This document shows, in pieces, positions 1 through 64,000 of a DNA stretch of 64,000 nt. Source of the DNA: Chryseobacterium indologenes. Its GTDB lineage: Bacteria > Bacteroidota > Bacteroidia > Flavobacteriales > Weeksellaceae. Where the stretch lies: NCBI RefSeq assembly GCF_002025665.1, contig NZ_CP018786.1:4092001-4156000 (forward strand), written 5' to 3'. The position numbers and the translations under genes were made by a program. Each line of letters opens with the position of its first letter. Position 1 is the stretch's first letter. The notes beneath the pieces are model-generated. The model had not been told where the DNA came from and ran no database searches. It saw only the letters and a list, made by a program, of their open reading frames with translations.

Positions 1-91
1 CTTCCTGAGATATTTCTGCTTCTGTATAATCTTTTGGGAAAATACTTCTTCTTTGCTCTATAATTTCTTTTAAAATGGATGCATTATTCAT
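1..91 (-). CDS. Nitroreductase family protein, N-terminal part
   Basis: Reading the reverse strand from the ATG at 91 gives about 30 residues beginning MNNASILKEIIEQRRSIFPK and continuing to the window edge; the remainder lies outside. The start with ILKEIIEQRRS(I/V)FPK is the usual N-terminus of small FMN-dependent nitroreductases (YdjA-like), which reduce nitro compounds or quinones with NAD(P)H in the cytoplasm. Only the first helix is visible, so no active-site residues can be checked. A TANNTTTG element sits 4 bases before the ATG, suggesting a leaderless message. The family call rests on a short stretch. Confidence 0.6.
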   Translation of the reverse strand, partial: MNNASILKEIIEQRRSIFPKDYTEAEISQE

Positions 92-95
92 GTAA

Positions 96-103
96 CAAAA
101 TTA
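96..103 (-). promoter_or_regulatory. Putative -7 promoter element of the nitroreductase gene
   Basis: The reverse strand reads TAATTTTG, matching the Bacteroidota -7 consensus TANNTTTG. Only TTAC separates it from the ATG, so transcription would start at or within a base or two of the start codon. Confidence 0.5.
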
Positions 104-196
104 CGAAAAAGATGGAAGCAGGAAGCAGAATGAAGGAAGTTTAATCTGTAACGAGTGATAAAGATCCCGAAAGTTTATCAACATTACTTTTTACTT

Positions 197-646
197 TTAC
201 AAAACCTCAATAACCTTCTGATGGATTTTGTTTAAGGTAAATTCATCTCCGGATTTCATACCCATCATCTTTTTAGCCATGGGACTTTCCGGAGAGATGG
301 CGTAGAACCTGTCTCCCTCAAAAAAGAACTCTCCCAGTGACACAGAAATATAAAACCTTGCCTTATTGGTAATGACCAGTGAACCAAGCTGTACTCTTTC
401 TGTAGCCGTATTCAGGACTTTTGCCATATTTCTTTTAAGATCATTCAGAGCACCAAGCTGTCGCTGCATCTGATAAATTTCCTCCTGCATTTCTTCTCTC
501 ATACTGTCATATTTAGGAGTTTTTTTGATGTCACGGCTGGCTTCCAGGGTAAATTCAATAAAGTTTTTAAGCTTTTCAATTTTCTCTGTTATGGTAGTTT
601 TCACAAAGTCTCTGATATCACTTTTTTCAAATACAATCTTCTCCAT
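197..646 (-). CDS. GreA/GreB C-terminal-domain-like protein
   Basis: This 149-residue protein has an N-terminal helical, charged half (about residues 10-75, coiled-coil-like) and a C-terminal half with the pattern ISPESPMAKKMMGMKSGDEF. That pattern closely resembles the FKBP-like C-terminal domain of transcript cleavage factors GreA/GreB (ISPESPLGKALLGKKVGDEV). Gre factors insert a coiled coil into the RNA polymerase secondary channel to rescue stalled complexes. Whether this short homologue keeps the acidic tip residues needed for cleavage cannot be decided by eye, so it may be a Gre-like polymerase-binding factor without cleavage activity. Homologues are sometimes mislabelled as 3-oxoacyl-ACP synthase. 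It is transcribed alone. Confidence 0.7.
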   Translation of the reverse strand: MEKIVFEKSDIRDFVKTTITEKIEKLKNFIEFTLEASRDIKKTPKYDSMREEMQEEIYQMQRQLGALNDLKRNMAKVLNTATERVQLGSLVITNKARFYISVSLGEFFFEGDRFYAISPESPMAKKMMGMKSGDEFTLNKIHQKVIEVL

Positions 647-758
647 ACAATCTATTCTTTATATAAAGATAATATTTTAGAATAATATTTCTCTGACTTT
701 ATACAAAAACGTTAACAAAATAAAGGGAAATATGATTTATTCGAATAATAGGTTCTCA

Positions 759-792
759 TAAAAAAGCCCTGTAAAATTTACAAGGCTTTTTT
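759..792 (-). terminator. Rho-independent terminator after the SRPBCC gene
   Basis: An inverted repeat (AAAAAGCC, TGTAAA, ATT, TTTACA, GGCTTTTT, with single unpaired bases) lies directly downstream of the reverse-strand SRPBCC gene and ends in a T-run on that strand. It can also act from the other side. Confidence 0.75.
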
Positions 793-793
793 A

Positions 794-1324
794 TTATTTT
801 TCAGCAAGCTTTTTCAGATCGCCCAGCCCCTGACTGAACATCTTATCCATATTGCTATTCATCATCGGCTTCATAATCTTCATCATAGGAGTAAGCTCAT
901 TATCGATCATCCATGTCACTTTCGTTCCGCTTCCTTCAGGAATCATAATAAAATTAGCTTTCATATCTCCTTCAAAAGGTTCTATAAAGTGGAGTTTCGT
1001 AGCCATTTTCTGGTTTGCAACCAGTTCAGTAATGGATTGTTCACCTTCTCCTACATTTTTATCACCCTTCCAGTGATAAGAATCTCCTACTTTATCGCCG
1101 TTCCCTGAATAAGTAATGACAATGTTTTTATCAGCTTTGGAAAAAGGATCCCATTGGTTATACCCTTTTAGATTACCTGTATAGGCCCATACTTTTTCCT
1201 GTGGTGCATTGATAACGATTGATTTTTCATAGTGATAATCTTTACTGAAAGCCAGTACGGCAATAACAGCATAGATAAGAATCAGTACAATGATGATACC
1301 GATAATTTTTAAGAGTGTTTTCAT
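794..1324 (-). CDS. SRPBCC (START/polyketide cyclase-like) membrane-anchored protein
   Basis: The 176-residue product starts with one hydrophobic segment (residues 4-28). A SRPBCC fold follows, recognisable from VINAPQEKVWAY near residue 40 and the K.HF.EP.(E)GD.KANF strands. SRPBCC domains form a deep hydrophobic ligand cavity; this subgroup (Polyketide_cyc2) has no known substrate. The anchor suggests action at the outer face of the inner membrane. It is a single gene with its own promoter and terminator. Function is unassigned. Confidence 0.8.
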   Translation of the reverse strand: MKTLLKIIGIIIVLILIYAVIAVLAFSKDYHYEKSIVINAPQEKVWAYTGNLKGYNQWDPFSKADKNIVITYSGNGDKVGDSYHWKGDKNVGEGEQSITELVANQKMATKLHFIEPFEGDMKANFIMIPEGSGTKVTWMIDNELTPMMKIMKPMMNSNMDKMFSQGLGDLKKLAEK

Positions 1325-1376
1325 AGTCTATATATTTAAGGTTATTTATTTTAATGATGACTTTTAAATCTGTTCT

Positions 1377-1384
1377 CAAAATTA
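1377..1384 (-). promoter_or_regulatory. Putative -7 element of the SRPBCC gene
   Basis: The reverse strand reads TAATTTTG (TANNTTTG) about 50 bases upstream of the ATG at 1324. No convincing -33 element is visible. Confidence 0.35.
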
Positions 1385-1537
1385 AATATTCCCACATCAC
1401 TCCTTCTTTCCATATGACAAGATTAATTAAAGATAAGGTATTTTTGTCATAACTTGCCAGTAAGGCATTATTTTTGAGGATTTCAGCTGTGATTCCCTAT
1501 GAATCATTAAATTTACCTTATATAAAAAGATCAAAAA

Positions 1538-3556
1538 ATGAATATTTTAACAGAAAAATTTAATACACCATATCATTCGGCTCCGTTCAACAGTATTAAA
1601 AATGAAGATTATCTTCCTGCATTTAAAGAATTGATACAAAAATCTGAAGCAGAAATTGATGCGATTGTCAACAATACTGAAGCTCCTACTTTCGAAAATG
1701 TAATTGAAGCATTGGCGTATTCCGGAGAGCAACTGGATGTGGTTTCCAATATTTTTTTCAATTTAAATTCTGCAGAAACCAGCGACGAAATTCAGCAAAT
1801 CGCTCAGGAAGTTTCCCCGATCTTAACAGAATATTCTTCAAAAATTTCTCAAAACGAAGCCCTTTTTAACAAAATCAAAAAAGTATATGATGAAAAGGAA
1901 AAATATAATCTCAACGAAGAGCAGGAAATGCTTTTGAATGAAACCTACAAAGGTTTTGTAAGAAGTGGTGCTTTATTGAATGATGAAGACAAAGAAAAAT
2001 TAAAGAAAATCAGCATGGATCTTTCTTTAAAGTCTTTAAAGTTCGGACAAAATGTACTGGCATCTACCAATGCTTATTTTAAACATATCACCCATAAAGA
2101 AGATCTTGCAGGAATTCCTGAAGCAATCATTGATCAATATGCGGAAGAAGCAAAAGAAAGAAACCTTGAAGGCTGGGTAGTGACGTTACAGTATCCAAGC
2201 TATATTCCGTTTATGACCTATGCCGAAAACCGTGAACTGAGAAAGGAACTCGCTTTAGCCAATGGTAAAAAATCTTTTGACGGCGGAGAATATGACAACC
2301 AGAATCTGATTAAAGAATTGCTTACTCTTAAACAACAGAAAGCTGAACTCATCGGATATAAAAACTATGCAGATTTTGTTCTGGAAGAGAGAATGGCTAA
2401 GTCTCCAGTAAAAGTTCTAGATTTTTTAAATGAACTTCTGACAAAAGCAAAACCTTACGCAGATAAAGAGATTGAAGAATTAAAAGCTTTAGCTAAAGCT
2501 GACGGAATTGAAGACATGCAAGGTTATGACCACGCATTCTATGCTGAAAAACTACGTAAGGCGAAATTCGATCTTAATGATGAAGAATTAAAACCTTATT
2601 TTCCATTACACCAGGTACAGGATGCTGTATTCGGGCTGGCTGGAGAACTTTTCGGGCTGAAGTTTGAAGAAAGAAATGACATTCCGAAATACCACGAGGA
2701 TGTAAAAGTATATGAAGTAAAAGAGAACGGGACTTACAAATCTCTTTTATACGTTGATTATTTTCCAAGAAAAGGAAAAAGAGCCGGTGCATGGATGACC
2801 AGCTACAAAAATCAGTACAAACAAAACGGTGAGAATTCCCGTCCGCATATTTCCATTGTCTGCAATTTCAGCAAACCTACCAAAGATACACCTAGCTTAT
2901 TGACTTTCCAGGAAGTGACTACTTTATTCCACGAGTTCGGACATGCGCTTCACGGAATGATGGCAGATACTCAATACCCTACTCTTTCCGGAACTTCTGT
3001 GAAATGGGACTTTGTGGAACTTCCGTCACAGTTTCTGGAAAACTTCTGCTATGAACCTGAATTTTTAAAAACGTTTGCAAAACATTATAAAACCGGAGAA
3101 GTACTTCCTGACGAAAAAATTGAAAAGATTGAGCAGTCTAAAAACTTTATGGAAGGATATCAGACTTTAAGACAGCTAGGCTTCGGGCTTCTGGATATGA
3201 ACTATCATACGAAAGTTGAAGAATTAGAGAAAGAAAGTGTAAAAGAGTTTGAAGATAAATATACCAAAGCAACGACTCTTTACCCTTCCAACGCTGAAAC
3301 GGCAATGAGTCCAAGTTTCTCACATATTTTCCAGGGAGGATATTCTGCAGGATATTATTCTTACAAATGGGCCGAGGTTCTGGATGCCGATGCATTCCAG
3401 TATTTCAAAGAAAACGGAATCTTCAATCCTGAGATTGCAGCCAAATATAAAGTACTGCTTTCTTCAGGGGGAACAAAAGATCCGATGGAGCTTTACAAAA
3501 ATTTCAGAGGCAGTGAACCGAAAGTGGAAAGTTTACTGAAAAGAGCATTTGGATAG
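1538..3556 (+). CDS. dcp: M3 family metallopeptidase (peptidyl-dipeptidase Dcp-like)
   Basis: This 672-residue zinc peptidase matches the M3A family (thimet oligopeptidase, OpdA, Dcp; usual length about 680). The zinc motif HEFGH is at residues 465-469 and is followed by ALHG. The third ligand is E494 in DFVELPSQ, and the downstream SGT(S)V and MSPSFSHIF motifs are also typical of the family. It cleaves short peptides, releasing C-terminal dipeptides if it is a true Dcp; the sequence HEFGHALHG is closer to Dcp than to OpdA. No signal peptide is visible, so it is probably cytoplasmic and finishes peptide recycling. The exact specificity is inferred. Confidence 0.88.
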   Translation: MNILTEKFNTPYHSAPFNSIKNEDYLPAFKELIQKSEAEIDAIVNNTEAPTFENVIEALAYSGEQLDVVSNIFFNLNSAETSDEIQQIAQEVSPILTEYSSKISQNEALFNKIKKVYDEKEKYNLNEEQEMLLNETYKGFVRSGALLNDEDKEKLKKISMDLSLKSLKFGQNVLASTNAYFKHITHKEDLAGIPEAIIDQYAEEAKERNLEGWVVTLQYPSYIPFMTYAENRELRKELALANGKKSFDGGEYDNQNLIKELLTLKQQKAELIGYKNYADFVLEERMAKSPVKVLDFLNELLTKAKPYADKEIEELKALAKADGIEDMQGYDHAFYAEKLRKAKFDLNDEELKPYFPLHQVQDAVFGLAGELFGLKFEERNDIPKYHEDVKVYEVKENGTYKSLLYVDYFPRKGKRAGAWMTSYKNQYKQNGENSRPHISIVCNFSKPTKDTPSLLTFQEVTTLFHEFGHALHGMMADTQYPTLSGTSVKWDFVELPSQFLENFCYEPEFLKTFAKHYKTGEVLPDEKIEKIEQSKNFMEGYQTLRQLGFGLLDMNYHTKVEELEKESVKEFEDKYTKATTLYPSNAETAMSPSFSHIFQGGYSAGYYSYKWAEVLDADAFQYFKENGIFNPEIAAKYKVLLSSGGTKDPMELYKNFRGSEPKVESLLKRAFG

Positions 3557-3569
3557 AATACAGGTTGAG

Positions 3570-3986
3570 ATGACGACAGAAAAAATTAACATACTGGAAG
3601 CAGTTTTTAATCAATCTTTAAAAGCAGCTCTTGGCAATATTACTTTGGAAAAGATTGATGAAATTCTTGACAACAGAGATTCTGCAGAGTTTTCAGATGA
3701 ATTGATGAAAGCTTATCAGCTGATTGAAGAAAAACCTTTTGATGAGGAAACGGAAGACCAGATAAGTGGTATCCGAAAGGAGATTTTTGTTTCCACGTTC
3801 AGAAGTACCGGTTCTTCAGATCTTCCGGCTTATATTTCCGATGATTTTGGTTTGATATGTTCTTACTACATTCATCAGATTGAAAACAGCTGGGTCACCA
3901 ATTTGCTTTTTACTTATCTTCATCATCAGATTCCACAAGGAGACCTGATGAAAACAGAGAAAACAATAAAAGAACTGATTCAATAA
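3570..3986 (+). CDS. Uncharacterised acidic 138-residue protein
   Basis: The frame opens with a TTG inside the M3 peptidase gene, but the ATG at 3570, 13 bases after that gene's stop, is the likelier start. The product is acidic and mostly helical, without signal peptide, membrane segment or a motif I recognise. Its close spacing makes co-transcription with the peptidase likely, and a strong hairpin terminator follows at 4006. It is probably a small cytoplasmic helical protein of unknown role. Confidence 0.65.
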   Translation: MTTEKINILEAVFNQSLKAALGNITLEKIDEILDNRDSAEFSDELMKAYQLIEEKPFDEETEDQISGIRKEIFVSTFRSTGSSDLPAYISDDFGLICSYYIHQIENSWVTNLLFTYLHHQIPQGDLMKTEKTIKELIQ

Positions 3987-4005
3987 AATCAGGAAAATAC
4001 AATAT

Positions 4006-4033
4006 AAAAGAACAGTGATTGCTGTTCTTTTTT
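4006..4033 (+). terminator. Rho-independent terminator
   Basis: AAAAGAACAG and CTGTTCTTTT form a perfect 10-bp stem with a 6-base loop, followed by further Ts. It ends the M3 peptidase unit. Confidence 0.85.
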
Positions 4034-4080
4034 GTTTTAAATTAGTCGCTTGTTAACCTCAAAAACCCATTAACTGATCC

Positions 4081-4500
4081 ATGACCATCCAAGAACAAAT
4101 CCAGGACTATATCAACAGCCAGCCGGAACTGAAGCGTAATGATATGCAGGAACTTCACAACATTATTCTCGAACTCATGCCGGAATGCCAGCTGTGGTTT
4201 CTGAATGGTAAAAACGGTGAAAATAAAACCGTTTCCAATCCCAATATCGGATATGGACTGTATACATTACAATATGCCGATGGAAAAACCAGGGATTTTT
4301 ATCAGATTGGGATGAGCGCCAATACAGCAGGCATTTCCATCTATATTATGAATATCAGTGATAAAACTTACCTTTCAGAAACTTACGGTGAGAAGATGGG
4401 TAAAGCCAGTGTAACGGGATATTGTATTAAGTTCAAAACATTGAAAGATATCAACATTGAAATCCTGAAAGCGGCCATACTGGATGGACTTAAAGAGTAA
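4081..4500 (+). CDS. DUF1801 domain protein
   Basis: This 139-residue cytoplasmic protein begins with the helix MTIQEQIQDYINSQPELKR and continues with an alpha/beta domain of the DUF1801 (YdhG-like) type, including the segment VTGYCIKFKTLKDINIEIL near the end. The fold is related to small iron-chaperone frataxin-like domains, but no biochemical role is established. It stands alone between a terminator and the promoter of the TPR gene. Confidence 0.65.
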   Translation: MTIQEQIQDYINSQPELKRNDMQELHNIILELMPECQLWFLNGKNGENKTVSNPNIGYGLYTLQYADGKTRDFYQIGMSANTAGISIYIMNISDKTYLSETYGEKMGKASVTGYCIKFKTLKDINIEILKAAILDGLKE

Positions 4501-4505
4501 AAAGC

Positions 4506-4513
4506 TAAATTTG
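4506..4513 (+). promoter_or_regulatory. Putative -7 element of the TPR gene
   Basis: TAAATTTG matches TANNTTTG and lies about 38 bases upstream of the ATG at 4552. Confidence 0.4.
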
Positions 4514-4551
4514 CACCTTATAAGTAAACATCCATTCTGTAATTCTAAATA

Positions 4552-4935
4552 ATGAGTACAATAACAACAAGATTAGAAAACGTAAAAAAACTTCAGGCTA
4601 AAAGATGGGAAAATGAAGACCATTGGGATACTTTAAACGATCTGTTAGTGAAAGAATTAGATGAGATTTTATTGATTGAGCCAACAAATACAGCAGCTTT
4701 AATCAATATTGGTGCTATTTACTCGGATATGGGAGAAAATGAAACAGCACTGGAGTATTTAAAAACGGCATTAAATTTGGGTTCTAAAGACAAAAATCTT
4801 TTTGTAAACCTCGCCATTGTGCTGGTTTATATGGAGAAACATCAGGAAGAGTATCTTGAATATCTTGAAGAAGCGGATGATAAAACGGAAGACCCTCTCA
4901 CTTTTAAAGCGTATTTCGATCCTCAATCCCGTTAA
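4552..4935 (+). CDS. Tetratricopeptide repeat protein
   Basis: The 127-residue product contains at least one and a half TPR units. One is clear at about residues 43-76, with the pattern (T)AALINIGAIYSDMGENETA followed by LEYLKTALNLG. TPRs are protein-binding scaffolds. The protein is acidic, has no signal peptide and is probably cytoplasmic. The YqaE-like gene follows after 27 bases and may be co-transcribed. Its partner is unknown. Confidence 0.75.
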   Translation: MSTITTRLENVKKLQAKRWENEDHWDTLNDLLVKELDEILLIEPTNTAALINIGAIYSDMGENETALEYLKTALNLGSKDKNLFVNLAIVLVYMEKHQEEYLEYLEEADDKTEDPLTFKAYFDPQSR

Positions 4936-4962
4936 AATCAAATTAATTAAAAACGAAAAATC

Positions 4963-5163
4963 ATGTTATTAGCCATCTTACTTCCCTTCTTATCTTTCAT
5001 GGTCCGTGGAAAAGTCTTCACCGGAATTATTTGTCTTATTTTACAGATCACTCTGATCGGATGGCTTCCTGCTGCTATCTGGGCTGTACTTTCTTTAAAT
5101 AATGAAAGAGCTGAAAAACGAAATGATAAACTCATTAAAGCAATGCGGGAAAATAAACGCTAG
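4963..5163 (+). CDS. YqaE/Pmp3 family membrane protein
   Basis: The 66-residue product has two hydrophobic helices (about residues 2-14 and 18-44) separated by a short charged turn, and a basic tail. The order and the pattern FTGIICLILQITLIGWLPAA fit the YqaE/Pmp3 (UPF0057) family. These small proteins sit in the plasma membrane and in yeast and plants affect membrane potential and salt tolerance; the bacterial role is unclear. Confidence 0.8.
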   Translation: MLLAILLPFLSFMVRGKVFTGIICLILQITLIGWLPAAIWAVLSLNNERAEKRNDKLIKAMRENKR

Positions 5164-5253
5164 AAACATGATCTGCACTTGAAAGTTCCATAAGTTAAGA
5201 ACCTTATTTGAATACTCTAGTTCCTTTTAAGTAACCAAAAAATTGCAAGCTAA

Positions 5254-5709
5254 GAAAGAAAAGCTCTGGAAGAAGTGGATTATCCTGCCGAAAAATTTGA
5301 TCTAATACTCAGTTCACTCACGTTACATTATGTAGAATCATTCGATACCATTGCGCAGCATATTTATAAATGGCTTATTCCTGGCGGATCATTTGTATTT
5401 TCAATAGAGCATCCTGTTTTCACTGCGGAAGGTAGCCAGGATTGGGTATATGATAAAAATGGTGAAAAAATCAACTGGCCGGTAGACCGCTATTTTATTG
5501 AAGGAAAAAGAAATACTACTTTCCTCGGGGAAAATGTCATTAAATATCACCGTACTTTAACTTCCTATTTGAATATTTTATTACAACACGGCTTCACCCT
5601 CAAAGAAATTATCGAGCCGGAGCCAAGTCAGGAAATGTTGAAAGAAATTCCGGAAATGAAAGAAGAACTCCGCAGACCTATGATGTTATTAATCTCTGTA
5701 TTGAAATAA
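5254..5709 (+). pseudogene. Class I SAM-dependent methyltransferase, N-terminally truncated
   Basis: The frame from 5254 (after a stop at 5251) encodes KALEEVDYPAEKFDLILSS, then the catalytic-side half of a small-molecule methyltransferase (HYVESFDTIAQHIYKWLIPGG, IEHPVFTA). In intact homologues of about 245 residues this follows the SAM-binding motif I (VLDLGCGxG). That N-terminal half is missing, and the 90 bases upstream have stops in the frames I read. Only VTKKLQAKKE, in another frame at 5231-5260, resembles the helix that normally precedes it. The only start available is GTG at 5275. A SAM pocket could not form, so I call it a decayed gene; the fragment ends in a normal stop. Confidence 0.75.
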
Positions 5710-5789
5710 TTTTTAGAAAATCAATTTTAATATTTTAAAAATAAAACATATCCTACTATATTGTATAGCATAGTAATTAAAATAAATCA

Positions 5790-5797
5790 TATCTTTG
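5790..5797 (+). promoter_or_regulatory. Putative -7 element of the serine hydrolase gene
   Basis: TATCTTTG matches TANNTTTG, 19 bases upstream of the ATG at 5817, in a very AT-rich segment. Confidence 0.5.
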
Positions 5798-5816
5798 TAT
5801 AACACAATACATAAAT

Positions 5817-6920
5817 ATGATTATTAAAAAACTGATAACCCCACTTGTTCTGCTTTCATTTGTAACCCACACAATTAATGCGCAGACATTATCAAAAGGA
5901 TATGAAAAGAAAATTGACAGCATTATCCAGACTGAATTCGGGAATAAAAATGAGCCCGGCGGAGTTTTCCTGATTACCCGAAACGGAAAAAATCTGTATC
6001 GAAAAGCATTTGGGAAAGCCAATCTTGAACTCAACGTTGATATGATGCCAGACAATGTATTCCAAATTGGTTCAATGACCAAACAGTTTACTGCCGTGGC
6101 TATTCTGCTGCTTGAGCAACAAGGAAAACTTAGTGTCACTGATCCTGTTTCCAAATACATCAAAGATTATCCTAACGGAGATAAGATCACCCTTCATCAT
6201 CTTCTGACCCATACTTCAGGAATAAAGGACTTTACGAAAATGAAGTCAATCTCTTCCATTGCCCAAAAAGAAATGAAACCGGAAGAATTGGTGAATTTTT
6301 TCAAAAACGAACCTTTAGATTTCGCACCTGGAGAAAAATTTGATTACAACAATTCCGGATATGTCGTTTTGGGATATATTATCGAGCTCGTTTCAGGAAG
6401 TTCTTATGAAGAATTTATTAAGAAAAATATCTTTGATAAAGCAGGAATGATCCATTCTTATTATGCTTCCGACAGAAAAGTAATTCCTCAAAGAGCTTAC
6501 GGCTATCACAAAAAAGAACAAGGGTTTGTGAATAAAACCGTCATCAGTTTCAGTGTTCCATTTTCTTCCGGATCACTGATGTCTACAGCAGGTGATATGC
6601 TGAAATGGCAGCAGGCTTTAAATCAAAATTTAATATTGGATTTAAAAGAAACTCAAAAAGCCTTTCAGAAATATAAACTGAATAATGGTGAAGAATTTAC
6701 TTATGGCTACGGATGGCATTTGAAAGATATCAATGGAATTCCTGACCGTGAGCATGGAGGAAGCGTCTTCGGATTTAAAAGTATGGGAGTTTACATTCCT
6801 GCTGAAGATATTTATGTGGTTGGGCTCAGCAACTGTGACTGCCACTCTCCTACTGAGGTAACCAAAAATATGGCAAAAGCTACTTTACAAGAAGTCAAAA
6901 ACTCATCAAAAAAAACCTGA
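5817..6920 (+). CDS. Serine hydrolase of the class C beta-lactamase/DD-peptidase family
   Basis: The 367-residue protein has a signal peptide (residues 1-22, ending INAQ). The beta-lactamase family motifs follow in order: SMTK at 86-89 (nucleophile S86, general base K89), YNNS at 177-180 and HGG at 313-315. The family includes class C beta-lactamases, esterases and D-aminopeptidases. The HGG version of the KTG box is common in family members that are not true beta-lactamases. It is probably periplasmic. The MFS gene converges on it with only 3 bases between stops and no obvious terminator. Confidence 0.85.
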   Translation: MIIKKLITPLVLLSFVTHTINAQTLSKGYEKKIDSIIQTEFGNKNEPGGVFLITRNGKNLYRKAFGKANLELNVDMMPDNVFQIGSMTKQFTAVAILLLEQQGKLSVTDPVSKYIKDYPNGDKITLHHLLTHTSGIKDFTKMKSISSIAQKEMKPEELVNFFKNEPLDFAPGEKFDYNNSGYVVLGYIIELVSGSSYEEFIKKNIFDKAGMIHSYYASDRKVIPQRAYGYHKKEQGFVNKTVISFSVPFSSGSLMSTAGDMLKWQQALNQNLILDLKETQKAFQKYKLNNGEEFTYGYGWHLKDINGIPDREHGGSVFGFKSMGVYIPAEDIYVVGLSNCDCHSPTEVTKNMAKATLQEVKNSSKKT

Positions 6921-6923
6921 TTT

Positions 6924-8330
6924 TCATTTTCGATGTCTCATTTCAGGAAGAACTTCATCAGGAACTTTGAAAACACAGATCATCACAAAAATCAGACAAA
7001 AAATATTAATCAGTAATGCAACGGAAAAAGCTTCTTGATAATACTCTATAGAAGGCTTTACTCCCAAAACATAATAGAAAACACTTCCTACAGCAACAAT
7101 TCCGACTATAGCAGCAATCTGCTGAAAAGTATTATAAACACCGGAGGCATTTCCACTCAGTTTTTCAGACATTCCAGACATCGCTATGTTAGCCAGCGAA
7201 GGAATGACGAATCCTATTCCCAATCCATGTAGAAACAACAGCAGACAGAAAACCATAAAATTCGTTTGTATCCTGAATAAAAACAACTGAACAATAAGAA
7301 TGATCATGATAAAACTAAGTCCTGCTATCAGGGCTTTTTTACCATATTTTAAAATCAGTCTTACTGAAATGAATGACGCAAGGATAAAACCCAATCCCTG
7401 AAAACCGATAATCTCTCCCGCTGCTAACGGGCTGATTTTTAATCCGTCTTGAAAAAAGAGTGACAAAATATAAAAGTAGGAATCAAGCATGATAAAAAAG
7501 AATGACACCGCTATAATCCCGAGATTGAAATTTTTATAACGGAACAACTCAAAATCAATCAGATAAGCATGTTCCTTTTGGATTTTTTTCTTCTGATTTT
7601 TAATAAAGATGAATAAAATTCCGGCCGAAACCATCATTAATGAAACACTTTTGAAATGCAGTCCATCATACTCAGACATGGTTAAAGCATAAGTAGCACA
7701 GAACAATCCTGCAGAAAGAATTAAAACGCCGCCTATATCAAAGGGTTGTTTCACAGAAATTTTAGATTCGTCCAATAGCTTCAGGGTAAGGAAAATTGCT
7801 GGTAAACCTATGGGAATATTCATCAGAAAAATAAGTCTCCATGACTCTTCCATAACTGTAAGGGACGAAAAATAGCCGCCAAGAAACTGTCCCAAAACAG
7901 TTCCTATACCTATAGTAATTCCGTACCAGCCCATTGCTTTGGTGCGCTCCCTATGGTCAGAAAACAGGATCTGTATCATTGAAAGTACCTGAGGAGCCAT
8001 CATTGCTGCACTTATTCCCTGCACAAATCTTGAAATAACCAACTGACCTGCTCCTACAGAAATCCCACAGGCAACAGAGCTTATCATAAAAGCTAATAAT
8101 CCAATCACATACATTTTTTTTCTTCCGTAAAGATCTCCAAGTCTTCCTCCGGTAATCAGTAAAGATGCAAATCCAATAAGATAAGCCGCAATCATAAACT
8201 GCATTTCTCCGTGGAAAGCATGAAGATCACGCTGTATGGATGGTATGGATACATTAATGATAAAAATATCCATAATCGTCAATAACTGACCAAACAATAC
8301 AACTATTAATTTCAAATACTTACGTTTCAT
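6924..8330 (-). CDS. MFS drug transporter, 14-TM DHA2 (EmrB/QacA) type
   Basis: The 468-residue protein has about 14 hydrophobic helices. It carries MFS motif A in GGRLGDLYGRKKMYVIG (about residues 61-77), a motif D-like N-terminal helix (LLTIMDIFIINVSIPSIQRDL) and motif C-like GIGTVLGQFLGG. Members export drugs or toxic hydrophobic compounds by proton antiport across the inner membrane. It lies 39 bases downstream of a TetR gene on the same strand, the usual repressor-efflux pairing, and a 14-bp palindrome covers its ribosome entry region. The natural inducer is unknown. Confidence 0.88.
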   Translation of the reverse strand: MKRKYLKLIVVLFGQLLTIMDIFIINVSIPSIQRDLHAFHGEMQFMIAAYLIGFASLLITGGRLGDLYGRKKMYVIGLLAFMISSVACGISVGAGQLVISRFVQGISAAMMAPQVLSMIQILFSDHRERTKAMGWYGITIGIGTVLGQFLGGYFSSLTVMEESWRLIFLMNIPIGLPAIFLTLKLLDESKISVKQPFDIGGVLILSAGLFCATYALTMSEYDGLHFKSVSLMMVSAGILFIFIKNQKKKIQKEHAYLIDFELFRYKNFNLGIIAVSFFFIMLDSYFYILSLFFQDGLKISPLAAGEIIGFQGLGFILASFISVRLILKYGKKALIAGLSFIMIILIVQLFLFRIQTNFMVFCLLLFLHGLGIGFVIPSLANIAMSGMSEKLSGNASGVYNTFQQIAAIVGIVAVGSVFYYVLGVKPSIEYYQEAFSVALLINIFCLIFVMICVFKVPDEVLPEMRHRK

Positions 8331-8336
8331 TTTTAT

Positions 8337-8350
8337 ATAGATATATCTAT
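8337..8350. promoter_or_regulatory. Palindrome upstream of the MFS gene (possible second TetR operator)
   Basis: ATAGATATATCTAT is a perfect 14-bp palindrome, 6 bases before the MFS start codon. It shares the half-site ATAGATA/TATCTAT and the flank TATCTATTTTTAA with the operator upstream of tetR. It could be a second repressor site or an RNA hairpin that hides the ribosome entry site. Confidence 0.5.
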
Positions 8351-8369
8351 TTTTAAATATTAAAAAAAA

Positions 8370-8933
8370 TTAGGGAAGTAAACCCTGAATTATTTTTTTT
8401 ATCTGATCAAAAGAATCATTTTGTCTGTTGATGGTAGAGGTGACAACGGCCCCTTCTATTAAAAGGAAAATATTTTCTGCTATTAAATCGGGATCAGCTA
8501 TTTGACCTTTTGTAGCATATTCATTAACAAGAGTTTTGATCAAATCTTTTTGTTTTTCTTTATGCAGTTTGGCAAAACCTGAAACAGAAGGATTACCTTC
8601 TCCTATTTCAGAAACAATTTTAATGAAATGACATCCTGCAAACTTTGAAGTCTGCTGCAGCTTTTTTCTGTAATCAATAAGCGCAAGAATCTTTTCTTTT
8701 GGATCTGAAATTCTGGATGTGCTGTTTTCAAATCCTTCAAACCACTCAATTTCTTCTTTGATAAGATAAGCCTGAAGAAGATCATTCTTAGATGAAAAGT
8801 GATTGTACAAAGAACCAATAGCAATATCAGCCTCTGCAATAATCTGATTGATTCCTGTAGAATTGTATCCTTGCTTATAAAACAAATCTGAGGCAACTCT
8901 GATAATTCTTTCGCGTACTTTTTCCTTTTTCAT
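8370..8933 (-). CDS. TetR/AcrR family transcriptional repressor (efflux-linked)
   Basis: The 187-residue protein has the N-terminal TetR helix-turn-helix: RERIIRVASDLFYKQGYNST, then the recognition helix in IGSLYNHFSSKNDLLQAYL (about residues 41-59). A variable ligand-binding helical domain follows. It probably represses itself and the downstream MFS gene until a ligand binds. A 26-bp palindrome lies directly upstream of its -7 element, which fits autoregulation. The divergent VOC lipoprotein gene may also respond. Confidence 0.9.
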   Translation of the reverse strand: MKKEKVRERIIRVASDLFYKQGYNSTGINQIIAEADIAIGSLYNHFSSKNDLLQAYLIKEEIEWFEGFENSTSRISDPKEKILALIDYRKKLQQTSKFAGCHFIKIVSEIGEGNPSVSGFAKLHKEKQKDLIKTLVNEYATKGQIADPDLIAENIFLLIEGAVVTSTINRQNDSFDQIKKIIQGLLP

Positions 8934-8947
8934 CGTGAAAATTTTTA

Positions 8948-8955
8948 CAAATGTA
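8948..8955 (-). promoter_or_regulatory. -7 element of the tetR-MFS unit
   Basis: The reverse strand reads TACATTTG (TANNTTTG), 14 bases upstream of the tetR ATG. The palindrome at 8961-8986 lies immediately upstream, between the -7 and -33 positions. Confidence 0.55.
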
Positions 8956-8960
8956 AATAA

Positions 8961-8986
8961 AAAAATAGATAAGTCTATCTATTTTT
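8961..8986. promoter_or_regulatory. Probable TetR operator (26-bp inverted repeat)
   Basis: AAAAATAGATA and TATCTATTTTT are perfect 11-base arms around a 4-base spacer, AGTC. The site overlaps the spacer region of the tetR promoter, so bound repressor would block RNA polymerase. The half-site recurs at 8337-8350. Confidence 0.7.
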
Positions 8987-9050
8987 AAGTTAAGATAAAA
9001 AACTATATTTTAGATTCAAGAAATCATTCTCTCGTTTAAACTCTGAAATC

Positions 9051-9518
9051 ATGAAACCGCTATCCTATTTTTTGACCTTTTTATTGCTAATAGGCGTATC
9101 TTGCACTCAGTCACAGAAAACCAATCCTGTAAAAAATATGAAATCTACTAATCCTGTTGTCTATTTTGAAATTCCCGTGAATGATCTTGAACGTGCTGAA
9201 AAGTTTTATACGGCTGTTTTCAACTTTAGTTTTGATAAAGAGATTATAGATGGCTATGAGATGGCTTTGTTTCCTTTTGAGGAGAAAAACAGTGGCATCA
9301 CGGGATCCTTGGCTAAAGGAGAAGTTTACAAACCTTCTAAAAACGGAGTGATCATTTATTTTAAAACAGAGAATATTGATCAGACATTAGAAAAAGCTGT
9401 TCAGCATGGAGGTTCTGTTCTTTACCCTAAAAGGATAGACGAAAAATATGGATTTGCCGTAGCAGAATTTGAAGACTCAGAAGGAAACAGAATTGCATTG
9501 CATGAAACGGTAAAATAG
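9051..9518 (+). CDS. VOC (glyoxalase/bleomycin resistance) family lipoprotein
   Basis: The 155-residue product begins with a lipoprotein signal (hydrophobic residues 5-15, lipobox-like GVSC with C18). A single VOC domain follows, with VYFEIPVNDLERAEKFYTAV near residue 38 and AVAEFEDSEGNRIALHE at the end. VOC domains bind metals or small electrophiles. As a lipid-anchored protein it would act in the periplasm, which is unusual for glyoxalase-like proteins. It is transcribed away from the tetR/MFS unit, so it may belong to the same detoxification response. Confidence 0.8.
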   Translation: MKPLSYFLTFLLLIGVSCTQSQKTNPVKNMKSTNPVVYFEIPVNDLERAEKFYTAVFNFSFDKEIIDGYEMALFPFEEKNSGITGSLAKGEVYKPSKNGVIIYFKTENIDQTLEKAVQHGGSVLYPKRIDEKYGFAVAEFEDSEGNRIALHETVK

Positions 9519-9612
9519 CCATGCCATTCACTGCATATTATTTTTTTTAATACAGTTGACGCATATTTTGTATATTTAAACAACCATTTGAAATCTAATT
9601 GGGTAAATACTT

Positions 9613-10236
9613 ATGGCGGAAGAACTTTATTTCATCAAGACCAATCCAACTATTGCCAAAATTAATTTGTACAATAAGCTGAGTCGTGAAGAAGAAAATA
9701 TTTTAAAATTTCTTCAGCCTGAAGCGAAAAATACTCTTGAAACAATTAAAGAAAAAATAAAAGATTCCGTTGAAGAACTTACTCAGGAAGAACTTCTGCT
9801 TATTTTTCAATGGTTTCATAAAGTATACTCTTCAGATCACGAAGAAACCAAAACACAGCTTTTCATCAATGGTATTGATCTTTTTTATGAAATTCCTACA
9901 AACGTTCATGCCGAAAATTTTCTTCAGATTCTTTCAGATTATGAAAAACTGCTGAAACAGGATATGAATTATATTGTTGATTCTAAAAACTTCAATCAGT
10001 TTTTGATCTACGGAATATTTCTGACAGAAATGATCAACAGAAAACAGCATCCTGATAATATCCTTTGTGAATATCTGAAACCGGATAACCAGTCTTTGTA
10101 CCTCCTGGCAGAAGACCAATGTGGTTTGAAAGATTTTGATCCCAACATCATTCCGAATCTACAGCATTATTTTGCAGACCTGTATGATCTTACCAAGTTT
10201 TACAAGGGATCTATCATCAAGCTTGAGCAGGAATAG
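9613..10236 (+). CDS. Uncharacterised helical protein
   Basis: This 207-residue protein is rich in Leu, Glu, Lys and aromatic residues and appears all-helical, with no signal peptide or membrane segment. I recognise no domain. The C-terminal part (LYLLAEDQCGLKDFDPNIIPNL) has no known motif. The ATG at 9613 is the only sensible start. A hairpin with a T-run follows at 10358. It is probably a cytoplasmic protein confined to close relatives. Confidence 0.6.
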   Translation: MAEELYFIKTNPTIAKINLYNKLSREEENILKFLQPEAKNTLETIKEKIKDSVEELTQEELLLIFQWFHKVYSSDHEETKTQLFINGIDLFYEIPTNVHAENFLQILSDYEKLLKQDMNYIVDSKNFNQFLIYGIFLTEMINRKQHPDNILCEYLKPDNQSLYLLAEDQCGLKDFDPNIIPNLQHYFADLYDLTKFYKGSIIKLEQE

Positions 10237-10357
10237 AAAAATATTTGCAACTCATGTAACATCTTGCATTCAATAATTGTCTTTTATACATAACCAAATA
10301 ACTGCAGCTCAAAATACAGTAAAAATAATTATTGAACCAGGATAAAAACTATAACAC

Positions 10358-10401
10358 AGCCGGCAGTCTCCTTTTACGATGTGAAGCTGCTGGCTTTTTT
10401 T
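10358..10401 (+). terminator. Rho-independent terminator
   Basis: AGCCGGCAG and CTGCTGGCT form a 9-bp stem with one G-U pair and a 20-base loop, followed by seven Ts. It ends the 9613 gene just before the stop of the converging membrane protein gene. Confidence 0.7.
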
Positions 10402-10402
10402 A

Positions 10403-10759
10403 TTATTTTACCAACGAATGTCTGTGACTAAGAAAATAATACATCATTCCTCCTGCAAAATAAGCCAGCACATCAAAAAAATCTGCAGTAAAATGGTTAG
10501 AAAGTTTCGGACAGATCACTTCAAATAAAAAAGAGATATACAGCACTGAGGTCAATACAAACTTCAAATCAGGTTTCCATTGATATCCAAGAATCCCATT
10601 CATTATATATTCTATCAGATAACAATACATGGGAATTGTAATACAATCTGTGAAATGATTATTGATAATGGGAATAATAATTTCGTTTCTTCTCAGCAGA
10701 ATAATGAGTCCCCATACTATCATTCCCAGCAGGAACCAAAATGAAATTCTTTTTTTCAT
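10403..10759 (-). CDS. Small four-helix membrane protein
   Basis: The 118-residue product starts at the ATG whose A (10759) is also the last base of the upstream stop codon (TGATG); a GTG one codon earlier is possible. It has about four hydrophobic helices (residues 5-22, 27-46, 63-82, 93-110), a VanZ- or DUF2809-like layout. Homologues are sometimes labelled magnesium citrate transporter without support. It is the second gene of a unit starting with a 44-residue protein and is probably repressed by the divergent TetR regulator. Confidence 0.7.
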   Translation of the reverse strand: MKKRISFWFLLGMIVWGLIILLRRNEIIIPIINNHFTDCITIPMYCYLIEYIMNGILGYQWKPDLKFVLTSVLYISFLFEVICPKLSNHFTADFFDVLAYFAGGMMYYFLSHRHSLVK

Positions 10760-10893
10760 CACATATGCAAAGCAGCCATTATCACCCCAAGAATCACCTG
10801 CAATATTTTTGATATAACTTCCTGAGGATCTGTTTTGCTTTCTTGATCAGTATTTTCTGTTGATTCATAATTGAATTTCTGTTTACCTTCCAT
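10759..10893 (-). CDS. 44-residue small protein with C-terminal hydrophobic helix
   Basis: The reverse strand from the ATG at 10893 encodes MEGKQKFNYESTENTDQESK, then a polar stretch, then a hydrophobic tail of about 17 residues (VISKILQVILGVIMAALHM). The stop TGA overlaps the next start codon as TGATG, a classic translational-coupling arrangement. A TATCTTTG promoter element lies 21 bases upstream. Coding status is supported by the coupling, the promoter and the acidic-head/hydrophobic-tail design, which resembles a tail-anchored microprotein. Function is unknown. Confidence 0.65.
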   Translation of the reverse strand: MEGKQKFNYESTENTDQESKTDPQEVISKILQVILGVIMAALHM

Positions 10894-10913
10894 TGTCCTA
10901 AGATTTGATACTG

Positions 10914-10921
10914 CAAAGATA
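10914..10921 (-). promoter_or_regulatory. -7 element of the small membrane protein unit
   Basis: The reverse strand reads TATCTTTG (TANNTTTG). The 24-bp palindrome starts only 2 bases further upstream, the same operator-to-promoter arrangement as in the tetR/MFS unit. Confidence 0.6.
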
Positions 10922-10923
10922 TT

Positions 10924-10947
10924 AAATTAGAACAATTGTTCTAATTT
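10924..10947. promoter_or_regulatory. Probable operator of the second TetR regulator
   Basis: The 24 bases form a perfect palindrome with core TTAGAACAATTGTTCTAA. It lies between the divergent small-membrane-protein unit and the TetR gene at 10993 and abuts the -7 element of the former. It is the best candidate binding site of that TetR protein. Confidence 0.75.
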
Positions 10948-10980
10948 TAAAAATATGATTTATATACACTCTGATATTCT

Positions 10981-10988
10981 TATCTTTG
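10981..10988 (+). promoter_or_regulatory. -7 element of the second tetR gene
   Basis: TATCTTTG (TANNTTTG) is followed by GGTT and the ATG at 10993. The message would be essentially leaderless. Confidence 0.55.
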
Positions 10989-10992
10989 GGTT

Positions 10993-11613
10993 ATGAAGAC
11001 CAAGGATAAAATTCTGTCTAAAGCACTGGAATTATTTAATGATAAAGGGTACAACAATATTACCACAAGACATATTGCGGCTGAAATTCATATCAGTGCA
11101 GGAAATCTACATTATCATTTCAAGCACTCGGAAGACATCATTACAATCCTTTTCTCAGAGCTTACCCTGAAAATGGATGAGCTGCTGAACCAGATGAAAA
11201 AAAAGGAAAATAAAAGTCTGGAAGATCTTTACCAGTTTACCTATTCTACCTGTGAAATTTTTTATTCTTACCGTTTTATATTTATCAATTTTATAGATAT
11301 TCTGAATCGGAATCCTGACATCAAAACCAATTATGAAGGGATTAATTTCAGCAGAAAAGAGGAATTTCAAATGATCTTTTCAGATCTTCAGAAGAACAAT
11401 ATATTTCTGAAAGATGTACCTCATTTTATTATAGATGGCCTTGTTGAGCAGATTTTCATCATTGCCGACAACTGGCTTACCCATAACAGGCTTATTTTGA
11501 AACTCAATCCAAAAGAAGCCATTCAGCATTATACGCTGTTACAAATGAATCTTTTCTATCCGCTTCTCAATAAAAAACAGCAAAAGCTTTATGAACAGCA
11601 ATACATCAGATAA
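10993..11613 (+). CDS. TetR/AcrR family transcriptional regulator
   Basis: The 206-residue protein has the TetR N-terminal domain: KDKILSKALELFNDKGYNNI, then the recognition helix within ISAGNLHYHFKHSEDIITIL (about residues 36-55). The C-terminal domain is helical and lacks a recognisable ligand motif. The divergent palindrome at 10924-10947 is its likely operator, so its main target is probably the two-gene small membrane protein unit. The last 23 bases overlap the following GNAT gene, implying coupled expression. Confidence 0.88.
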   Translation: MKTKDKILSKALELFNDKGYNNITTRHIAAEIHISAGNLHYHFKHSEDIITILFSELTLKMDELLNQMKKKENKSLEDLYQFTYSTCEIFYSYRFIFINFIDILNRNPDIKTNYEGINFSRKEEFQMIFSDLQKNNIFLKDVPHFIIDGLVEQIFIIADNWLTHNRLILKLNPKEAIQHYTLLQMNLFYPLLNKKQQKLYEQQYIR

Positions 11614-12085
11614 TCATATCATCATCAGAAAAGGAATTTACGATGATCTTCCGGTAATGCTGCAGCTGTTTACTGCAACAATAGATGAAGTGTGTAAAAA
11701 AGACTATGATCTTCAACAACTTGAAGCCTGGAAATCCGGTACCGAAAATAGAGAAAGATGGGTGAAAGTCATTACAGAGCAATATGTTTTGGTTGCTGTC
11801 ACGGAGAATAAAATAGCAGGTTTCTGTACGCTCGATCAGGGAAATTATATTGATCTGCTTTTTGTACACAAAGATTTTCAGCACAGAGGAATTGCAACCC
11901 TTCTTTATCAACAAATTGAAAAAGAAGCTTTATTGAAAAAGAAGAAAGAACTTACTGCAGATGTAAGCAAAACAGCCAAATCATTTTTTGAAAAATCAGG
12001 TTTTAAGGTTATCCAGGAGCAGGCTGTCTACGTAAAAGGAGTTGCCATAACCAATTATAAAATGGTAAAAAACCTCATCTATTAA
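11591..12085 (+). CDS. GNAT family N-acetyltransferase
   Basis: The 164-residue protein shows the GNAT core: IIIRKGIYDDLPVMLQLF at the start, LLFVHKDFQHRGIATLLYQQ with the acetyl-CoA loop (HRGIAT, about residues 97-102), and FFEKSGFKVIQE for the last strands. It transfers an acetyl group from acetyl-CoA to an unknown amine. The ATG at 11591 lies inside the end of the TetR gene, and no later start preserves the first strand, so the overlap is probably real. The AraC gene follows after 11 bases; the three likely form one unit. Confidence 0.82.
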   Translation: MNSNTSDNHIIIRKGIYDDLPVMLQLFTATIDEVCKKDYDLQQLEAWKSGTENRERWVKVITEQYVLVAVTENKIAGFCTLDQGNYIDLLFVHKDFQHRGIATLLYQQIEKEALLKKKKELTADVSKTAKSFFEKSGFKVIQEQAVYVKGVAITNYKMVKNLIY

Positions 12086-12096
12086 CTTTCAGGATT

Positions 12097-12915
12097 ATGG
12101 AATTACGTTCAGAATATAACGAGTACAGAATTTCAGTTCCACAGGAATTTGAAAATGTATTTACTCATTTCTATTTTGCTGAAAATACTTCTGAATCCTC
12201 AATGACTAAAACCCTTCTGCCTACTTATCAGACCATTCTCTTATTTTGTTTTGGGGAAAATGCTACCATGTCTACCCGGGAAAAGACCATCATAAATGTA
12301 GATAAATGTATGGTGTTCGGACCAGTGAGACAAGCCTTTGAATATACACTTCCCGCTGGCTGCTCTATCCTGGTTGCTAATTTTAAAGATGATGCGTTTT
12401 TCCGATTTTTTGGAAAAATATCCATTCAACAGTCGGTAAGGCATCCTGATGAATTATTGAAAGATAATTGTTTTACTGACCTTTGGCATCAGCTTACCCG
12501 ATTAGATCCAGTCACAAAACAGGTAGATCACATTCTTGAATTCTGCAAACCTTATTTGCAGGATAGGGATATTACCAGCCAGCTTTTGAGCAGTTTTGAG
12601 AACGATCTTTTAAATCCCGTTAAAGTCATTGCAGAGCAGGCTCAACAGACGGAAAGAAACATACAGCGAAAGCAGAAAGAACAGTTTGGCTATTCTTTAA
12701 AAGAACTTAACCGTTACAACCGCTTTTTAAAAGCAATACAACTCATCGAAAAAGAAACTGAAAAACAAAATCAGGTCAAATGGTTTACCATCATTGATGA
12801 GTGTGGTTATTACGATCAAAGCCAGCTTATCCATGATTTTAAGCATTTTATCAACATTTCACCGTCTCAGTATTTAAAGTTCCAGCAGGAGATCTGCAAC
12901 CCAAAATCGAAATAA
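12097..12915 (+). CDS. AraC family transcriptional regulator
   Basis: The 272-residue protein has an N-terminal sensor half of the DUF6597-like type (cupin-like, residues 1-150) and a C-terminal AraC double helix-turn-helix. The second HTH is clear in ECGYYDQSQLIHDFKHFINI followed by SPSQYLKF (about residues 230-262). The signal is unknown. It lies between a GNAT gene on one side and a quinone oxidoreductase with a palindromic promoter region on the other, and may control one of them. Confidence 0.82.
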   Translation: MELRSEYNEYRISVPQEFENVFTHFYFAENTSESSMTKTLLPTYQTILLFCFGENATMSTREKTIINVDKCMVFGPVRQAFEYTLPAGCSILVANFKDDAFFRFFGKISIQQSVRHPDELLKDNCFTDLWHQLTRLDPVTKQVDHILEFCKPYLQDRDITSQLLSSFENDLLNPVKVIAEQAQQTERNIQRKQKEQFGYSLKELNRYNRFLKAIQLIEKETEKQNQVKWFTIIDECGYYDQSQLIHDFKHFINISPSQYLKFQQEICNPKSK

Positions 12916-12944
12916 TCTGTTTCGTTTTCTTACAATTTTTGAGA

Positions 12945-12964
12945 AGTACGTCGTACTACTTTTG
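12945..12964 (+). promoter_or_regulatory. Palindromic operator joined to a -7 element
   Basis: AGTACG-T-CGTACT (12945-12957) is a perfect 6+1+6 palindrome. Its last base begins TACTTTTG (12957-12964), a TANNTTTG match about 26 bases upstream of the oxidoreductase ATG. A regulator bound there would cover the promoter. GTAC-type palindromes before quinone reductases are often targets of HxlR or MarR redox sensors; none is encoded next to it here. Confidence 0.6.
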
Positions 12965-12990
12965 TCTCATTAATCTTAACAATCAAAACA

Positions 12991-13581
12991 ATGAGACATT
13001 TAATCATTTACGCGCACCCCAATGAAAACAGTTTAAATCATCATCTTTTAAACACTGTTGTGGAAACCCTTCAATCTCACAACGAGGAAATTATCGTGAG
13101 AGATCTTTACAAAATCGGTTTCGATCCTGCTCTTTCTTTGAATGATATGCAGGGACAACGGATGGGAAAAGTATCAGATGATATAAAAACCGAACAGGAT
13201 CATATTTCATGGGCAGAACAGATTACTTTTATTTATCCTATCTGGTGGACAGGCCTTCCCGCTATGATGAAAGGATATATAGACCGTGTTTTTAGTTATG
13301 GTTTTGCTTACCGCTATGATCAGGGTATACAGAAAGGGCTTCTGAAAGATAAAAAAGCTGTTATCATCAACACCCATGGAAAATCTCATGAGGAATATGA
13401 AAAAATGGGAATGGATAAAGCGCTTACCCTAACTTCCGACCATGGCATTTTCATTTATTCCGGACTGGAAATTATCAGACATTTATTTTTTGATAAAGCA
13501 GATAAAGCTTCTCCCGAAGATCTGGAAATCTGGAAAGATCAGATTAAAAATTTATACACTGAACATGTATTTAATTATTAA
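12991..13581 (+). CDS. NAD(P)H-dependent (quinone) oxidoreductase, flavodoxin-like fold
   Basis: The 196-residue protein begins MRHLIIYAHPNENSLNHHLL, the first strand and FMN/FAD-binding loop of the NQO1/KefF/MdaB group. It continues with FIYPIWWTGLPAMMKGYIDRV (about residues 79-99), a conserved signature of this family. These flavoproteins carry out two-electron reduction of quinones and protect against electrophiles. The palindrome covering its promoter suggests induction by quinones or another thiol-reactive signal. Confidence 0.87.
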   Translation: MRHLIIYAHPNENSLNHHLLNTVVETLQSHNEEIIVRDLYKIGFDPALSLNDMQGQRMGKVSDDIKTEQDHISWAEQITFIYPIWWTGLPAMMKGYIDRVFSYGFAYRYDQGIQKGLLKDKKAVIINTHGKSHEEYEKMGMDKALTLTSDHGIFIYSGLEIIRHLFFDKADKASPEDLEIWKDQIKNLYTEHVFNY

Positions 13582-13660
13582 TTTTTTTCTATGAAAACAC
13601 TTATTGAAAAATAGAGAAACAACGCTATTTTACGGACTTCCTATCAAGTAACAAAGAAAA

Positions 13661-13702
13661 TAATAAAATACAGTTTTTACATCTTTATCCTGTATTTTAT
13701 TA
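13661..13702. terminator. Inverted repeat, possible terminator
   Basis: TAATAAAATACAG and CTGTATTTTATTA are perfect 13-base arms separated by 16 bases, about 80 bases after the oxidoreductase stop. The stem is AT-rich and lacks a long T-run, so it may end transcription weakly or serve another structural role. Confidence 0.4.
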
Positions 13703-13768
13703 TTAAAGGATTTATGGCATGAAATTAGCTTCAAAAACCGCAAGTAAAATTGTTTTGAACCATTATTT

Positions 13769-13851
13769 TAAGCCATTAAGATTGATGGATGGTTAAGTTT
13801 TTCTTTTAAAACAAATCTTGTTATAACCCTACAATGCATCTTAATGGTTTA
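13769..13851 (+). other. Long-range stem in the tyrS upstream region
   Basis: TAAGCCATTAAGAT (13769-13782) pairs with ATCTTAATGGTTTA (13838-13851) over 14 positions with a single G-U pair. No open reading frame of note lies in this 480-base interval (13582-14062), so the pairing suggests a structured RNA or a decayed repeat. A small hairpin with a T-run (CAGGA-AAC-TCCTG, 13865-13877) follows. Confidence 0.4.
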
Positions 13852-13946
13852 AATATTGGATCTCCAGGAAACTCCTGTATTTTTTGCATCACAATGAAAC
13901 ATCTGAACAGTATATTACGTCTTCCATTCTTCAGTGAATATTATAC

Positions 13947-14042
13947 TCCGGGCTATCGTTCGGGAAGACTTTCTATATTTGTAATCCAATAAAATAATCT
14001 AACGTATATATAGAGCCCGGACAGTACCTGTCCGGGCTTTTT
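13947..14042 (+). promoter_or_regulatory. Putative attenuator leader of tyrS
   Basis: TCCGGGCT at 13947-13954 is identical to the 3' arm (14031-14038) of the terminator hairpin. It could therefore pair with that hairpin's 5' arm (AGCCCGGA, 14014-14021) and act as an antiterminator. Between them lies TATATTTG (13974-13981), a possible -7 element; if that is the only promoter, the upstream arm is not transcribed and only the terminator remains. Both readings place a terminator within the tyrS upstream region. Confidence 0.45.
14014..14042 (+). terminator. Strong hairpin terminator upstream of tyrS
   Basis: AGCCCGGACAG and CTGTCCGGGCT form a perfect 11-bp GC-rich stem with a 3-base loop, followed by TTTT. 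It lies only 20 bases before the tyrS ATG and points in the same direction, which is unusual and suggests attenuation. Confidence 0.8.
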
Positions 14043-14062
14043 CATTTTAAAACTATTCAAAC

Positions 14063-15262
14063 ATGATTCATCCATTACAAGAAAATGTGGCTATCATCCT
14101 GCCTGAAAACGGTTTGGAAGAAAAATTGGCTCAAGCCGAAAGAGAAAACAGAAAACTTTCCATCAAACTGGGATTTGATCCTACCGCTCCGGATCTGCAT
14201 CTGGGACATGCGGTAGTCTTAAAAAAACTGAAACAGTTTCAGGATCTGGGCCATCAGATCATTATTGTCGTGGGAAGCTTTACGGCAAGAATTGGCGATC
14301 CCACCGGAAAAAATAAAGCCAGAAAACCTTTAAGCACTGAAGATGTTCAGCATAATGCCCAGACTTATATCAATCAGCTTTCAAAGGTAATTGATGTACA
14401 GAAGACAAAGATTGTTTTCAATTCTGACTGGCTGGACACCTTGAACTTTTCTGAGGTAATTCAGCTGCTTTCAAAAGTGACTGTTGCCCAATTGATGCAC
14501 CGCAATGATTTCAATAAAAGATTCACAGAAAATATACCTATTGCCATGCATGAACTGGTTTACCCGATTCTTCAAGGCTTTGATTCTGTAAAAATAGAGT
14601 GTGATATTGAAATGGGTGGTACAGATCAGCTCTTCAACTGTACCATGGGAAGGCAGCTTCAGGAAGTACATCAAATGCCTGCTCAGATTGTGATATGTAT
14701 GCCTTTACTAAGAGGGCTTGACGGAAAGGAAAAAATGAGCAAATCCCTGAACAATATTATCGGATTGACTGACGAACCTAATGAAATGTTTGGAAAAACC
14801 ATGTCTATTCCGGATGCTTTGATTGAAGAATTTATCAACCTGACTACCGATTTTTCTATTGAAGAAAAAACAACGCTTCTTTCCAGAATACAAGAAGGTG
14901 AAAATCCAATGAATATTAAGAAGCTGATTGCAAAGAATATTATCAGTCAATACCACGATACTGCTTGGGCTGAAAGTGCGGAACAGTTCTTTATCAATCA
15001 GTTTCAGAATAAAAATTTTGAAGAGAAAGTATACGAACCTGTTGCGATCAGTTCATTGAAAAGGACTGAAAATAGCATATCACTTATTGAGCTTTGCCAT
15101 CAGCTTAAAAAAGACCTTAGCAAATCGGCAATCAGGAGATTAATTGAGGATGGAGGAGTTCAGATCAATACAGTCAAAATAACGGACTCAAATGAAGAAA
15201 TGGAGGTGATCCCTCAAACGAAAATAAAAATCGGGAAAAGGGGCTTTTTTGAATTAGTATAA
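14063..15262 (+). CDS. tyrS: Tyrosine--tRNA ligase
   Basis: The 399-residue protein is a class I aminoacyl-tRNA synthetase that charges tRNA-Tyr. The HIGH-type motif is HLGH at 46-49, GGTDQLFNCTMGR is near residue 195, and KMSKS is at 224-228. A C-terminal S4 RNA-binding domain follows (about residues 335-399). Length and spacing fit the bacterial TyrZ-like subgroup. The hairpin directly upstream suggests regulated transcription. It is a single gene. Confidence 0.96.
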   Translation: MIHPLQENVAIILPENGLEEKLAQAERENRKLSIKLGFDPTAPDLHLGHAVVLKKLKQFQDLGHQIIIVVGSFTARIGDPTGKNKARKPLSTEDVQHNAQTYINQLSKVIDVQKTKIVFNSDWLDTLNFSEVIQLLSKVTVAQLMHRNDFNKRFTENIPIAMHELVYPILQGFDSVKIECDIEMGGTDQLFNCTMGRQLQEVHQMPAQIVICMPLLRGLDGKEKMSKSLNNIIGLTDEPNEMFGKTMSIPDALIEEFINLTTDFSIEEKTTLLSRIQEGENPMNIKKLIAKNIISQYHDTAWAESAEQFFINQFQNKNFEEKVYEPVAISSLKRTENSISLIELCHQLKKDLSKSAIRRLIEDGGVQINTVKITDSNEEMEVIPQTKIKIGKRGFFELV

Positions 15263-15264
15263 GG

Positions 15265-15425
15265 ATGGAGGATGGGAGCTGGAGGATGGAAGTTTTGTCA
15301 CACGATAAACTTATTAAGTTTTTTGATTGAGATATTTTTTAAAAGAACTTTTTAAATTAAAAGACAAAAGTGTTCTTGACAACACAAAAATAACTTCCAG
15401 CTTCCCTCCTCCATCTTCCATCTCT
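15265..15425. repeat. Imperfect inverted purine/pyrimidine repeat
   Basis: Next to tyrS, GGATGGAGGATGGGAGCTGG and further GGATGGAAG units (15265-15295) face CTTCCAGCTTCCCTCC and CCATCTTCCATC (15394-15423) on the same strand, forming an imperfect inverted pair about 100 bases apart. A smaller relative (GATGGAAGCAGGAAGCAG) occurs at 111-128. The units read like a dispersed intergenic repeat of Chryseobacterium-type genomes. Confidence 0.55.
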
Positions 15426-15467
15426 CAGCTTATTTCAATATCTTCGTTCCACTAAAAACTATTTCCA

Positions 15468-15989
15468 ATGAGCTACATCATGGTTGACATAGAGTCGGAC
15501 GGTCCTATTCCCGGAGATTTTTCAATGATCTGCTTCGGAGCAGTACTCGTAAATGAGGAACTGGACACTACTTTTTATGGAAAATTAAAGCCTGTTTCTG
15601 AAAAGTTCAACCCTGATGCTTTAGCCGTTTCGGGCTTCAGCAGAGAAGAAACAATGAGTTTTGATGATCCCGAGAAAGTAATGTTTTCTTTTGAAGAGTG
15701 GATTAAAACCCATTCCAAAGGAAGGCCCATATTTATCAGTGATAATAACGGTTTCGACTGGATGTTTATCTGCTGGTATTTTCATCATTTTATCGGAAGG
15801 AATCCTTTTGGCTTTTCTTCCCGAAGACTTTCTGACCTGTATTGTGGTTTGGAAAAAGATACTTTTGCCCAATGGAAGCATCTCCGCAAGACGGAACACA
15901 CGCACAATCCGGTTGACGATGCCAGAGGAAATGCCGAAGTTTTATTGTACATGAAAGAAGAAATGGGACTAAAAATTGCATTAAAGTAA
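15468..15989 (+). CDS. 3'-5' exonuclease, DEDDh (DnaQ-like) family
   Basis: The 173-residue protein has ExoI motif MVDIESDG (D7, E9), ExoII around NNGFDWMFI (about residues 93-101) and ExoIII HNPVDDARGNAEVL (H-x4-D, about residues 145-158). These are the four metal-binding acidic residues and the catalytic His of DEDDh nucleases. Such nucleases remove nucleotides from DNA or RNA 3' ends. It has no extra domain to show substrate preference. It stands alone beside tyrS. Confidence 0.8.
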   Translation: MSYIMVDIESDGPIPGDFSMICFGAVLVNEELDTTFYGKLKPVSEKFNPDALAVSGFSREETMSFDDPEKVMFSFEEWIKTHSKGRPIFISDNNGFDWMFICWYFHHFIGRNPFGFSSRRLSDLYCGLEKDTFAQWKHLRKTEHTHNPVDDARGNAEVLLYMKEEMGLKIALK

Positions 15990-16014
15990 GAACTCTAATT
16001 TTTTATTTTCAAAT

Positions 16015-16455
16015 ATGAATCCTGATCTGCATTACAAACAAGCTGATGAAACAGATATTGATTTTCTTCTTAATCTCAGAATGAAAACCATGAATCCTCA
16101 TTATGAAACTTCGGGGCTTTCTACTGACAGAGAAACAACTCTTCAAAGAGTTCTGTATCAGTTTGAAAAAGCTAATATTATTTTTTTAGATAACCAACCC
16201 ATCGGACTGTTAAAAGTAAACCGAACATTTACCAATATTGAGGTACTGCAGCTTCAGATAGATCCCAGCCAGCAAGGTAAAGGACTTGGGAAAAGGATTT
16301 TGTCTGATATCCTGGAGGAAGCTTCATTAGCAGGAAAAACAGTTTCATTAAGTGTCTTAAAAACCAATAAGGCCCAGCATCTTTATAAAAGTCTTGGTTT
16401 CAGAACCGTAGATGAAGATCAGTATTCTTACTTTATGGAAACGGAAAGACAGTAA
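16015..16455 (+). CDS. GNAT family N-acetyltransferase
   Basis: The 146-residue protein carries the GNAT acetyl-CoA loop in IDPSQQGKGLGKRILSDILE (Q-x-x-GxG type, about residues 81-100) and LYKSLGFRTVDEDQYSYFM for the last strands. The substrate is unknown. It starts 25 bases after the exonuclease stop and may be co-transcribed. A REP-like repeat lies directly downstream. Confidence 0.82.
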   Translation: MNPDLHYKQADETDIDFLLNLRMKTMNPHYETSGLSTDRETTLQRVLYQFEKANIIFLDNQPIGLLKVNRTFTNIEVLQLQIDPSQQGKGLGKRILSDILEEASLAGKTVSLSVLKTNKAQHLYKSLGFRTVDEDQYSYFMETERQ

Positions 16456-16470
16456 ATTGAATTTATTCAG

Positions 16471-16540
16471 GTTTCGGCTAAGGCCGTTGAATTCTTCCTT
16501 TGATTAAAATGGGCTAAAGTCCGTTTCTGTTGAATCATAA
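16471..16540. repeat. REP-like element, copy A
   Basis: GTTTCGGCTAAGGCC is followed after about 30 bases by GGGCTAAAGTCCGTTTCTGT and TGAATCATAA. Each half is a small palindrome (GGCT..GGCC; GGCTAAAGTCC). The same two-part pattern occurs at 26091-26165, so this is a dispersed intergenic element. Confidence 0.6.
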
Positions 16541-16775
16541 TATGAATTAACTTTATAACAATCTGAAGCAAAAATCAATCAGTCTTTTGTTCTATATTTT
16601 GTGACAGGCTGACCATAATTCAGGTACTTATTATATACTATTTCGGGTGTATCGGATATAAAAAATTCCTGATCATAGTGAAAAAACGCACATTCTCTGT
16701 TACTTATATCTATTGTTAATACTCAATAGATACAGCATTTTATTTCCATCACCTTTTCCGCATTCTAAACCTGTA
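16541..16775. other. Intergenic stretch without recognised content
   Basis: Between the repeat and the promoter of the T9SS gene I see AT-rich sequence only, with no convincing reading frame, tRNA or strong hairpin. Confidence 0.4.
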
Positions 16776-16783
16776 TATCTTTG
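16776..16783 (+). promoter_or_regulatory. Putative -7 element of the T9SS cargo gene
   Basis: TATCTTTG matches TANNTTTG, about 88 bases before the ATG at 16872, giving a long 5' leader. Confidence 0.4.
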
Positions 16784-16871
16784 AACCGTTTCAAAAGACC
16801 GGTCATTGTGAACTTAATCATTATAAATGATTTAAACCTTTAAAGAATACTAACAATCAAATTAAAAAAGA

Positions 16872-17513
16872 ATGCAGACAAATTTACTTTTTCAAAGGAT
16901 TTTAATAATTTCCTGTATCATTTTCTGTTTAAAAAGTTTTGGTAAAACAATTGTATTGAATATCAACAATGGCAATCCTGACGGTTCTCTGTATCAGATG
17001 AATGAAAATGTAGTTATTGGAGATAAAATACGATTCACCAACAATTTAAATTACACGATTAGTCAACAAAACAGCAGCTTTATAAGTGGTCCCGAAGGCA
17101 ATATTGCAATCAATATCCAGCCCGGAGCATATTATGAGCTGGAACTGACCTCAGAGACCCAGACCATGTTTACTTTTGTCCATATGAATATGCCTCAGAA
17201 TAAATATTATAACAGCAGAATAAATTTAACATTTGCTGCTTTAGGGGTAAATGAGCGATCAGCAAAAGACCATGGAATGAAGGCATTTCCTAATCCATCC
17301 CGTGATATAATGCATATAACATCGGAAGAGAATATAGAAGAGATTACTCTTTTTGATGCCAGTGGAAAATTACTGTTCACTAAAAAAATAATCAATACAA
17401 AAAATAATTTCAAAGAAAATATCAATATGTCTTTTTATGTAAAAGGCAGGTACTTTCTGAAGGTAAAAAATTCTGACGACACTTACTCTACCATTCATGT
17501 GATCAAAGAATAA
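16872..17513 (+). CDS. Secreted protein with T9SS type A sorting domain
   Basis: The 213-residue protein has a signal peptide (about residues 1-24). The middle beta-rich domain (about 25-120) looks cupredoxin-like, with alternating strands and GDKIRFTNNLNYTI, but lacks an obvious type I copper site. The C-terminal sorting domain (about 135-213) has the hallmarks AFPNPSRDIMHI, EEITLFDASGKLL and the end FLKVKNSDDTYSTIHVIKE. Type IX secretion moves such proteins across the outer membrane and cleaves or anchors them. The binding function is unknown. Confidence 0.85.
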   Translation: MQTNLLFQRILIISCIIFCLKSFGKTIVLNINNGNPDGSLYQMNENVVIGDKIRFTNNLNYTISQQNSSFISGPEGNIAINIQPGAYYELELTSETQTMFTFVHMNMPQNKYYNSRINLTFAALGVNERSAKDHGMKAFPNPSRDIMHITSEENIEEITLFDASGKLLFTKKIINTKNNFKENINMSFYVKGRYFLKVKNSDDTYSTIHVIKE

Positions 17514-17809
17514 AAATCTGATTAAGAAATTCTCATAATTAGTTTTAATTTTTTTCTTCCGGCAATTGTTTTCAGACTTCATTCAAAAGCCGGAAGAATT
17601 TCCCATAGTTGCAAAAAATACAATATGTTTTTCATCCTTTTTCCTGACATAGAGGAAGTACTGATATGGCTTATTAAGAAAAGTATTCCTCTTCACCATC
17701 ATATCCAATCATTACTTTCACAATTTAAGCTATATTTTGCACTCTTAAAAATAGGCGTCCTTATTGTGGATAAAACTTATATCCACAGGACAATTTGATT
17801 GATAACAAC
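17514..17809. other. Convergent intergenic region
   Basis: About 296 bases separate the T9SS gene from the end of the Ter operon. It holds two inverted repeats, CTTCCGGC/GCCGGAAG (17556-17596) and TGTGGATA/TATCCACA (17765-17787). Neither has a T-run on the strand where it would be needed. No gene is apparent. Confidence 0.5.
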
Positions 17810-19324
17810 TTATAACTGATTGGCCATTGTTACATACATGAGCCTTCCCCCTTCTTCCGCAGACAACAGTATTTTTTTTCCATCAGTGAGCTCTACCATA
17901 GAACCTGGCGGAATCTCTTTCTGTTCTGTGACATCTTTCATTCCGGATAACCCCTGATTCACAAGAACCCATTTCCCTTGATGGAAGGTAAAATATCCTA
18001 CCGGCATTTTATCCTGCATCGTCAGATTTTCATTTCTTATCACTTTTCGGGAAACATGCCATTTGAACAGATACTGATTATGATATACCATTAATCTGTG
18101 ATTTTCCGGCTTCCATACCTCATCATCAAATCTGAAATACAGATCTAATACCGGAAGTGTTCCCTGATGTGGTGTTCCACAGAACGGGCATTTTGGATTG
18201 CTGGTATTATCAAAGACATACCATTTTTCTGTACAGCCGGAATTCTGGCAAGGCTGTATCAGATCTACAGTTTTCAGTAATGCGGTTTCCCATTCATTGG
18301 CCGTGGGACGTCTGATGGGATCATGTAATCCGTCTATGAATGTTTTTCTGAACAATTCCGAAATATAAGGACCTGTAATGGTGTACGGAATCTTTTGAGG
18401 ATCTCCCCAGAATGCATCCCATTTTCTGAGATGATCTGATTTTACATGGTTGGAATTATTTTCCGGATGTTCTACAAACATGGCTTTTTCTCCCATGGAT
18501 AAAATTTCATCCTGTTCAGAATCTAAATCCCAGATTTTTCCTCCACGCAGCGGATGTCTTCTCAGCAGATACATATAAATCAGAACAGCAAGGGCATGTA
18601 GATCTGTTTTTTGATTGGGTAAATGTCTTTCCGGATCCTGAAGCTTCAAATGTTGGGTTTTCAACACTTCGGGTGCAATGAAATCTGCAGTTCCTATAAC
18701 TTCCGGTGGAAAGAGTTTGGGAACCACAAGACCGTCAATATCGATGATACAGGCAGATTTTGTCACAGGATCTACCAGAATATTGTTATAAGACAAATCG
18801 GAGTGAGCCAACCCCATCTGATGGAGCTTTTTCACGCCTCTGCTGATATTAACTGCAATCTGGAAATAGCTCAGCCAATCTCCCAATTCTGACTGATCCA
18901 ATCTCAACGGATATTGCTGATTTCTGAACATGGGAGCGGTAAACCATTTACCCACTTTATCCTGTCCCTGGATGTTATCTGAACCAATATAGCCTTTCGC
19001 AAAATAAAATTTATTGTGATAAACAGGAACTACAATTCCTGTGAGTTTATTTCTTTCAACGATATCATAAGGCCATCTGAATATTTCGTTCAGAAAATAT
19101 TCAGAAGTATTGCCACTCTGTATACTTTGCAGATAAGTAGAAACAATCCTCATGATTCTTTCCTTCTGTCCTTCATCCAGCGGATTTCGGTAGAAAGCGA
19201 CTACATAGTTTTTATCGGGTGAAAAATAAACATCTTTCATTCCGCCTCTGATAGGGTTTTCATCTACATATTCATACGATTTGGCTGTATCCAGAACAGA
19301 AACAACTTTAATGGTCTTTTTCAT
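17810..19324 (-). CDS. Ter-system protein kinase with zinc ribbon
   Basis: The 504-residue protein has a Ser/Thr kinase-like domain (about residues 15-350). The catalytic loop is HSDLSYNN (H174, D176, N181), the metal-binding segment IDIDG (195-198) replaces DFG, and APE is at 217-219. A canonical VAxK lysine is not obvious in VVAFYRN (41-47). C358-x4-C363 and C378-x2-C381 form a zinc ribbon, and a beta-rich C-terminal domain follows. The protein ends a six-gene TerD/TerY/PP2C operon, matching the TerY-P triad (VWA, phosphatase, kinase) known from Ter stress systems. It probably phosphorylates Ter components or their targets. Confidence 0.85.
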   Translation of the reverse strand: MKKTIKVVSVLDTAKSYEYVDENPIRGGMKDVYFSPDKNYVVAFYRNPLDEGQKERIMRIVSTYLQSIQSGNTSEYFLNEIFRWPYDIVERNKLTGIVVPVYHNKFYFAKGYIGSDNIQGQDKVGKWFTAPMFRNQQYPLRLDQSELGDWLSYFQIAVNISRGVKKLHQMGLAHSDLSYNNILVDPVTKSACIIDIDGLVVPKLFPPEVIGTADFIAPEVLKTQHLKLQDPERHLPNQKTDLHALAVLIYMYLLRRHPLRGGKIWDLDSEQDEILSMGEKAMFVEHPENNSNHVKSDHLRKWDAFWGDPQKIPYTITGPYISELFRKTFIDGLHDPIRRPTANEWETALLKTVDLIQPCQNSGCTEKWYVFDNTSNPKCPFCGTPHQGTLPVLDLYFRFDDEVWKPENHRLMVYHNQYLFKWHVSRKVIRNENLTMQDKMPVGYFTFHQGKWVLVNQGLSGMKDVTEQKEIPPGSMVELTDGKKILLSAEEGGRLMYVTMANQL

Positions 19325-19328
19325 GGTA

Positions 19329-20606
19329 TTAATAGATTATGGCCAATGTACGATCATCATGATTTCCTCTGCTCCAGAAATCGCTCCAGATTAAAAGTTC
19401 TTCATCAATTTTTTCATCGTTGATAAAATCGGCTTTCGTCCGGTCATCATTATTTCCGGCAAGATCTTCAAAAAGTGCTTTCCAGCTTTCTGTATCTTCC
19501 AGTTTATTTTCTGTGGTAAATTTAGGATCATAAATACCGTCTGTCATCAGCACGAGATAGGAAAAATCTTCTACACAGGTGATCTGAAAACGGGAAACCA
19601 TTCTATCATTAAAAATTTCTTTCATAGTGATAAATCGTGTACCACCACCAAACTCTCCCACATCCATTCGGTTTAAAAGTTTTACTTCAGAAAAGTCTGT
19701 ATTAATCAGATTGATCGGACAGTCACCCACTCCAAAGCTCAGAATAACATATCCGAAACTGAACTTTTTAAGCAAAATAAAAATAAGTGTAGCGTGCAGA
19801 TCATTCACTGAAAGGGCATTTTCTGCTGCTGTTTTTTCTAATATGTGATGAACATGTGAAACACTTTCCGATAAAATATTGATAATACTCTGTTTCGCTT
19901 CAAGCTGTTCCTGATCAGAAGGCTGAATGGTGTACAGAGTGTTGATCTTATTTTCAATCTGTTTTAAAATTTCCTGTGAGTTGAAAAACTGGTTGATCGT
20001 TGTGGTTGCCAGTCTTGAACCTTCTCTGGCAGCTTTTGCTGAACCTGCTCCATCTGAAACAGAAATAATATTCCAGCCGTCGGGAATCGTATTTACGGCG
20101 AAATCATCTTCACGAAATTTACCTTCATGAGCGTGGGAACGTCCTCTTTTGGAGGCTACAACAATTTTTTTGTCTGAAAAAGAGCCTTTGTATGAATCTT
20201 CTTCCGATTTATAAAAAGCAGCGTTCATATCACTTGGAATATTCTTCCATAAATCTTTGGGATCTGCGTTGACAAGCAGCTGTATTTTCTTAGTTTCAAG
20301 CTGATCCTGATCATAAATGTGATAAAACTGAACATGCAGATGGTACATATTATTTGTTACCGGAGTTCCTGAAATTGTATTGTTTTCAAAAGTAAGTCCT
20401 GTTTCTTCCAGGTTTCCGATATTCTGAATCTTGATGTTGGGAAACTCTTCCATATCGAAACTGAATTCATAGAACTGTTTGACACTAGCATTTTTCAACA
20501 CCCAATGAACGTCTTTGAATTCTTCTTTTTCTTTATAGATAAGAGACTGCGTCATACTTTTTGGTTTGGATTCGTCAGCTGACTTCCTGAAAAACTTACC
20601 CATCAT
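19329..20606 (-). CDS. PP2C family protein phosphatase of the Ter system
   Basis: The 425-residue protein has an N-terminal beta-sandwich (about 45-115) with GLTFENNTISGTPVTNNMY, typical of a putative Ig-like (He_PIG) domain. A PP2C phosphatase domain follows (about 150-425), with the metal-binding REDDFAV (D167, D168) and ISVSDGAGSA (D185, G186), plus LMTDGIYD near residue 340. PP2C enzymes remove phosphate from Ser/Thr with Mn/Mg. Its start codon overlaps the TerY stop (TAATG), and the kinase starts 4 bases after its stop. It most likely reverses the kinase's reactions. Confidence 0.88.
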   Translation of the reverse strand: MMGKFFRKSADESKPKSMTQSLIYKEKEEFKDVHWVLKNASVKQFYEFSFDMEEFPNIKIQNIGNLEETGLTFENNTISGTPVTNNMYHLHVQFYHIYDQDQLETKKIQLLVNADPKDLWKNIPSDMNAAFYKSEEDSYKGSFSDKKIVVASKRGRSHAHEGKFREDDFAVNTIPDGWNIISVSDGAGSAKAAREGSRLATTTINQFFNSQEILKQIENKINTLYTIQPSDQEQLEAKQSIINILSESVSHVHHILEKTAAENALSVNDLHATLIFILLKKFSFGYVILSFGVGDCPINLINTDFSEVKLLNRMDVGEFGGGTRFITMKEIFNDRMVSRFQITCVEDFSYLVLMTDGIYDPKFTTENKLEDTESWKALFEDLAGNNDDRTKADFINDEKIDEELLIWSDFWSRGNHDDRTLAIIY

Positions 20607-21649
20607 TAGCCCAGAGTTCTGTTAATATCAAACCCTCCACCGGAAAATCCGTAATAATCGGAAGTTCCACACCATGGACATTTACTGTATCCTTCTCCCC
20701 TCAGGCAGTGAATACCTCCGCACGAGCAGGTAGCTAATGCAATGGGATTGGCACAGTGAGGGCATGAAGTTCCGCCATCCAGTTCTTCGATATTGATTTT
20801 AAGATGAGTTTTCTGATTGGAAGAAAGTCTGTAGTAAGCCTTTTCATCAATTTTATAAGCCCCGTCCAATCTGTAATATCTTGTAGCCATTCCCGGTATG
20901 CTGGATTCTGCAAATGCTTTTTTAAATTTCATCAGATAAAGCTTTTCCGTTTCCTGACATTTTCCGTTCAGTACAACAAAGTTATTATCCGGAAATCTCT
21001 GTTCCATCTCTGGATCTACTTTCTCCAGAATAAGAGAATCAATTTTGGATAGATTAATTCCTTCTTTTTTTGCTTCTGTTACGCTCTGACTGGTAGTTTT
21101 AATAGAATCCGTTACCCATTTGAAAAACTCTTTGTAAGAATTCTCATCAGAATTATTGAACAGTAAAACATTGTCTGCCAAAGAACCGAGAAGTTTATAA
21201 TTGGTATTTTCTCCGATAGAAACGGCAATAGTGTTAGATTTTCCGTTGTATTTGGTAGTCCATCTTTCAATGGCTTTGGTGGCATCATCCGTGGGAACTC
21301 CGTCTGTAAAAAGGAAGACGATAGGTTTCCAGTCGCCTTTTCTTTCATACGTTGTTTTTACAATATCCCTGTCGATACAATCCATCACTTTAATTAATCC
21401 CTGAGAAAGTGATGTCCCGCTTCCAATAGGAATTTTAGGTGGATAAAAACTGATAATATCCTGCATCGGAGTAATCACTTCAGCTTCTCCTGCAAAACCT
21501 ATCACAGAAATGTAAACGGTTTCAAGTGAATAAGGATCTTTTTTTAATTCCCTGATGATATTGGCGATACCTTCCTGTACCTGCTCAATAGGCTCTCCTA
21601 CCATAGATTCGGAGATATCTACTAAAAAATAAATAGGCAGTCTTCTCAT
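20606..21649 (-). CDS. TerY-like VWA protein with C-terminal zinc ribbon
   Basis: The 347-residue protein carries a von Willebrand A domain. Its metal-ion-dependent adhesion site is DISES (D11, S13, S15), with SGTSL around residue 78 and FTDGVPTDD around 113. The C-terminus has two CxxC-type pairs (CPHC, CPWC) and CSCGGIHC, a double zinc ribbon. VWA domains bind partner proteins through a divalent metal; TerY with such ribbons is known beside PP2C and kinase genes. The stop overlaps the next start, so the three are translationally coupled. Confidence 0.87.
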   Translation of the reverse strand: MRRLPIYFLVDISESMVGEPIEQVQEGIANIIRELKKDPYSLETVYISVIGFAGEAEVITPMQDIISFYPPKIPIGSGTSLSQGLIKVMDCIDRDIVKTTYERKGDWKPIVFLFTDGVPTDDATKAIERWTTKYNGKSNTIAVSIGENTNYKLLGSLADNVLLFNNSDENSYKEFFKWVTDSIKTTSQSVTEAKKEGINLSKIDSLILEKVDPEMEQRFPDNNFVVLNGKCQETEKLYLMKFKKAFAESSIPGMATRYYRLDGAYKIDEKAYYRLSSNQKTHLKINIEELDGGTSCPHCANPIALATCSCGGIHCLRGEGYSKCPWCGTSDYYGFSGGGFDINRTLG

Positions 21650-21666
21650 GGTGTAAAGACAATTTT

Positions 21667-22305
21667 TTAAATAATAATATTAAGCTCTGATGGTGGCGGA
21701 GGTAATGTGATATTTTCTCCCGTATTCTGTGATTGTCCTCCCTGAGTAATGGAAGAACTCACCCATTTGAAAAAAGAAGAAAGGGTAATGGCATCTGTAG
21801 TATCCAGTTTTACTACATGATCGGTCAGTTCTTTCAAAAACTGTTCATCCGCTTTCGGTCCTGCCGCACATCCTACGATGGCACCAAATTCCAGTCCTCT
21901 GATTACAGGGATCATCTGCCTGTACTTCTGAATATCTGACGGTTTTCCATCTGTAAATATAAACAGTAACGGCTGCCAGTCTCCTTTTGCATCTGCCGAT
22001 TCTTTCACAATTTCCCTCTGAACCAGTTCAGAAACCATTTCCAAAGCAGCTCCTGTATGCGTTGGGCCACTATCCGGACAAGTAATCTCCATTGGATAAA
22101 AACTTGCCAGATCTGTTAAGGGTATAATATTCTTAACATCTCTATCAAAGGTAATGACACTTAAATGCAAGCTGTCCATCGCCTGCGGATCCGCACGAAG
22201 CATACTGATGAGGCCATTGAAACCATTGTTCAGTGCCTGAATAGGTTCTCCGTTCATAGACCCCGAAGTATCTAATAAAAAATAAGCTAATAATCTCCTG
22301 CTCAT
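21667..22305 (-). CDS. TerY-like VWA protein
   Basis: The frame opens at a TTG (22314), but the ATG at 22305 matches the neighbouring TerY start and is preferred, giving 212 residues. The VWA domain has a complete MIDAS: DTSGS near residue 12, TGAAL near 75 and FTDGKPSD near 112. It has no zinc ribbon, unlike the next gene. TerY proteins link TerD-type Ca-binding proteins to the phosphorylation module. It is the third gene of the operon, 17 bases before the second TerY. Confidence 0.87.
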   Translation of the reverse strand: MSRRLLAYFLLDTSGSMNGEPIQALNNGFNGLISMLRADPQAMDSLHLSVITFDRDVKNIIPLTDLASFYPMEITCPDSGPTHTGAALEMVSELVQREIVKESADAKGDWQPLLFIFTDGKPSDIQKYRQMIPVIRGLEFGAIVGCAAGPKADEQFLKELTDHVVKLDTTDAITLSSFFKWVSSSITQGGQSQNTGENITLPPPPSELNIII

Positions 22306-22391
22306 TATAGACAAGTATTAATTCTGAAGCCGGTGAAGGGAGTCGGAGACTTCCTAGCCGGCTTTTATGTGAGTTGAAAAAAATTGAAAAT

Positions 22392-23069
22392 CTAGTTGGA
22401 ATAAGCGTATTGCTGTCTCAGAATATCAATAAAATTATCTGTATTATGCGGTTCTCCCACAGCACGGAATTTCCAATCACCATTATGACGGTATGCTTCT
22501 GCAAAAACCATTGCACATTTACCATTCATACTTGAGTCACCGGAAAGGCTGTATTTTGTTATTTCTTTTCCTGAAGCATCTACTGCACGGATAAATGCAT
22601 TTTCGATCATTCCGAAGTGCTGATTATTAGTTCTTCCCTGATAAATGGTAACAATGAACACAATCTTCTGATAGCTTTGATCCAGCTGATCCAGTCTTAC
22701 AATAATCTGCTCATCATCTCCATCACCTGCTCCGGTTCTATTATCTCCTGTAAGCCATACATTTCCGCTTGGATGCTGCATAGAATTGAAGAAAACCACA
22801 TCTCCCTGGTAAAGCCCCATCTGTCTTCCGTCATTGGTCTGTACCGTTCTTCCAAGATTAGCTACTTTTCCGTTGCCATCTAAAAGAAATGCTACTGCAT
22901 CAAGATCATATTCTGCTTCCTTGCTGAACAGTTTACCGAAGAATCCGCTGCTTTGTTTTCTTACATCCCATCCTAAACCGATGGTTACTTTTGAAAGATC
23001 ATAAACGCTTTCTCCGCGGTCATTCTTTCTTAAATCTATCGTTTGTCCTTTCTGTAAATTAATTGCCAT
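22392..23069 (-). CDS. TerD family protein
   Basis: The 225-residue protein is a TerD domain, with GLGWDVRK near residue 31, YDLDAVAFLLDGNGKV (about 53-68) and the Ca-binding segment TGDNRTGAGDGDDEQI (about 106-121). The TerD fold is a beta-sandwich that binds two calcium ions and works in tellurite, phage and envelope-stress resistance. It has a longer middle loop than the next gene. Signal peptide and membrane segments are absent, so it is cytoplasmic. Confidence 0.93.
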   Translation of the reverse strand: MAINLQKGQTIDLRKNDRGESVYDLSKVTIGLGWDVRKQSSGFFGKLFSKEAEYDLDAVAFLLDGNGKVANLGRTVQTNDGRQMGLYQGDVVFFNSMQHPSGNVWLTGDNRTGAGDGDDEQIIVRLDQLDQSYQKIVFIVTIYQGRTNNQHFGMIENAFIRAVDASGKEITKYSLSGDSSMNGKCAMVFAEAYRHNGDWKFRAVGEPHNTDNFIDILRQQYAYSN

Positions 23070-23096
23070 AGTTATAGTTTTTGTGTATTTGATGAT

Positions 23097-23672
23097 TTAT
23101 TTGATGATTTGTCCTTTGTAGTATTTTTCGAGGAAGAAGCCTAAATCTGCTCTGTATCCTATTCCTGAAGCTTCAAATTTCCAGCTTCCGTTTCTTTTGT
23201 ACAGTCTTCCGAATTCTACTCCGGTTTCAATAGAGAAATCTTCATCCAGTTCATATTTTGCAATCTCCTGGTTGGAATGATTGTCTACCACTCTGATATA
23301 AGAGTTTCGTACCTGTCCGAAATTCTGTCTTCTTCTTTCAAAATCTTCAATCGTTACCACGAAAAGAATCTCTTCCACTCTTGAGTCTACTTTATCAAGA
23401 TCTATAATAATAGCTTCATCATCGTCACCATCACTGTTTTTACCACTCGGGTCATCTCCTGTGTGGGTAAGAGCTCCATCCGGAGAATTCAGGTTATTGT
23501 AAAAAACAAAGTATTCTTCACTTACTAATTTTCTGTCAGAATCAATCATGATTGCAGAAGCATCCAGGTCAAAGTCGTAGCCGGTTCCTTCATTCGGATC
23601 CCAACCTAATCCAATCGTCATTTTCGTCAATCCTATCTCGATCTTTTGTCCTTTCTGTAGATTAATTGCCAT
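23097..23672 (-). CDS. TerD family protein
   Basis: The 191-residue TerD protein begins MAINLQKGQKIEIGLTKMTI. It has GLGWDPNEGTGYDFDLDASA (residues 23-42) and the Ca-binding loop THTGDDPSGKNSDGDDDEAI (about residues 74-93). It is the first gene of the operon; 27 bases separate it from the second TerD. Two TerD paralogues of different length side by side are common in Ter loci. No TerC or TerB gene lies in the window. Confidence 0.94.
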   Translation of the reverse strand: MAINLQKGQKIEIGLTKMTIGLGWDPNEGTGYDFDLDASAIMIDSDRKLVSEEYFVFYNNLNSPDGALTHTGDDPSGKNSDGDDDEAIIIDLDKVDSRVEEILFVVTIEDFERRRQNFGQVRNSYIRVVDNHSNQEIAKYELDEDFSIETGVEFGRLYKRNGSWKFEASGIGYRADLGFFLEKYYKGQIIK

Positions 23673-23729
23673 AGTGTTTTATATTATGATTATTTTTTGC
23701 ATTAAGATAGAAGTGATTTACGAATTGAC

Positions 23730-23737
23730 CAAATTTA
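23730..23737 (-). promoter_or_regulatory. Putative -7 element of the Ter operon
   Basis: The reverse strand reads TAAATTTG (TANNTTTG), 57 bases upstream of the first TerD start. No other promoter-like element lies closer, and the inter-gene gaps in the operon are short. Confidence 0.45.
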
Positions 23738-23796
23738 TTGATGAAAAAATGTTCTATACCGCTTAATTTTAAACTCTTTAAGTCACAAAATAGTCA

Positions 23797-23828
23797 TAAA
23801 AAAAGGTCCAATTAAAAAATTGAACCTT
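23797..23828 (-). terminator. Rho-independent terminator after the flippase-like gene
   Basis: AAGGTCCAATT and AATTGAACCTT pair with one mismatch around AAAA, and the reverse strand continues into a T-run. It ends the panD unit before the Ter operon promoter. Confidence 0.65.
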
Positions 23829-23852
23829 GTATAGTATACCATGTATATTGAA

Positions 23853-24935
23853 TTAATTTTCAAATTCTTTATCTGAAACAGCATTGTTTCTTGCTTTTGC
23901 GAGCATAGGAATGGAAATTAATCCCATCACCAGCATAATGACAATCTGCAGCGGTAAAGAAATAAAAGAATAAGTAAGCCCCATTTCCCCTCCGAAATCT
24001 GCACTTTTTCCTACTGAGATGAAAAGAGCCATGAAACCATACTTCATAGCCAGGTTATACGCTCCGATTCCTCCACTGGCAGGAATAATCATTCCCAGTG
24101 TTCCCACTACAATAATGAAGAAACCGTCTGCAAAAGTAAATGCTGAGGTTTCAGGAAGGGCAAAGCAAACAAGATACGCGGCTAAATAATAGCAAATCCA
24201 GATTCCTAATGTATACAGAATGAATTTTCCTTTTTCTTTTAATTTAAAGATGGAAGTTAACCCCTGAAGAATTCCTTTTCCAAAATTGATAAGTTTCTCT
24301 TTTTTATATTTATAAAGAAGGCCTAAACCAATTAAAACCAATATTACAAGACCAATTTTAACGCATAAATAAAATGAATCAAAATCACTTATCCCCAATT
24401 TCATCATTTGCCTCTCAAAAAAATTAGGAACAAACTCTTCTTTTTCATCCTTCTTATCCATTACAAAATGATAGAAAGCAAGAATTGCATTAAATTTAAA
24501 AATCGCTGTTAGAAGTAAAAATCCCATCATACATATAAGATCTACTACTCTTTCCAAAATAATAGTCCCAATAGATTTATCCACTGGTACTTTTTCTACT
24601 CCATATAAAGCTGTAGCTCTTGCTACTTCACCACTTCTCGGAATGGTAAGGTTCATCAGATATCCAAATGATATGGACCAAAGGGCATTGGAGTTTGAAA
24701 TATGGTGTCCCATAGGTTCCAGCATCAGATTCCAGCGGATAGCCCTAAACCAGTAAGCAAGAAGCCCAAACACGGATGCAAACAATACCCAAAGATAATT
24801 GGCCTTCGCCAGTGACTTCTGAATTACTTTAAAATCCAGCCCCCTTAGGGCAAGCCATAAAAAAAAGCCTGCAAAAGCAAGCGATATTACTATTGTAAGT
24901 ATTGATTTTACAGGACTTTTTGATGTGTTTTCCAT
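23853..24935 (-). CDS. Lysylphosphatidylglycerol synthase TM region/flippase-like membrane protein
   Basis: The 360-residue protein has about eight hydrophobic helices and the UPF0104 (LPG_synthase_TM, AglD-like) features RAIRWNLMLEPMG near residue 65, PRSGEVARATALYG near 98 and IIPASGGIGAYNLAM near 280. This half of MprF flips amino-acylated lipids. Stand-alone homologues are assumed to move or recognise lipid-linked intermediates. No catalytic synthase domain is attached. It begins 3 bases after the panD stop, an operon that is common in this group. Confidence 0.8.
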   Translation of the reverse strand: MENTSKSPVKSILTIVISLAFAGFFLWLALRGLDFKVIQKSLAKANYLWVLFASVFGLLAYWFRAIRWNLMLEPMGHHISNSNALWSISFGYLMNLTIPRSGEVARATALYGVEKVPVDKSIGTIILERVVDLICMMGFLLLTAIFKFNAILAFYHFVMDKKDEKEEFVPNFFERQMMKLGISDFDSFYLCVKIGLVILVLIGLGLLYKYKKEKLINFGKGILQGLTSIFKLKEKGKFILYTLGIWICYYLAAYLVCFALPETSAFTFADGFFIIVVGTLGMIIPASGGIGAYNLAMKYGFMALFISVGKSADFGGEMGLTYSFISLPLQIVIMLVMGLISIPMLAKARNNAVSDKEFEN

Positions 24936-24938
24936 GTA

Positions 24939-25289
24939 CTACGTAAGAAGGTTTGTTTTTTCATCCGGAAAAACGATCTTTGGCTGGAAGTCTTTAGCCT
25001 CCTCTGGAGTCATCTGAGCATAAGCAATAATAATGATAATATCATCTTTCTGTACTTTTCTTGCTGCAGGCCCGTTCAGACATACTTCTCCGGATTTTCT
25101 TTTCCCTTTGATCACGTAAGTATCAAAACGTTCTCCATTGTTCACATTGACAATATAGACCCTTTCTCCCACTACCAGACCGGCAGCTTCTATAAGATCT
25201 TCATCGATCGTTATACTCCCTATATAATTAAGGTCAGAGGCAGTTACTCTCACCCTATGAATCTTAGACTTGAAAACTTCTATTAACAT
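24939..25289 (-). CDS. panD: Aspartate 1-decarboxylase
   Basis: The 116-residue proenzyme makes beta-alanine for pantothenate and CoA. It is self-cleaved at G24-S25 within [10 protein letters not shown] to form the pyruvoyl cofactor on S25. The conserved Y22, the [11 protein letters not shown] segment and NGPAAR near residue 72 are all present, and the length is typical. TAAATTTG stands 4 bases before the ATG, suggesting a leaderless message. Confidence 0.96.
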
Positions 25290-25293
25290 GCTG

Positions 25294-25301
25294 CAAATTT
25301 A
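25294..25301 (-). promoter_or_regulatory. Putative -7 element of panD
   Basis: The reverse strand reads TAAATTTG, separated from the panD ATG by CAGC only. Confidence 0.5.
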
Positions 25302-25624
25302 TTAATAAAAATTAATAAAACAGGTCTTTATTATCATTTTAAAACTCCCACAAACACAGGGGTTTAATTTCACAAAACATAAGAAATTTAAAAATTACTT
25401 ATAGATTTAACAATCATATGGTCAAAAAAATTAATTGTTTGTACACAATTTAGGATTTAATAAATACGAAAAATAATATTAACTTTTTGCTAAAGTCAAT
25501 ACACATAAGCATTTGGCATGATTTTAGTAACCTGTAACGTAGATTTTCTGTGAAAAGTGGAATTATCATATTTTAACTGATTTCAGTGAAAAGCAAAAAA
25601 ATTTTACAAGTTTTAATAAAAAAA
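25302..25624. other. AT-rich divergent intergenic region
   Basis: This stretch between panD and the HU gene is extremely AT-rich and holds no reading frame, hairpin or tRNA that I can support. A few A-tracts may bend the DNA in front of the HU promoter. Confidence 0.4.
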
Positions 25625-25654
25625 TTGCACAATTAGAAAATAGTATTATATTTG
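25625..25654 (+). promoter_or_regulatory. Promoter of the HU gene
   Basis: TTG at 25625-25627 and TATATTTG at 25647-25654 are separated by 19 bases, a full match to the Bacteroidota -33/-7 pattern. The leader to the ATG at 25689 is about 28 bases and contains no structure. Confidence 0.65.
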
Positions 25655-25688
25655 CTATAATTACGAACTAACTTTAATATTAAAAATT

Positions 25689-25979
25689 ATGAACAAGTCT
25701 GAATTAATCGACGCAATCGCAAAAGATGCAGGTATCACTAAAGTTGCAGCAAAAGCTGCTTTAGAATCTTTCATTGGTAACGTTACAACTACTTTAAAGA
25801 AAAAAGACGGAAAAGTTTCTTTAGTAGGTTTCGGTACTTTCTCAGTAGCTGAGAGAGCGGCTAGACAAGGTATTAACCCTGCAACTAAAAAACCAATCAA
25901 AATTGCTGCTAAAAAAGTTGCTAAATTCAAAGCTGGAGCTGATTTATCAAATGCAGTTTCAGGTGCTAAGAAAAAATAA
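25689..25979 (+). CDS. hup: HU family DNA-binding protein
   Basis: The 96-residue protein is a typical HU: MNKSELIDAIAKDAGITKV for the dimerisation helices, GFGTFSVAERAARQGINP with the DNA-binding arm and proline (about residues 47-64), and a basic tail. It forms dimers that bend and compact the nucleoid. It has a clear promoter and its own terminator, in keeping with high, separate expression. HU is favoured over IHF because no heterodimer partner is near, but this cannot be decided from sequence alone. Confidence 0.93.
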   Translation: MNKSELIDAIAKDAGITKVAAKAALESFIGNVTTTLKKKDGKVSLVGFGTFSVAERAARQGINPATKKPIKIAAKKVAKFKAGADLSNAVSGAKKK

Positions 25980-26002
25980 TCATTCAGATTACAAAAATTC
26001 AG

Positions 26003-26029
26003 GGCTGTTTCTTAGAAACAGCCTTTTTT
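26003..26029 (+). terminator. Rho-independent terminator of the HU gene
   Basis: GGCTGTTTC and GAAACAGCC form a perfect 9-bp stem with a 3-base loop, followed by a T-run. Confidence 0.9.
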
Positions 26030-26090
26030 ATTTTAAATGATGATATAGAATTAAACCATTAAGAAGATTTAAGGGGGTAAGAATTATTAA

Positions 26091-26165
26091 GTTTTGGCTG
26101 AAGCCCCTATCATTAGGCATAATAAAAATAAGCAGGCTAAAGCCCGCTTCTATTGATATTATAAA
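26091..26165. repeat. REP-like element, copy B
   Basis: GTTTTGGCTGAAGCCCC is followed by about 32 bases and then AGGCTAAAGCCCGCTTCTAT with TGATATTATAA. The layout equals the element at 16471-16540 (GGCT..GCC half, then GGCTAAAG.CCG.TTCT half). Confidence 0.65.
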
Positions 26166-26221
26166 TTTTATATTTTCAAGTGGTTTGTCTCATATTAAAA
26201 CCGCCACTTCTAACTTTCCCA

Positions 26222-26863
26222 TTACGGAGCCAGTCTTGAAATTTTCCAGTCCAGATCTTCAAGCTGATAAATAATCCTGTCATGAAGACGATTGGGTCTT
26301 CCCTGCCAGAATTCAATTTCATAAGGTCTTGCCAGGTATCCGCCCCAATTGGCAGGTCTTGGCACTTCCGTATTTTCATACTCTTTTTCCAGTTCTTTTA
26401 ATTTTTCTTCCAAAAACTCTTTGTTGGGGATCACCTGGCTTTGCGGAGAGACTACAGCTCCCAGCTGACTTCCTTTGGGTCTTGAATGAAAATAGCCATC
26501 ACTCAGATTTTCTGCTACCTTTTCAAGATCCGCTTTGATAATAATCTGTCTTTCAAGATTAGGCCAGAAAAAATGCAGACAAGCTTTATGATTACTTTCT
26601 ATTGCTTTTCCTTTTCTGCTGTTATAATTGGTATAAAAAATAAACCCTTCATGGGTATAGGCTTTAAGAAGTACCATTCTTGTTCTTGGACACCCATCTT
26701 CTTCTACTGTAGAAACCGCCATAGCATTAGCTTCTGAGATCATTGGACTCTCATTTGCTTCCAAAAACCAGTCTCTAAACTGCTCAATTGGATTTTGTTT
26801 TATCTCACTTTCAATAAGTTGGGATTTCTCGTACACTTTTCTTTTGTCGTGCAGGTTTTCCAT
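26222..26863 (-). CDS. pdxH: Pyridoxamine 5'-phosphate oxidase
   Basis: The 213-residue FMN enzyme oxidises pyridoxine or pyridoxamine 5'-phosphate to PLP. It shows PIEQFRDWFLEA at the start, AMAVSTVEEDGCPRTRMVLL (about residues 47-66), FYTNYNSRKGKAIESN (FMN site), QSQVIPNKEFLEEKL and the C-terminal EFWQGRPNRLHDRIIY and W(K)ISRLAP signature. Length and motif order match the family. It is divergent from yqgE; TACCTTTG at 26902-26909 on the reverse strand, inside yqgE, may be its -7 element. Confidence 0.95.
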   Translation of the reverse strand: MENLHDKRKVYEKSQLIESEIKQNPIEQFRDWFLEANESPMISEANAMAVSTVEEDGCPRTRMVLLKAYTHEGFIFYTNYNSRKGKAIESNHKACLHFFWPNLERQIIIKADLEKVAENLSDGYFHSRPKGSQLGAVVSPQSQVIPNKEFLEEKLKELEKEYENTEVPRPANWGGYLARPYEIEFWQGRPNRLHDRIIYQLEDLDWKISRLAP

Positions 26864-26876
26864 AAATATTTTTTAT

Positions 26877-26884
26877 TAAATTTG
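26877..26884 (+). promoter_or_regulatory. Putative -7 element of yqgE
   Basis: TAAATTTG stands 3 bases before the yqgE ATG at 26888, giving a leaderless design. Confidence 0.5.
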
Positions 26885-26887
26885 AGT

Positions 26888-27436
26888 ATGAATCACTCAT
26901 ACAAAGGTAAAATATTAATCTCGACACCTGACATTTCCGGCGATATTTTTTCAAGATCGGTAGTATTGGTTATTGAACATAATGAAAGTGGTGCATTTGG
27001 TTTGATATTAAATAAAAAGAACAGCCAGATGAGTAGCAAGTTCAAAGATTTTTTTGACTTTAAGATTGAGGTATACGATGGAGGACCTGTAGAGAACGAC
27101 AAGGTATTTTTCATTGTAAAAGGCAAAAGAGTTACAGAGATCTATACAGACATTACTGATGAATACTATCTTACAGAAGATATTGAACGTATTATTAATG
27201 GGGTTTTAAGCAGTGAACTGGATATTAACCATATCAAAATCTTTTCAGGATATTCCGGGTGGTCTCCTAATCAGCTGGATACAGAGGTTCAGAGGAAAAT
27301 GTGGACGGTAGTGGATGTTTATAACCTTGATTATACGCTTCCAAACGATCAGACGCTTTGGAAGTCTATCATGCAGAATCTTGGAGGAGAATTTCTTCTC
27401 TGGGCCAACTCTCCTGAAGATATTTCACTAAACTAA
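26888..27436 (+). CDS. yqgE: YqgE/AlgH family protein
   Basis: An upstream in-frame ATG at 26795 would add 31 hydrophobic residues read from the opposite side of pdxH. The ATG at 26888 gives MNHSYKGKILISTPDISGDI, the normal family start, so the product is 182 residues. Family features are RSVVLVIEHNESGAFGLILNKK and the GGPVENDKVFFIV segment, then FSGYSGWSPNQLD near residue 120. YqgE/AlgH proteins are cytoplasmic and their biochemical role is unknown; AlgH was named from alginate regulation in Pseudomonas. Confidence 0.9.
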   Translation: MNHSYKGKILISTPDISGDIFSRSVVLVIEHNESGAFGLILNKKNSQMSSKFKDFFDFKIEVYDGGPVENDKVFFIVKGKRVTEIYTDITDEYYLTEDIERIINGVLSSELDINHIKIFSGYSGWSPNQLDTEVQRKMWTVVDVYNLDYTLPNDQTLWKSIMQNLGGEFLLWANSPEDISLN

Positions 27437-27539
27437 AAGTATATTTTTCGTATCATACTGATAATTAACAAACTTTAAGATTCTTTTAACCAATTTTAAA
27501 GAAAGTTTTTCCGTTCTTTGGAAAACTAAAATCACTGAT

Positions 27540-28121
27540 ATGAAAGGTATTACATTACTTGCTTTATCAATATTTTCTACAGCTTTTTTATCATTTACTC
27601 CTATCAACAAAAAATACATTGTCATCGATGCCGGACATGGCGGAAATGATTTTGGGGCTATTCATGGTGAAATTCTGGAAAAAAATATTTCATTAAGTGT
27701 TGCTAAGGAAATACAGAAGATCAATGAAAGCCAGGATAAATATGAAGTTATTTTAACCAGGGATTCAGATAGTGCTCCTACTCTTGCCGAAAGAACAGAT
27801 CTGATCAACAAGCTGAACCCTGAAATGGTGATTTCCCTTCACGTGAACAGTTCTCCTGAAAAAGAAAAATCCGACAACGGATTTGAAGTTTACGTTCAGA
27901 ATTCTGATGTTTCAAAGGAATTGGCCGGAAAAATCTATAAGAAATTCAATGCCCGTAAAATATCGGAGAGTAATCTTCACATGCTAAGAGAAACCAAAGC
28001 ACCAGCTGTATTGGTAGAACTTGGCTTCATTAATAATTCTGACAACAGGAATTATATTACCAGTGAAAAGGGGCAAAAAGAAATCGCACAAAAATTTGTT
28101 GAGATTATCAACGAATATTAA
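27540..28121 (+). CDS. N-acetylmuramoyl-L-alanine amidase (Amidase_3)
   Basis: The 193-residue protein has a signal sequence (residues 1-20) and a zinc amidase domain: VIDAGHGGNDFGA (zinc His near residue 34), NISLSVAKEI, VISLHVNSSP (zinc His near 101) and VLVELGFINNSDN (catalytic Glu near 160). It removes stem peptides from muramic acid in the periplasm, helping cell separation and wall turnover. It lacks SPOR, AMIN or LysM targeting domains, so localisation is open. Confidence 0.9.
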   Translation: MKGITLLALSIFSTAFLSFTPINKKYIVIDAGHGGNDFGAIHGEILEKNISLSVAKEIQKINESQDKYEVILTRDSDSAPTLAERTDLINKLNPEMVISLHVNSSPEKEKSDNGFEVYVQNSDVSKELAGKIYKKFNARKISESNLHMLRETKAPAVLVELGFINNSDNRNYITSEKGQKEIAQKFVEIINEY

Positions 28122-28154
28122 ATAAAAAAAACAATTTCTGATTTACTCAGAATA

Positions 28155-28198
28155 AAACCCGGTAAAGGACTTCTGGAACTTTGTTGTTTACCGGGTTT
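28155..28198. terminator. Bidirectional terminator
   Basis: AAACCCGGTAAA and TTTACCGGGTTT form a perfect 12-bp stem with a 20-base loop between the converging amidase and aminotransferase-like genes. Confidence 0.7.
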
Positions 28199-28206
28199 GT
28201 CAATTT

Positions 28207-29022
28207 TTATGCATTAAAACTTTTCTTCCAGCTTTCTACCAGTTCTGAGAAACGGGAAGTTTCAAAAGTCTTGTTTCTTATCTTACCTACAGAAAACATA
28301 CCTTTCTCGTCAGAAATCATTAAAATTTCTTCAGCTTTCTGAGATTCAAATGCGATAATCTCGTGTTCCTGGATATCAGCAAGGTTATTTTTATGTAAAA
28401 AAGTTACAAAGTTTTCCATCAAAGGAGAAATGTAAGCTCCTTCAGTCTGTTTTGGTACTTTAATCACGTCACCTTCTAAAAAAAGAAGATTTCCGGTAGT
28501 GGTACGTGCTATTCTTTTGTTTGGATTAAGAAGAATCACGTCGTCAAGGTCATTTTCCTGGGCATAGATCACTCCATAAATATTTTCCGGACAATGAACT
28601 CTGATATTGCTCAAAAGGTTGTTATTAACGTTAATTTCTTTAATCAAATCCAATTCCAAAGGTCTTTGATGAACCGCAAGCACATCCTCCATTTCTATTA
28701 CTTCGTAAAAATAGGAAACGGAAGATTTTGCCAATGTCACTCCATCATTATTTCTGAACACCTGGAAATTGATAATCCCGTTCTTTACTCCTTTACCTTC
28801 AATGATTTCTTTTTGAAAAAGAGTCTGGAAAAACTCCAGGGTGTAAGTTAAAGGAATATTGAGTCTCATCTTTCTCATGGAAGCCATCAGGAAAAAGTAG
28901 CATTCTTCGTCCATGATCAATCCACCATTTCTTACAAAGAAAGAAACCTTCACTGAGTCTCCCCAAAGAAAAGCTCTGTTCTTTACATTTAACTCGTCTG
29001 ATGTAAAATATTGATTTTCCAA
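28207..29022 (-). CDS. Class IV aminotransferase-like protein, catalytic lysine apparently missing
   Basis: The 271-residue protein aligns with the class IV PLP fold (PabC, BCAT, D-amino acid transaminase): GDSVKVSFFVRNGGL near the start, DDVILLNPNKRIARTTTGNL (about residues 160-179) and VPKQTEGAYISPLMENF. In active members a Lys holds PLP just before the (S/T)xNxL segment; here the matching INVNNNLLSNI (130-140) has Asn/Val, the nearest Lys (128) is out of register, and the usual Glu of TE..xNLF is R173. It may bind PLP non-covalently or not at all. Its function is unknown. It is a single gene. Confidence 0.75.
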   Translation of the reverse strand: MENQYFTSDELNVKNRAFLWGDSVKVSFFVRNGGLIMDEECYFFLMASMRKMRLNIPLTYTLEFFQTLFQKEIIEGKGVKNGIINFQVFRNNDGVTLAKSSVSYFYEVIEMEDVLAVHQRPLELDLIKEINVNNNLLSNIRVHCPENIYGVIYAQENDLDDVILLNPNKRIARTTTGNLLFLEGDVIKVPKQTEGAYISPLMENFVTFLHKNNLADIQEHEIIAFESQKAEEILMISDEKGMFSVGKIRNKTFETSRFSELVESWKKSFNA

Positions 29023-29100
29023 TTTTTGATGTGATTTATTTACAAAAAAATAATGAACGATAAATCGTTCATCAGTTTTATCATTTCATATAGCCCGGTA

Positions 29101-29487
29101 TTATGCCGCACCTAGTTTTATTCTCAGGTTTTCGATAAGATTTTCCCAATACATTGCATTTTCCTCTTCATCACCTTCTTCACAGAAATCTGTAATATTT
29201 AAAGCAAGATCTTCTGTAATATCATCAATTGTGATAGTCATTTCAAAGAAATTTTTTGTTCCTTCATCTTCTTCCCATCTGAAACGCACGAAACCTTCAG
29301 GCTTATATCTGATCAAAGTGGCCTTCTCAGCAGGTCCTCCACCCCAGCTAAAAAAGAAATCATCGCCTTTCTCTGTTACCTCATCCGCAAACCATTCAGA
29401 CAATCCCTCTGCAGTCGCCAGATATTCATATAAAATCTCTGATAAACAGTGCATTGGAAATTCGTAATGGACTTTATGTTTCGCCAT
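29101..29487 (-). CDS. START-like (AHSA1-type) domain protein
   Basis: The 128-residue protein matches a Bacteroidota START-like family: MAKHKVHYEFPMHCLSEILY, YLATAEGLSEWFADEV, VRFRWEEDEGTKNFFEM and an acidic C-terminal helix. The fold is a helix-grip that usually binds a hydrophobic ligand or, in AHSA1, Hsp90. It is highly acidic, cytoplasmic and without further domains. Function is unknown. Confidence 0.8.
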   Translation of the reverse strand: MAKHKVHYEFPMHCLSEILYEYLATAEGLSEWFADEVTEKGDDFFFSWGGGPAEKATLIRYKPEGFVRFRWEEDEGTKNFFEMTITIDDITEDLALNITDFCEEGDEEENAMYWENLIENLRIKLGAA

Positions 29488-29675
29488 ATAATCTTTGTTT
29501 TATCGTCCCGCAATATATAAATTAATTTTTTTATTACGCAAAAAAACAATTACTTTTTTATAGAATCTGTATGATATTTATCACTGGATTCAAATCCCTG
29601 TGATGTCAGGTTTTAAAGCTAAAAATTACCATGCAAAACATAAAAAAACCCCTCATTTACAGAGAGATTTTATCT

Positions 29676-30851
29676 TTAATTTTCATTCAGTATATCAAGA
29701 ATAATCTGGCATCCTTCCCTGATTTCGTCCAAGGATAATGTAAGAGGCGGAGAGATCCTCAGGTATTCATTTCTGTACAACTGCCAGAAAACAATCAGCC
29801 CTCTTTCCATACATTTTTTAGCTACTTCCAGCGTGTATTCGGGAGTTCCTAAGTTCACGGCAAGCATCAACCCTTTACCGTTTATATTTTTGATTTTAGG
29901 ATGAACCAAAAGTTCTCTGAACAACTTTTCTTTTTCCTCTACTTCATTCATCAAACCGCTTTCCAGAACTTCTTTTAATGTGGCATAACTTGCTGCTGCA
30001 ATTAAAGGGTTACCTCCAAAAGTGGTAATATGACCAAGTTTTGGTGAATGTGAAAGGGTTTCCATGATTTCTCTGGAACTCATAAAAGCTCCCACAGGAA
30101 CTCCTCCTCCCATTCCTTTTCCCATTACCAGAATATCAGGAACGATTCCAAAGTGCTCAAAAGAGAATAACTTTCCAGTTCTTCCGAATCCCGGTTGTAT
30201 TTCATCTAAAATCAAAAGTGCTCCTACTTCTTCACATCTTCTTTTTAATTTGATCAGATAGTCGTTATTTGGAACCAGAAACCCTGCCGCTCCTTGAATG
30301 GTTTCAAGGATAACACAAGCCGTCTTCTCTGTAATCTTATCAAAGTGTTCTTCATTGTTAAATTCAATAAAAGAAACCATTGGTAATAAGGGACGGAATT
30401 CTCTCTTGTGAGTTTCATTTCCTGAAACACTCAAAGCCCCATGAGTATTTCCATGGTAAGAGTTTTTAAAGGAAACTATTTCTTCTCTTCCGGTATATCT
30501 TTTAGCCAGTTTTAAGCTTCCATCAATAGCTTCTGCACCACTATTCACAAGGTAAGTAACTTCCAGTGGATCCGGAGTAGCTTCTGCAAGCAGTCTGCAT
30601 AATGCGATAGGTTTTTCCTGTGCATATTCTCCGTAAACCATTACGTGAAGATATTTATCGGTCTGCTCTTTAATAGCATTCACTATTTTAGGGTGCGAAT
30701 GCCCCAAAGTATTGGCAGAAACTCCTGCTACAAAGTCAAGATATCTTTTTCCGTCTGTACCATAAATATAGCTTCCTACTGCTTTCTCTACTTCAAAACC
30801 AGCAGCAAACTTGGTGGTTTGAGCCTGATATATAAAAAAATCTTTATGCAT
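29676..30851 (-). CDS. Class III aminotransferase (ArgD/ornithine-type)
   Basis: The frame opens 9 codons earlier, but GGAGA lies 8 bases before the ATG at 30851 (MHKDFFIYQAQ), giving 391 residues. PLP-enzyme features are YLDFVAGVSANTLGHSHP near residue 40, NSGAEAIDGSLKLAKRYTGR, the motif LLILDEIQPGFGRTGKLF (PLP Asp) and the Schiff-base Lys in VMGKGMGGGVPVGAF (about residue 258). It transfers amino groups between an omega-amino acid and 2-oxoglutarate; acetylornithine, ornithine or 4-aminobutyrate are all possible. No arginine gene neighbours it. Confidence 0.85.
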   Translation of the reverse strand: MHKDFFIYQAQTTKFAAGFEVEKAVGSYIYGTDGKRYLDFVAGVSANTLGHSHPKIVNAIKEQTDKYLHVMVYGEYAQEKPIALCRLLAEATPDPLEVTYLVNSGAEAIDGSLKLAKRYTGREEIVSFKNSYHGNTHGALSVSGNETHKREFRPLLPMVSFIEFNNEEHFDKITEKTACVILETIQGAAGFLVPNNDYLIKLKRRCEEVGALLILDEIQPGFGRTGKLFSFEHFGIVPDILVMGKGMGGGVPVGAFMSSREIMETLSHSPKLGHITTFGGNPLIAAASYATLKEVLESGLMNEVEEKEKLFRELLVHPKIKNINGKGLMLAVNLGTPEYTLEVAKKCMERGLIVFWQLYRNEYLRISPPLTLSLDEIREGCQIILDILNEN

Positions 30852-30918
30852 TTCCATTGTCTCCAAAAATTTCAGCAAAGCTATAAAAGATTCATTAAAC
30901 GCTGAAATTAATCCACAA

Positions 30919-30944
30919 AAAAGACCAGCGTTTACTGGTCTTTT
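30919..30944 (-). terminator. Rho-independent terminator after ostA-like gene
   Basis: AAAAGACCAG and CTGGTCTTTT form a perfect 10-bp stem with a 6-base loop; the T-run follows on both strands. It separates the fur/ostA unit from the aminotransferase gene. Confidence 0.85.
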
Positions 30945-30947
30945 ATA

Positions 30948-32687
30948 TTACTTTCTGGTTCGTTTAGGTTTTTTAGCTTCTTCTTTGGCTTTTTCGTCGT
31001 CAATTGCTTTCTGTGCTTTATCGAATAGCTCACTATCAGCTGTATATTGTATTTCTTCGTTATTCGGGCTATCTACAAGGATATCCTGCCATTTCCGGAT
31101 TCTGTCTTTTGTATTCCAGTTGAAATCCGGGAATTTTCTTTTCGAAGGTTCTATCATACTCATCGGATAAGTATCTGAAGCAGCTCCAATACTACACGAA
31201 ATAATCTGGAGTGCTCTTTCTTCAAACAATGCTCCGATAATTCCACAGGTAGAAAGCGTAATTCCTATTCTTTCCGGTTTCTTGGTTTCCTGATCAGTAT
31301 CATCAACATAAACTATGGACTGGGCGTTTCCAACTACTCTTGCTTCTTTAATCGCATTGTTTTCATAATATACCGTCATGAATTTTCCTTTCACCTGATT
31401 GAATTCGTCTTTCAGCGTAAGTGAGTCTACTTTACTGATGGCAAAGGCATTCCCGATTACTTTTAGAGAGTCAATATCTTCTGTTTTGGTATTAAAGTAA
31501 GCTTCCACTTTATCTCCCGTAACCTGTTTTTCGCCGCTCCAAAGAATCGGGTTGGTATACATATGCATAATTCCGTCTGTTTCATTGAAGGCAATGGAAT
31601 CTGCTCTTCCTTGTGCATTGGATTTAAAAATACGGGCTTTTTTGAAAGCTCTCAGATAGCTTTTTTTGACTTTGATATCTAATGTGTCCGGTCTTTGATA
31701 AGAGATAATTTTTTCTGCGGCAAAATAAATGGAATCCTTTTCCATTACTTTTACTGCGTAAGGATTTTTCGTCATCATTGCGGAGTCTTTTTTCTCAAAA
31801 ATTTCTCCGTAACCTCCTTTTATATATCTTCTTTCGATAGGATCATCAAGGGTTACATTTCCTGTTGCTTTACCAAATCCTGAAATCTGATTATAGTACA
31901 TATCATCACCGGTAAGGATTTTTTCATTATAATAGATCCTGGAGTTTTTGGTTAGAAAAGCCTCTTTGGAATCCATTCTATAAGTTCCTTTTTCCGTATA
32001 GATTCTGTTTCTTGGATTGGTTTTGCTGGTAATGGTTGTAGGACCAAGAAAATCAGCAATTTTTGTATTTTGATTCTGCTTGATGTTAGGTCCTTCTATG
32101 ATATACTGAGGGGTTTCAATTTTTACATTTCCTGTAAGATCCACCACTCTTGTATTGAGAAAATAGGTTCCTACTTTGGCATAGGTTACATTCTGACCGT
32201 CAGAAATTGTCCCTCCCGTATTAAAATAAGCCTGATTAGCCAGCCTGTCATAATACAGAATATCTGTTTTTATGGTTTGTTTTGGATCAGTCAGAACCAC
32301 ATTTTTTCTGGCAACACCTTTCTGGGTATTGGCATCATATTCCATTTCTCCTGCCGTGATTACGGAACCATCGGTATTTTGAAGCCTTGTATTTCCGATC
32401 GCTTTTACAAAGTTCTCTTCATTATACAAAACGACTTCATCTGCTGTAAGAATAGAGCCTTGGTGTTCTATCTGAACATTTCCGGTAAAGTACTGATTCC
32501 CGTCGTATTTTTCAGGGCTTTTCTTGATCTCGTCCGCATGGATGATCTTTACTTTATCTTCAGGTCTCACCTGTTTAGGCTGAGCTGGTGAAGGAGCCTG
32601 CAAATAAGGGTCTCTCTTCACAGGTGTTTTATCCTGCGCAAAGTTGAGCGTAGAAATAAAGATTAACAGAAAAAGGGCTATTCTCAT
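30948..32687 (-). CDS. OstA/LptA-like LPS transport protein
   Basis: The 579-residue protein has a signal peptide (residues 1-17). A long jelly-roll of LptA/OstA repeats follows, with HADEIKKSPEKYDGNQYFTG and NVQIEHQGSILTADEVVLYN (about residues 50-90), then repeated YYDRLANQAYF, LNTRVVDLTG and YYNQISGFGKATG strands. The C-terminus is long and Lys-rich. In the Lpt bridge this fold shuttles lipopolysaccharide across the periplasm. Its 579 residues are far longer than LptA (about 180), a form typical of Bacteroidota. It follows a Fur-family gene by 3 bases. Confidence 0.8.
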   Translation of the reverse strand: MRIALFLLIFISTLNFAQDKTPVKRDPYLQAPSPAQPKQVRPEDKVKIIHADEIKKSPEKYDGNQYFTGNVQIEHQGSILTADEVVLYNEENFVKAIGNTRLQNTDGSVITAGEMEYDANTQKGVARKNVVLTDPKQTIKTDILYYDRLANQAYFNTGGTISDGQNVTYAKVGTYFLNTRVVDLTGNVKIETPQYIIEGPNIKQNQNTKIADFLGPTTITSKTNPRNRIYTEKGTYRMDSKEAFLTKNSRIYYNEKILTGDDMYYNQISGFGKATGNVTLDDPIERRYIKGGYGEIFEKKDSAMMTKNPYAVKVMEKDSIYFAAEKIISYQRPDTLDIKVKKSYLRAFKKARIFKSNAQGRADSIAFNETDGIMHMYTNPILWSGEKQVTGDKVEAYFNTKTEDIDSLKVIGNAFAISKVDSLTLKDEFNQVKGKFMTVYYENNAIKEARVVGNAQSIVYVDDTDQETKKPERIGITLSTCGIIGALFEERALQIISCSIGAASDTYPMSMIEPSKRKFPDFNWNTKDRIRKWQDILVDSPNNEEIQYTADSELFDKAQKAIDDEKAKEEAKKPKRTRK

Positions 32688-32690
32688 TAA

Positions 32691-33164
32691 TTAGTCATTC
32701 TTAGTGCCATAGAAATATAGCGAATGAGAATCAATTTTTACGCCAAATGCTTCTTCAATGGCTTCTTTGATTCCTTGGATTCTTGGGTCACAGAATTCAA
32801 TAATTTCTTCAATTTCTTTATCAGAGTCTTTTTTGTAGATCACCAGGTGGTCATGCTGTTTGTCAAAATAAGACTTTTCATAAGATGAAGAGGTCAATGT
32901 CTTTTCTCCGAACTGATGCTTACGGATTAAGCCTGCATCAAGGAAAATTTCAATCGTGTTGTAAATAGTTGCTTTGGAAACATGATATTTTTTCTGCATC
33001 ATCAGAAGATACAGATCATCAACGTTAAAGTGATGATCCATATTATAAATCTCTTCCAATATCGTATATCTTTCAGGTGTGTTTCTGAACCCTTTTTCTA
33101 ATAAGTAGTTTCTCAAAACATCCTTGATCAAAGCTATATTTTTTTCTTTTTGTATTGTATCCAT
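32691..33164 (-). CDS. Fur family transcriptional regulator
   Basis: The 157-residue protein has the Fur winged helix (FRNTPERYTILEEIYNMDHHF near residue 20, then HVSKATIYNTIEIFLDAGLI near 66-85) and the dimerisation domain with HDHLVIYKKDSDKEIEEIIEF (about 114-134). It lacks the C-terminal CxxC structural zinc pair, as in some Fur/PerR-like members. The sensed metal (iron, zinc or peroxide through iron) cannot be told. It forms an operon with the ostA-like gene, which is a curious pairing for a metal regulator. Confidence 0.85.
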   Translation of the reverse strand: MDTIQKEKNIALIKDVLRNYLLEKGFRNTPERYTILEEIYNMDHHFNVDDLYLLMMQKKYHVSKATIYNTIEIFLDAGLIRKHQFGEKTLTSSSYEKSYFDKQHDHLVIYKKDSDKEIEEIIEFCDPRIQGIKEAIEEAFGVKIDSHSLYFYGTKND

Positions 33165-33179
33165 TAAAAAAATTATCTA

Positions 33180-33187
33180 CAAATTTA
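33180..33187 (-). promoter_or_regulatory. Putative -7 element of the fur-ostA unit
   Basis: The reverse strand reads TAAATTTG, 15 bases before the ATG at 33164. Confidence 0.45.
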
Positions 33188-33229
33188 TTGAATTTTATTT
33201 AAATAGATAGTATGGTTAAATACGAGTGG

Positions 33230-35224
33230 CTAGGAGTTGTGACGGAAATACCCGGACTGCTCGATCTTATTATCATAAACTGTTAATTCTGTAATCGGTG
33301 CAGATTCTACCTCTACATTATGTGAAGATACTCCCCAAGCCTTAAAGTCATCACTTCCGATATACTTCACAAAGTTGTAAATGTTAAGAGTAATCTTCTG
33401 TTTAACAGTTAAAAGAATATCGTTGATATAGGTGTTATCTATGATCACATATTTAAGATCCGGCGGTATATCATGAGCTCTTAAAGATGGGTGGCTGCTT
33501 CTTGAAGGAATGGTTCCGTCTGCCATTAAATCTTTAAGAACCATATTGAAATAATCGTTGATTCTTCGGTCTACTTTAAATCCTAAAAGGAAGTTGATTT
33601 TATATACGGTTCCCGGAAGAATCTCGTCTACGGTATATCTGAAAGTATATGGATCTTCCTGGTTTACGATGCTCAGGATGAAATAATGATCTGCTCTTTT
33701 CGGTTGTTTTTTGATGATGGAATAGATAATTTTGGATTCCACTTCATCATTTCTCTTGGCTCTGCTCAGATAAGCCAGATTGGTAGCATATTTCGGAATG
33801 GTTTCGTCCAGTTTCATGTCTTTAAGAATAGACACATATTTTTCTATTTTCACAAACTGGATAAATCTTGTTTTGATCAGTCTTCCGTTATACCATGCAT
33901 ACATAGAAACTCCGATAGAACCTGCCAATACAACAGTGATCCATCCACCTTCCATGAATTTGATGATGTTGGCACTGAAGAAACCTAATTCGATAGCCAT
34001 ATAAACCATTGCGAACACCAGAATCAAGACCTTGCTTACTCTGTGTTTCAGGAGCCAGAATACCAATAGAACTGTGGTCATCAACATCGTTACGGTAATG
34101 GAAAGTCCGTAAGCCGCTTCCATTTTTCCTGATTCTCTGAAATGCAGCACAACAATAATACAAAGGATAAGAAGTCCCCAGTTAATTCTTGGGATATACA
34201 TCTGTCCTTTAACTCCGGAAGGATAATCAATTTTCTGATTAGGCCAAAGGTTAAGAGACATTGCTTCTGAGAATATGGTGAAAGAACCTGTAATTAATGC
34301 CTGGCTGGCAATAATTGCAGCAGCTGTTGCCAGAATTACTCCCGGAATGATCATCCACTCTTCCATAATTCCAAAGAAAGGATTCACTACAGAAAACCCA
34401 GGTTTGTTATAATTGGTTAAAAGCCACGCTCCTTGTCCAAGATAGTTAAGAATAAGCATAATCTTAACGAATGCCCAGCTTATTCTGATATTTTTAGCAC
34501 CACAGTGTCCTAAATCAGAATACAGTGCTTCTGCTCCGGTTGTACAAAGGAAAACAGCTCCTAAGATCACAATAGCACTCGGAGAGTTCACAATAAGCTT
34601 GTAAGCATAATAAGGGTTGAAAGATCTTAAAATCTCAAAGTTTTCACTTAAATGCATTACACCTAAACCTCCTAATACCAGAAACCAAACTACCATTACA
34701 GGACCAAAAAATTTCCCGATAAAGCTGGTTCCAAACTGCTGCACCACAAAAATGGCAATCAGGATTCCAATGGTGATAGGTACAACAGGAGTGTGCGGGT
34801 TATAAATTTCAAGTCCTTCAATAGCTGACATTACCGTCAGTGATGGTGTAATGACTCCGTCTGCAATAAGGGCTGCAGCACCAATGATTGCAATGAGGTA
34901 CAACCATCCTTTCTTAAGGTTTCTTACCAGTGAAAACAAAGCAAGAATACCACCTTCCCCTTTGTTATCTGCTCTCAAAGCAATGATCACATATTTTATT
35001 GTGGTCTGCAGGGTAAGGGTCCAAATAATACAGGAAAGAGCTCCTTCTATGTATTCATTGAAAGGCATATTGCTCCCTTGGGATCTTGCATTCACAATTG
35101 CTTTCATTACGTAAAGCGGAGAGGTACCAATATCTCCAAAAACAATTCCTAGAGACACTAAAACTCCTATGAAGGAAAGTTTCTTTATGTCGAAGTGGTA
35201 GCCATCTTCTGTAACTTCTGCCAT
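33230..35224 (-). CDS. kup: KUP/HAK/KT potassium uptake protein
   Basis: The 664-residue protein has twelve hydrophobic helices in its first two thirds and a soluble C-terminal part. Kup signatures include FGDIGTSPLYVMKAIV (about residues 24-39), GEGGILALFSL, GAAALIADGVITPSLTVMSA and QQFGTSFIGKFFGPVM. It takes up potassium with protons across the inner membrane. Length is typical (about 620-660). It is transcribed alone. Confidence 0.94.
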   Translation of the reverse strand: MAEVTEDGYHFDIKKLSFIGVLVSLGIVFGDIGTSPLYVMKAIVNARSQGSNMPFNEYIEGALSCIIWTLTLQTTIKYVIIALRADNKGEGGILALFSLVRNLKKGWLYLIAIIGAAALIADGVITPSLTVMSAIEGLEIYNPHTPVVPITIGILIAIFVVQQFGTSFIGKFFGPVMVVWFLVLGGLGVMHLSENFEILRSFNPYYAYKLIVNSPSAIVILGAVFLCTTGAEALYSDLGHCGAKNIRISWAFVKIMLILNYLGQGAWLLTNYNKPGFSVVNPFFGIMEEWMIIPGVILATAAAIIASQALITGSFTIFSEAMSLNLWPNQKIDYPSGVKGQMYIPRINWGLLILCIIVVLHFRESGKMEAAYGLSITVTMLMTTVLLVFWLLKHRVSKVLILVFAMVYMAIELGFFSANIIKFMEGGWITVVLAGSIGVSMYAWYNGRLIKTRFIQFVKIEKYVSILKDMKLDETIPKYATNLAYLSRAKRNDEVESKIIYSIIKKQPKRADHYFILSIVNQEDPYTFRYTVDEILPGTVYKINFLLGFKVDRRINDYFNMVLKDLMADGTIPSRSSHPSLRAHDIPPDLKYVIIDNTYINDILLTVKQKITLNIYNFVKYIGSDDFKAWGVSSHNVEVESAPITELTVYDNKIEQSGYFRHNS

Positions 35225-35249
35225 ATCAGCTTAATTTATTTTAAAGGCG

Positions 35250-35257
35250 CAAATTTA
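35250..35257 (-). promoter_or_regulatory. Putative -7 element of kup
   Basis: The reverse strand reads TAAATTTG, 25 bases upstream of the ATG at 35224. Confidence 0.45.
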
Positions 35258-35306
35258 TACTAATTTTATGACGTCAAGAATTTTTCTTCATGAATATAAT
35301 AAATGA

Positions 35307-35330
35307 AAAAACTTCCTTTCGGAAGTTTTT
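35307..35330 (-). terminator. Rho-independent terminator of pdhB
   Basis: AAAAACTTCC and GGAAGTTTTT form a perfect 10-bp stem with a TTTC loop, directly after the pdhB stop. Confidence 0.88.
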
Positions 35331-35338
35331 CTCTATAA

Positions 35339-36319
35339 CTATTTTACGTACATCGCTTTTTTGATTTCCTCTTTTACTTTTTCAAGTTTAGGGAACCATT
35401 CTGCAAATAATGCAGCAGAGTAAGGTGCAGGTGCATCAGGAGTAGTAATTCTCTTGATAGGAGCATCTAAATAATCAAATGCTTTTTGCTGTACCATATA
35501 AGTAATTTCAGAAGAAATAGAAGCAAATGGCCAAGCTTCTTCTAAAATAACCAATCTGTTTGTTTTCTTAACGGAAGCTAAAACAGTATCAAAATCCAGA
35601 GGACGAACTGTTCTAAGATCGATAACTTCTACAGAGATTCCTTCTTTCGCCATATCTTCAGCAGCCTGTAAAGCCAGCTTCATGATCTTACCGAAAGAAA
35701 CTAAAGTAACGTCTGTACCTTCTCTCTTGATATCTGCTTTTCCTAATGGTAAGTAGTATTCTTCTTCAGGAATTTCCATTTTATCTCCATACATCTGCTC
35801 AGATTCCATGAAAATAACCGGATCATTATCCTGAATTGCAGTTTTCAACAACCCTTTCGCATCGTAAGGATTTGAAGGTACTACTACTTTAAGGCCGGGA
35901 ATGTTTGCAAACCAGTTTTCAAAAGCCTGAGAATGGGTAGCACCTAATTGACCTGCAGAAGCTGTAGGACCACGGAAAACAATTGGGCAATTCCATTGTC
36001 CACCACTCATCTGACGGATTTTAGCCGCATTATTGATAATCTGATCAATTCCTACTAATGAGAAATTGAATGTCATATACTCTACAATTGGTCTGTTACC
36101 ATTCATCGCAGCACCCACAGCAATTCCTGTAAAACCAAGTTCTGCAATTGGGGTATCGATTACTCTTTTAGGGCCAAACTCATCCAGCATTCCTTTTGAA
36201 GCCTTATAAGCACCATTGTATTCTGCCACTTCCTCCCCCATTAAAAAGATGGATTCGTCTTTACGCATTTCCTCGCTCATTGCCTGTGCAATTACCTCAC
36301 GAAAAGTATATTCTGCCAT
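35339..36319 (-). CDS. pdhB: Pyruvate dehydrogenase E1 component, beta subunit
   Basis: The 326-residue protein has the transketolase-like E1-beta fold: YTFREVIAQAMSEEM at the start, FLMGEEVAEYNGAYKASKG near residue 24, DTPIAELGFTGIAVGAAMNG (about 54-73), EYMTFNFSLVGIDQIINNAAK, and the C-terminal LEEAWPFASISSEI with TTPDAPAPYSAALF. With an alpha subunit it forms the thiamine-diphosphate E1 of the pyruvate (or branched-chain) dehydrogenase complex. The alpha and E2 genes are not in this window, so pdh versus bkd is decided by similarity only. Confidence 0.9.
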   Translation of the reverse strand: MAEYTFREVIAQAMSEEMRKDESIFLMGEEVAEYNGAYKASKGMLDEFGPKRVIDTPIAELGFTGIAVGAAMNGNRPIVEYMTFNFSLVGIDQIINNAAKIRQMSGGQWNCPIVFRGPTASAGQLGATHSQAFENWFANIPGLKVVVPSNPYDAKGLLKTAIQDNDPVIFMESEQMYGDKMEIPEEEYYLPLGKADIKREGTDVTLVSFGKIMKLALQAAEDMAKEGISVEVIDLRTVRPLDFDTVLASVKKTNRLVILEEAWPFASISSEITYMVQQKAFDYLDAPIKRITTPDAPAPYSAALFAEWFPKLEKVKEEIKKAMYVK

Positions 36320-36342
36320 ATTTATTCGAAAAATTTAGACTA

Positions 36343-36350
36343 CAAAAATA
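36343..36350 (-). promoter_or_regulatory. Putative -7 element of pdhB
   Basis: The reverse strand reads TATTTTTG, 23 bases upstream of the ATG at 36319. Confidence 0.45.
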
Positions 36351-36501
36351 GTGTTTTTTTATTATACACATCATAAAAACGCTCTTCATTTCCATGAGAA
36401 GTCATAATATTAACTGTATTTAAAATTAATTTTCCTTCTTAAATGCTTCCTTTTTGTGGCTTTTTTATGTTCCGAAGAATTTTCACATAATTTTTATCCA
36501 C

Positions 36502-36532
36502 AAAAAATGACATCCCATTTCTGAAATGTCAT
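36502..36532 (-). terminator. Terminator of the DUF2147 gene
   Basis: ATGACAT and ATGTCAT form a 7-bp stem around 12 bases; on the reverse strand it runs into TTTTTTG. Confidence 0.55.
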
Positions 36533-36555
36533 CTAAAATTCTATTTAAACTTATA

Positions 36556-36975
36556 TTAATTAGCTTTCTCCCAAACCTGGGTTCTTCCTAATAAAGATAA
36601 TCCTAAGTATCCTCTTACGTTTAGTTTATCACCGCTTCTTGTAATGGTACATTTATAAGTTTTTCCGGTTTTAGGATCAGTAATTGTTCCTCCGGTGAAC
36701 TCATCGCCGTCTTTTTTCAATCCTCTGATGATCTCCAATCCTAAAATTGGTTTTCCCTTTCTGTCATCTTTACAAGCTGTACAGTTTGGATCAGCTGGTT
36801 TTATCAATAACTGAGAAACTTTTCCATAGTATTTCCCGTCTGATTTTTTGAATACCTCAACAATAGATTTTGCCTGTTTTGTCTCATCATCTATCGTTTT
36901 CCACTTACCTTCTATCTGTGCAAATGTAAGTACACCACATAAAGAAAGAGCGAACGTTAACAATATTTTTTTCAT
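36556..36975 (-). CDS. DUF2147 family secreted protein
   Basis: The ATG at 36975 starts a good signal peptide (MKKILLTFALSLCGVLTFAQ); the frame extends 9 codons upstream without need. The 139-residue product has DUF2147 features: EGKWKTIDDETKQAKSIVEV, NCTACKDDRKGKPILGLEII and a C-terminal GRTQVWEK. The domain is a periplasmic lipocalin-like beta-barrel of unknown ligand. It is transcribed alone. Confidence 0.85.
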   Translation of the reverse strand: MKKILLTFALSLCGVLTFAQIEGKWKTIDDETKQAKSIVEVFKKSDGKYYGKVSQLLIKPADPNCTACKDDRKGKPILGLEIIRGLKKDGDEFTGGTITDPKTGKTYKCTITRSGDKLNVRGYLGLSLLGRTQVWEKAN

Positions 36976-37120
36976 ATTTCTTATAGTTTTAATTTTATAC
37001 AATATTCTTATCTACGTATTGATAAAAATATAAATTAATTTTCAACGAACAAAAACTTTTATTATACAAAGCATAAAGAGCTAAAGAAAAACAGAAATGC
37101 TAATTCTCAGTTAAGCGTTT

Positions 37121-39049
37121 TTAATACAGTTTCCTGTTAATAACTCTATCCATATAATCCTGATACCAGGCCTTTGCAGTGTTCTTTCCTTGTTCTATTT
37201 CTGGATTTTTAACCTCATTCATAATATTTTTTTCAAGGCTAAGATCAGATTGAGCATAGACTCCGATGATTTCTTTTCCATCAAAGCGGTAAATATAATT
37301 TCCAATCATGAACTGATCCGTACTTCCATCTGAGTTGACGACAATGAAAGGATATTTTTTATCACTCACCAAACTTCTTCCCCAGCTTCGGATAGGTTTG
37401 TTATACCCGATAAGATCTGCCAGTGTAGGATAAATATCCGCCTGTTGTGCAATTTCCTGGCTAACACCTTTTAACTGATAGGCAGGATTCGGAGAATAGA
37501 AAACCAACGGAACGGCATAACGGTTCATGGCTCTTTCATATTCAGGATAATAGACCTGATTGGTATGATCTCCCGTGAAAACAAAGATGGTATTGTTGTA
37601 CCAAGGTTGCTTTTTAGCCGTTTCAAAATATTTTTTGATCGCATAGTCTGTATACTGCATCGGCTCATGGATTTCAATTTTTCCTTTTTTAAATTTCCCA
37701 TTATATTTTTCAGGGATCTTAAAAGGGTGATGAGATGATGCCGTAAATACAGTCGTCATAAAAGGTTGTTTCTTTCCTACATTCTTAGCGAAATACTGAA
37801 GAAAAGGTTCGTCCCAGATCGCCCACATTCCGTCAAAATCTTCATCATGATTGTATTCTGTTTTCCCGAAATAATGTTTAAATCCTAAGATATTTCCGAA
37901 ACCAAGGAATCCCATAGAACCATTTGGGGCACCATGATAAAAAGATGTATCATAGCCAAGGTCATTACATACGGAAACAATAGACTGAATTTTCTGATTG
38001 GAATACGGAGATCCTGTAAATGCATCGGTAAGACTCGGAATTCCGGCCAACACACTGCTCATCCCATGAATAGACTGTCTTCCGTTTGCAAAAGTATTCG
38101 GAAAAATAAGACTTTGCCCAGCCAGACTATCCATAAACGGAGTGTAAGAAACGTAGTCTTTGATATTTTTATCTTTATTGAAAGCTCCCGAATATTCTCT
38201 TCCGAAAGATTCTACAATGAAAATAACAATATTGGGACGGTTCTCCACTTTTCTGTCGTATACTTTATAAGGCTGTACATAATCTTCAATATATTTTTCA
38301 TCTACAAAATGAACTTCTTTAAAGTTATTGGTATTTAACGTCCTGAAAAAAGAGAATGTACTGTTGAGTACCATATTTCCCTGAAGTGGATTTGTCACAA
38401 AACGGGTTGCATCCACCATATTAATAGGTCTTGTACTATGTTTAAAATCGCCTCTGATTCCTCCTACAACCAACACCGCTGTAATACACAGTGTAAGAAT
38501 GGAAGTGATAAAGTAAGGAAGCAGTTTCACAGGTTTTGTATCTTCTACTTTCACCCTTTTGTAAAGGAAAACCCATAAGATCATCAACACAACGTACCAA
38601 ATTAGTACAAAAGGATGTTCTCCCACAGAGATCGTCAATGTTTTCGAAACATTGGATTCATGTTCTGCCACTTGAAATACTGCAGAAGTAAGCCTTGCCT
38701 GAGAAAATTTATAGTAAATAAAATCTCCGAAATTCATGGCATAAGCAATCCCGTTGGTAATGAAATACAGCCAGAAAAGAATCTTCTGAAAAACTTTCTT
38801 TGTATTGATGACCAATGGCAATAAACTCAAGAGGATAAATAACGCATTCACATATAAAATAGCCGTTGTATCGAAAGCTGTACCATGGAAAGCCAGCTTT
38901 ATATATTCTGAAACAGAGTCAACTTTAATCAGATCTTTATTAAAATACCAGAATAAAAGCCTGGCTATCTGATAAAAAACATAGGCTAAAAAAATCCTGT
39001 AAACCAATGCCAGAACTTCCTGTTTTCTAAATCCTTTTAAAAATTTCAT
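37121..39049 (-). CDS. LTA synthase-like sulfatase-family membrane protein
   Basis: The 642-residue protein has five N-terminal membrane helices (about residues 10-210) and a periplasmic alkaline phosphatase-fold domain (about 270-600). The domain has NIVIFIVESFGREYSGAFN (first metal Glu), FANGRQSIHGMSSVLAGIPS with the presumed Ser nucleophile, HGAPNGSMGF and FTGDHTNQ. Gram-negative relatives are phosphoglycerol or phosphoethanolamine transferases that decorate glycans or lipids. The substrate here is unknown. TAAATTTG lies 4 bases before the ATG. Confidence 0.87.
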   Translation of the reverse strand: MKFLKGFRKQEVLALVYRIFLAYVFYQIARLLFWYFNKDLIKVDSVSEYIKLAFHGTAFDTTAILYVNALFILLSLLPLVINTKKVFQKILFWLYFITNGIAYAMNFGDFIYYKFSQARLTSAVFQVAEHESNVSKTLTISVGEHPFVLIWYVVLMILWVFLYKRVKVEDTKPVKLLPYFITSILTLCITAVLVVGGIRGDFKHSTRPINMVDATRFVTNPLQGNMVLNSTFSFFRTLNTNNFKEVHFVDEKYIEDYVQPYKVYDRKVENRPNIVIFIVESFGREYSGAFNKDKNIKDYVSYTPFMDSLAGQSLIFPNTFANGRQSIHGMSSVLAGIPSLTDAFTGSPYSNQKIQSIVSVCNDLGYDTSFYHGAPNGSMGFLGFGNILGFKHYFGKTEYNHDEDFDGMWAIWDEPFLQYFAKNVGKKQPFMTTVFTASSHHPFKIPEKYNGKFKKGKIEIHEPMQYTDYAIKKYFETAKKQPWYNNTIFVFTGDHTNQVYYPEYERAMNRYAVPLVFYSPNPAYQLKGVSQEIAQQADIYPTLADLIGYNKPIRSWGRSLVSDKKYPFIVVNSDGSTDQFMIGNYIYRFDGKEIIGVYAQSDLSLEKNIMNEVKNPEIEQGKNTAKAWYQDYMDRVINRKLY

Positions 39050-39053
39050 GGAG

Positions 39054-39061
39054 CAAATTTA
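39054..39061 (-). promoter_or_regulatory. Putative -7 element of the LTA synthase-like gene
   Basis: The reverse strand reads TAAATTTG followed by CTCC and the ATG, a leaderless design. Confidence 0.5.
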
Positions 39062-39100
39062 CATCAAAATCACTTTAATGCATTTTTTAGTTCAGATTAT

Positions 39101-39133
39101 TTTGAGTTAGAATTTTTAAAAACTGTAATTTTG
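39101..39133 (+). promoter_or_regulatory. Promoter of pssA
   Basis: TTTG at 39101-39104 and TAATTTTG at 39126-39133 are separated by 21 bases. Five bases later comes the ATG at 39139, so transcription should start at about the A of the start codon. Confidence 0.6.
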
Positions 39134-39138
39134 TGCTT

Positions 39139-39852
39139 ATGGATTTTATAAAGAATAATCTGGCCAATGCCTTAACCCTGGCTAACTTATTTGCAGGTTG
39201 TGTAGGTGCAATACATTTAATTTTAGGAGATTATCAGACAACGGCAATCTGTCTTATCCTCTCTTCAATTTTTGATTTCTTTGACGGCTTTGTAGCCAGA
39301 GCTGTAAAATCAAACTCCAATCTGGGTCTTCAGCTGGATTCTCTTGCGGATATGGTGAGTTTTGGGGTAATTCCTGGACTTACGATGTATAAAGCACTCG
39401 AACCTTTTGGTACAGAACTGCTTGGAATGCATTTTCCGTTTGAGATCAAGTATCTGGGATTAATCGTTACCGTATTTTCCTGTCTGAGACTTGCCATTTT
39501 TAACCTGGATGAAGAGCAGCGTTATTATTTCAAAGGATTGAATACGCCTACCAACACCGTTTTACTGTTCGGTCTTTATTATGCCTTTAAAGAAACCGGA
39601 ACTTTCAGCTTTCTGTTTGATAACGAATTGCTATTGGTTCTGCTGACTCTTCTTACGTCATGGCTTCTGATCAGCCCGATCAAGATGATGGCGATGAAAT
39701 TTAAATCCAAACAATTAAAAGATAATTACCCTAAAGTTGTATTATTGGTGGGAGGAATTGCTATTCTTGCCTTATTCCAGATTGTTGGAATTCCAATGCT
39801 TGTTATTTATTATATATTGGTGTCTCTTATTTTTCAGGCACAATTAAAATAA
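39139..39852 (+). CDS. pssA: CDP-diacylglycerol--serine O-phosphatidyltransferase
   Basis: The frame also offers GTG at 39133, but the ATG at 39139 fits the promoter, giving 237 residues. The CDP-alcohol phosphatidyltransferase motif D-G-x2-A-R-x8-G-x3-D-x3-D is complete (D49, G50, A53, R54, G63, D67, D71), and about seven hydrophobic helices are present. It makes phosphatidylserine, the precursor of phosphatidylethanolamine. The Ser-specific call rests on the overall similarity to the Gram-positive-type integral PssA. Confidence 0.9.
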   Translation: MDFIKNNLANALTLANLFAGCVGAIHLILGDYQTTAICLILSSIFDFFDGFVARAVKSNSNLGLQLDSLADMVSFGVIPGLTMYKALEPFGTELLGMHFPFEIKYLGLIVTVFSCLRLAIFNLDEEQRYYFKGLNTPTNTVLLFGLYYAFKETGTFSFLFDNELLLVLLTLLTSWLLISPIKMMAMKFKSKQLKDNYPKVVLLVGGIAILALFQIVGIPMLVIYYILVSLIFQAQLK

Positions 39853-39894
39853 ACTCATTTAAATAAAACACGTTTCATATTATTAATAGTCAAC

Positions 39895-40659
39895 ATGAAT
39901 TTAAAACTCCATAAACCACTTTGTATTTTTGATCTGGAAACCACAGGAACCAACATAGGAAAAGACAGAATTGTTGAAATCTGTATTTTAAAAGTAAATC
40001 CGGATGCTTCCAGAGAAAGCAAAACATGGCGTGTAAACCCGGAAATGCTTATTCCTAAGGAAAGCAGTGAGATCCACGGGATTTATGATGAAGATGTAAA
40101 AGATTCTCCTACCTTCAGAGACATTGCTTCTAAAGTAATGGAAATGATTACCGGCAGTGATTTGGGAGGATTTAATTCCAACCGATTTGATGTTCCGCTT
40201 TTGGCTGAAGAACTTTTAAGAGTAGGAATGGATTTTGATCTGAGTAAATTCAGACTGGTAGATGCACAGACTATTTTCCATAAAAAAGAGCCTAGAAACT
40301 TAGGTGCTGCTTACCAGTTCTACTGTGGAAAAACATTGGAAAATGCACACTCTGCAGAAGCTGATGTAATGGCAACATTTGAAGTTCTGGATGCTCAGGT
40401 TGGAAAATATGATGATATTCCGAATGAAATAGCACCGTTAAGTGAATTCACATTCCATAACAAGAATGCAGATCTTGCCGGATTCATTGGATATAATGAA
40501 AAAATGGAAGAAGTTTTCAACTTTGGAAAATATAAAGGTCAAGGGGTGAAAGCCGTATTCCAAAAAGATTTAGGATATTTCGGATGGCTTCAGAATGCTG
40601 ATTTTCCGTTGTATACCAAAAAGGTTTTCACTAAGATTCAACTTTCAAGTAGATTTTAA
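39895..40659 (+). CDS. 3'-5' exonuclease, DEDDh family
   Basis: The 254-residue protein has ExoI FDLETTGT (D13, E15), ExoII around NSNRFDVPLLAEELL (about residues 98-112) and ExoIII HSAEADVMATFEVL (H-x4-D, about 152-165). A C-terminal extension (about 190-254) contains FNFGKYKGQGVKAVF and GYFGWLQNADFP, the small quorum-like domain (putative exodeoxyribonuclease X-like) found after some DnaQ exonucleases. It degrades 3' ends. The DUF2007 gene begins 2 bases after it. Confidence 0.87.
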   Translation: MNLKLHKPLCIFDLETTGTNIGKDRIVEICILKVNPDASRESKTWRVNPEMLIPKESSEIHGIYDEDVKDSPTFRDIASKVMEMITGSDLGGFNSNRFDVPLLAEELLRVGMDFDLSKFRLVDAQTIFHKKEPRNLGAAYQFYCGKTLENAHSAEADVMATFEVLDAQVGKYDDIPNEIAPLSEFTFHNKNADLAGFIGYNEKMEEVFNFGKYKGQGVKAVFQKDLGYFGWLQNADFPLYTKKVFTKIQLSSRF

Positions 40660-40661
40660 CT

Positions 40662-41060
40662 ATGTCTGAACTGGTTCGTTTTAAATTTTATGAAACTGCC
40701 CTGGAAGCCAACAGGGACAAGCAGATACTGGCCGAAAATGGCATCAACAGTTTCATTGCAAATGAGCAACTGATCCAGTCGGATTGGCTTCTGTCACAGG
40801 CAGTAGGAGGTATACAGCTTCAGGTATTTGAAGAAGATGTGGAAAAAGCGAAGCAAATCCTGCAGGACTATAAAGACAATGAGCAATATTCATTGGAAGT
40901 GGAACACACTCTTGAAGAACCTGAGTTTGATTTTGTCTGTCCAAAATGTGGTTCCAACCATATTTACAGAGATGACAGTGCAACCAGCTTCTTTGGAATT
41001 TCATTTCTGACGAGTCACAAATTCAAATGTTATTATTGCGGAAATGAGTTTACGCATTAA
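40662..41060 (+). CDS. DUF2007 and zinc-ribbon protein
   Basis: The 132-residue protein starts with a DUF2007-like signal-transduction domain (about residues 1-70, with FYETALEANRDKQILAENGI). It ends with a four-cysteine zinc ribbon: CPKCGSNHIY (C88-P-K-C91) and CYYCGNEF (C125, C128). The ribbon suggests nucleic-acid or protein contacts. It begins 2 bases after the exonuclease stop and is very likely translated with it. Confidence 0.78.
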   Translation: MSELVRFKFYETALEANRDKQILAENGINSFIANEQLIQSDWLLSQAVGGIQLQVFEEDVEKAKQILQDYKDNEQYSLEVEHTLEEPEFDFVCPKCGSNHIYRDDSATSFFGISFLTSHKFKCYYCGNEFTH

Positions 41061-41089
41061 TATATTAGCAATTAATAGTATTTAAATGA

Positions 41090-41126
41090 TCTACAAGATT
41101 ACGTCGTTCCTTGCAATGACGAGATT
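41090..41126. repeat. Short dispersed repeat with CGTTCCTTGCAATGACG core
   Basis: TCTACAAGATTACGTCG and TTCCTTGCAATGACGAGAT stand in the gap between DUF2007 and FAH genes. The sequence resembles the widespread CGTCATTGCGAGGAACGAAG repeat family. It is not part of either gene. Confidence 0.5.
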
Positions 41127-41147
41127 AAAAAATATAATAAAAGAGTT

Positions 41148-41753
41148 ATGAAAATAATCTGCATAGGAAGAAACTACAGTGAACACGCGAAAGAATTGGG
41201 AAATGAAATTCCTGAGAATCCTGTTATCTTTATGAAACCGGATACCGCTGTTTTAAAAGGAAATGATTTTTATATTCCTGAATTTTCCAATGATATTCAC
41301 TACGAGCTTGAAGTGGTAATAAAAATTTCAAAAGGCGGAAAATACATTCAGAAAGAAACAGCACACAAACATTACGAAGAAATCGGTCTGGGAATAGATT
41401 TTACAGCCAGAGATCTTCAGAGCGAACTGAAATCAAAAGGGCTTCCATGGGAGCTTGCCAAAGGTTTCGATGGTTCGGCTGTGGTAAGCAGTTTCTTTAA
41501 AAAAGAGAACTTCAGCCTTGAGAACCTTCAGTTTTCATTATTAAAAAATAAAGAGAAGGTACAGGATGGCAATACGAAAGATATGATGTTCAACTTTGAT
41601 GATATTGTAGCTTTTGCCTCTCAGTATTTTACTTTAAGAGTAGGTGACCTTATTTTCACAGGAACTCCAAAAGGGGTTGGAAAGGTAGAAGAAAATGATA
41701 TTCTGGAAGCTTACCTTGAAGAGGAAAAAATCCTTGATATCCGAATATTATAA
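41148..41753 (+). CDS. Fumarylacetoacetate hydrolase family protein
   Basis: The 201-residue protein has the FAH C-terminal fold with the metal-binding residues: IHYELEVVIKIS (E-x-E near residue 62), GLGIDFTARDLQSELKSKGL (Asp near 85), WELAKGFDGSAVV (Lys) and the C-terminal GDLIFTGTPKGVG. Members hydrolyse or decarboxylate C-C bonds of beta-diketo acids such as acylpyruvates. Short, single-domain versions like this often act as acylpyruvases or oxaloacetate tautomerases or decarboxylases. The true substrate is unknown. Confidence 0.88.
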   Translation: MKIICIGRNYSEHAKELGNEIPENPVIFMKPDTAVLKGNDFYIPEFSNDIHYELEVVIKISKGGKYIQKETAHKHYEEIGLGIDFTARDLQSELKSKGLPWELAKGFDGSAVVSSFFKKENFSLENLQFSLLKNKEKVQDGNTKDMMFNFDDIVAFASQYFTLRVGDLIFTGTPKGVGKVEENDILEAYLEEEKILDIRIL

Positions 41754-41812
41754 GTATTTAACATCAAAGTCTGACAAATTTTTCCTATCTTTAGGTAACA
41801 AAATTAGAGGTT

Positions 41813-42250
41813 ATGATAAATATTGTATTACCCGTAGATTTTGGGGACAAGACAGACCAATTGGTAGACGGTGCCATAAAATTTGCAAAACAGCTTAACG
41901 GCAGAATTTACCTGATCCACGTAGCACCATCAGATATTGGCTTTGCCATTGGTGATATGGGATTTCAATATTTTCCTGAAGTGGAAGCCAACGAAATCAG
42001 AGAAGAGCTGGTGCAGCTTAATAAAATTGAGCAAAGAATCATCGGCCATGATATCGATTGTGAGCACCTTTTAAAACAGGGACTTGCCAAAGATATTATT
42101 CTGGAACATGCAAAGGCAAAAAATGCAGATTATATTGTGATGGGATCACATGGCAGAAGCGGAATTTATGATGTATTCGTGGGAAGCTTAACGAAAGGAA
42201 TTACGAAAAGTTCAAGTATTCCTGTGCTGGTACTTCCAATTCACGACTAA
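41813..42250 (+). CDS. Universal stress protein family
   Basis: The 145-residue UspA-type protein starts with MINIVLPVDFGDKTDQLVDG and has the ATP-binding loop GSHGRSGIYDVFVGSLTKGI (residues 113-132, the G-x2-G-x9-G-(S/T) pattern), then SSSIPVLVLP. It is a single domain and probably binds ATP. Usp proteins build up under starvation or redox stress; the target is unknown. TATCTTTA upstream (41786-41793) is a weak -7 element. Confidence 0.88.
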   Translation: MINIVLPVDFGDKTDQLVDGAIKFAKQLNGRIYLIHVAPSDIGFAIGDMGFQYFPEVEANEIREELVQLNKIEQRIIGHDIDCEHLLKQGLAKDIILEHAKAKNADYIVMGSHGRSGIYDVFVGSLTKGITKSSSIPVLVLPIHD

Positions 42251-42280
42251 GCAAAAGAAATTTTAATCGTTAGTAATAAA

Positions 42281-42314
42281 AAAACCGATCAAAGCATAAT
42301 GTTTGATCGGTTTT
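42281..42314. terminator. Bidirectional terminator
   Basis: AAAACCGATCAAA and TTTGATCGGTTTT form a perfect 13-bp stem with an 8-base loop between the converging Usp and DUF6341-type genes. Confidence 0.9.
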
Positions 42315-42333
42315 TTACTATATAACCAATTAA

Positions 42334-42567
42334 TTAACCTTCTTTTTTGTAGATATTCGGATCGTAGTAAGGATTCTTACCTTCCGTTGGAGAATAATAG
42401 TCTTTGTCTTTGTCACCACCTAGTGTAACCACCAGTACGTAGCACCAATAAGTAAATAGTACACAGCAAACTATAAATAGAATCCAGTTTAAAACATTTC
42501 CAAACGCATCAAAGAAACCGAAAGTCCATTTGAAAACTTTGCTTAAGAATAGAAAGAAAGACGTCAT
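42334..42567 (-). CDS. Small membrane protein (DUF6341-type)
   Basis: The 77-residue product has one or two hydrophobic helices (about residues 3-20 and 26-50), then a soluble tail DYYSPTEGKNPYYDPNIY. The tail and its position divergent from a DUF6427-type gene match the pair DUF6341/DUF6427 of Flavobacteriia. The function is unknown. It is expressed opposite to the DUF6427-like gene from the same intergenic region. Confidence 0.75.
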   Translation of the reverse strand: MTSFFLFLSKVFKWTFGFFDAFGNVLNWILFIVCCVLFTYWCYVLVVTLGGDKDKDYYSPTEGKNPYYDPNIYKKEG

Positions 42568-42585
42568 TATTTTCCTTTTTTAAAT

Positions 42586-42593
42586 TAACTTTG
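42586..42593 (+). promoter_or_regulatory. -7 element of the DUF6427 unit
   Basis: TAACTTTG stands 16 bases before the ATG at 42610. Confidence 0.55.
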
Positions 42594-42609
42594 TACAAAT
42601 TTATAAAAA

Positions 42610-43515
42610 ATGTTTAAATTACTTTCAAAAGAAAGCAATATTTTTTCAATTCCTGTTTATATTGGTTTTCTTCTTTTAGTAGTCGTAATATTTAACATAC
42701 TGAATTTCAACACTTACGAAGCTATAGTTGCCGGAATAACTTTTCTGGGAATTGCTTTGGGATATTTTTGTTTTCACAGTATTGCTCTTAATTATCAGAC
42801 CCATCTGCCCTTATTTTTATATACCTTTTTTATTTTCGGGTTATATCCCGGAAATCTGGATATAGGAATTGCAGTTTCTCTGCTTACCAACTCTTTTCTT
42901 ATTCTGCTTCTGACCAGTGCAGATGAAGATATCAGGAAGAAATCCTATGTATTGGTAGGATCTATTGTAGCCCTGAACTTTATTTTTCTTCCTACAACAT
43001 GGCCGATGGCTGTTTTTGTTATCATCCACGTGATTGCAACTTCTGCCAAAATTACCCTGAACCTTTTCAGGTTTCTATTGGGAATTGTTTTGATTACATT
43101 CAGTTATTTTTCTGTCATGTATTTTGTTCAGTTCACGTCATGGAATATTGATTATTTTCCGTTTGGAAGGATGAAACCGGTAACAGATTACACGGAACTT
43201 CTGCCGTTGATCCCTGTAGTTCTGATGCTTATTTATGCTGTATATGACCATTTTAAAAATTACAACAAGAAAAGTCCGATAAGTAGGTATAAATATACTT
43301 TCCTGCTGGTCTTTTCTGTAGCGCAGCTTGTTTCCATCATTTTATACATGAATAAAAGCTATGAATATCTGCTTCTTCTGGCATTTCCTTCTAGTATTAT
43401 TCTGAGCAGAATGATGAGATTTTTACCTAAATACTGGATGCGTGAAGCCAGTGTATGGGTTATTATTATTAGTTTACTGACCTTTAAAGCAGGTACAGTT
43501 TTTGATTTATTTTAG
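42610..43515 (+). CDS. Polytopic membrane protein (DUF6427-type)
   Basis: The 301-residue protein has about nine hydrophobic helices and starts MFKLLSKESNIFSIPVYIGF, the family start. Conserved features such as FPSSIILSRMMRFLPKYWM near the end suggest a membrane protein for wall or glycan intermediates, but none has been assigned. It is followed after 6 bases by a DUF3109-like gene, so the two are one operon. Confidence 0.77.
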   Translation: MFKLLSKESNIFSIPVYIGFLLLVVVIFNILNFNTYEAIVAGITFLGIALGYFCFHSIALNYQTHLPLFLYTFFIFGLYPGNLDIGIAVSLLTNSFLILLLTSADEDIRKKSYVLVGSIVALNFIFLPTTWPMAVFVIIHVIATSAKITLNLFRFLLGIVLITFSYFSVMYFVQFTSWNIDYFPFGRMKPVTDYTELLPLIPVVLMLIYAVYDHFKNYNKKSPISRYKYTFLLVFSVAQLVSIILYMNKSYEYLLLLAFPSSIILSRMMRFLPKYWMREASVWVIIISLLTFKAGTVFDLF

Positions 43516-43521
43516 AAAATT

Positions 43522-44106
43522 ATGATTCAGATAGACGATAAATTGATTTCAGAGGAAATTTTTTCCGAAGAATTTGTTTGCAACCTTACAAAATGTAAAG
43601 GTGCATGTTGTGTGGAAGGAGATGTGGGAGCTCCGTTGGATAAAAACGAGCTTGAGATATTGGACAGTATTTTTGATAAAATAAAACCTTACCTTACTCA
43701 GGAAGGAATAAAAGCTCTTGAAGAACAAGGGACATGGACTACTGATCCACACGACGGAATGTATGTTACTCCAATGGTGGAGAACCGCGAATGTGCTTAT
43801 GTAACCTTTGATGAAAAAGGAATTACGAAATGTGGTATTGAAAAAGCGTATGAAGATGGTGCCGTGGACTGGCAAAAACCAATCTCCTGCCACCTTTACC
43901 CAATCCGTGTTACGGAATATTCTGCATTTACGGCATTGAATTATCATGAGTGGAATGTATGCAGTGATGCCTGTACCCTTGGAAAAGAGCTTCAGGTACC
44001 TGTCTATAAATTTTTAAAAACTCCACTGACAAGAAAGTATGGTGAAGAATTTTATACTGTTCTGAGCGAAGCTGCTGAAGAATGGAAAAAAGAATATGGT
44101 TCTTAA
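43522..44106 (+). CDS. DUF3109 (YkgJ-like) cysteine-cluster protein
   Basis: The 194-residue protein has eight conserved cysteines: C21 and C25 in FVCNLTKCKGACC, C29 and C30, C93 and C104 in ENRECAYVTFDEKGITKCGI, C124 in ISCHLYPIRVTE, and C148/C152 in WNVCSDACTLG. This is the metal/iron-sulphur-like cluster of DUF3109. The biochemical role is unknown. It is the second gene of the DUF6427 unit. Confidence 0.82.
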   Translation: MIQIDDKLISEEIFSEEFVCNLTKCKGACCVEGDVGAPLDKNELEILDSIFDKIKPYLTQEGIKALEEQGTWTTDPHDGMYVTPMVENRECAYVTFDEKGITKCGIEKAYEDGAVDWQKPISCHLYPIRVTEYSAFTALNYHEWNVCSDACTLGKELQVPVYKFLKTPLTRKYGEEFYTVLSEAAEEWKKEYGS

Positions 44107-44132
44107 CCGATACGTATTTGAATAAAATAATA

Positions 44133-44158
44133 AAAACCGCAGAGAGATCTGCGGTTTT
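44133..44158. terminator. Bidirectional terminator
   Basis: AAAACCGCAGA and TCTGCGGTTTT form an 11-bp stem with a GAGA loop between the DUF3109 gene and the first M16 gene, which converge. Confidence 0.9.
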
Positions 44159-44187
44159 CTTATTTACTAAAACTTATAAAAATTTGA

Positions 44188-47031
44188 TTAATTGGATGTT
44201 GCTGCTTTTTTAGTTTCATCTTTTTTAGCCTTTTCCCATCCGTCTTCCGGCATTAACGTTGCTATATTTTTTTCTTTTGTAAGGTATTTTTTGGCAACAT
44301 CCTGAAGATCTTTTACCGTAAGTGCTTTTACTTTATCCTGATAATTTAAGATATCATATTTGTCACTTCCATCTAACTGATTTTGGGCAATACCCTGCAG
44401 CCAGAATCCATTGTCTTTAAGGCTTGTTTTATATTCGTTGTATTCACCTTCTTTGTATTTATCAAGATCCTTTTGCTCTGGTCCTTTATCTATCAATTTT
44501 TGTAATTCTGCCATGGCACTTTTGGTAAGCTTCTCTGCATTTTCAGGACCACAAGGGAAATTAACACTAAAATCATAAACACTGTATGGGATTTTACTGA
44601 AGCTTCCACTTGCACCTCCACCGTAGATACCACTTTCATCTTCTCTTAGCTTTTCGAGAACTTTAATGGTAGCAACTTCTCCAAGTGCAGATAATGCCAT
44701 TGCTTCCTTCTCATTATAAGGAGCTTCTCCGCTGTAAGAAATTGTTACAAGACTCTTCGGTTCTTTTCCTTTTTTATAAACCTTTGTATATCCTCCTTTC
44801 ACCGGTCTGTAACCTGTATCTTTAAATGTAGATGATTTTCCTGTTGCAGGAAGTGAAGCGATATACTGCAAGACTTCATTTTTAAGTTGTCCTTCATCTA
44901 TATTCCCTACAAAATAGAAATGGAAGTTTCCTGCATTAGCAAATTTTTGTTTGTAGATATCATAAGCTGTCTTATAATCTGTATTCGCCCAATCTTTTTC
45001 GGTAGGTTCAAGGCTAGTGAATCTAGGGTTTTTCTGATTGATAAATTTGGAATATTCATTAGAGAAATAGTATTCCGGATCTGAATCTACATTCGCCAGC
45101 ATTGCAGATTTCTTTGTTTTGTAGGCGTTGAATGATTCAGTATTGTAATTTAAGTCTGTAAAACAGGCATAGATCAGTTCCATGGCGGTCTTCAGATCTT
45201 TTTTTGAACTTGTTCCGGAAACACCTTCTGTAAGTCCACCCACGTAAGCGCTTGCACTTACCTGTTTTCCTGCAAGATAGTGTACAAGATCTGTTTTGGA
45301 AAGCCCTGCTAGTCCAGCTTCCAGCAAAGCATCAAATGCAAATTTTGTTTTATTGTAATCAGCATCCGGAATGACAGACACTCCTCCCGGGCTTATTGCT
45401 GCAAAAACAATTTCATCATCTTTAAAATCTGTTTTCTTGAAAGTAACTTTAGCACCGTTGTTCAAAGTCCATGTGGTAGTTCCTAATTTGGCGTCTGCTT
45501 CTGTTTTAGTAATTTTTCCTTCAGATTTAAAAGGCTTTATTAAACTTTCGGTTTTCGTTTTTTCTGCATAAGGTTTAAGATCAGCCATTTTTATGGCATC
45601 GAATATCTTCAGAACCATCGCTTCCGTTGGCATCGTAATATGATCCTTTTTTGGACCAGTAATAACAATGACCCTGCTGTCATCTTTTACCAGCTTTTTG
45701 ATAATTCCATTGGTCTGTTCCAGTGCTATGGCCGGAAGGATTTCTTTAATATGTTCATATCCCCAGGTAATTCCAGGTATTGGCTCCTGTCTCAGGAAAT
45801 TATTCACATAACCATCGATGAGCTCCCCGCTTTGGTTTTTATCTTTGTTGTTGTAAGCCCATTCATAAGATGAAAGCATCTGATCTTTTGCTCTGTCCAA
45901 TTCAGATTGGGTAAATCCGAATCTTTTGGCTCTTTCCACTTCTTCCAAAAGGACCTTCAGTGCATTGAGCTGGTCTCCGTCTTTTGTTGCTGCTGATCCC
46001 TGAAATGCTTCTTTGCTTCTTGCAAAAGTTCCCCCGTGATAAACTGAACCATAAGTAAAAGGTGGATTTGTAGAGTTAACCAGTTCTGCCAATCTGCTGT
46101 TGAGCATAATATTCACAAGACTTTCTACAATACTTTGATCATACTGCTGAACCGTTACGTCCGGGTGGTACGCCTCAGAATCTTTGATAATGAATTGCAC
46201 TCCGGAACCTGTTGCATCAGGATCTGTCTCAATAGCTACCAGTGATTCTTTATGGTTCGGAAGATCAAAAGATTTTCTTTCTCTGGGTTTTGGAGGATTT
46301 TTATATTGACTGAAGTTATTCTTAATCTTTTTCTCCATATCATCAACATTGATATCTCCTACGACTACAATTGCCATCAGATCCGGCCTGTACCAATCCT
46401 GGTGGAATTTTCGGATAAGATCAGGTTTGAAGTTTTCCAGTACTTCTTTTTTACCGATTGGCAATCTTTCTGCATACTGAGATTGGTATAAAAGTTTTGG
46501 AAGGTATTTATCCATCATTCTTTTATCGGGTCCAAGACCTAATCTCAGTTCTTCCAGTACCACTCCTCTTTCTTTATTGATTTGTTCGTCAGAAAGTGTT
46601 GCATTAAATGCCCAGTCTTCCATTACTTTCAGTCCCACATCCAGATTTCCCGGTTTATCTAATGGTACAGGAAGCATATAAACCGTTTCGTCAAAACCGG
46701 TATACGCATTAAGATGCTGTCCGAATTTTACTCCGATAGATTGCAAAAAATCTACTAATTTATTATCCGGAAAGTTTTTGGTTCCGTTGAAATTCATGTG
46801 CTCCATAAAGTGAGCCAACCCTCTTTGATTTTCGTCTTCAAGAATAGATCCTGCGTTAATCGCCAGACGGAATTCTACTTTTTTCTCAGGTAAAACATTT
46901 TTTTTGATGTAATACTTCATTCCGTTGGAAAGAGTACCGATTCTTAAGGACGGATCCACCGGAATGTTTTGTCCATAGACATTTAGAGACATCAGGAAGA
47001 TGACTGAAAACGAAGATAATATTTTTTTCAT
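44188..47031 (-). CDS. M16 family zinc metallopeptidase (tandem copy 1)
   Basis: The 947-residue protein has a signal peptide (1-20) and two M16 half-repeats. The N-terminal half carries the inverted zinc motif HFMEH (H74, E77, H78) in GLAHFMEHMNFNG, and the distal Glu is near residue 154 in NKERGVVLEEL. It resembles the PqqL/insulinase-type peptidases of Bacteroidota, placed in the periplasm to degrade short peptides. The next gene upstream is a close paralogue of the same length. Confidence 0.9.
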   Translation of the reverse strand: MKKILSSFSVIFLMSLNVYGQNIPVDPSLRIGTLSNGMKYYIKKNVLPEKKVEFRLAINAGSILEDENQRGLAHFMEHMNFNGTKNFPDNKLVDFLQSIGVKFGQHLNAYTGFDETVYMLPVPLDKPGNLDVGLKVMEDWAFNATLSDEQINKERGVVLEELRLGLGPDKRMMDKYLPKLLYQSQYAERLPIGKKEVLENFKPDLIRKFHQDWYRPDLMAIVVVGDINVDDMEKKIKNNFSQYKNPPKPRERKSFDLPNHKESLVAIETDPDATGSGVQFIIKDSEAYHPDVTVQQYDQSIVESLVNIMLNSRLAELVNSTNPPFTYGSVYHGGTFARSKEAFQGSAATKDGDQLNALKVLLEEVERAKRFGFTQSELDRAKDQMLSSYEWAYNNKDKNQSGELIDGYVNNFLRQEPIPGITWGYEHIKEILPAIALEQTNGIIKKLVKDDSRVIVITGPKKDHITMPTEAMVLKIFDAIKMADLKPYAEKTKTESLIKPFKSEGKITKTEADAKLGTTTWTLNNGAKVTFKKTDFKDDEIVFAAISPGGVSVIPDADYNKTKFAFDALLEAGLAGLSKTDLVHYLAGKQVSASAYVGGLTEGVSGTSSKKDLKTAMELIYACFTDLNYNTESFNAYKTKKSAMLANVDSDPEYYFSNEYSKFINQKNPRFTSLEPTEKDWANTDYKTAYDIYKQKFANAGNFHFYFVGNIDEGQLKNEVLQYIASLPATGKSSTFKDTGYRPVKGGYTKVYKKGKEPKSLVTISYSGEAPYNEKEAMALSALGEVATIKVLEKLREDESGIYGGGASGSFSKIPYSVYDFSVNFPCGPENAEKLTKSAMAELQKLIDKGPEQKDLDKYKEGEYNEYKTSLKDNGFWLQGIAQNQLDGSDKYDILNYQDKVKALTVKDLQDVAKKYLTKEKNIATLMPEDGWEKAKKDETKKAATSN

Positions 47032-47052
47032 CTACATTATTTTTTGACCCCT

Positions 47053-47060
47053 CAAAAATA
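47053..47060 (-). promoter_or_regulatory. Putative -7 element of the first M16 gene
   Basis: The reverse strand reads TATTTTTG, 22 bases upstream of the ATG at 47031, in a 301-base gap after the upstream paralogue that holds no gene. Confidence 0.4.
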
Positions 47061-47286
47061 TCGATTCTCTCTGCAATTAGCCTTTTACCACAGGGTTAAA
47101 TTGAAGTTAAAAAATTTAAATATTATAAAATGAAAGCAAATTGTTTGTTTTATATTACTTAAAATGATTTTTAATTAAAAACATTCATGAATTAATTAAA
47201 ATAGACTAATTAAAAATAAGGTTATTTTCTTCATTTTTCAAAAGATTATGGTTAATCTACTATTATGTTATCCATTTTCAAACAAA

Positions 47287-47313
47287 AAAACCGTTGTATA
47301 GTACAACGGTTTT
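47287..47313 (-). terminator. Rho-independent terminator of the second M16 gene
   Basis: AAAACCGTTGTA and TACAACGGTTTT form a perfect 12-bp stem with a 3-base loop. Confidence 0.9.
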
Positions 47314-47332
47314 CTTATTTTAATTAAAAAAA

Positions 47333-50197
47333 TTAATTAGTAGCACCTGCTTTTACAGTCACTGTTTCTGCTTTTTTAGGTTCCTCTTTTTTAGCTTTTT
47401 CCCAGCCATCTTCAGGCATAAGGGTTGCTACAATTCTTCCTTTTGTAAGATATTTTTTCGCAACATTCTGAAGATCTTTTACCGTAAGTGCTTTTACTTT
47501 ATCCTGATAATTTAAGATATCATACTTGTCACTTCCGTCTAATTGGTTCTTAGCAATGGCGTTCATCCAGAACATATTATCTTTAAGTTCTGTTTTGTTG
47601 TCATTGTATTCTCCTTCTTTATATTTATCCAGGTCTTTTTGTTCAGGACCATTATCGATAAGCTTCTGAAGCTCTGTAATAGCACTTTTAGTCAGCTTCT
47701 CTGCATTTTCCGGACCACAAGGGAAATTAATACCGAAACTATACGTTCCGTAAGGTATTTTATTCATTCCTCCTCTGGCACCACCTCCATAGATACCACT
47801 TTCATCTTCTCTCAGCTTTTCGATAACTTTAATAGTAGCCACTTCTCCAAGCGCTGATAATGCTAAAGCTTCTTTTTCATTGTAAGGAGCTTCTCCGCTG
47901 TAAGAGATAGATACCATACTCTTAGGATCTTTTCCTTTTTTATACACTTTACTGTAATCTCCGGTCATCGTTCTGTACCCTGTATCTTTATACATTGCTG
48001 CTTTTCCTGAGGACGGCAGACTTGCAATATATTGCAGAACTTCGTCTTTAAATTTGGCTTCGTCTATGTTTCCTACAAAATAGAACTGGAAGTTTCCTGC
48101 ATTGGCAAATTTATCTTTATAGATATCGTAAGCTTTTTTATAGTCTGTATTGGCCCAGTCTTTCTCCATTGGGAAAACGCCTATAAATCTAGGATTCTTC
48201 TGATTCATGAATTTTGCATGTTCATTAGAGAAATAAGCTTGAGGATTAGACAACAGGTTATTCAACATTGCAGATTGCTTTTCTTTATAAGCATTAAAGG
48301 AAGCAGGATTATAATTTAAGCTTGTAAAATAAGCATACATCAGCTCCATAGCAGTTCCTAAATCCTTTTGTGTAGTTCTTCCGGAAACCCCTTCAAAAAG
48401 AGAAGTTACCATAGGATTTACATTCACTTGTTTACCGGCAAGATAGTTGGTAAGATCTGCTTTTGAGAATCCTCCTACTCCAGCTTCTGTTAATGCTGAG
48501 AAAGCAAACTGAGTTTTATTATATTCTGCATCAGGGATAAGAGAACTTCCTCCTAAACTTCTTGCTGTAAATACGATTTCATCGTCTTTAAAATCTGTTT
48601 TCTTGAAAGTAACTTTCGCTCCGTTGCTTAAAGTCCAGGTTGTTGTTCCCAACTTGGCATCTGTTTCAGTTTTAGCAATTTTTCCTTCAGATTTGAAAGG
48701 TTTCACCAGGTTTTTGATGGCCGCTTTTTCTTCGTAAGGTTTAAGATCAGCCATTTTTACAGCATCAAATGTATTCAGTACCATGGCTTCCGTAGGCATG
48801 GTTACATTATCTTTTTTAGGTCCTGTAATTACAATTACCCTGCTGTCATCTTTCACCATTTTCTTGATGATTTCGTTGGTTTGTGCAAGGGTAACAGATG
48901 GTAAGAAAGATTTGGTATCTTCATATTCCCATGCTATTCCAGGAATTGGTTCCTGCTCCAGGAAGTTTCTCACATACTCATCTATCAGAATCTCACTTTC
49001 TGTTTTATCTTTATTGTTGTAAGATCTTTCAAGGTTGGATAGTACCTGAGATTTAGCTCTATCTAGTTCAGACTGGGTGAATCCGAATCTTTTTGCTCTT
49101 TCAACCTCTTCCAATAAGACTTTCAATGCGCTCAACTGGTTTCCTTCTTTCACCATGGCAAATCCCTGGAACGCCTCTTTGCTTCTTGCATATGTTCCTC
49201 CGTGGTATACTGACCCGAAGGTAAATGGTGGGTTTGTAGAGTTGATCAGTTCTCTCAATCTGTTATTTAACATGGTCGTTGAAAGATTTTCAACAAGGCT
49301 TTGATTGTACTGTTCTACTGTTACATCAGGTTTATAGGCATCAGCATCTTTCATGATAAACTGTACCATGGAATTGGTAGCATCAGGATCTGTTTCAATC
49401 GCTACTAAAGTTTCTTTATGATTCGGAAGATCAAAAGATTTTCTTTCTCTTGGTTTTGAAGGGTTTTTATATTTGCTGAAGTTATCCTTGATTTTTTTTT
49501 CAATTTCGTCCACATTGATGTCTCCTACCACGATGATTGCCATCAGATCCGGTCTGTACCAATCCTGGTGGAATTTTCGGATAACCTCTGGTTTGAAGTT
49601 TTCCAACACTTCTTTTTTACCGATTGGCAGTCTGTCTGCATACTGAGATTTATATAAAAGTTTTGGAAGGTATTTATCCATCATCCTTTTATCAGCTCCA
49701 AGACCCAGTCTCAACTCTTCCAATACCACTCCTCTCTCTTTATTGATCTGCTCATCGGAAAGCGTTGCATTAAATGCCCAATCTTCCATTACTTTCAGTC
49801 CGGCATCCAGATTTCCTGGTTTATCTAATGGTACAGGAAGCATGTAAACGGTTTCGTCAAAGCTTGTATACGCATTAAGATGCTGACCAAACTTTACTCC
49901 GATCGATTGTAAAAAGTCTACTAATTTATTATCCGGAAAATTTTTGGTCCCGTTGAAGTTCATGTGCTCCATAAAATGGGCCAATCCTCTTTGATTCTCA
50001 TCTTCAAGAATGGATCCGGCATTGATTGCCAGACGGAAATCTACTTTTTTCTCAGGTAACGTGTTTTTTTTGATGTAGTACTTCATTCCGTTGGAAAGAG
50101 TACCAATTCGCACAGATGAATCCACTGGAATATTCTGTCCAAAGGCATTAGCAGACATCAGGAAAATGACTGCAAATGAAGATAATACTTTTTTCAT
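47333..50197 (-). CDS. M16 family zinc metallopeptidase (tandem copy 2)
   Basis: This 954-residue protein is a close paralogue of the preceding copy across its full length, sharing the signal peptide, HFMEH zinc motif, ERGVVLEELRLG and the C-terminal half. It has a longer Lys/Glu/Val-rich tail (KKEEPKKAETVTVKAGATN). Differences cluster in the C-terminal half, as expected if the two cleave related substrates. Each copy has its own terminator and they are 301 bases apart, so expression can differ. Confidence 0.9.
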   Translation of the reverse strand: MKKVLSSFAVIFLMSANAFGQNIPVDSSVRIGTLSNGMKYYIKKNTLPEKKVDFRLAINAGSILEDENQRGLAHFMEHMNFNGTKNFPDNKLVDFLQSIGVKFGQHLNAYTSFDETVYMLPVPLDKPGNLDAGLKVMEDWAFNATLSDEQINKERGVVLEELRLGLGADKRMMDKYLPKLLYKSQYADRLPIGKKEVLENFKPEVIRKFHQDWYRPDLMAIIVVGDINVDEIEKKIKDNFSKYKNPSKPRERKSFDLPNHKETLVAIETDPDATNSMVQFIMKDADAYKPDVTVEQYNQSLVENLSTTMLNNRLRELINSTNPPFTFGSVYHGGTYARSKEAFQGFAMVKEGNQLSALKVLLEEVERAKRFGFTQSELDRAKSQVLSNLERSYNNKDKTESEILIDEYVRNFLEQEPIPGIAWEYEDTKSFLPSVTLAQTNEIIKKMVKDDSRVIVITGPKKDNVTMPTEAMVLNTFDAVKMADLKPYEEKAAIKNLVKPFKSEGKIAKTETDAKLGTTTWTLSNGAKVTFKKTDFKDDEIVFTARSLGGSSLIPDAEYNKTQFAFSALTEAGVGGFSKADLTNYLAGKQVNVNPMVTSLFEGVSGRTTQKDLGTAMELMYAYFTSLNYNPASFNAYKEKQSAMLNNLLSNPQAYFSNEHAKFMNQKNPRFIGVFPMEKDWANTDYKKAYDIYKDKFANAGNFQFYFVGNIDEAKFKDEVLQYIASLPSSGKAAMYKDTGYRTMTGDYSKVYKKGKDPKSMVSISYSGEAPYNEKEALALSALGEVATIKVIEKLREDESGIYGGGARGGMNKIPYGTYSFGINFPCGPENAEKLTKSAITELQKLIDNGPEQKDLDKYKEGEYNDNKTELKDNMFWMNAIAKNQLDGSDKYDILNYQDKVKALTVKDLQNVAKKYLTKGRIVATLMPEDGWEKAKKEEPKKAETVTVKAGATN

Positions 50198-50305
50198 GGT
50201 TATTTGATTTTATTTACGGTTTAAAACTAACATTTATTCACAAGGTGAAGAAATCATACAATCTTTTTTATAGTTAAATTTGAGTTAAAATTATTTATAT
50301 ACTAA

Positions 50306-50330
50306 AAAAACCGGAAAATTCCCGGTTTTT
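50306..50330 (-). terminator. Rho-independent terminator
   Basis: AAAAACCGG and CCGGTTTTT form a 9-bp stem around 7 bases, just after the stop of the LolA-like gene on the reverse strand. Confidence 0.8.
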
Positions 50331-50351
50331 ATCTCTTAAAAAAGTATCTTA

Positions 50352-51038
50352 TTATTTAAAATCAGCATCCGAAACTCCGGAGTTAATAACCACTTTTGTG
50401 GTTTTAATTGTCATTTTCTGGCCTCCACCTTCAGCATCTACTTCAGCAGGGAACTGTATTCCGTCTACTGCCATATAGCTTTTAATGGTTGCTTTACCTT
50501 CTCCGGCATCTGTCTTATACAAAAGACCTGTTCCGGCATCGAAATAGAATTTTCCTTTGTCTGAAGACAGTACATTATAATCTTTTCCGTCAAGTTTTTC
50601 TGTAGATACAGTCTGGAAATTAGAAGCATCGAATGCTAAAGCATCCATTGGTTTTCCTTTTTTAAGGTCAGCAATTTTGTCAGCAGGAATATCTGTTTTA
50701 GTTCCCATCTGATCAAAATATCCTTTCTCACCGTCAAAAAGCTGCACCATTTCTTTCCCCATGAAAGATTGTACAGATTTGAATTTATTCCCTAATTTCT
50801 TGGTTGTCATTTGGATTTCCATTCCCTGCACAGCAACGGTGTTATCAGTAATGGTAGATTTTACAGCGTCCAGTTTATCTTTTCCACCTAGTGCTTTGAA
50901 ATAATTATCAACAACTTCTTTAGGTGTAAGTTTTGATTTTACGGCTTCTGTTTTAGCAGATGCAGCCCCTTTTTTCTGAGCTGCTGCAGGCACTGAGAAA
51001 AGTACAGCGCAGAAAAACGGAATGATGATCTTTTTCAT
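50352..51038 (-). CDS. LolA-like periplasmic protein
   Basis: The frame extends to 51194, but residues 1-52 come from the repeat region upstream and are not credible. The ATG at 51038 gives a signal peptide MKKIIIPFFCAVLFSVPAAAQ and 228 residues. The rest is beta-rich, with DNYFKALGGKDKLDAVKS near 48, then YFDQMGTKTDIP and LYKTDAGEGKATIKSYMAVD, the pattern of the outer-membrane lipoprotein-sorting (LolA/LolB-like) fold. It lies upstream of two M16 genes, and similar domains are seen with such peptidases. A hydrophobic-cavity carrier is likely. Confidence 0.72.
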   Translation of the reverse strand: MKKIIIPFFCAVLFSVPAAAQKKGAASAKTEAVKSKLTPKEVVDNYFKALGGKDKLDAVKSTITDNTVAVQGMEIQMTTKKLGNKFKSVQSFMGKEMVQLFDGEKGYFDQMGTKTDIPADKIADLKKGKPMDALAFDASNFQTVSTEKLDGKDYNVLSSDKGKFYFDAGTGLLYKTDAGEGKATIKSYMAVDGIQFPAEVDAEGGGQKMTIKTTKVVINSGVSDADFK

Positions 51039-51091
51039 ATTTATAATAAAGTTTAAAAAGTAAATATAGGAATATTGGCGGACATACAAAT

Positions 51092-51165
51092 AAATAATGA
51101 GTAATGAGCAATTAGTAATGAATGATAATTGAGTGATGATGAGTGATAAATAATGAATTTTTAGG
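51092..51165. repeat. AATGAGTAATGAG-type simple repeat tract
   Basis: ATAATGAGTAATGAGCAAT, TAGTAATGAATGATAATTG and AGTGATGATGAGTGATAAAT stand in a row in the leader region of the LolA-like gene. Related ATTAGTAATGAATAATGAAT occurs at 58401-58420, before the ABC-F gene. This is a second dispersed repeat type, separate from the REP-like elements. Confidence 0.5.
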
Positions 51166-51182
51166 TGTGGATGGATAATAAA

Positions 51183-51208
51183 AAAAACCGTCAAAAAATT
51201 GACGGTTT
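51183..51208 (-). terminator. Rho-independent terminator of tig
   Basis: AAAACCGTCAA and TTGACGGTTTT form a perfect 11-bp stem with an AAAA loop, 24 bases after the tig stop. Confidence 0.9.
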
Positions 51209-51232
51209 TAAAATATTTATATCTGAATATAA

Positions 51233-52567
51233 TTATTTCTTAAGTTCTTCTAAAAATTCGTCGTGAGAAATTTTAGTTTCTTTTTTGCTAGCTTTTTCAA
51301 GAATTACATCTTTCAATTTAGCCATTGCTACTTCAGAAGAAATTTGTCTTACCTGCTCTTGGTCTTTCAACATTTCAACAGCATATTTTTGGATTTCTTC
51401 ATCCCCTAAGTGGTGGATTCCGTAGATAGCCAATTGGTTTTTCACCAACTGCTCAGCCTGAGCTAATACATCAGCATAGTCAAGGTTAATTTCATTTTCA
51501 GTCATCAATTTACCTTCGATGATCTGATATTTCAATTGGTTTTTCTCAGCTTCAAGAATTTCTTTAGCCTGATCTTCAGACTGGATATTCTGGTTAGAGA
51601 ATAATAACCACTTCACAAGGAAAGATTCAGGAAGTTTTACTTCTTCTTTCTCTGTTACTTGCTCTAATACTTTATTCACGAAGTGAACATCAGCATTCTG
51701 TTGGAAATACTCGTCTAATTCAGTTTTCACTTTATCTTTAAGCTCATCTTCAGACTTAATGTTTCCTTCTCCGTATACTTTGTCGAATAGATCCTGATTA
51801 AGTTCAGCTAAATCTAATGAATAGAAATCTTTTACTTTAACTTCTAATTCATTGTGGTGTAGGTGCTCAACTTCTTCTTTGCTGAATCCTAATTCTTTAG
51901 CTAATTCTTCGTCACCTGCAAGAGTTTCTTTCGTTACTTTTACAGAACCTTCCATTTTCAAACCTTTTACCAATTTGAAAGCTTCTTTGTTTTCAGCAGT
52001 AATAGTAAGGTTTTTTGGGTGGTGATTGTGCTCTCCTTCAGCATCTTCTTCCACAACCTGAGAAACTTCTAAAGCAATGTAAGAATCTTTAGTGATTTTA
52101 TCTTGAGGAACCTGCTCAGCGAAACGCTTCTGCATGTTTTCAATGCTCTTACCGATTTCTTTATCAGAAGCTTCTACTTTGTAATGAGGAGCTTCATATT
52201 TAGCTAAATCTATAGTGAATTCAGGCTCAAATCCTACTTCGAAAGCAACTTCTAATTGATCAGCATTGTAATCGAATTCGTTTACTGGCTGAGGAACAGG
52301 CTGACCAACTAATCTTAGTTTGTTGTCATTAACATAGTTGTTTAAAGCATCAGAAACTTGTCTGTTGATTTCTTCAAATGCAATACCTGCTTCATATTGT
52401 TTTTTAACCATACTCAAAGGCACTTTCCCTTTTCTGAATCCAGGAACTTGCGCATTTTTAGCATAATTAATCAACTGCTTCTCTACTTTTTCTTTGTAGT
52501 CAGATTTTTCCAATGTTACTGTAAGCAATGCACTTACATCATCATGGTTTTGTGCGGTAACCTTCAT
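51233..52567 (-). CDS. tig: Trigger factor
   Basis: The 444-residue protein matches trigger factor: an N-terminal ribosome-binding domain with VPGFRKGKVPLSMVKKQYE (about residues 42-60), a middle PPIase region of low similarity to FKBP (about 150-250) and a helical C-terminal chaperone part. It binds ribosomal L23 and receives nascent chains. The middle domain looks divergent, as usual in Bacteroidota. Confidence 0.92.
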   Translation of the reverse strand: MKVTAQNHDDVSALLTVTLEKSDYKEKVEKQLINYAKNAQVPGFRKGKVPLSMVKKQYEAGIAFEEINRQVSDALNNYVNDNKLRLVGQPVPQPVNEFDYNADQLEVAFEVGFEPEFTIDLAKYEAPHYKVEASDKEIGKSIENMQKRFAEQVPQDKITKDSYIALEVSQVVEEDAEGEHNHHPKNLTITAENKEAFKLVKGLKMEGSVKVTKETLAGDEELAKELGFSKEEVEHLHHNELEVKVKDFYSLDLAELNQDLFDKVYGEGNIKSEDELKDKVKTELDEYFQQNADVHFVNKVLEQVTEKEEVKLPESFLVKWLLFSNQNIQSEDQAKEILEAEKNQLKYQIIEGKLMTENEINLDYADVLAQAEQLVKNQLAIYGIHHLGDEEIQKYAVEMLKDQEQVRQISSEVAMAKLKDVILEKASKKETKISHDEFLEELKK

Positions 52568-52589
52568 TATTGATTAAAATTTTAGGTTG

Positions 52590-52597
52590 CAAAAATA
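52590..52597 (-). promoter_or_regulatory. Putative -7 element of tig
   Basis: The reverse strand reads TATTTTTG, 22 bases upstream of the ATG at 52567. Confidence 0.45.
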
Positions 52598-52656
52598 GGA
52601 ATTTTTTATGAAAAATACCCATTTAAAATCAACTTATAAAGCCAAATATTGTTAAA

Positions 52657-52684
52657 TAAAAAACCACCGGAGAATTCCGGTGGT
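52657..52684 (-). terminator. Rho-independent terminator of the TonB receptor unit
   Basis: ACCACCGGA and TCCGGTGGT form a perfect 9-bp stem with a GAAT loop; the reverse strand then reads a T-run. Confidence 0.88.
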
Positions 52685-52705
52685 CCAAACAAGATTAAAG
52701 GTATA

Positions 52706-53293
52706 TTAATTAATAATATTATAGTTAGCCTGTGCATCCGTTTCTCCTCCTGTATGAGTACCGTAAGTCACTCCATTTCCGCTCACAGCAGAAGCTTCAG
52801 AAACCGTTACCGGCTCATGGAACAATGTAAGAACCAACTGACTAGGGGCAGAAGCATTTTTCACAGCAGTATTTACTACCCATTTTGTTTTCAACCCTAC
52901 ACGGTTTCCGTCTCCTCTTGTTGACTTTTCATCATCTGTACGGGTTAAAGTAATATCTGAGTTTGGAAAATTATATACTAAGAAATGTTCATCTTTTGCA
53001 TCTTTGATTTCCTGAGTGGCATCTTCGTCACCGTTCTTGAAAATAACCTCTACATTATAAGTATGGCCATTGATCAGCTTCACATTAGGATTCGTAGTGC
53101 TGTTTACCTGATAATCATATACTACCGGAGCTCCACCGGCAGCATCTGTTACTCTTAAGAGAACATCTGAAAGTTCTTCCTGAGGAAGATCATCTGCTTC
53201 ATCATCGCTTCTGTTACACGATGTTAAGCTTAAAGAAACAGCTAAGAATAAAAGTCCTAAAATAAGTGTTGTATTTTTAAAAATATTTTTCAT
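52706..53293 (-). CDS. Lipoprotein paired with the TonB-dependent receptor
   Basis: The 195-residue protein has a lipoprotein signal (SLSLTSCNRSDD, lipobox Cys near residue 26) and an acidic linker, then a beta-rich domain with VKLINGHTYNVEVIFKNGDE and LVLTLFHEPVTVS. I do not recognise the domain. It begins 18 bases after the TonB receptor stop and probably works with it on the outer membrane surface, binding the same substrate. It is not a SusD protein. Confidence 0.72.
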   Translation of the reverse strand: MKNIFKNTTLILGLLFLAVSLSLTSCNRSDDEADDLPQEELSDVLLRVTDAAGGAPVVYDYQVNSTTNPNVKLINGHTYNVEVIFKNGDEDATQEIKDAKDEHFLVYNFPNSDITLTRTDDEKSTRGDGNRVGLKTKWVVNTAVKNASAPSQLVLTLFHEPVTVSEASAVSGNGVTYGTHTGGETDAQANYNIIN

Positions 53294-53311
53294 TTTTTTG
53301 ATTTTAAGTAA

Positions 53312-55705
53312 TTAAAATTGATATTTAAGAGTTAAAATAAAGTTTCTTCCCATTTCGTTGGAAAAGAAACGAAGTCTGTTCAGATAATCTCTGTACGACG
53401 TGTTGAATACATTTCGGATTGAAAAATCAATGCCGAAATTTTTAGACAGATTTACCCCTGTCTGAAGGTTCCAAAGGGAATATCCGTTTGGAGGTGTAGA
53501 AATATCCACTTCTTCATTGTAAGCATTTCCGTCTGAATCAAATAATCTGATCGGAACGTTATACACTGGAAATCTTGTCTGTTTCAGGAAAGTATTATTA
53601 CTTATAGTGAAATAGAAATTTTTCCATTCTTTTTTATTGAATTCCAATGAATTGTTAAAATTCGGAGGCATCATAAGAATAAGCGGTACATCATGAGTCT
53701 GATCCTGCCCATAAACGTAAGATCCGCTTCCTTTGTAAGTCAGATTATCTGTGATCTTAAGCTGAGCATCAATATCCAATCCGTACATTTTTGCATTGAT
53801 CTGTTGATAATTGTATACCACAAAAGCTCCTCCCCACTGAGTATTCTGATATCCTGTAGGAATCTGGTTGATAAAATTCTGAGTATAAAAGAAATAGGGG
53901 TTTACTGAAATATTCAATCCTTTTAGAACATTCGCTTTTACATCTGCCACCAAGTTAAACTGATTTCCGGTTTCGCTTTTCATTCTCATATCTCCTCTTT
54001 CAATAATGGCTGCAGAATGGTGAAGTCCGTCAGCAAAAAGCTCTGCAATATTCGGAGACCTTGAAACTCTGGCATAATTAAATTTCAGATTGAAATATTC
54101 GGAAGGGTGATAAACAATTCCACCGTTTACTGAAATATTATTATACGTTAATGACGGCTTGGTAAGAATTCTGTTTTGGTTGATTCTTACTACAAAATCT
54201 GAATAATCTGCAGCATAAAGTTTATTCCAGTCGCTCAGATCATACCATTTTGTGACATCATAATGATCATAATCATATCTGCCTCCCAGTTCCAGATCCA
54301 ATTCGGATGCAATTTTATATTTTAATACGGAATAAATCCCTGCATAATATCTGTCATAATTCGGAACAAGACGTCTTGCTTCGGTCTGCGTATTGGAATA
54401 ATTATTCTGGTATCCTGCATTAATTCCTGTTTCAAGATTCCAGTTCCCTCTTTCTATCAGATGGTTTACATTCAGATCATTAGTGATCAGTTCAAGATCT
54501 AATGCCGGTTTTTTGCTCAAAGCTTCTGTACGTCTGATATCATATTCTTTTCTATGATTGTACTGAAAGCTATACGTAGCCGTGATTTTTCCAAAATTTT
54601 CAAATCTTTTGTAAGCAGAAACTTTAGCAATATGATGCTCAATTTCCTGTTTAGGATTGTCAATATCATAGCTAAAATCTCTCTGATAAATTGGTTGTGG
54701 TGATGTAAGAGCATTTCGCAGATCTTCAGAGTTCCCTACGTGAGAACTTCTAAGAATCCCGACTGTGCTTTTCGTCAGATAATAATCAAATGAAAATCCT
54801 TTTTCAAATGTCATTTTCTGTACACCAAAATTAAATCCTGAACTCTCAAGACCAGTATTCATCAAGCCATACTCCGGAGCTTCAAGATCTCCCAGTTTTT
54901 TATAGCTTCCATTGGTTTTTATAGCCCAACCATTCTCCCAGGTTTTTGCCAATTTTACATTAAGATCAGCTCCTCTTCCGTTGGAAATCCCGGAAAGAGA
55001 AACATTTCCCATAATGGTATCTTTCTTAGGTAAAACCTGAGGCTGCAAAACAACTACTCCACCTACGGCTCCGGCACCATATTTCAAAGCAGATGCTCCT
55101 TTGATGACATCAATATGTTCAAAATTATTGACATCAACATTGGGTGCATGCTCTACTCCCCATTCCTGCTCTGCAAGTTTCACCCCATCATTAAGAATAG
55201 AAACCCTGCTTCCATAAAGCCCATGGATAATAGGTTTAGCAATATTATTTCCTGTTTTAAGAACGTTTACACCGGAAATATTGGTTAATAAATTCCCTAA
55301 GTTTTCGGTGACATTTCTTGAAAGCGTTGATTTATCAAGTGTTTTCACCACCATACTTCCATTGTTCTTATGACTACCATGAATAGTCACAGTTTCAATA
55401 TCTTTAACATGGTGTTCCAGCGTAATAACCAGCTGAACATCCTGATTAACTCCTATATTTTCAGTATAATCATCACAATCAGGATGTTGTGCAATGAGTG
55501 TATACTTTCCTGCAGGAATTTTGTCAAAAGAAAATTTACCTTTGTTGTTTGTTTTGGCTGTAAAGTTCCCGATTTTAATCACTGCATTTTCCAGCAATGT
55601 TTTATCATGGAAATCATGAACGGTTCCCTCTACAGTATAAGTTTTTTGTGCACTTGTAAATACTGATCCGCAAAAGATCAGCAGCAGGCAATATATCAAT
55701 TTCAT
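53312..55705 (-). CDS. TonB-dependent outer membrane receptor
   Basis: The 797-residue protein has a signal peptide, a carboxypeptidase-like beta domain (about residues 20-105), a plug (about 115-230 with HVNNFEHIDVIKGAS-type VDVNNFEHIDVIKGASALKY) and a 22-strand barrel ending in LKYQF. Within the barrel, RVSRSPNIAELFADGLHHSA resembles the ZnuD zinc/haem receptor group. It moves an unknown substrate using the TonB-ExbBD energy. The neighbouring small His/Cys protein supports a metal. It is followed by the lipoprotein and terminator. Confidence 0.85.
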   Translation of the reverse strand: MKLIYCLLLIFCGSVFTSAQKTYTVEGTVHDFHDKTLLENAVIKIGNFTAKTNNKGKFSFDKIPAGKYTLIAQHPDCDDYTENIGVNQDVQLVITLEHHVKDIETVTIHGSHKNNGSMVVKTLDKSTLSRNVTENLGNLLTNISGVNVLKTGNNIAKPIIHGLYGSRVSILNDGVKLAEQEWGVEHAPNVDVNNFEHIDVIKGASALKYGAGAVGGVVVLQPQVLPKKDTIMGNVSLSGISNGRGADLNVKLAKTWENGWAIKTNGSYKKLGDLEAPEYGLMNTGLESSGFNFGVQKMTFEKGFSFDYYLTKSTVGILRSSHVGNSEDLRNALTSPQPIYQRDFSYDIDNPKQEIEHHIAKVSAYKRFENFGKITATYSFQYNHRKEYDIRRTEALSKKPALDLELITNDLNVNHLIERGNWNLETGINAGYQNNYSNTQTEARRLVPNYDRYYAGIYSVLKYKIASELDLELGGRYDYDHYDVTKWYDLSDWNKLYAADYSDFVVRINQNRILTKPSLTYNNISVNGGIVYHPSEYFNLKFNYARVSRSPNIAELFADGLHHSAAIIERGDMRMKSETGNQFNLVADVKANVLKGLNISVNPYFFYTQNFINQIPTGYQNTQWGGAFVVYNYQQINAKMYGLDIDAQLKITDNLTYKGSGSYVYGQDQTHDVPLILMMPPNFNNSLEFNKKEWKNFYFTISNNTFLKQTRFPVYNVPIRLFDSDGNAYNEEVDISTPPNGYSLWNLQTGVNLSKNFGIDFSIRNVFNTSYRDYLNRLRFFSNEMGRNFILTLKYQF

Positions 55706-55954
55706 TGTAAATAGATTGATTGCGCACCCTTTTCAACAGGGTACATTTTTCGTTAAAATTTGTGGGAAGGGTCAGTTTTGATGGTACAATGTATTCCTGG
55801 TAAGAAGTTAGGAGCCGGAAAATAGTAATTGAACATTATTAAATATCAATTACAGATTATCAGGTATTTTTCCCAACAACTTTAAACATTGAATTTGAAG
55901 TAGTAAACATTGAACTTTAAAGTACAAAACTTTAAACCCTATAGAATCTGTGAA

Positions 55955-56311
55955 TTATGCAAGTGCGGGCGGTCCCCGAAGCTGAAAAGTGAATTTGGTC
56001 TGTGACCAGATTTTCTCCTGGATGGCAATGATTTGTTTTACTTCATGGCTGTAATGCTCAAAAGTAAAGTTAAATTCTTCAGGAGCTAATGTATGTCCGG
56101 TAACCAAAAAGTGGCAGGCCAGACAGTCGCCAGCTTTCTCTTTAGTAACGGCTTTCGTCATCGTATTCTCAACTTTTTTAAGATGAAATGCCTTAAAATA
56201 ATCTACAGAATCGTGATGGTGAAAGCTTTGAGAAAGCAGCGCAAGGAAATATACTCCAAACAATAGCTTGGAGATAAAACTCTTTAGGTTTCTGCTTTCT
56301 TTAAAAATCAT
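55955..56311 (-). CDS. Small His/Cys-rich membrane-anchored protein
   Basis: The 118-residue protein has one hydrophobic helix (about residues 13-29), then SQSFHHHDS, GDCLACHFLVTGH (CxxCH) and LRGPPALA at the end. The LRGPPA ending and Cys/His cluster resemble a DUF2946-like family seen beside metal TonB receptors in Bacteroidota. It lies upstream of the receptor gene and is probably involved in metal binding in the periplasm. TAATTTTG stands 4 bases before the ATG. Confidence 0.7.
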   Translation of the reverse strand: MIFKESRNLKSFISKLLFGVYFLALLSQSFHHHDSVDYFKAFHLKKVENTMTKAVTKEKAGDCLACHFLVTGHTLAPEEFNFTFEHYSHEVKQIIAIQEKIWSQTKFTFQLRGPPALA

Positions 56312-56315
56312 GGTT

Positions 56316-56323
56316 CAAAATTA
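56316..56323 (-). promoter_or_regulatory. -7 element of the His/Cys protein gene
   Basis: The reverse strand reads TAATTTTG followed by AACC and the ATG, giving a leaderless design. Confidence 0.5.
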
Positions 56324-56415
56324 TGAAAATAATTTAATTGTTTCCTTAAACTTTTATTAAATTACTTTATGATTGTTGACAATAGGTAGAAATGAATACG
56401 TTTTTGTTACAAAAA

Positions 56416-56449
56416 AAATGCTTCATCCTATTGATTTGATGAAGCATTT
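56416..56449 (-). terminator. Rho-independent terminator of the ABC-F gene
   Basis: AAATGCTTCATC and GATGAAGCATTT form a perfect 12-bp stem with a 10-base loop; the reverse strand runs into a T-run. Confidence 0.88.
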
Positions 56450-56460
56450 ATATTTTAAGT

Positions 56461-58389
56461 TTAATCTAGTTGGGTTCCAAGATATTCCCACTCCTGCAAT
56501 GCTGTTTCCAGCTCTTCCTTAGCTTTATTGTATTGCTCTAAGGTTTCATCGGAAGGATTTTCTTTGGTAAAAGAAGTTTCCATTTGCTCTATTTTTGTTT
56601 CAAGCTCGGAAATTTTCTCTTCTACTTTTTTGATTTTATTCTGAATATTTTTCTGTTCTTTACTTACAATATTTGAAGATTGACTGCTGGTTACTGCAGG
56701 TTTTTCTTCTACTTTCTTAGGTTCTACCTTTACTTCGCTGTGAAGTTTTGCCTTTTCTGCCGAAATTTCTCTGATGGTTTCCTTTTGTCTGTACTCAAGG
56801 TATTCATTAATATCTCCAAGGAATTCTTTCATTTTCCCATCACGGAATTCGTAGATCTTATCACAAAGTCCCTGAAGGAATTCCCTGTCGTGCGAGATTA
56901 CGATTAAAGTTCCTTCAAAATTCTGCAGAGCCAGCTTGATAATTTCTTTAGACTGGATATCCAGGTGGTTGGTAGGTTCGTCCATGATCAGCGTGTTGAA
57001 AGGACGAAGTAGCAGTTTACAAAGTGCCAGACGGTTTCTTTCTCCTCCGGAAAGTACTTTTGTCTTTTTAGTAACAGCATCTCCCTGGAAAAGGAAAGAT
57101 CCCAGTAAATCTCTTACTCTTGGTCTTGTTTCTTCTGTTGCAGCATCTTCGGCTTCTTCCAGAACCGTTTTATTAGGGGTCAACACCTCTTCCTGATTCT
57201 GAGCGAAATATCCAATGTTGACATTATGTCCAAGATTCCAGGCACCGGAATAATCTTTAATATCTCCGGCTAAAATTTTAGCCAATGTTGTTTTTCCTTG
57301 TCCGTTCTGTCCTAAAAGAGCAATTCTGTCTCCTCTCTGAACGATAAAGTCTACATCATCAAAAATCTGCTTCTGCCCGTAAGCTTTTCCAAGATTGATG
57401 GCTTCGAAGATCACTTTCCCCGGAACCATAGACTGTACGAAACGGATATTGAATTTCGAAACGTCCTCGTTATCAACTTCAATACGTTCAATTTTATCTA
57501 ATTTCTTAATAAGGGACTGCGCGAAAGATGCTTTAGTAGCACTTGCACGGAACTTATTAATGTTGTCTTCCATTTGCTTGATCTCCGCATCCTGATTCTT
57601 TTTAGCCTGAATCAGTTTTTCACGGCGATCTTCTCTCATTACAAGATATTTCGAGTAATTAGCTTTATAATCATCAACTTTTCTATTGTTGATATCGAAA
57701 GTACGGTTACACACCGCTGTCATAAACTGTTTATCGTGACTTACAAGAACAATGGCTCCCGGATAGTCTTTCAGGAAGTTCTCCAGCCAGATGATGGATT
57801 CCATATCCAGGTGGTTGGTAGGCTCATCGAGAAGCATAATATCATTCTTCTGAAGAAGTAATTTTGCCAATTCGATTCTCATTCTCCATCCTCCGGAAAA
57901 TTCATCAGTGATTTTTTGGAAATCATCTGCTTTAAATCCTAAACCAAATAATACTTTTTCCATGTCACCTTCAAGATTGTAGGCATCATGGTTCATCAAA
58001 AGGTCATTCAGTTCGGTCATTTTATTAATCAGATCTGTATAGGAATCACTTTCGTAGTCTGTTCTCACAGTCATTTGGTGATTCACCTCTTCAAGCTCAT
58101 TTTTCCAGGCATTGATCTGTTCGAAAGCCTGCATGGTTTCTGCCCACACCGTTCTTCCTTTTACGAAATCAAGATCCTGTTTAAGGAAACCAATGGTAAC
58201 ACTTCCTTCAGTCACTACTTCTCCTTCGTAGAAATTAATTTCTCCGGAAAGCATTTTCAATAAAGTGGATTTTCCCGCTCCATTTTTACCAACGAGACCT
58301 ACTTTATCATCCTTTTTAATGGTGAAATTGACATTTTGAAATAAATAATTTCCTGAATGGTGTAATCCTAAACTTTGAACCGAAAGCAT
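56461..58389 (-). CDS. ABC-F family ATPase
   Basis: The 642-residue protein has two ABC ATPase domains with no membrane segment. Domain 1: Walker A GKNGAGKST (about residues 34-42), signature FSGGWRMRIELAKLL and Walker B LLDEPTNHLD. Domain 2: GQNGQGKTT, LSGGERNRLALCKLLL and LIMDEPTNHLD. The C-terminal coiled coil (about 545-642) resembles Uup/YdiF. ABC-F proteins act on ribosomes in translation. The subgroup cannot be fixed by eye. Confidence 0.92.
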   Translation of the reverse strand: MLSVQSLGLHHSGNYLFQNVNFTIKKDDKVGLVGKNGAGKSTLLKMLSGEINFYEGEVVTEGSVTIGFLKQDLDFVKGRTVWAETMQAFEQINAWKNELEEVNHQMTVRTDYESDSYTDLINKMTELNDLLMNHDAYNLEGDMEKVLFGLGFKADDFQKITDEFSGGWRMRIELAKLLLQKNDIMLLDEPTNHLDMESIIWLENFLKDYPGAIVLVSHDKQFMTAVCNRTFDINNRKVDDYKANYSKYLVMREDRREKLIQAKKNQDAEIKQMEDNINKFRASATKASFAQSLIKKLDKIERIEVDNEDVSKFNIRFVQSMVPGKVIFEAINLGKAYGQKQIFDDVDFIVQRGDRIALLGQNGQGKTTLAKILAGDIKDYSGAWNLGHNVNIGYFAQNQEEVLTPNKTVLEEAEDAATEETRPRVRDLLGSFLFQGDAVTKKTKVLSGGERNRLALCKLLLRPFNTLIMDEPTNHLDIQSKEIIKLALQNFEGTLIVISHDREFLQGLCDKIYEFRDGKMKEFLGDINEYLEYRQKETIREISAEKAKLHSEVKVEPKKVEEKPAVTSSQSSNIVSKEQKNIQNKIKKVEEKISELETKIEQMETSFTKENPSDETLEQYNKAKEELETALQEWEYLGTQLD

Positions 58390-58400
58390 CTTAATTAATA

Positions 58401-58420
58401 ATTAGTAATGAATAATGAAT
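58401..58420. repeat. AATGAATAATGA-type repeat in the ABC-F leader
   Basis: ATTAGTAATGAATAATGAAT lies between the ABC-F start and its -7 element and matches the tract at 51092-51165 in composition and phase. Confidence 0.45.
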
Positions 58421-58429
58421 TTTCGGGTG

Positions 58430-58437
58430 CAAAAATA
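58430..58437 (-). promoter_or_regulatory. Putative -7 element of the ABC-F gene
   Basis: The reverse strand reads TATTTTTG, 40 bases upstream of the ATG at 58389, with the simple repeat tract in between. Confidence 0.45.
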
Positions 58438-58467
58438 CGGAAAAAGAAATGAATAGCCCAGAAATAA

Positions 58468-58496
58468 AAAAAGCTGCTCCAAACGAACAGCTTTTT
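58468..58496 (-). terminator. Rho-independent terminator
   Basis: AAAAAGCTG and CAGCTTTTT form a 9-bp stem around 11 bases, after the stop of the 58532 gene on the reverse strand. Confidence 0.8.
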
Positions 58497-58531
58497 ATTT
58501 TTACGAAAACGGATTTCAGAAAAGGATTTAT

Positions 58532-59269
58532 TTAATGAATATTGATAAGCTGTAATATTGACTGTCCTTCTGATACAGGAGCTACCGGAGCTGCTCCGGG
58601 TGCGTTTGTAATACCATAAGTTCCGGGAATCATCTCTAAATCATATTTTACATTTTTATCATTGAATATGAGTTTACATCCCGGTGCCATTGTACGGTTG
58701 GTAACAGATCCTGAATTCATATTGGTCTGAGCAGCGAATAAAACTATATTTTCATTAGGCTGCATAGTCACCTGTCCCTGTGACATACAACTAAATGCAC
58801 AGAATGGCTGAAACTCTCCGTTTACTTTTGCTGCAAGTCCAATGGTTATATTAGGTATACCCAGGAATCTGTCATTTCTTACTGTGATCATTCCTGCAGG
58901 AGCTGGTCCGTTTATCGAAAATGAACCATCCGGATGGAAAGTTACAGCTGTACCCAAGGGAATTTCCTCTGATAAAGCCTGCATCTGAATGGTTGAGTTC
59001 GGCTCAATAATTCCTTTATTATAAACATATACTTTATATTGGGGTTCACAATCAATTTCTATTGTATCAAAAACATCCAAAAAGTTGATGGCAAACCAAG
59101 CCGGCACTCCTGTATTAAGCTGATCAAAACCTGTGGCTCCTTTATATCCCATAAGCTGGTAACCATTTTCCTGAAGATACTGTAAAATGGCTTTTTGTTC
59201 TTGTGATGTAAAATCAAAATTAATTGTGTATAATGTAGTTCCTGATTTTTGCATGAGTGTCTTTTCCAT
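58532..59269 (-). CDS. Uncharacterised protein next to a Tle1-like gene
   Basis: The 245-residue protein has no signal peptide or membrane segment and is beta-rich in the second half (TVRNDRFLGIPNITIGLAAK, MTKL-free). It starts MEKTLMQKSGTTLYTINFDF and ends LQLINIH. I recognise no domain. It lies 252 bases downstream of the Tle1-like gene on the same strand, each with its own terminator, so a partner or immunity role is possible but not shown. Confidence 0.6.
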   Translation of the reverse strand: MEKTLMQKSGTTLYTINFDFTSQEQKAILQYLQENGYQLMGYKGATGFDQLNTGVPAWFAINFLDVFDTIEIDCEPQYKVYVYNKGIIEPNSTIQMQALSEEIPLGTAVTFHPDGSFSINGPAPAGMITVRNDRFLGIPNITIGLAAKVNGEFQPFCAFSCMSQGQVTMQPNENIVLFAAQTNMNSGSVTNRTMAPGCKLIFNDKNVKYDLEMIPGTYGITNAPGAAPVAPVSEGQSILQLINIH

Positions 59270-59460
59270 TGTTTTAATCTTTGGTGCTCTTACTCTTTTT
59301 GATATTAGGCTTTTCAGAATACGCCTTTGTTCATATTTTTATTTTGAAGCTTCATGGAATGAACAATTCAAAGTAACGAGAATTACCGTTCAAAATCTAC
59401 AGTATAATGTACTAAATGTATCACTCCGTAATTATACTCAACTGATCGTTAATAATTTAT

Positions 59461-59490
59461 AAAAAAAGGAGACACCCTCAGATGTCCCCT
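59461..59490 (-). terminator. Rho-independent terminator of the Tle1-like gene
   Basis: GGAGACA and TGTCCCC form a 7-bp stem with one G-U pair around 8 bases, with a T-run following on the reverse strand. Confidence 0.7.
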
Positions 59491-59521
59491 AACCTAAATT
59501 TAAAACTGAGAAGTATTTTCA

Positions 59522-60877
59522 TTAATTCTTCCATTCATTTAATATGGTAGTTGCCGGTATTTTTACAATAGAACGAACCCATATATCATTATTGGGAACG
59601 TTTGTTCCATAAAGAAAATCTGCAACAAAGCTGTCTTCCGGCAGATGAAGCTCAACGGAAAGCCTTTTTGTGTGGCTTGTTTCATCTACAGAGGTACGGC
59701 TTGAGACGTTTAATCCATTATTGATCAGTTCAATATTAATTTCACGCTGGGTTCTGTACTGAAAACTATCACTATACAATCCGAAGTTTGATGAAATATG
59801 AGTATAATCTGAAAATCTTCCGAAATCATATATGGGCTTTTTGCTTGTAGAAAGATCTTTTAAATACTCTTTCATTTTGATATAAAACCGATTGAGAAAA
59901 ATATGTTTATTATAATCTGTTCCAAAATAGGCTTCATTCTCGGTACTAAATACTGATAATATGGTATTGGTCTCATCCATCATCAGTTTTCCATATACTT
60001 TTGACAGATCATTGTATACTTTATCCCTGCAAACATAGGCCTGTGAAAGGCCATCCACTGTTTCTACTTTATATTCCGAGAGTAAAGCATCCCATATTTT
60101 ATTTCCATCAGCATTGGTTTTTGCATTTCTGATATCGGAAACATAGTTATGCAGATCATCAACATTAATGAAATCTGTAGAAATATAAACAGATTGTGGA
60201 CCTTCCAGATATCCGCCTCCAATGTCTGCATGATCTCCAGGAACAAATACTTCTTTCCAAACTGATAACTGATTTTCTGATTTCTGATCCTGCATTGTTT
60301 TCGAATTCTCAAACAAACCTGTCAAGGGAAAGAAAAACCTGCCCTCATTGACTGCACAGAAGTGTAAAACATTCTCTACCTGTGCAGAAATCTTCATATT
60401 ATAAGTATTAAAAGGCTTGGACTCAACCGTATCAAAAAGGCCCAAAAATTTTATTCTGCAATTTCCTACTGCATAAAAAGTCAGAAGCTGATTACAGAAA
60501 GTTCTTGCTAACATACCTCCTCTCCCGAATCCGTAGATGTAGAAATGGTATTCCTTGGTCTCATCATGGGTTATTTTTTGTACAAAATCTCCGGCTTTCT
60601 GAAGTTTATCATCAGATGAATACCCGCTTCCATAGGGTGGATTTGCACATGTTGCCATGGCAAAATTATTATCTTCACTGCCTGTTGCGGTGCCAATTCC
60701 TTCAATATATATTTTTTCATCTCCAACGAATAAACTGTATAATTTATAGATATTGCTGAAAGTACCATAATAGCTTTCATTATTGTTCAGCGGTTTATCC
60801 GGTGAAAGAATATTTACCCCATTATTTCCTGTACCGTCAAAGAAAATCCCGACGGAAATCACTCTGCTACCATTCAT
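59522..60877 (-). CDS. Tle1-like (DUF2235) hydrolase fold, nucleophile replaced by Gly
   Basis: The 451-residue protein matches the DUF2235/T6SS phospholipase Tle1 catalytic fold: VISVGIFFDGTGNN at the start, then YIYGFGRGGMLAR at residues 113-125, KFLGLFDTVES (D149) and GDHADIGGGY (H216). In active Tle1 enzymes the nucleophile elbow is GFSRGA; here residue 118 is Gly (codon GGG), so the serine is missing. Asp and His remain. No VgrG or PAAR gene is near in this window, and no signal peptide is present. It may be a non-catalytic relative or use another residue. Confidence 0.8.
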   Translation of the reverse strand: MNGSRVISVGIFFDGTGNNGVNILSPDKPLNNNESYYGTFSNIYKLYSLFVGDEKIYIEGIGTATGSEDNNFAMATCANPPYGSGYSSDDKLQKAGDFVQKITHDETKEYHFYIYGFGRGGMLARTFCNQLLTFYAVGNCRIKFLGLFDTVESKPFNTYNMKISAQVENVLHFCAVNEGRFFFPLTGLFENSKTMQDQKSENQLSVWKEVFVPGDHADIGGGYLEGPQSVYISTDFINVDDLHNYVSDIRNAKTNADGNKIWDALLSEYKVETVDGLSQAYVCRDKVYNDLSKVYGKLMMDETNTILSVFSTENEAYFGTDYNKHIFLNRFYIKMKEYLKDLSTSKKPIYDFGRFSDYTHISSNFGLYSDSFQYRTQREINIELINNGLNVSSRTSVDETSHTKRLSVELHLPEDSFVADFLYGTNVPNNDIWVRSIVKIPATTILNEWKN

Positions 60878-61000
60878 GTTTTTACTTTAATTTTTTATTA
60901 CAGATCTTGTTTGTGTTTTTTTTCAACTAACATCCCTAAAAGAGACATTCCAAAATAACAGAAGAAAAATAAGGTTCGCTAGAGTGAAAAGTACCAAATA

Positions 61001-61023
61001 AAAAAATCCGTATTTCTACGGAA
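61001..61023 (-). terminator. Rho-independent terminator of the two-component unit
   Basis: TCCGTA and TACGGA form a 6-bp stem with a GAAA tetraloop on the reverse strand, followed by TTTTTTT. It separates the response regulator from the Tle1-like gene. Confidence 0.82.
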
Positions 61024-61028
61024 TCAAA

Positions 61029-61706
61029 TTACATTTTTTCAAGGGAGTAAATATTGTTTACAATGGCATAGATCACTATTCCCACAGTATTTTTAGCTCC
61101 GATTTTCTCCAGGATGCGTTGTCTGTGACTTTCTACAGTTCTTGGGCTGATAAAGAGTTTTTCTCCTATTTCATTGTTGGTCAATTCCTGGCAGATCAGT
61201 TTTACTACATCTTTTTCTCTTTCGGATAATTCGTCTTCTGTTTCAAAAAGTGAATTTTTCTTGGCAGAACTGTTCATATAAGTAAACAGCATCTGATGAT
61301 CTTCAGCCGTGAAAAAGACTCCGTTTTTATCTACCATTGTAATGGCATCAATAAAGGTTTTCTTATTCGAATTTTTGGGAAGAAATGCTGATACTCCCAG
61401 CTTAACCATGTATCCAAGAATAGAGGTTTTATAGTGTGATGAGAGGATAATAATTTTAAGATCGGGATATTTTTCCTTCAGGATTTCTACCAGTTCAAAA
61501 CCGTTCATAGGTTTCATCTGAACATCTACGAGGGCAATATCAGGAAATTCATCTTTTGAAAGTTTTCCGAGGTCTTCTATAAAATCGGGGCCATTATCTG
61601 CGGTAAGGCAAACCGATATATTTTTTTCATTGGACAGCAACATTTTTACCCCTTCGAGGATCAGCTGTTCATCATCAATCAGTGCTAGTTTGATTTGGGA
61701 ACTCAT
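61029..61706 (-). CDS. Response regulator, NarL/FixJ family
   Basis: The 225-residue protein has a receiver domain (about residues 5-125; DDE at 11-13, phospho-acceptor D61 in ALVDVQMKPMNG, K near 110) and a LuxR-type HTH (about 158-215; LSEREKDVVKLICQELTNNE followed by IGEKLFISPRTVESHRQRI). It is phosphorylated by the adjacent histidine kinase. Its start overlaps the kinase end by 32 bases. Targets are unknown. Confidence 0.93.
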   Translation of the reverse strand: MSSQIKLALIDDEQLILEGVKMLLSNEKNISVCLTADNGPDFIEDLGKLSKDEFPDIALVDVQMKPMNGFELVEILKEKYPDLKIIILSSHYKTSILGYMVKLGVSAFLPKNSNKKTFIDAITMVDKNGVFFTAEDHQMLFTYMNSSAKKNSLFETEDELSEREKDVVKLICQELTNNEIGEKLFISPRTVESHRQRILEKIGAKNTVGIVIYAIVNNIYSLEKM

Positions 61707-62469
61707 GATATTTTGGAATTTTTATGATTAAACGACTTCCTTTATTCGAAAATGTTTTTTTCCATTTGTGTGTGGCATTCATTGATTTGATGCGGGATTC
61801 AATATTTTTAATTCCCATCCCTTTTTTAACATCTTCATATTCAAATCCCTGCCCGTTATCAGAAATTACTACTGCCATATTTTCGGGATAATCCTTAATA
61901 TAAATCCAAAGATCTGTTGCATCTGAATGCTTGATCACATTGGTAGTAAACTCCTGAATAATCCTGTACAACTGCACTTCCACAAAAAGATCTTTCTTTT
62001 CATATCCCTGCATCACCTGCATAGAAATATTAATTTTATGGGAAAGGTTGGCGATTAATTCCTCTACATATAAAACCAGCCCCACTGATTCCAGATTTAC
62101 AGGGTATAATGAATGGGAAATACTTCTGGCAGCATCAATCAAAGAAGACATCTGACCGTAGATATTTTTTTTGATCAGTTCATCACCCTGAGTATCGAGG
62201 TTATTCAGCCATAAAGAAAGAATATTGAGGCGGTTTCCGATATCATCATGAATCATCACTGCAATTCTTTTCCTTTCTTCTTCCTGAGCCTTAATATTTT
62301 CCAGAACTAATTTTTTCTGATGAAGAACTTCCGCTTCATGTTGTACACTTTTCTCCTTAATAATTCTGGTAATAAAAGCCCTGTAAGCTAGGAGAATAAA
62401 GGATACGATAACTGTTATGGTAACAATTATCAGGATCAGCAGATTGATATTTAAGGTTACTTCTTTAAT
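61675..62469 (-). CDS. Sensor histidine kinase, HisKA_3 type, without canonical start
   Basis: From 62469 the frame encodes about 264 residues: one membrane helix (about residues 6-28, INLLILIIVTITVIVSFILL), a helical linker with QEEERKRIAVMIHDDIGN (phospho-His H74), and the HATPase domain with VQLYRIIQEFTTNVIKHSDA and DNGQGFEYEDVKKGMGIKNI. There is no ATG, GTG or TTG in this frame from the stop at 62518 until GTG-ATG at 62259, which would cut off the helix and linker. The ATT at 62469 is the best candidate. Alternatively it is made by a -1 frameshift from the upstream membrane protein. Confidence 0.82.
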   Translation of the reverse strand: MKEVTLNINLLILIIVTITVIVSFILLAYRAFITRIIKEKSVQHEAEVLHQKKLVLENIKAQEEERKRIAVMIHDDIGNRLNILSLWLNNLDTQGDELIKKNIYGQMSSLIDAARSISHSLYPVNLESVGLVLYVEELIANLSHKINISMQVMQGYEKKDLFVEVQLYRIIQEFTTNVIKHSDATDLWIYIKDYPENMAVVISDNGQGFEYEDVKKGMGIKNIESRIKSMNATHKWKKTFSNKGSRLIIKIPKYHEFPNQTSTD

Positions 62470-63080
62470 CTGAAAAAAGTATATAAAAATGAACAGTACA
62501 AAATACTCGAAAGAATATTATTGGCACTGAGAATAGTATAATAATCGTTTTCGGACAGATTGGCGATCTGGTGCTGAATGATAAAAATAAATACTGAGAC
62601 AGAGTAATAGAAAAAAATACTGGCATCTACAAGAAGAAAACGGTTCTGTGTAGAGGTATTCTTAATCTCCCGAATCAGGGTAAATCCGGAAAGGCAAATA
62701 ATGATAATATTGGAAACCACTTTCGCTATATCAGCATTAGCAGGATAATCAAATCCGTATTTCGAGATCATAAAACCTGTCGCCAATGTACCTACAATCC
62801 ACAAAACATATCTTGGCCAGTCCAGCTTTCTGATAAATAAACCTGTAAGCAGGAAAAACTCTCCCGCTATATAGAGAGGATAGAGAAATGATGTATCATT
62901 CAATCTGAAGATATAAGGTAGGGCCAGATTCAGCATTTCAATAAAAAAAAGAAAAGCAATACAATGAAAATATTGCTTTTCTTTATGATTTAATATGCGG
63001 TATTTTGCTGCTCCCAATAGTATAACGGACAGGAGCAGTGCATAGTTCAGGAATAAAATTGCCTTATAAAGTTCAGCCAT
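62457..63080 (-). CDS. Seven-helix membrane protein of the two-component unit
   Basis: The 207-residue protein has about seven hydrophobic helices and short loops, with no known ligand domain. The layout resembles 7TM sensor halves of histidine kinases. Its stop lies within the first codons of the kinase frame, which is the -1 frame, and TTTTTTC (62478-62472 on this strand) occurs in the correct phase for slippage just before the end. The two may form one sensor, by overlap or fusion. Confidence 0.8.
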   Translation of the reverse strand: MAELYKAILFLNYALLLSVILLGAAKYRILNHKEKQYFHCIAFLFFIEMLNLALPYIFRLNDTSFLYPLYIAGEFFLLTGLFIRKLDWPRYVLWIVGTLATGFMISKYGFDYPANADIAKVVSNIIIICLSGFTLIREIKNTSTQNRFLLVDASIFFYYSVSVFIFIIQHQIANLSENDYYTILSANNILSSILYCSFLYTFFRLKK

Positions 63081-63096
63081 TCCTCAGTATATCGTT

Positions 63097-63876
63097 TTAA
63101 AATTCACTTCCTACATCTACATCCGGGATACGGCAGATAGGAGGACATGGTTTTGCCCAGTCGTAAGTATTGGAAATTGATTCTGCTCCCAGTTCTGCAT
63201 TCCTAAGGTTTTCACGGAAAGAGATAAAGATAAGCGTTACCAACATTTTCCCGTAAATATCATTGTATCTGATCCCAAAAGAACAGGTAATACCTGCTAA
63301 ACCATCATCTGAAAGGCAAAGATCTGCTGTAGGAACATAAAATTTTCTAAAAATTCCACTTCCCTGATTTTCTCTGGTCTCTTTATAAAACCAGTCCATA
63401 CCTTGATTTCTCCAACGTTCAATAGCATCTACAGCTTTGTCCTGTTCAAGAATTGGTGTATTGGAAACCGGCAATCCCATATTGGCATTTTTCTCCATGC
63501 TTTCAAGATCTTTAGAAAGAACGGCGTTTCTAATAAGCGTATACTCCTGAATTTCCTGCAATCTCAGATCTTTTTCAAGCTCGGTAAGAAAGCTGTATGG
63601 ATATTCTTTTACATCTATTTTTACCCCATCATTGTTCATAGGATAAAAGATAAGAATCAATCGGTCTCTGTAAATTCCTACTGCAGCACAGAAGTCTTTA
63701 TAATCCTTAAACCCCTTCATCCATTCAAGGTGTTCTCTGGAAATATTAAAAACATAGTTGGTAGGGATAAGCTTTTGAATTTTGGAAAAGTCAGAAAGAC
63801 ATGCTTTCCACTGGTTTGACGCTGCTCTACATTCTTCTACAGGCAGCATATAGTCTACAATGTTTAATGTTGACAT
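63097..63876 (-). CDS. Uncharacterised protein upstream of the two-component genes
   Basis: The frame opens 17 codons earlier at a TTG, but the ATG near 63876 (MSTLNIVDYMLPVEECRAAS) is the likely start, giving 259 residues. The product is soluble-looking, contains several Trp and Cys residues, and ends DWAKPCPPICRIPDVDVGSE; I recognise no family. It lies 16 bases before the seven-helix protein gene, so it is probably co-transcribed with the two-component system. The codon count between 63876 and the stop is an exact multiple of three; the exact base of the start could be off by one. Confidence 0.6.
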   Translation of the reverse strand: MSTLNIVDYMLPVEECRAASNQWKACLSDFSKIQKLIPTNYVFNISREHLEWMKGFKDYKDFCAAVGIYRDRLILIFYPMNNDGVKIDVKEYPYSFLTELEKDLRLQEIQEYTLIRNAVLSKDLESMEKNANMGLPVSNTPILEQDKAVDAIERWRNQGMDWFYKETRENQGSGIFRKFYVPTADLCLSDDGLAGITCSFGIRYNDIYGKMLVTLIFISFRENLRNAELGAESISNTYDWAKPCPPICRIPDVDVGSEF

Positions 63877-64000
63877 AAGCATAGTTTTTAGTCGTATAAA
63901 AATATACAAACTAAATATGCTACGCAAGAGGATTTTAATTAATAATTTTTCACAGTAATATGATAACAGCTCTGCTGCTTCTCTTTAATGTAATATATTC

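Follow-up and report, generated by a model that had tools for sequence, protein, structure and literature searches.

Lysine exchange in the kinase of a TerY-P operon of Chryseobacterium indologenes

The operon and its described relatives

TerY-P operons, in which a TerY-like VWA protein, a PP2C phosphatase and a Ser/Thr kinase are encoded together, are an already known kind of phospho-switch of the Ter stress system. The ter region of the IncHI1A plasmid pNDM-CIT has the gene order VWA-TerD-VWA-TerY_C-PP2C-kinase, and core Ter loci encode TerD, TelA, TerC, HAD and PRTase proteins. CoCoNuT and similar loci also combine VWA, PP2C and kinase genes in one operon (as passages of PMC11090510 describe them). 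The locus analyzed here lies in a 64,000-nt stretch of Chryseobacterium indologenes DNA (the window), and it shares with pNDM-CIT the order TerD, VWA, TerY_C, PP2C, kinase; the same order is found on an Aromatoleum plasmid, where TerC and TerB follow. It differs from pNDM-CIT in that the plasmid has an extra VWA gene before TerD and has terZ, ATP-grasp, PRTase and other genes nearby, whereas the core genes of the window's genome are 3.3 Mb off and different in kind.

The six ORFs all lie on the minus strand at positions 17810-23672, as follows: the first gene, TerD1 (23097..23672, 191 aa), and TerD2 (22392..23069, 225 aa), a terX-like gene, match Pfam TerD at 1.2e-67 and 1e-56, respectively; they are followed by a TerY-like VWA protein without a zinc ribbon (21667..22314; VWA 8.5e-12), a TerY with a TerY_C zinc-ribbon domain (20606..21649, 347 aa; VWA 2.3e-12, TerY_C 1.2e-37), the PP2C phosphatase (19329..20606, 425 aa; PP2C_2 7.7e-31) and the kinase (17810..19324, 504 aa; Pkinase 7.5e-11, confined to residues 155-290), which consists of a kinase domain, a zinc ribbon and a C-terminal beta-rich part. 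The gaps are 27 nt between the TerD genes, 77 nt between TerD2 and the VWA ORF, 17 nt between the VWA and TerY_C genes and 4 nt between the phosphatase and kinase genes, and the TerY_C and PP2C genes overlap in a TAATG. ORF calls and Pfam thus bear out the six-gene, one-strand operon with short gaps that the first-pass annotation had proposed, and all four of its domain types (TerD, VWA, PP2C and kinase). The VWA ORF was called from a TTG at 22314, and translation more likely starts at the in-frame ATG at 22305; inspection by eye finds the DxSxS, T and D of a MIDAS in its protein.

The phosphatase has invariant aspartates at D167, D185, D356, D417 and D418 in the columns of 29 sequences. Its AlphaFold2 model (pLDDT 89.3) has 6iht_A as best match (Z 21.7, 221 aligned residues, rmsd 2.9), and the 50 entries listed by VIA-align are PP2C phosphatases only, covering model residues 113-425. 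The same annotation had given the phosphatase an Ig-like N-terminal domain; the model does predict a beta-sandwich there, at about residues 40-114 (block pLDDT 81-95), but Pfam assigns the window protein no Ig domain, and a He_PIG match with an E-value of 0.21 occurs in only one of the 29 sequences.

The apparently relocated lysine of the kinase

The operon type being known, the new point is a lysine swap in the kinase. The third glycine of the glycine-rich loop is replaced by Lys30 (codon 19235..19237, minus strand) and the beta-3 (VAxK) lysine by Ala43 (19196..19198, minus strand). Lysine occupies the first position in 95/95 Ter-type kinase rows, which represent 89 distinct sequences, with some loci being one genome taken twice (e.g., L033 and L046), and most of which were retrieved with the motif seeds GG[MV]KDVYF or ELG[DN]WLSY, a scan that itself favours Lys30; it is also present in all kinases found without a motif seed (15 rows, the window included; L122, L123, L124, L148). 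The second position is alanine in 94 of these rows and glycine in one. This alignment excludes ORFs no longer than 440 aa and the frameshifted Hymenobacter kinase L124; L041/L101 is cut short.

Kinases from other loci have the reverse arrangement: glycine at the third loop position in 16/16 and lysine at the beta-3 position in 15/16, the sixteenth having a lysine two residues beyond it. Lys30 and Ala43 are 13 residues apart, the same as the glycine-to-lysine spacing in eight of the 16 other-locus kinases (14-15 in the rest). The register of the N-lobe is based on MAFFT, on this equal spacing and on how the lysine-bearing kinases align to PDB kinases; a profile-profile comparison between the two types (E 6E-38) covers the C-lobe and ribbon only (155-390), and the lysine columns compared with WNK kinases below are likewise set by alignment rather than by structure. 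In a tree of C-lobes the swapped kinases form a single group (98/99). As far as the aligned sequences go, the G-to-K and K-to-A exchanges appear to be two sides of one swap, and the lysine is better read as moved than as plainly lost; given glycine in 16/16 and lysine in 15/16 of the other-locus kinases, we consider plain loss the less likely of the two.

The pNDM-CIT kinase shares the swapped lysine, and among the matches listed the near-full-length enteric kinases are 50-52% identical to the window kinase. CoCoNuT-like kinases have a zinc ribbon like that of the window kinase but, unlike the Ter type, retain the third glycine and the beta-3 lysine. WNK1 and WNK3 resemble the window kinase in having lysine at the third loop glycine (GRGSFKTVY in the PDB chains), and lysine at that glycine with no beta-3 lysine, the WNK-type sequence pattern, is what the Ter-type kinases have. 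The beta-3 residue of WNKs, which we take to be Cys, is Ala in the window kinase, and on that placement the two positions are 17 residues apart in WNK1 versus 13 here; unlike the WNKs, the window kinase is a bacterial triad protein with a zinc ribbon. WNK enzyme is active with a lysine supplied from beta-2 (according to passages of PMC4718504). We infer that the window kinase is probably active in the same manner, with Lys30 replacing the beta-3 lysine. A PDB profile search with the kinase listed 27 distinct sequences, none of them named WNK. The literature searched yielded neither a bacterial WNK-like kinase nor a moved lysine in Ter kinases, although an earlier remark on the latter may exist, and a passage of a Legionella kinome paper (PMC9758233) names no WNK and describes one kinase with Arg in place of the lysine.

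Is the protein instead a pseudokinase in which Ala43 marks lost catalysis, Lys30 is structural and the domain is a scaffold or nucleotide sensor? The beta-3 lysine is found in none of the 95 rows, the lysine of HRDLK is Ser in the window kinase (HSDLS), and the AlphaFold2 model, all of whose 50 listed Foldseek matches are kinases, has a pLDDT of 64.8 overall and below 50 at the active site, too poor for active-site geometry, though strands are present in its C-terminal part. The absence of a VAxK lysine and the DID in place of DFG, both as first annotated, are confirmed in the sequence, and the relatives have D-I/L/V-D. Most lysine-bearing relatives, however, have the same Ser and DxD, so these two features are not signs of decay. 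D176, N181, D195 and D197 are invariant in 95/95 rows, as are the ribbon cysteines C359, C364, C379 and C382. The conserved catalytic Asp, Asn and DxD aspartates, the invariance of Lys30 at a spacing that matches half of the other-locus kinases, and the retention of a neighbouring PP2C with its own aspartates all argue against a pseudokinase, which we regard as unlikely.

The Ter core, the proposed switch and other readings

The first-pass annotation had remarked that no TerC, TerB or helicase gene accompanies the operon. None is present among the surrounding ORFs, but TerC does occur with TelA elsewhere in the genome: a core Ter half (HAD, PRTase, TerD, TelA, TerD, TerC) lies 3.3 Mb away on the same 5.31 Mb contig, so TerD proteins, TelA and TerC are all present in the source genome. 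In most of the genus the operon is likewise separate from a core arm HAD-PRTase-TerD-TelA-HYP-TerD-TerC, whereas in other, related genera both halves form one cluster that ends kinase-TerC. Among the named loci, kinase-TerC is found in 22/80 and a site next to panD without TerC in 52/80. Gene-neighbourhood comparison supports the expectation that the operon is kept together in relatives; TerD1 alone remains at the operon site in three genomes (G016, G080 and G102), and G106 keeps TerD1 and a TerD2 stub. TerY_C is found in 11/118 genomes of the family and 10/392 of the phylum.

Because TerC-family proteins occur in 118/118 family genomes, TerC was dropped as a measure of dependence and TelA substituted. 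Across 148 same-genus genomes, TelA accompanies the kinase in 84/86, versus 54/62 genomes without it (Fisher p 0.017, shared ancestry ignored); this argument is weakened by the test's blindness to ancestry and by the commonness of TelA (138/148). In one of the two exceptions, G595, deletions broke both Ter halves. The other, G532, has the full operon and no TelA, core TerD or ter-type TerC was found in it; it likewise lacks the gene flanking the core in other genomes (best match 48% identity), and an assembly gap is a possible cause. In G421 (locus L039) neither TelA, sought only beside the triad, nor TerC lies beside the triad, a Na/Ca exchanger gene occupies TerC's place, and no ter-type TerC was found in the genome. 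G532 and G421 both count against dependence of the switch on the core.

Gene content and order, co-occurrence with the core, the invariant catalytic residues and the G-to-K/K-to-A exchange together support reading the operon as one arm, the TerY-P phospho-switch, of a metal/tellurite stress system of the Ter kind whose core arm is encoded apart, and we think this is probably correct; the Ser/Thr phospho-switch proposed at first annotation is to that extent upheld. In such a system an active kinase, using Lys30 in WNK fashion, and the PP2C would control how far Ter proteins (TerD, TelA or the VWA proteins) are phosphorylated, the metal sites of the VWA proteins would hold the complex together, the zinc ribbons and TerD proteins would report metal state, and the TelA/TerC arm would be the output. 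In C. difficile, according to sections of PMC9674922, kinase mutants are more sensitive to tellurite and the phosphorylation targets include three proteins likely to act in tellurite resistance, but the tellurite response of the phosphatase mutant (stp) is unchanged, which counts against this explanation.

If the relocated lysine works, K30 offers a single-residue test that would open the entire pathway to experiment, on plasmid and chromosome alike, and the eukaryotic WNKs would have a convergent counterpart in bacteria. The signal sensed by the Ter system is a long-standing question. One speculative and decidedly unlikely extension is that Ter-type TerY-P kinases arrived independently at the WNK design by one lysine move, and that the vacated pocket binds an anion (a halide, or an oxyanion such as tellurite), which would make the kinase the Ter sensor.

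A TerY-P system for phage defence is another reading. Protection against phage is described for TerY-P triads, whose kinase has an OB-fold in the stand-alone systems (passages of PMC11090510, PMC10889362 and PMC7699616), ter genes are stated, with citations, to confer phage resistance (in part of PMC11003894), and the patchy occurrence of TerY_C and loss scars at the locus would fit such a role. Against it stand the fixed position next to panD in the 52 loci, the association with TelA/TerC and, provided that the library includes such models, the lack of a PADLOC TerY-P match at 0.01 for any of the six proteins. The kinase does match nine PADLOC models (3.5e-06 to 0.0019, stretches within residues 143-263), which we take as general kinase likeness. 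Eight annotated VWA-PP2C-kinase loci, which by analogy with CoCoNuTs are probably defence loci, differ in having lysine-bearing kinases, and the next gene in six of them encodes an AAA-domain protein, not TerC (it is absent after the other two). We therefore consider a defence role very unlikely. Two scans of viral_contigs gave no viral homologues; the phage record MT835511 has a lysine-bearing kinase as well as one VWA-like and one PP2C-like ORF (labels assigned by eye).

The first annotation's "minimal" and "self-contained" switch, to which the 52 panD-site loci with no adjacent core gene and G532 would lend some weight, is rejected as highly improbable by the presence of TelA in 84/86 kinase genomes, the joint clusters of other genera, the core in the operon's own genome and the joint loss in G595. 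That the two arms lie apart in this genus is a warning against equating a short operon with a minimal system.

Candidate regulatory elements

The Bacteroidota -7 box has the consensus TAnnTTTG, and a weak candidate, TAAATTTG, lies about 57 nt upstream of TerD1 (23730..23737, minus strand), the pattern occurring 82 times on both strands of the 64 kb window. A predicted RNA hairpin occupies the gap between the TerD2 and VWA genes (22327..22364, minus strand; MFE -18.1, z -4.45), and none of 200 shuffled sequences folded equally well. Rfam gave a single sub-threshold match on the opposite strand, which we put down to chance. To compare the hairpin among relatives, the sequence was taken from 46 of the 52 panD-site loci (L084, L086, L087, L090, L091 and L092 were omitted), and 38 of these were aligned with the window after removal of L085, L088 and L089, which have an unrelated hairpin, and of L043, L054, L064, L065 and L079, near-copies of retained rows. 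The covariation score of this alignment is 0.145 versus 0.075 when shuffled (0/500 as high), the scored structure having come from a member of the alignment, which biases it in its favour on cells paired. At three or fewer mismatches the hairpin has one match in the genome, and its reversed control has none.

The six-gene operon and its relatives

The six-gene Ter operon described in the first-pass annotation is present at 17810-23672, with all six genes on the minus strand: TerD1 and TerD2, two VWA proteins of which the second carries a TerY_C zinc ribbon, a PP2C phosphatase and a Ser/Thr kinase, separated by short gaps and one TAATG overlap. The source genome is a single contig of 5.31 Mb, and the named loci nearest to its kinase are those of Chryseobacterium. 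The AlphaFold2 model of the phosphatase (pLDDT 89.3) matches PP2C folds at residues 144-425 (6iht_A, Z 21.7, 221 residues aligned, rmsd 2.9). The N-terminus, previously described as Ig-like, is a beta-sandwich at about residues 40-114 of the model, which agrees with that description, but a family search gave no confirmation of its Ig identity.

A tblastn search with the kinase matched 2358 plasmid records, chiefly of Klebsiella, Escherichia, Enterobacter and Salmonella. The order in pNDM-CIT (IncHI1A replicon) is VWA - TerD - VWA - TerY_C - PP2C - kinase, and an Aromatoleum plasmid has the same order and then a small gene, TerC and TerB. The literature presents TerY-P triads as hypothesized metal-sensing phospho-switches (PMC11090510) and, where the kinase has an OB-fold, as antiphage systems (PMC11090510; see also PMC10889362, PMC7699616), and the kinase/PP2C/VWA linkage has been noted as a theme (PMC7159879). 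From these plasmid gene orders and this literature it follows that the operon is a known module in a new arrangement and not a new system. On a Hymenobacter plasmid (L124, 12001-13492) the kinase is frameshifted and adjoins annotated VWA and PP2C genes.

The core Ter cluster and its association with the operon

Two further TerD genes lie near 766-770 kb in the same genome, 3.3 Mb from the operon along the same contig, within a core cluster HAD - PRTase - TerD - TelA - 315-aa protein - TerD - TerC, in which Pfam matched all but the 315-aa protein. Four genomes from other genera of the family (L026-L029) and four from another family of the same order (L035-L038) have the two arms joined in one cluster. 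With slight variation in gene order, these clusters contain TerD1 (outside the fetched stretch in L038), HAD, PRTase, TerD, TelA, the 315-aa protein and TerD genes, then VWA genes, TerY_C, PP2C and kinase, and then TerC. The operon had been proposed to be self-contained; the core cluster in its own genome and the joint clusters in other genera speak against this. The 315-aa protein, seen between TelA and TerD at locus L005 (10115-11062, plus strand), is kept across the joint clusters, at 37-42% identity in eight, and had no match in a Pfam scan.

Among 80 named kinase loci retained from 401, TerC directly follows the kinase in 22, 52 are at the panD site without TerC, and TelA is within the flank in 12. 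Both arrangements occur in the genus, and in G549 the kinase and TelA lie close together on one contig. A second kinase copy followed by TerC was seen at L109 and in genomes G514 and G575; Chryseobacterium sp. ON_d1 has two kinase copies (L109 and L052).

Of 118 family genomes, 11 have TerY_C and 20 have TerD, and TerD is present in every genome with TerY_C; in a phylum sample TerY_C occurs in 10 of 392, all within one order. Of the 148 genus genomes, 86 have the kinase and 138 TelA (both 84, kinase without TelA 2, TelA without kinase 54, neither 8), an association with a Fisher p of 0.017 when shared ancestry is ignored. One genome with kinase and no TelA, G595, retains the kinase at an operon site from which TerD1/TerD2 and PP2C are largely gone, and its core site is mostly deleted with most of TerC left. 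In G532 the operon is intact and a genome search found no TelA, core TerD or ter-type TerC; the gene that flanks the core in other genomes is missing as well, so the absence may reflect either loss or an assembly gap. The panD site holds a lone TerD1 in G016, G080 and G102, and in G106 TerD1 is accompanied by the initial part of TerD2; these are likely scars left by loss of the remaining operon.

The most likely function is a switch in which the kinase and PP2C would respond to metal or oxyanion stress by setting the phosphorylation state of Ter proteins; the VWA proteins would be the scaffold and TelA/TerC the output. Support comes from C. difficile, where three likely tellurite-resistance proteins are reported as phosphorylation targets of Ser/Thr kinases and mutants in the kinases as tellurite-sensitive, though a phosphatase mutant is unaltered (PMC9674922). 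The authors of an E. coli study concluded that more complete ter clusters give better tellurite protection, although one pair of their viability figures contradicts this (PMC11003894). In G421 a Na/Ca exchanger gene directly follows the kinase in TerC's place (L039, 5142-6290, minus strand), which fits an output through a cation transporter.

The kinase lysine

In an alignment of 95 Ter-type kinases (89 distinct), with the N-lobe register of positions 30 and 43 taken from sequence alignment alone, Lys30 is present in all 95, and at position 43 there are 94 Ala and one Gly; D176, N181, D195, D197 and the four zinc-ribbon Cys are unchanged throughout. The kinase AlphaFold2 model (pLDDT 64.8) is too weak for placing the lysine. 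In 16 related kinases of other loci (cyanobacteria, Deinococcus, proteobacteria, a phage record and Bacteroidota) position 30 is always Gly and position 43 is Lys in 15, the Lys of the sixteenth (Methylomonas) lying two residues beyond. VWA and PP2C neighbours are annotated at eight of these 16 loci and were called by eye from ORFs in the phage record; L126 has an annotated VWA gene and no gene called PP2C in view, the ORF beside the kinase in L149-L153 is PP2C-like by eye, and L133 is unannotated. When the lysine-bearing kinases are aligned to calcium-dependent protein kinases in the PDB, the two columns fall on the third Gly and the VAxK Lys, and WNK1 PDB chains have GRGSFKTVY...EVAWC at the corresponding place. 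In WNK1, an active enzyme, a beta-2 lysine substitutes for the usual one, and its unusual place is proposed to permit halide binding (PMC4718504).

In a tree of the C-lobe alone, from which both swapped sites were excluded and for which the tool warned of long branches, one branch (98/99; present in 96% of 200 bootstrap trees) splits 23 swapped rows from the 16 others. Since the swapped rows lie on a single side of it, one origin of the swap would be enough to account for these sequences.

A conserved RNA hairpin in the TerD2-VWA gap

The gap between TerD2 and the VWA gene contains a predicted RNA hairpin (22327-22364, minus strand; -18.1 kcal/mol, z -4.45) whose sequence occurs once in the genome by sequence search and has no match in Rfam. 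A fold below -15 kcal/mol is present at this place in all 46 extracted panD-site loci (52 exist), those of L085, L088 and L089 being of unrelated sequence. In an alignment of 39 sequences 96.4% of cells are paired, five pairs are altered on both sides (as high in 1 of 500 shuffles), and the covariation score is 0.145 versus 0.075 in shuffled alignments (reached by none of 500); further pair types show no excess over shuffles (371/500). In seven loci two VWA genes follow TerD2. The gap is 28 nt in L109, and the other six (L084, L091, L092, L096, L097 and L102) have a gap of 0-7 nt or overlapping genes; no such hairpin was found at these seven junctions, and the hairpin therefore occurs where the second VWA gene is absent. 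Our guess is that it might separate TerD expression from that of the kinase and phosphatase genes.

L085-L088 and L090 carry an additional ORF of 153-329 aa between PP2C and the kinase; that of L087 resembles an AlbA_2-type protein. In L090 a 401-aa ORF, ankyrin-like by eye, also separates TerD2 from the VWA gene.
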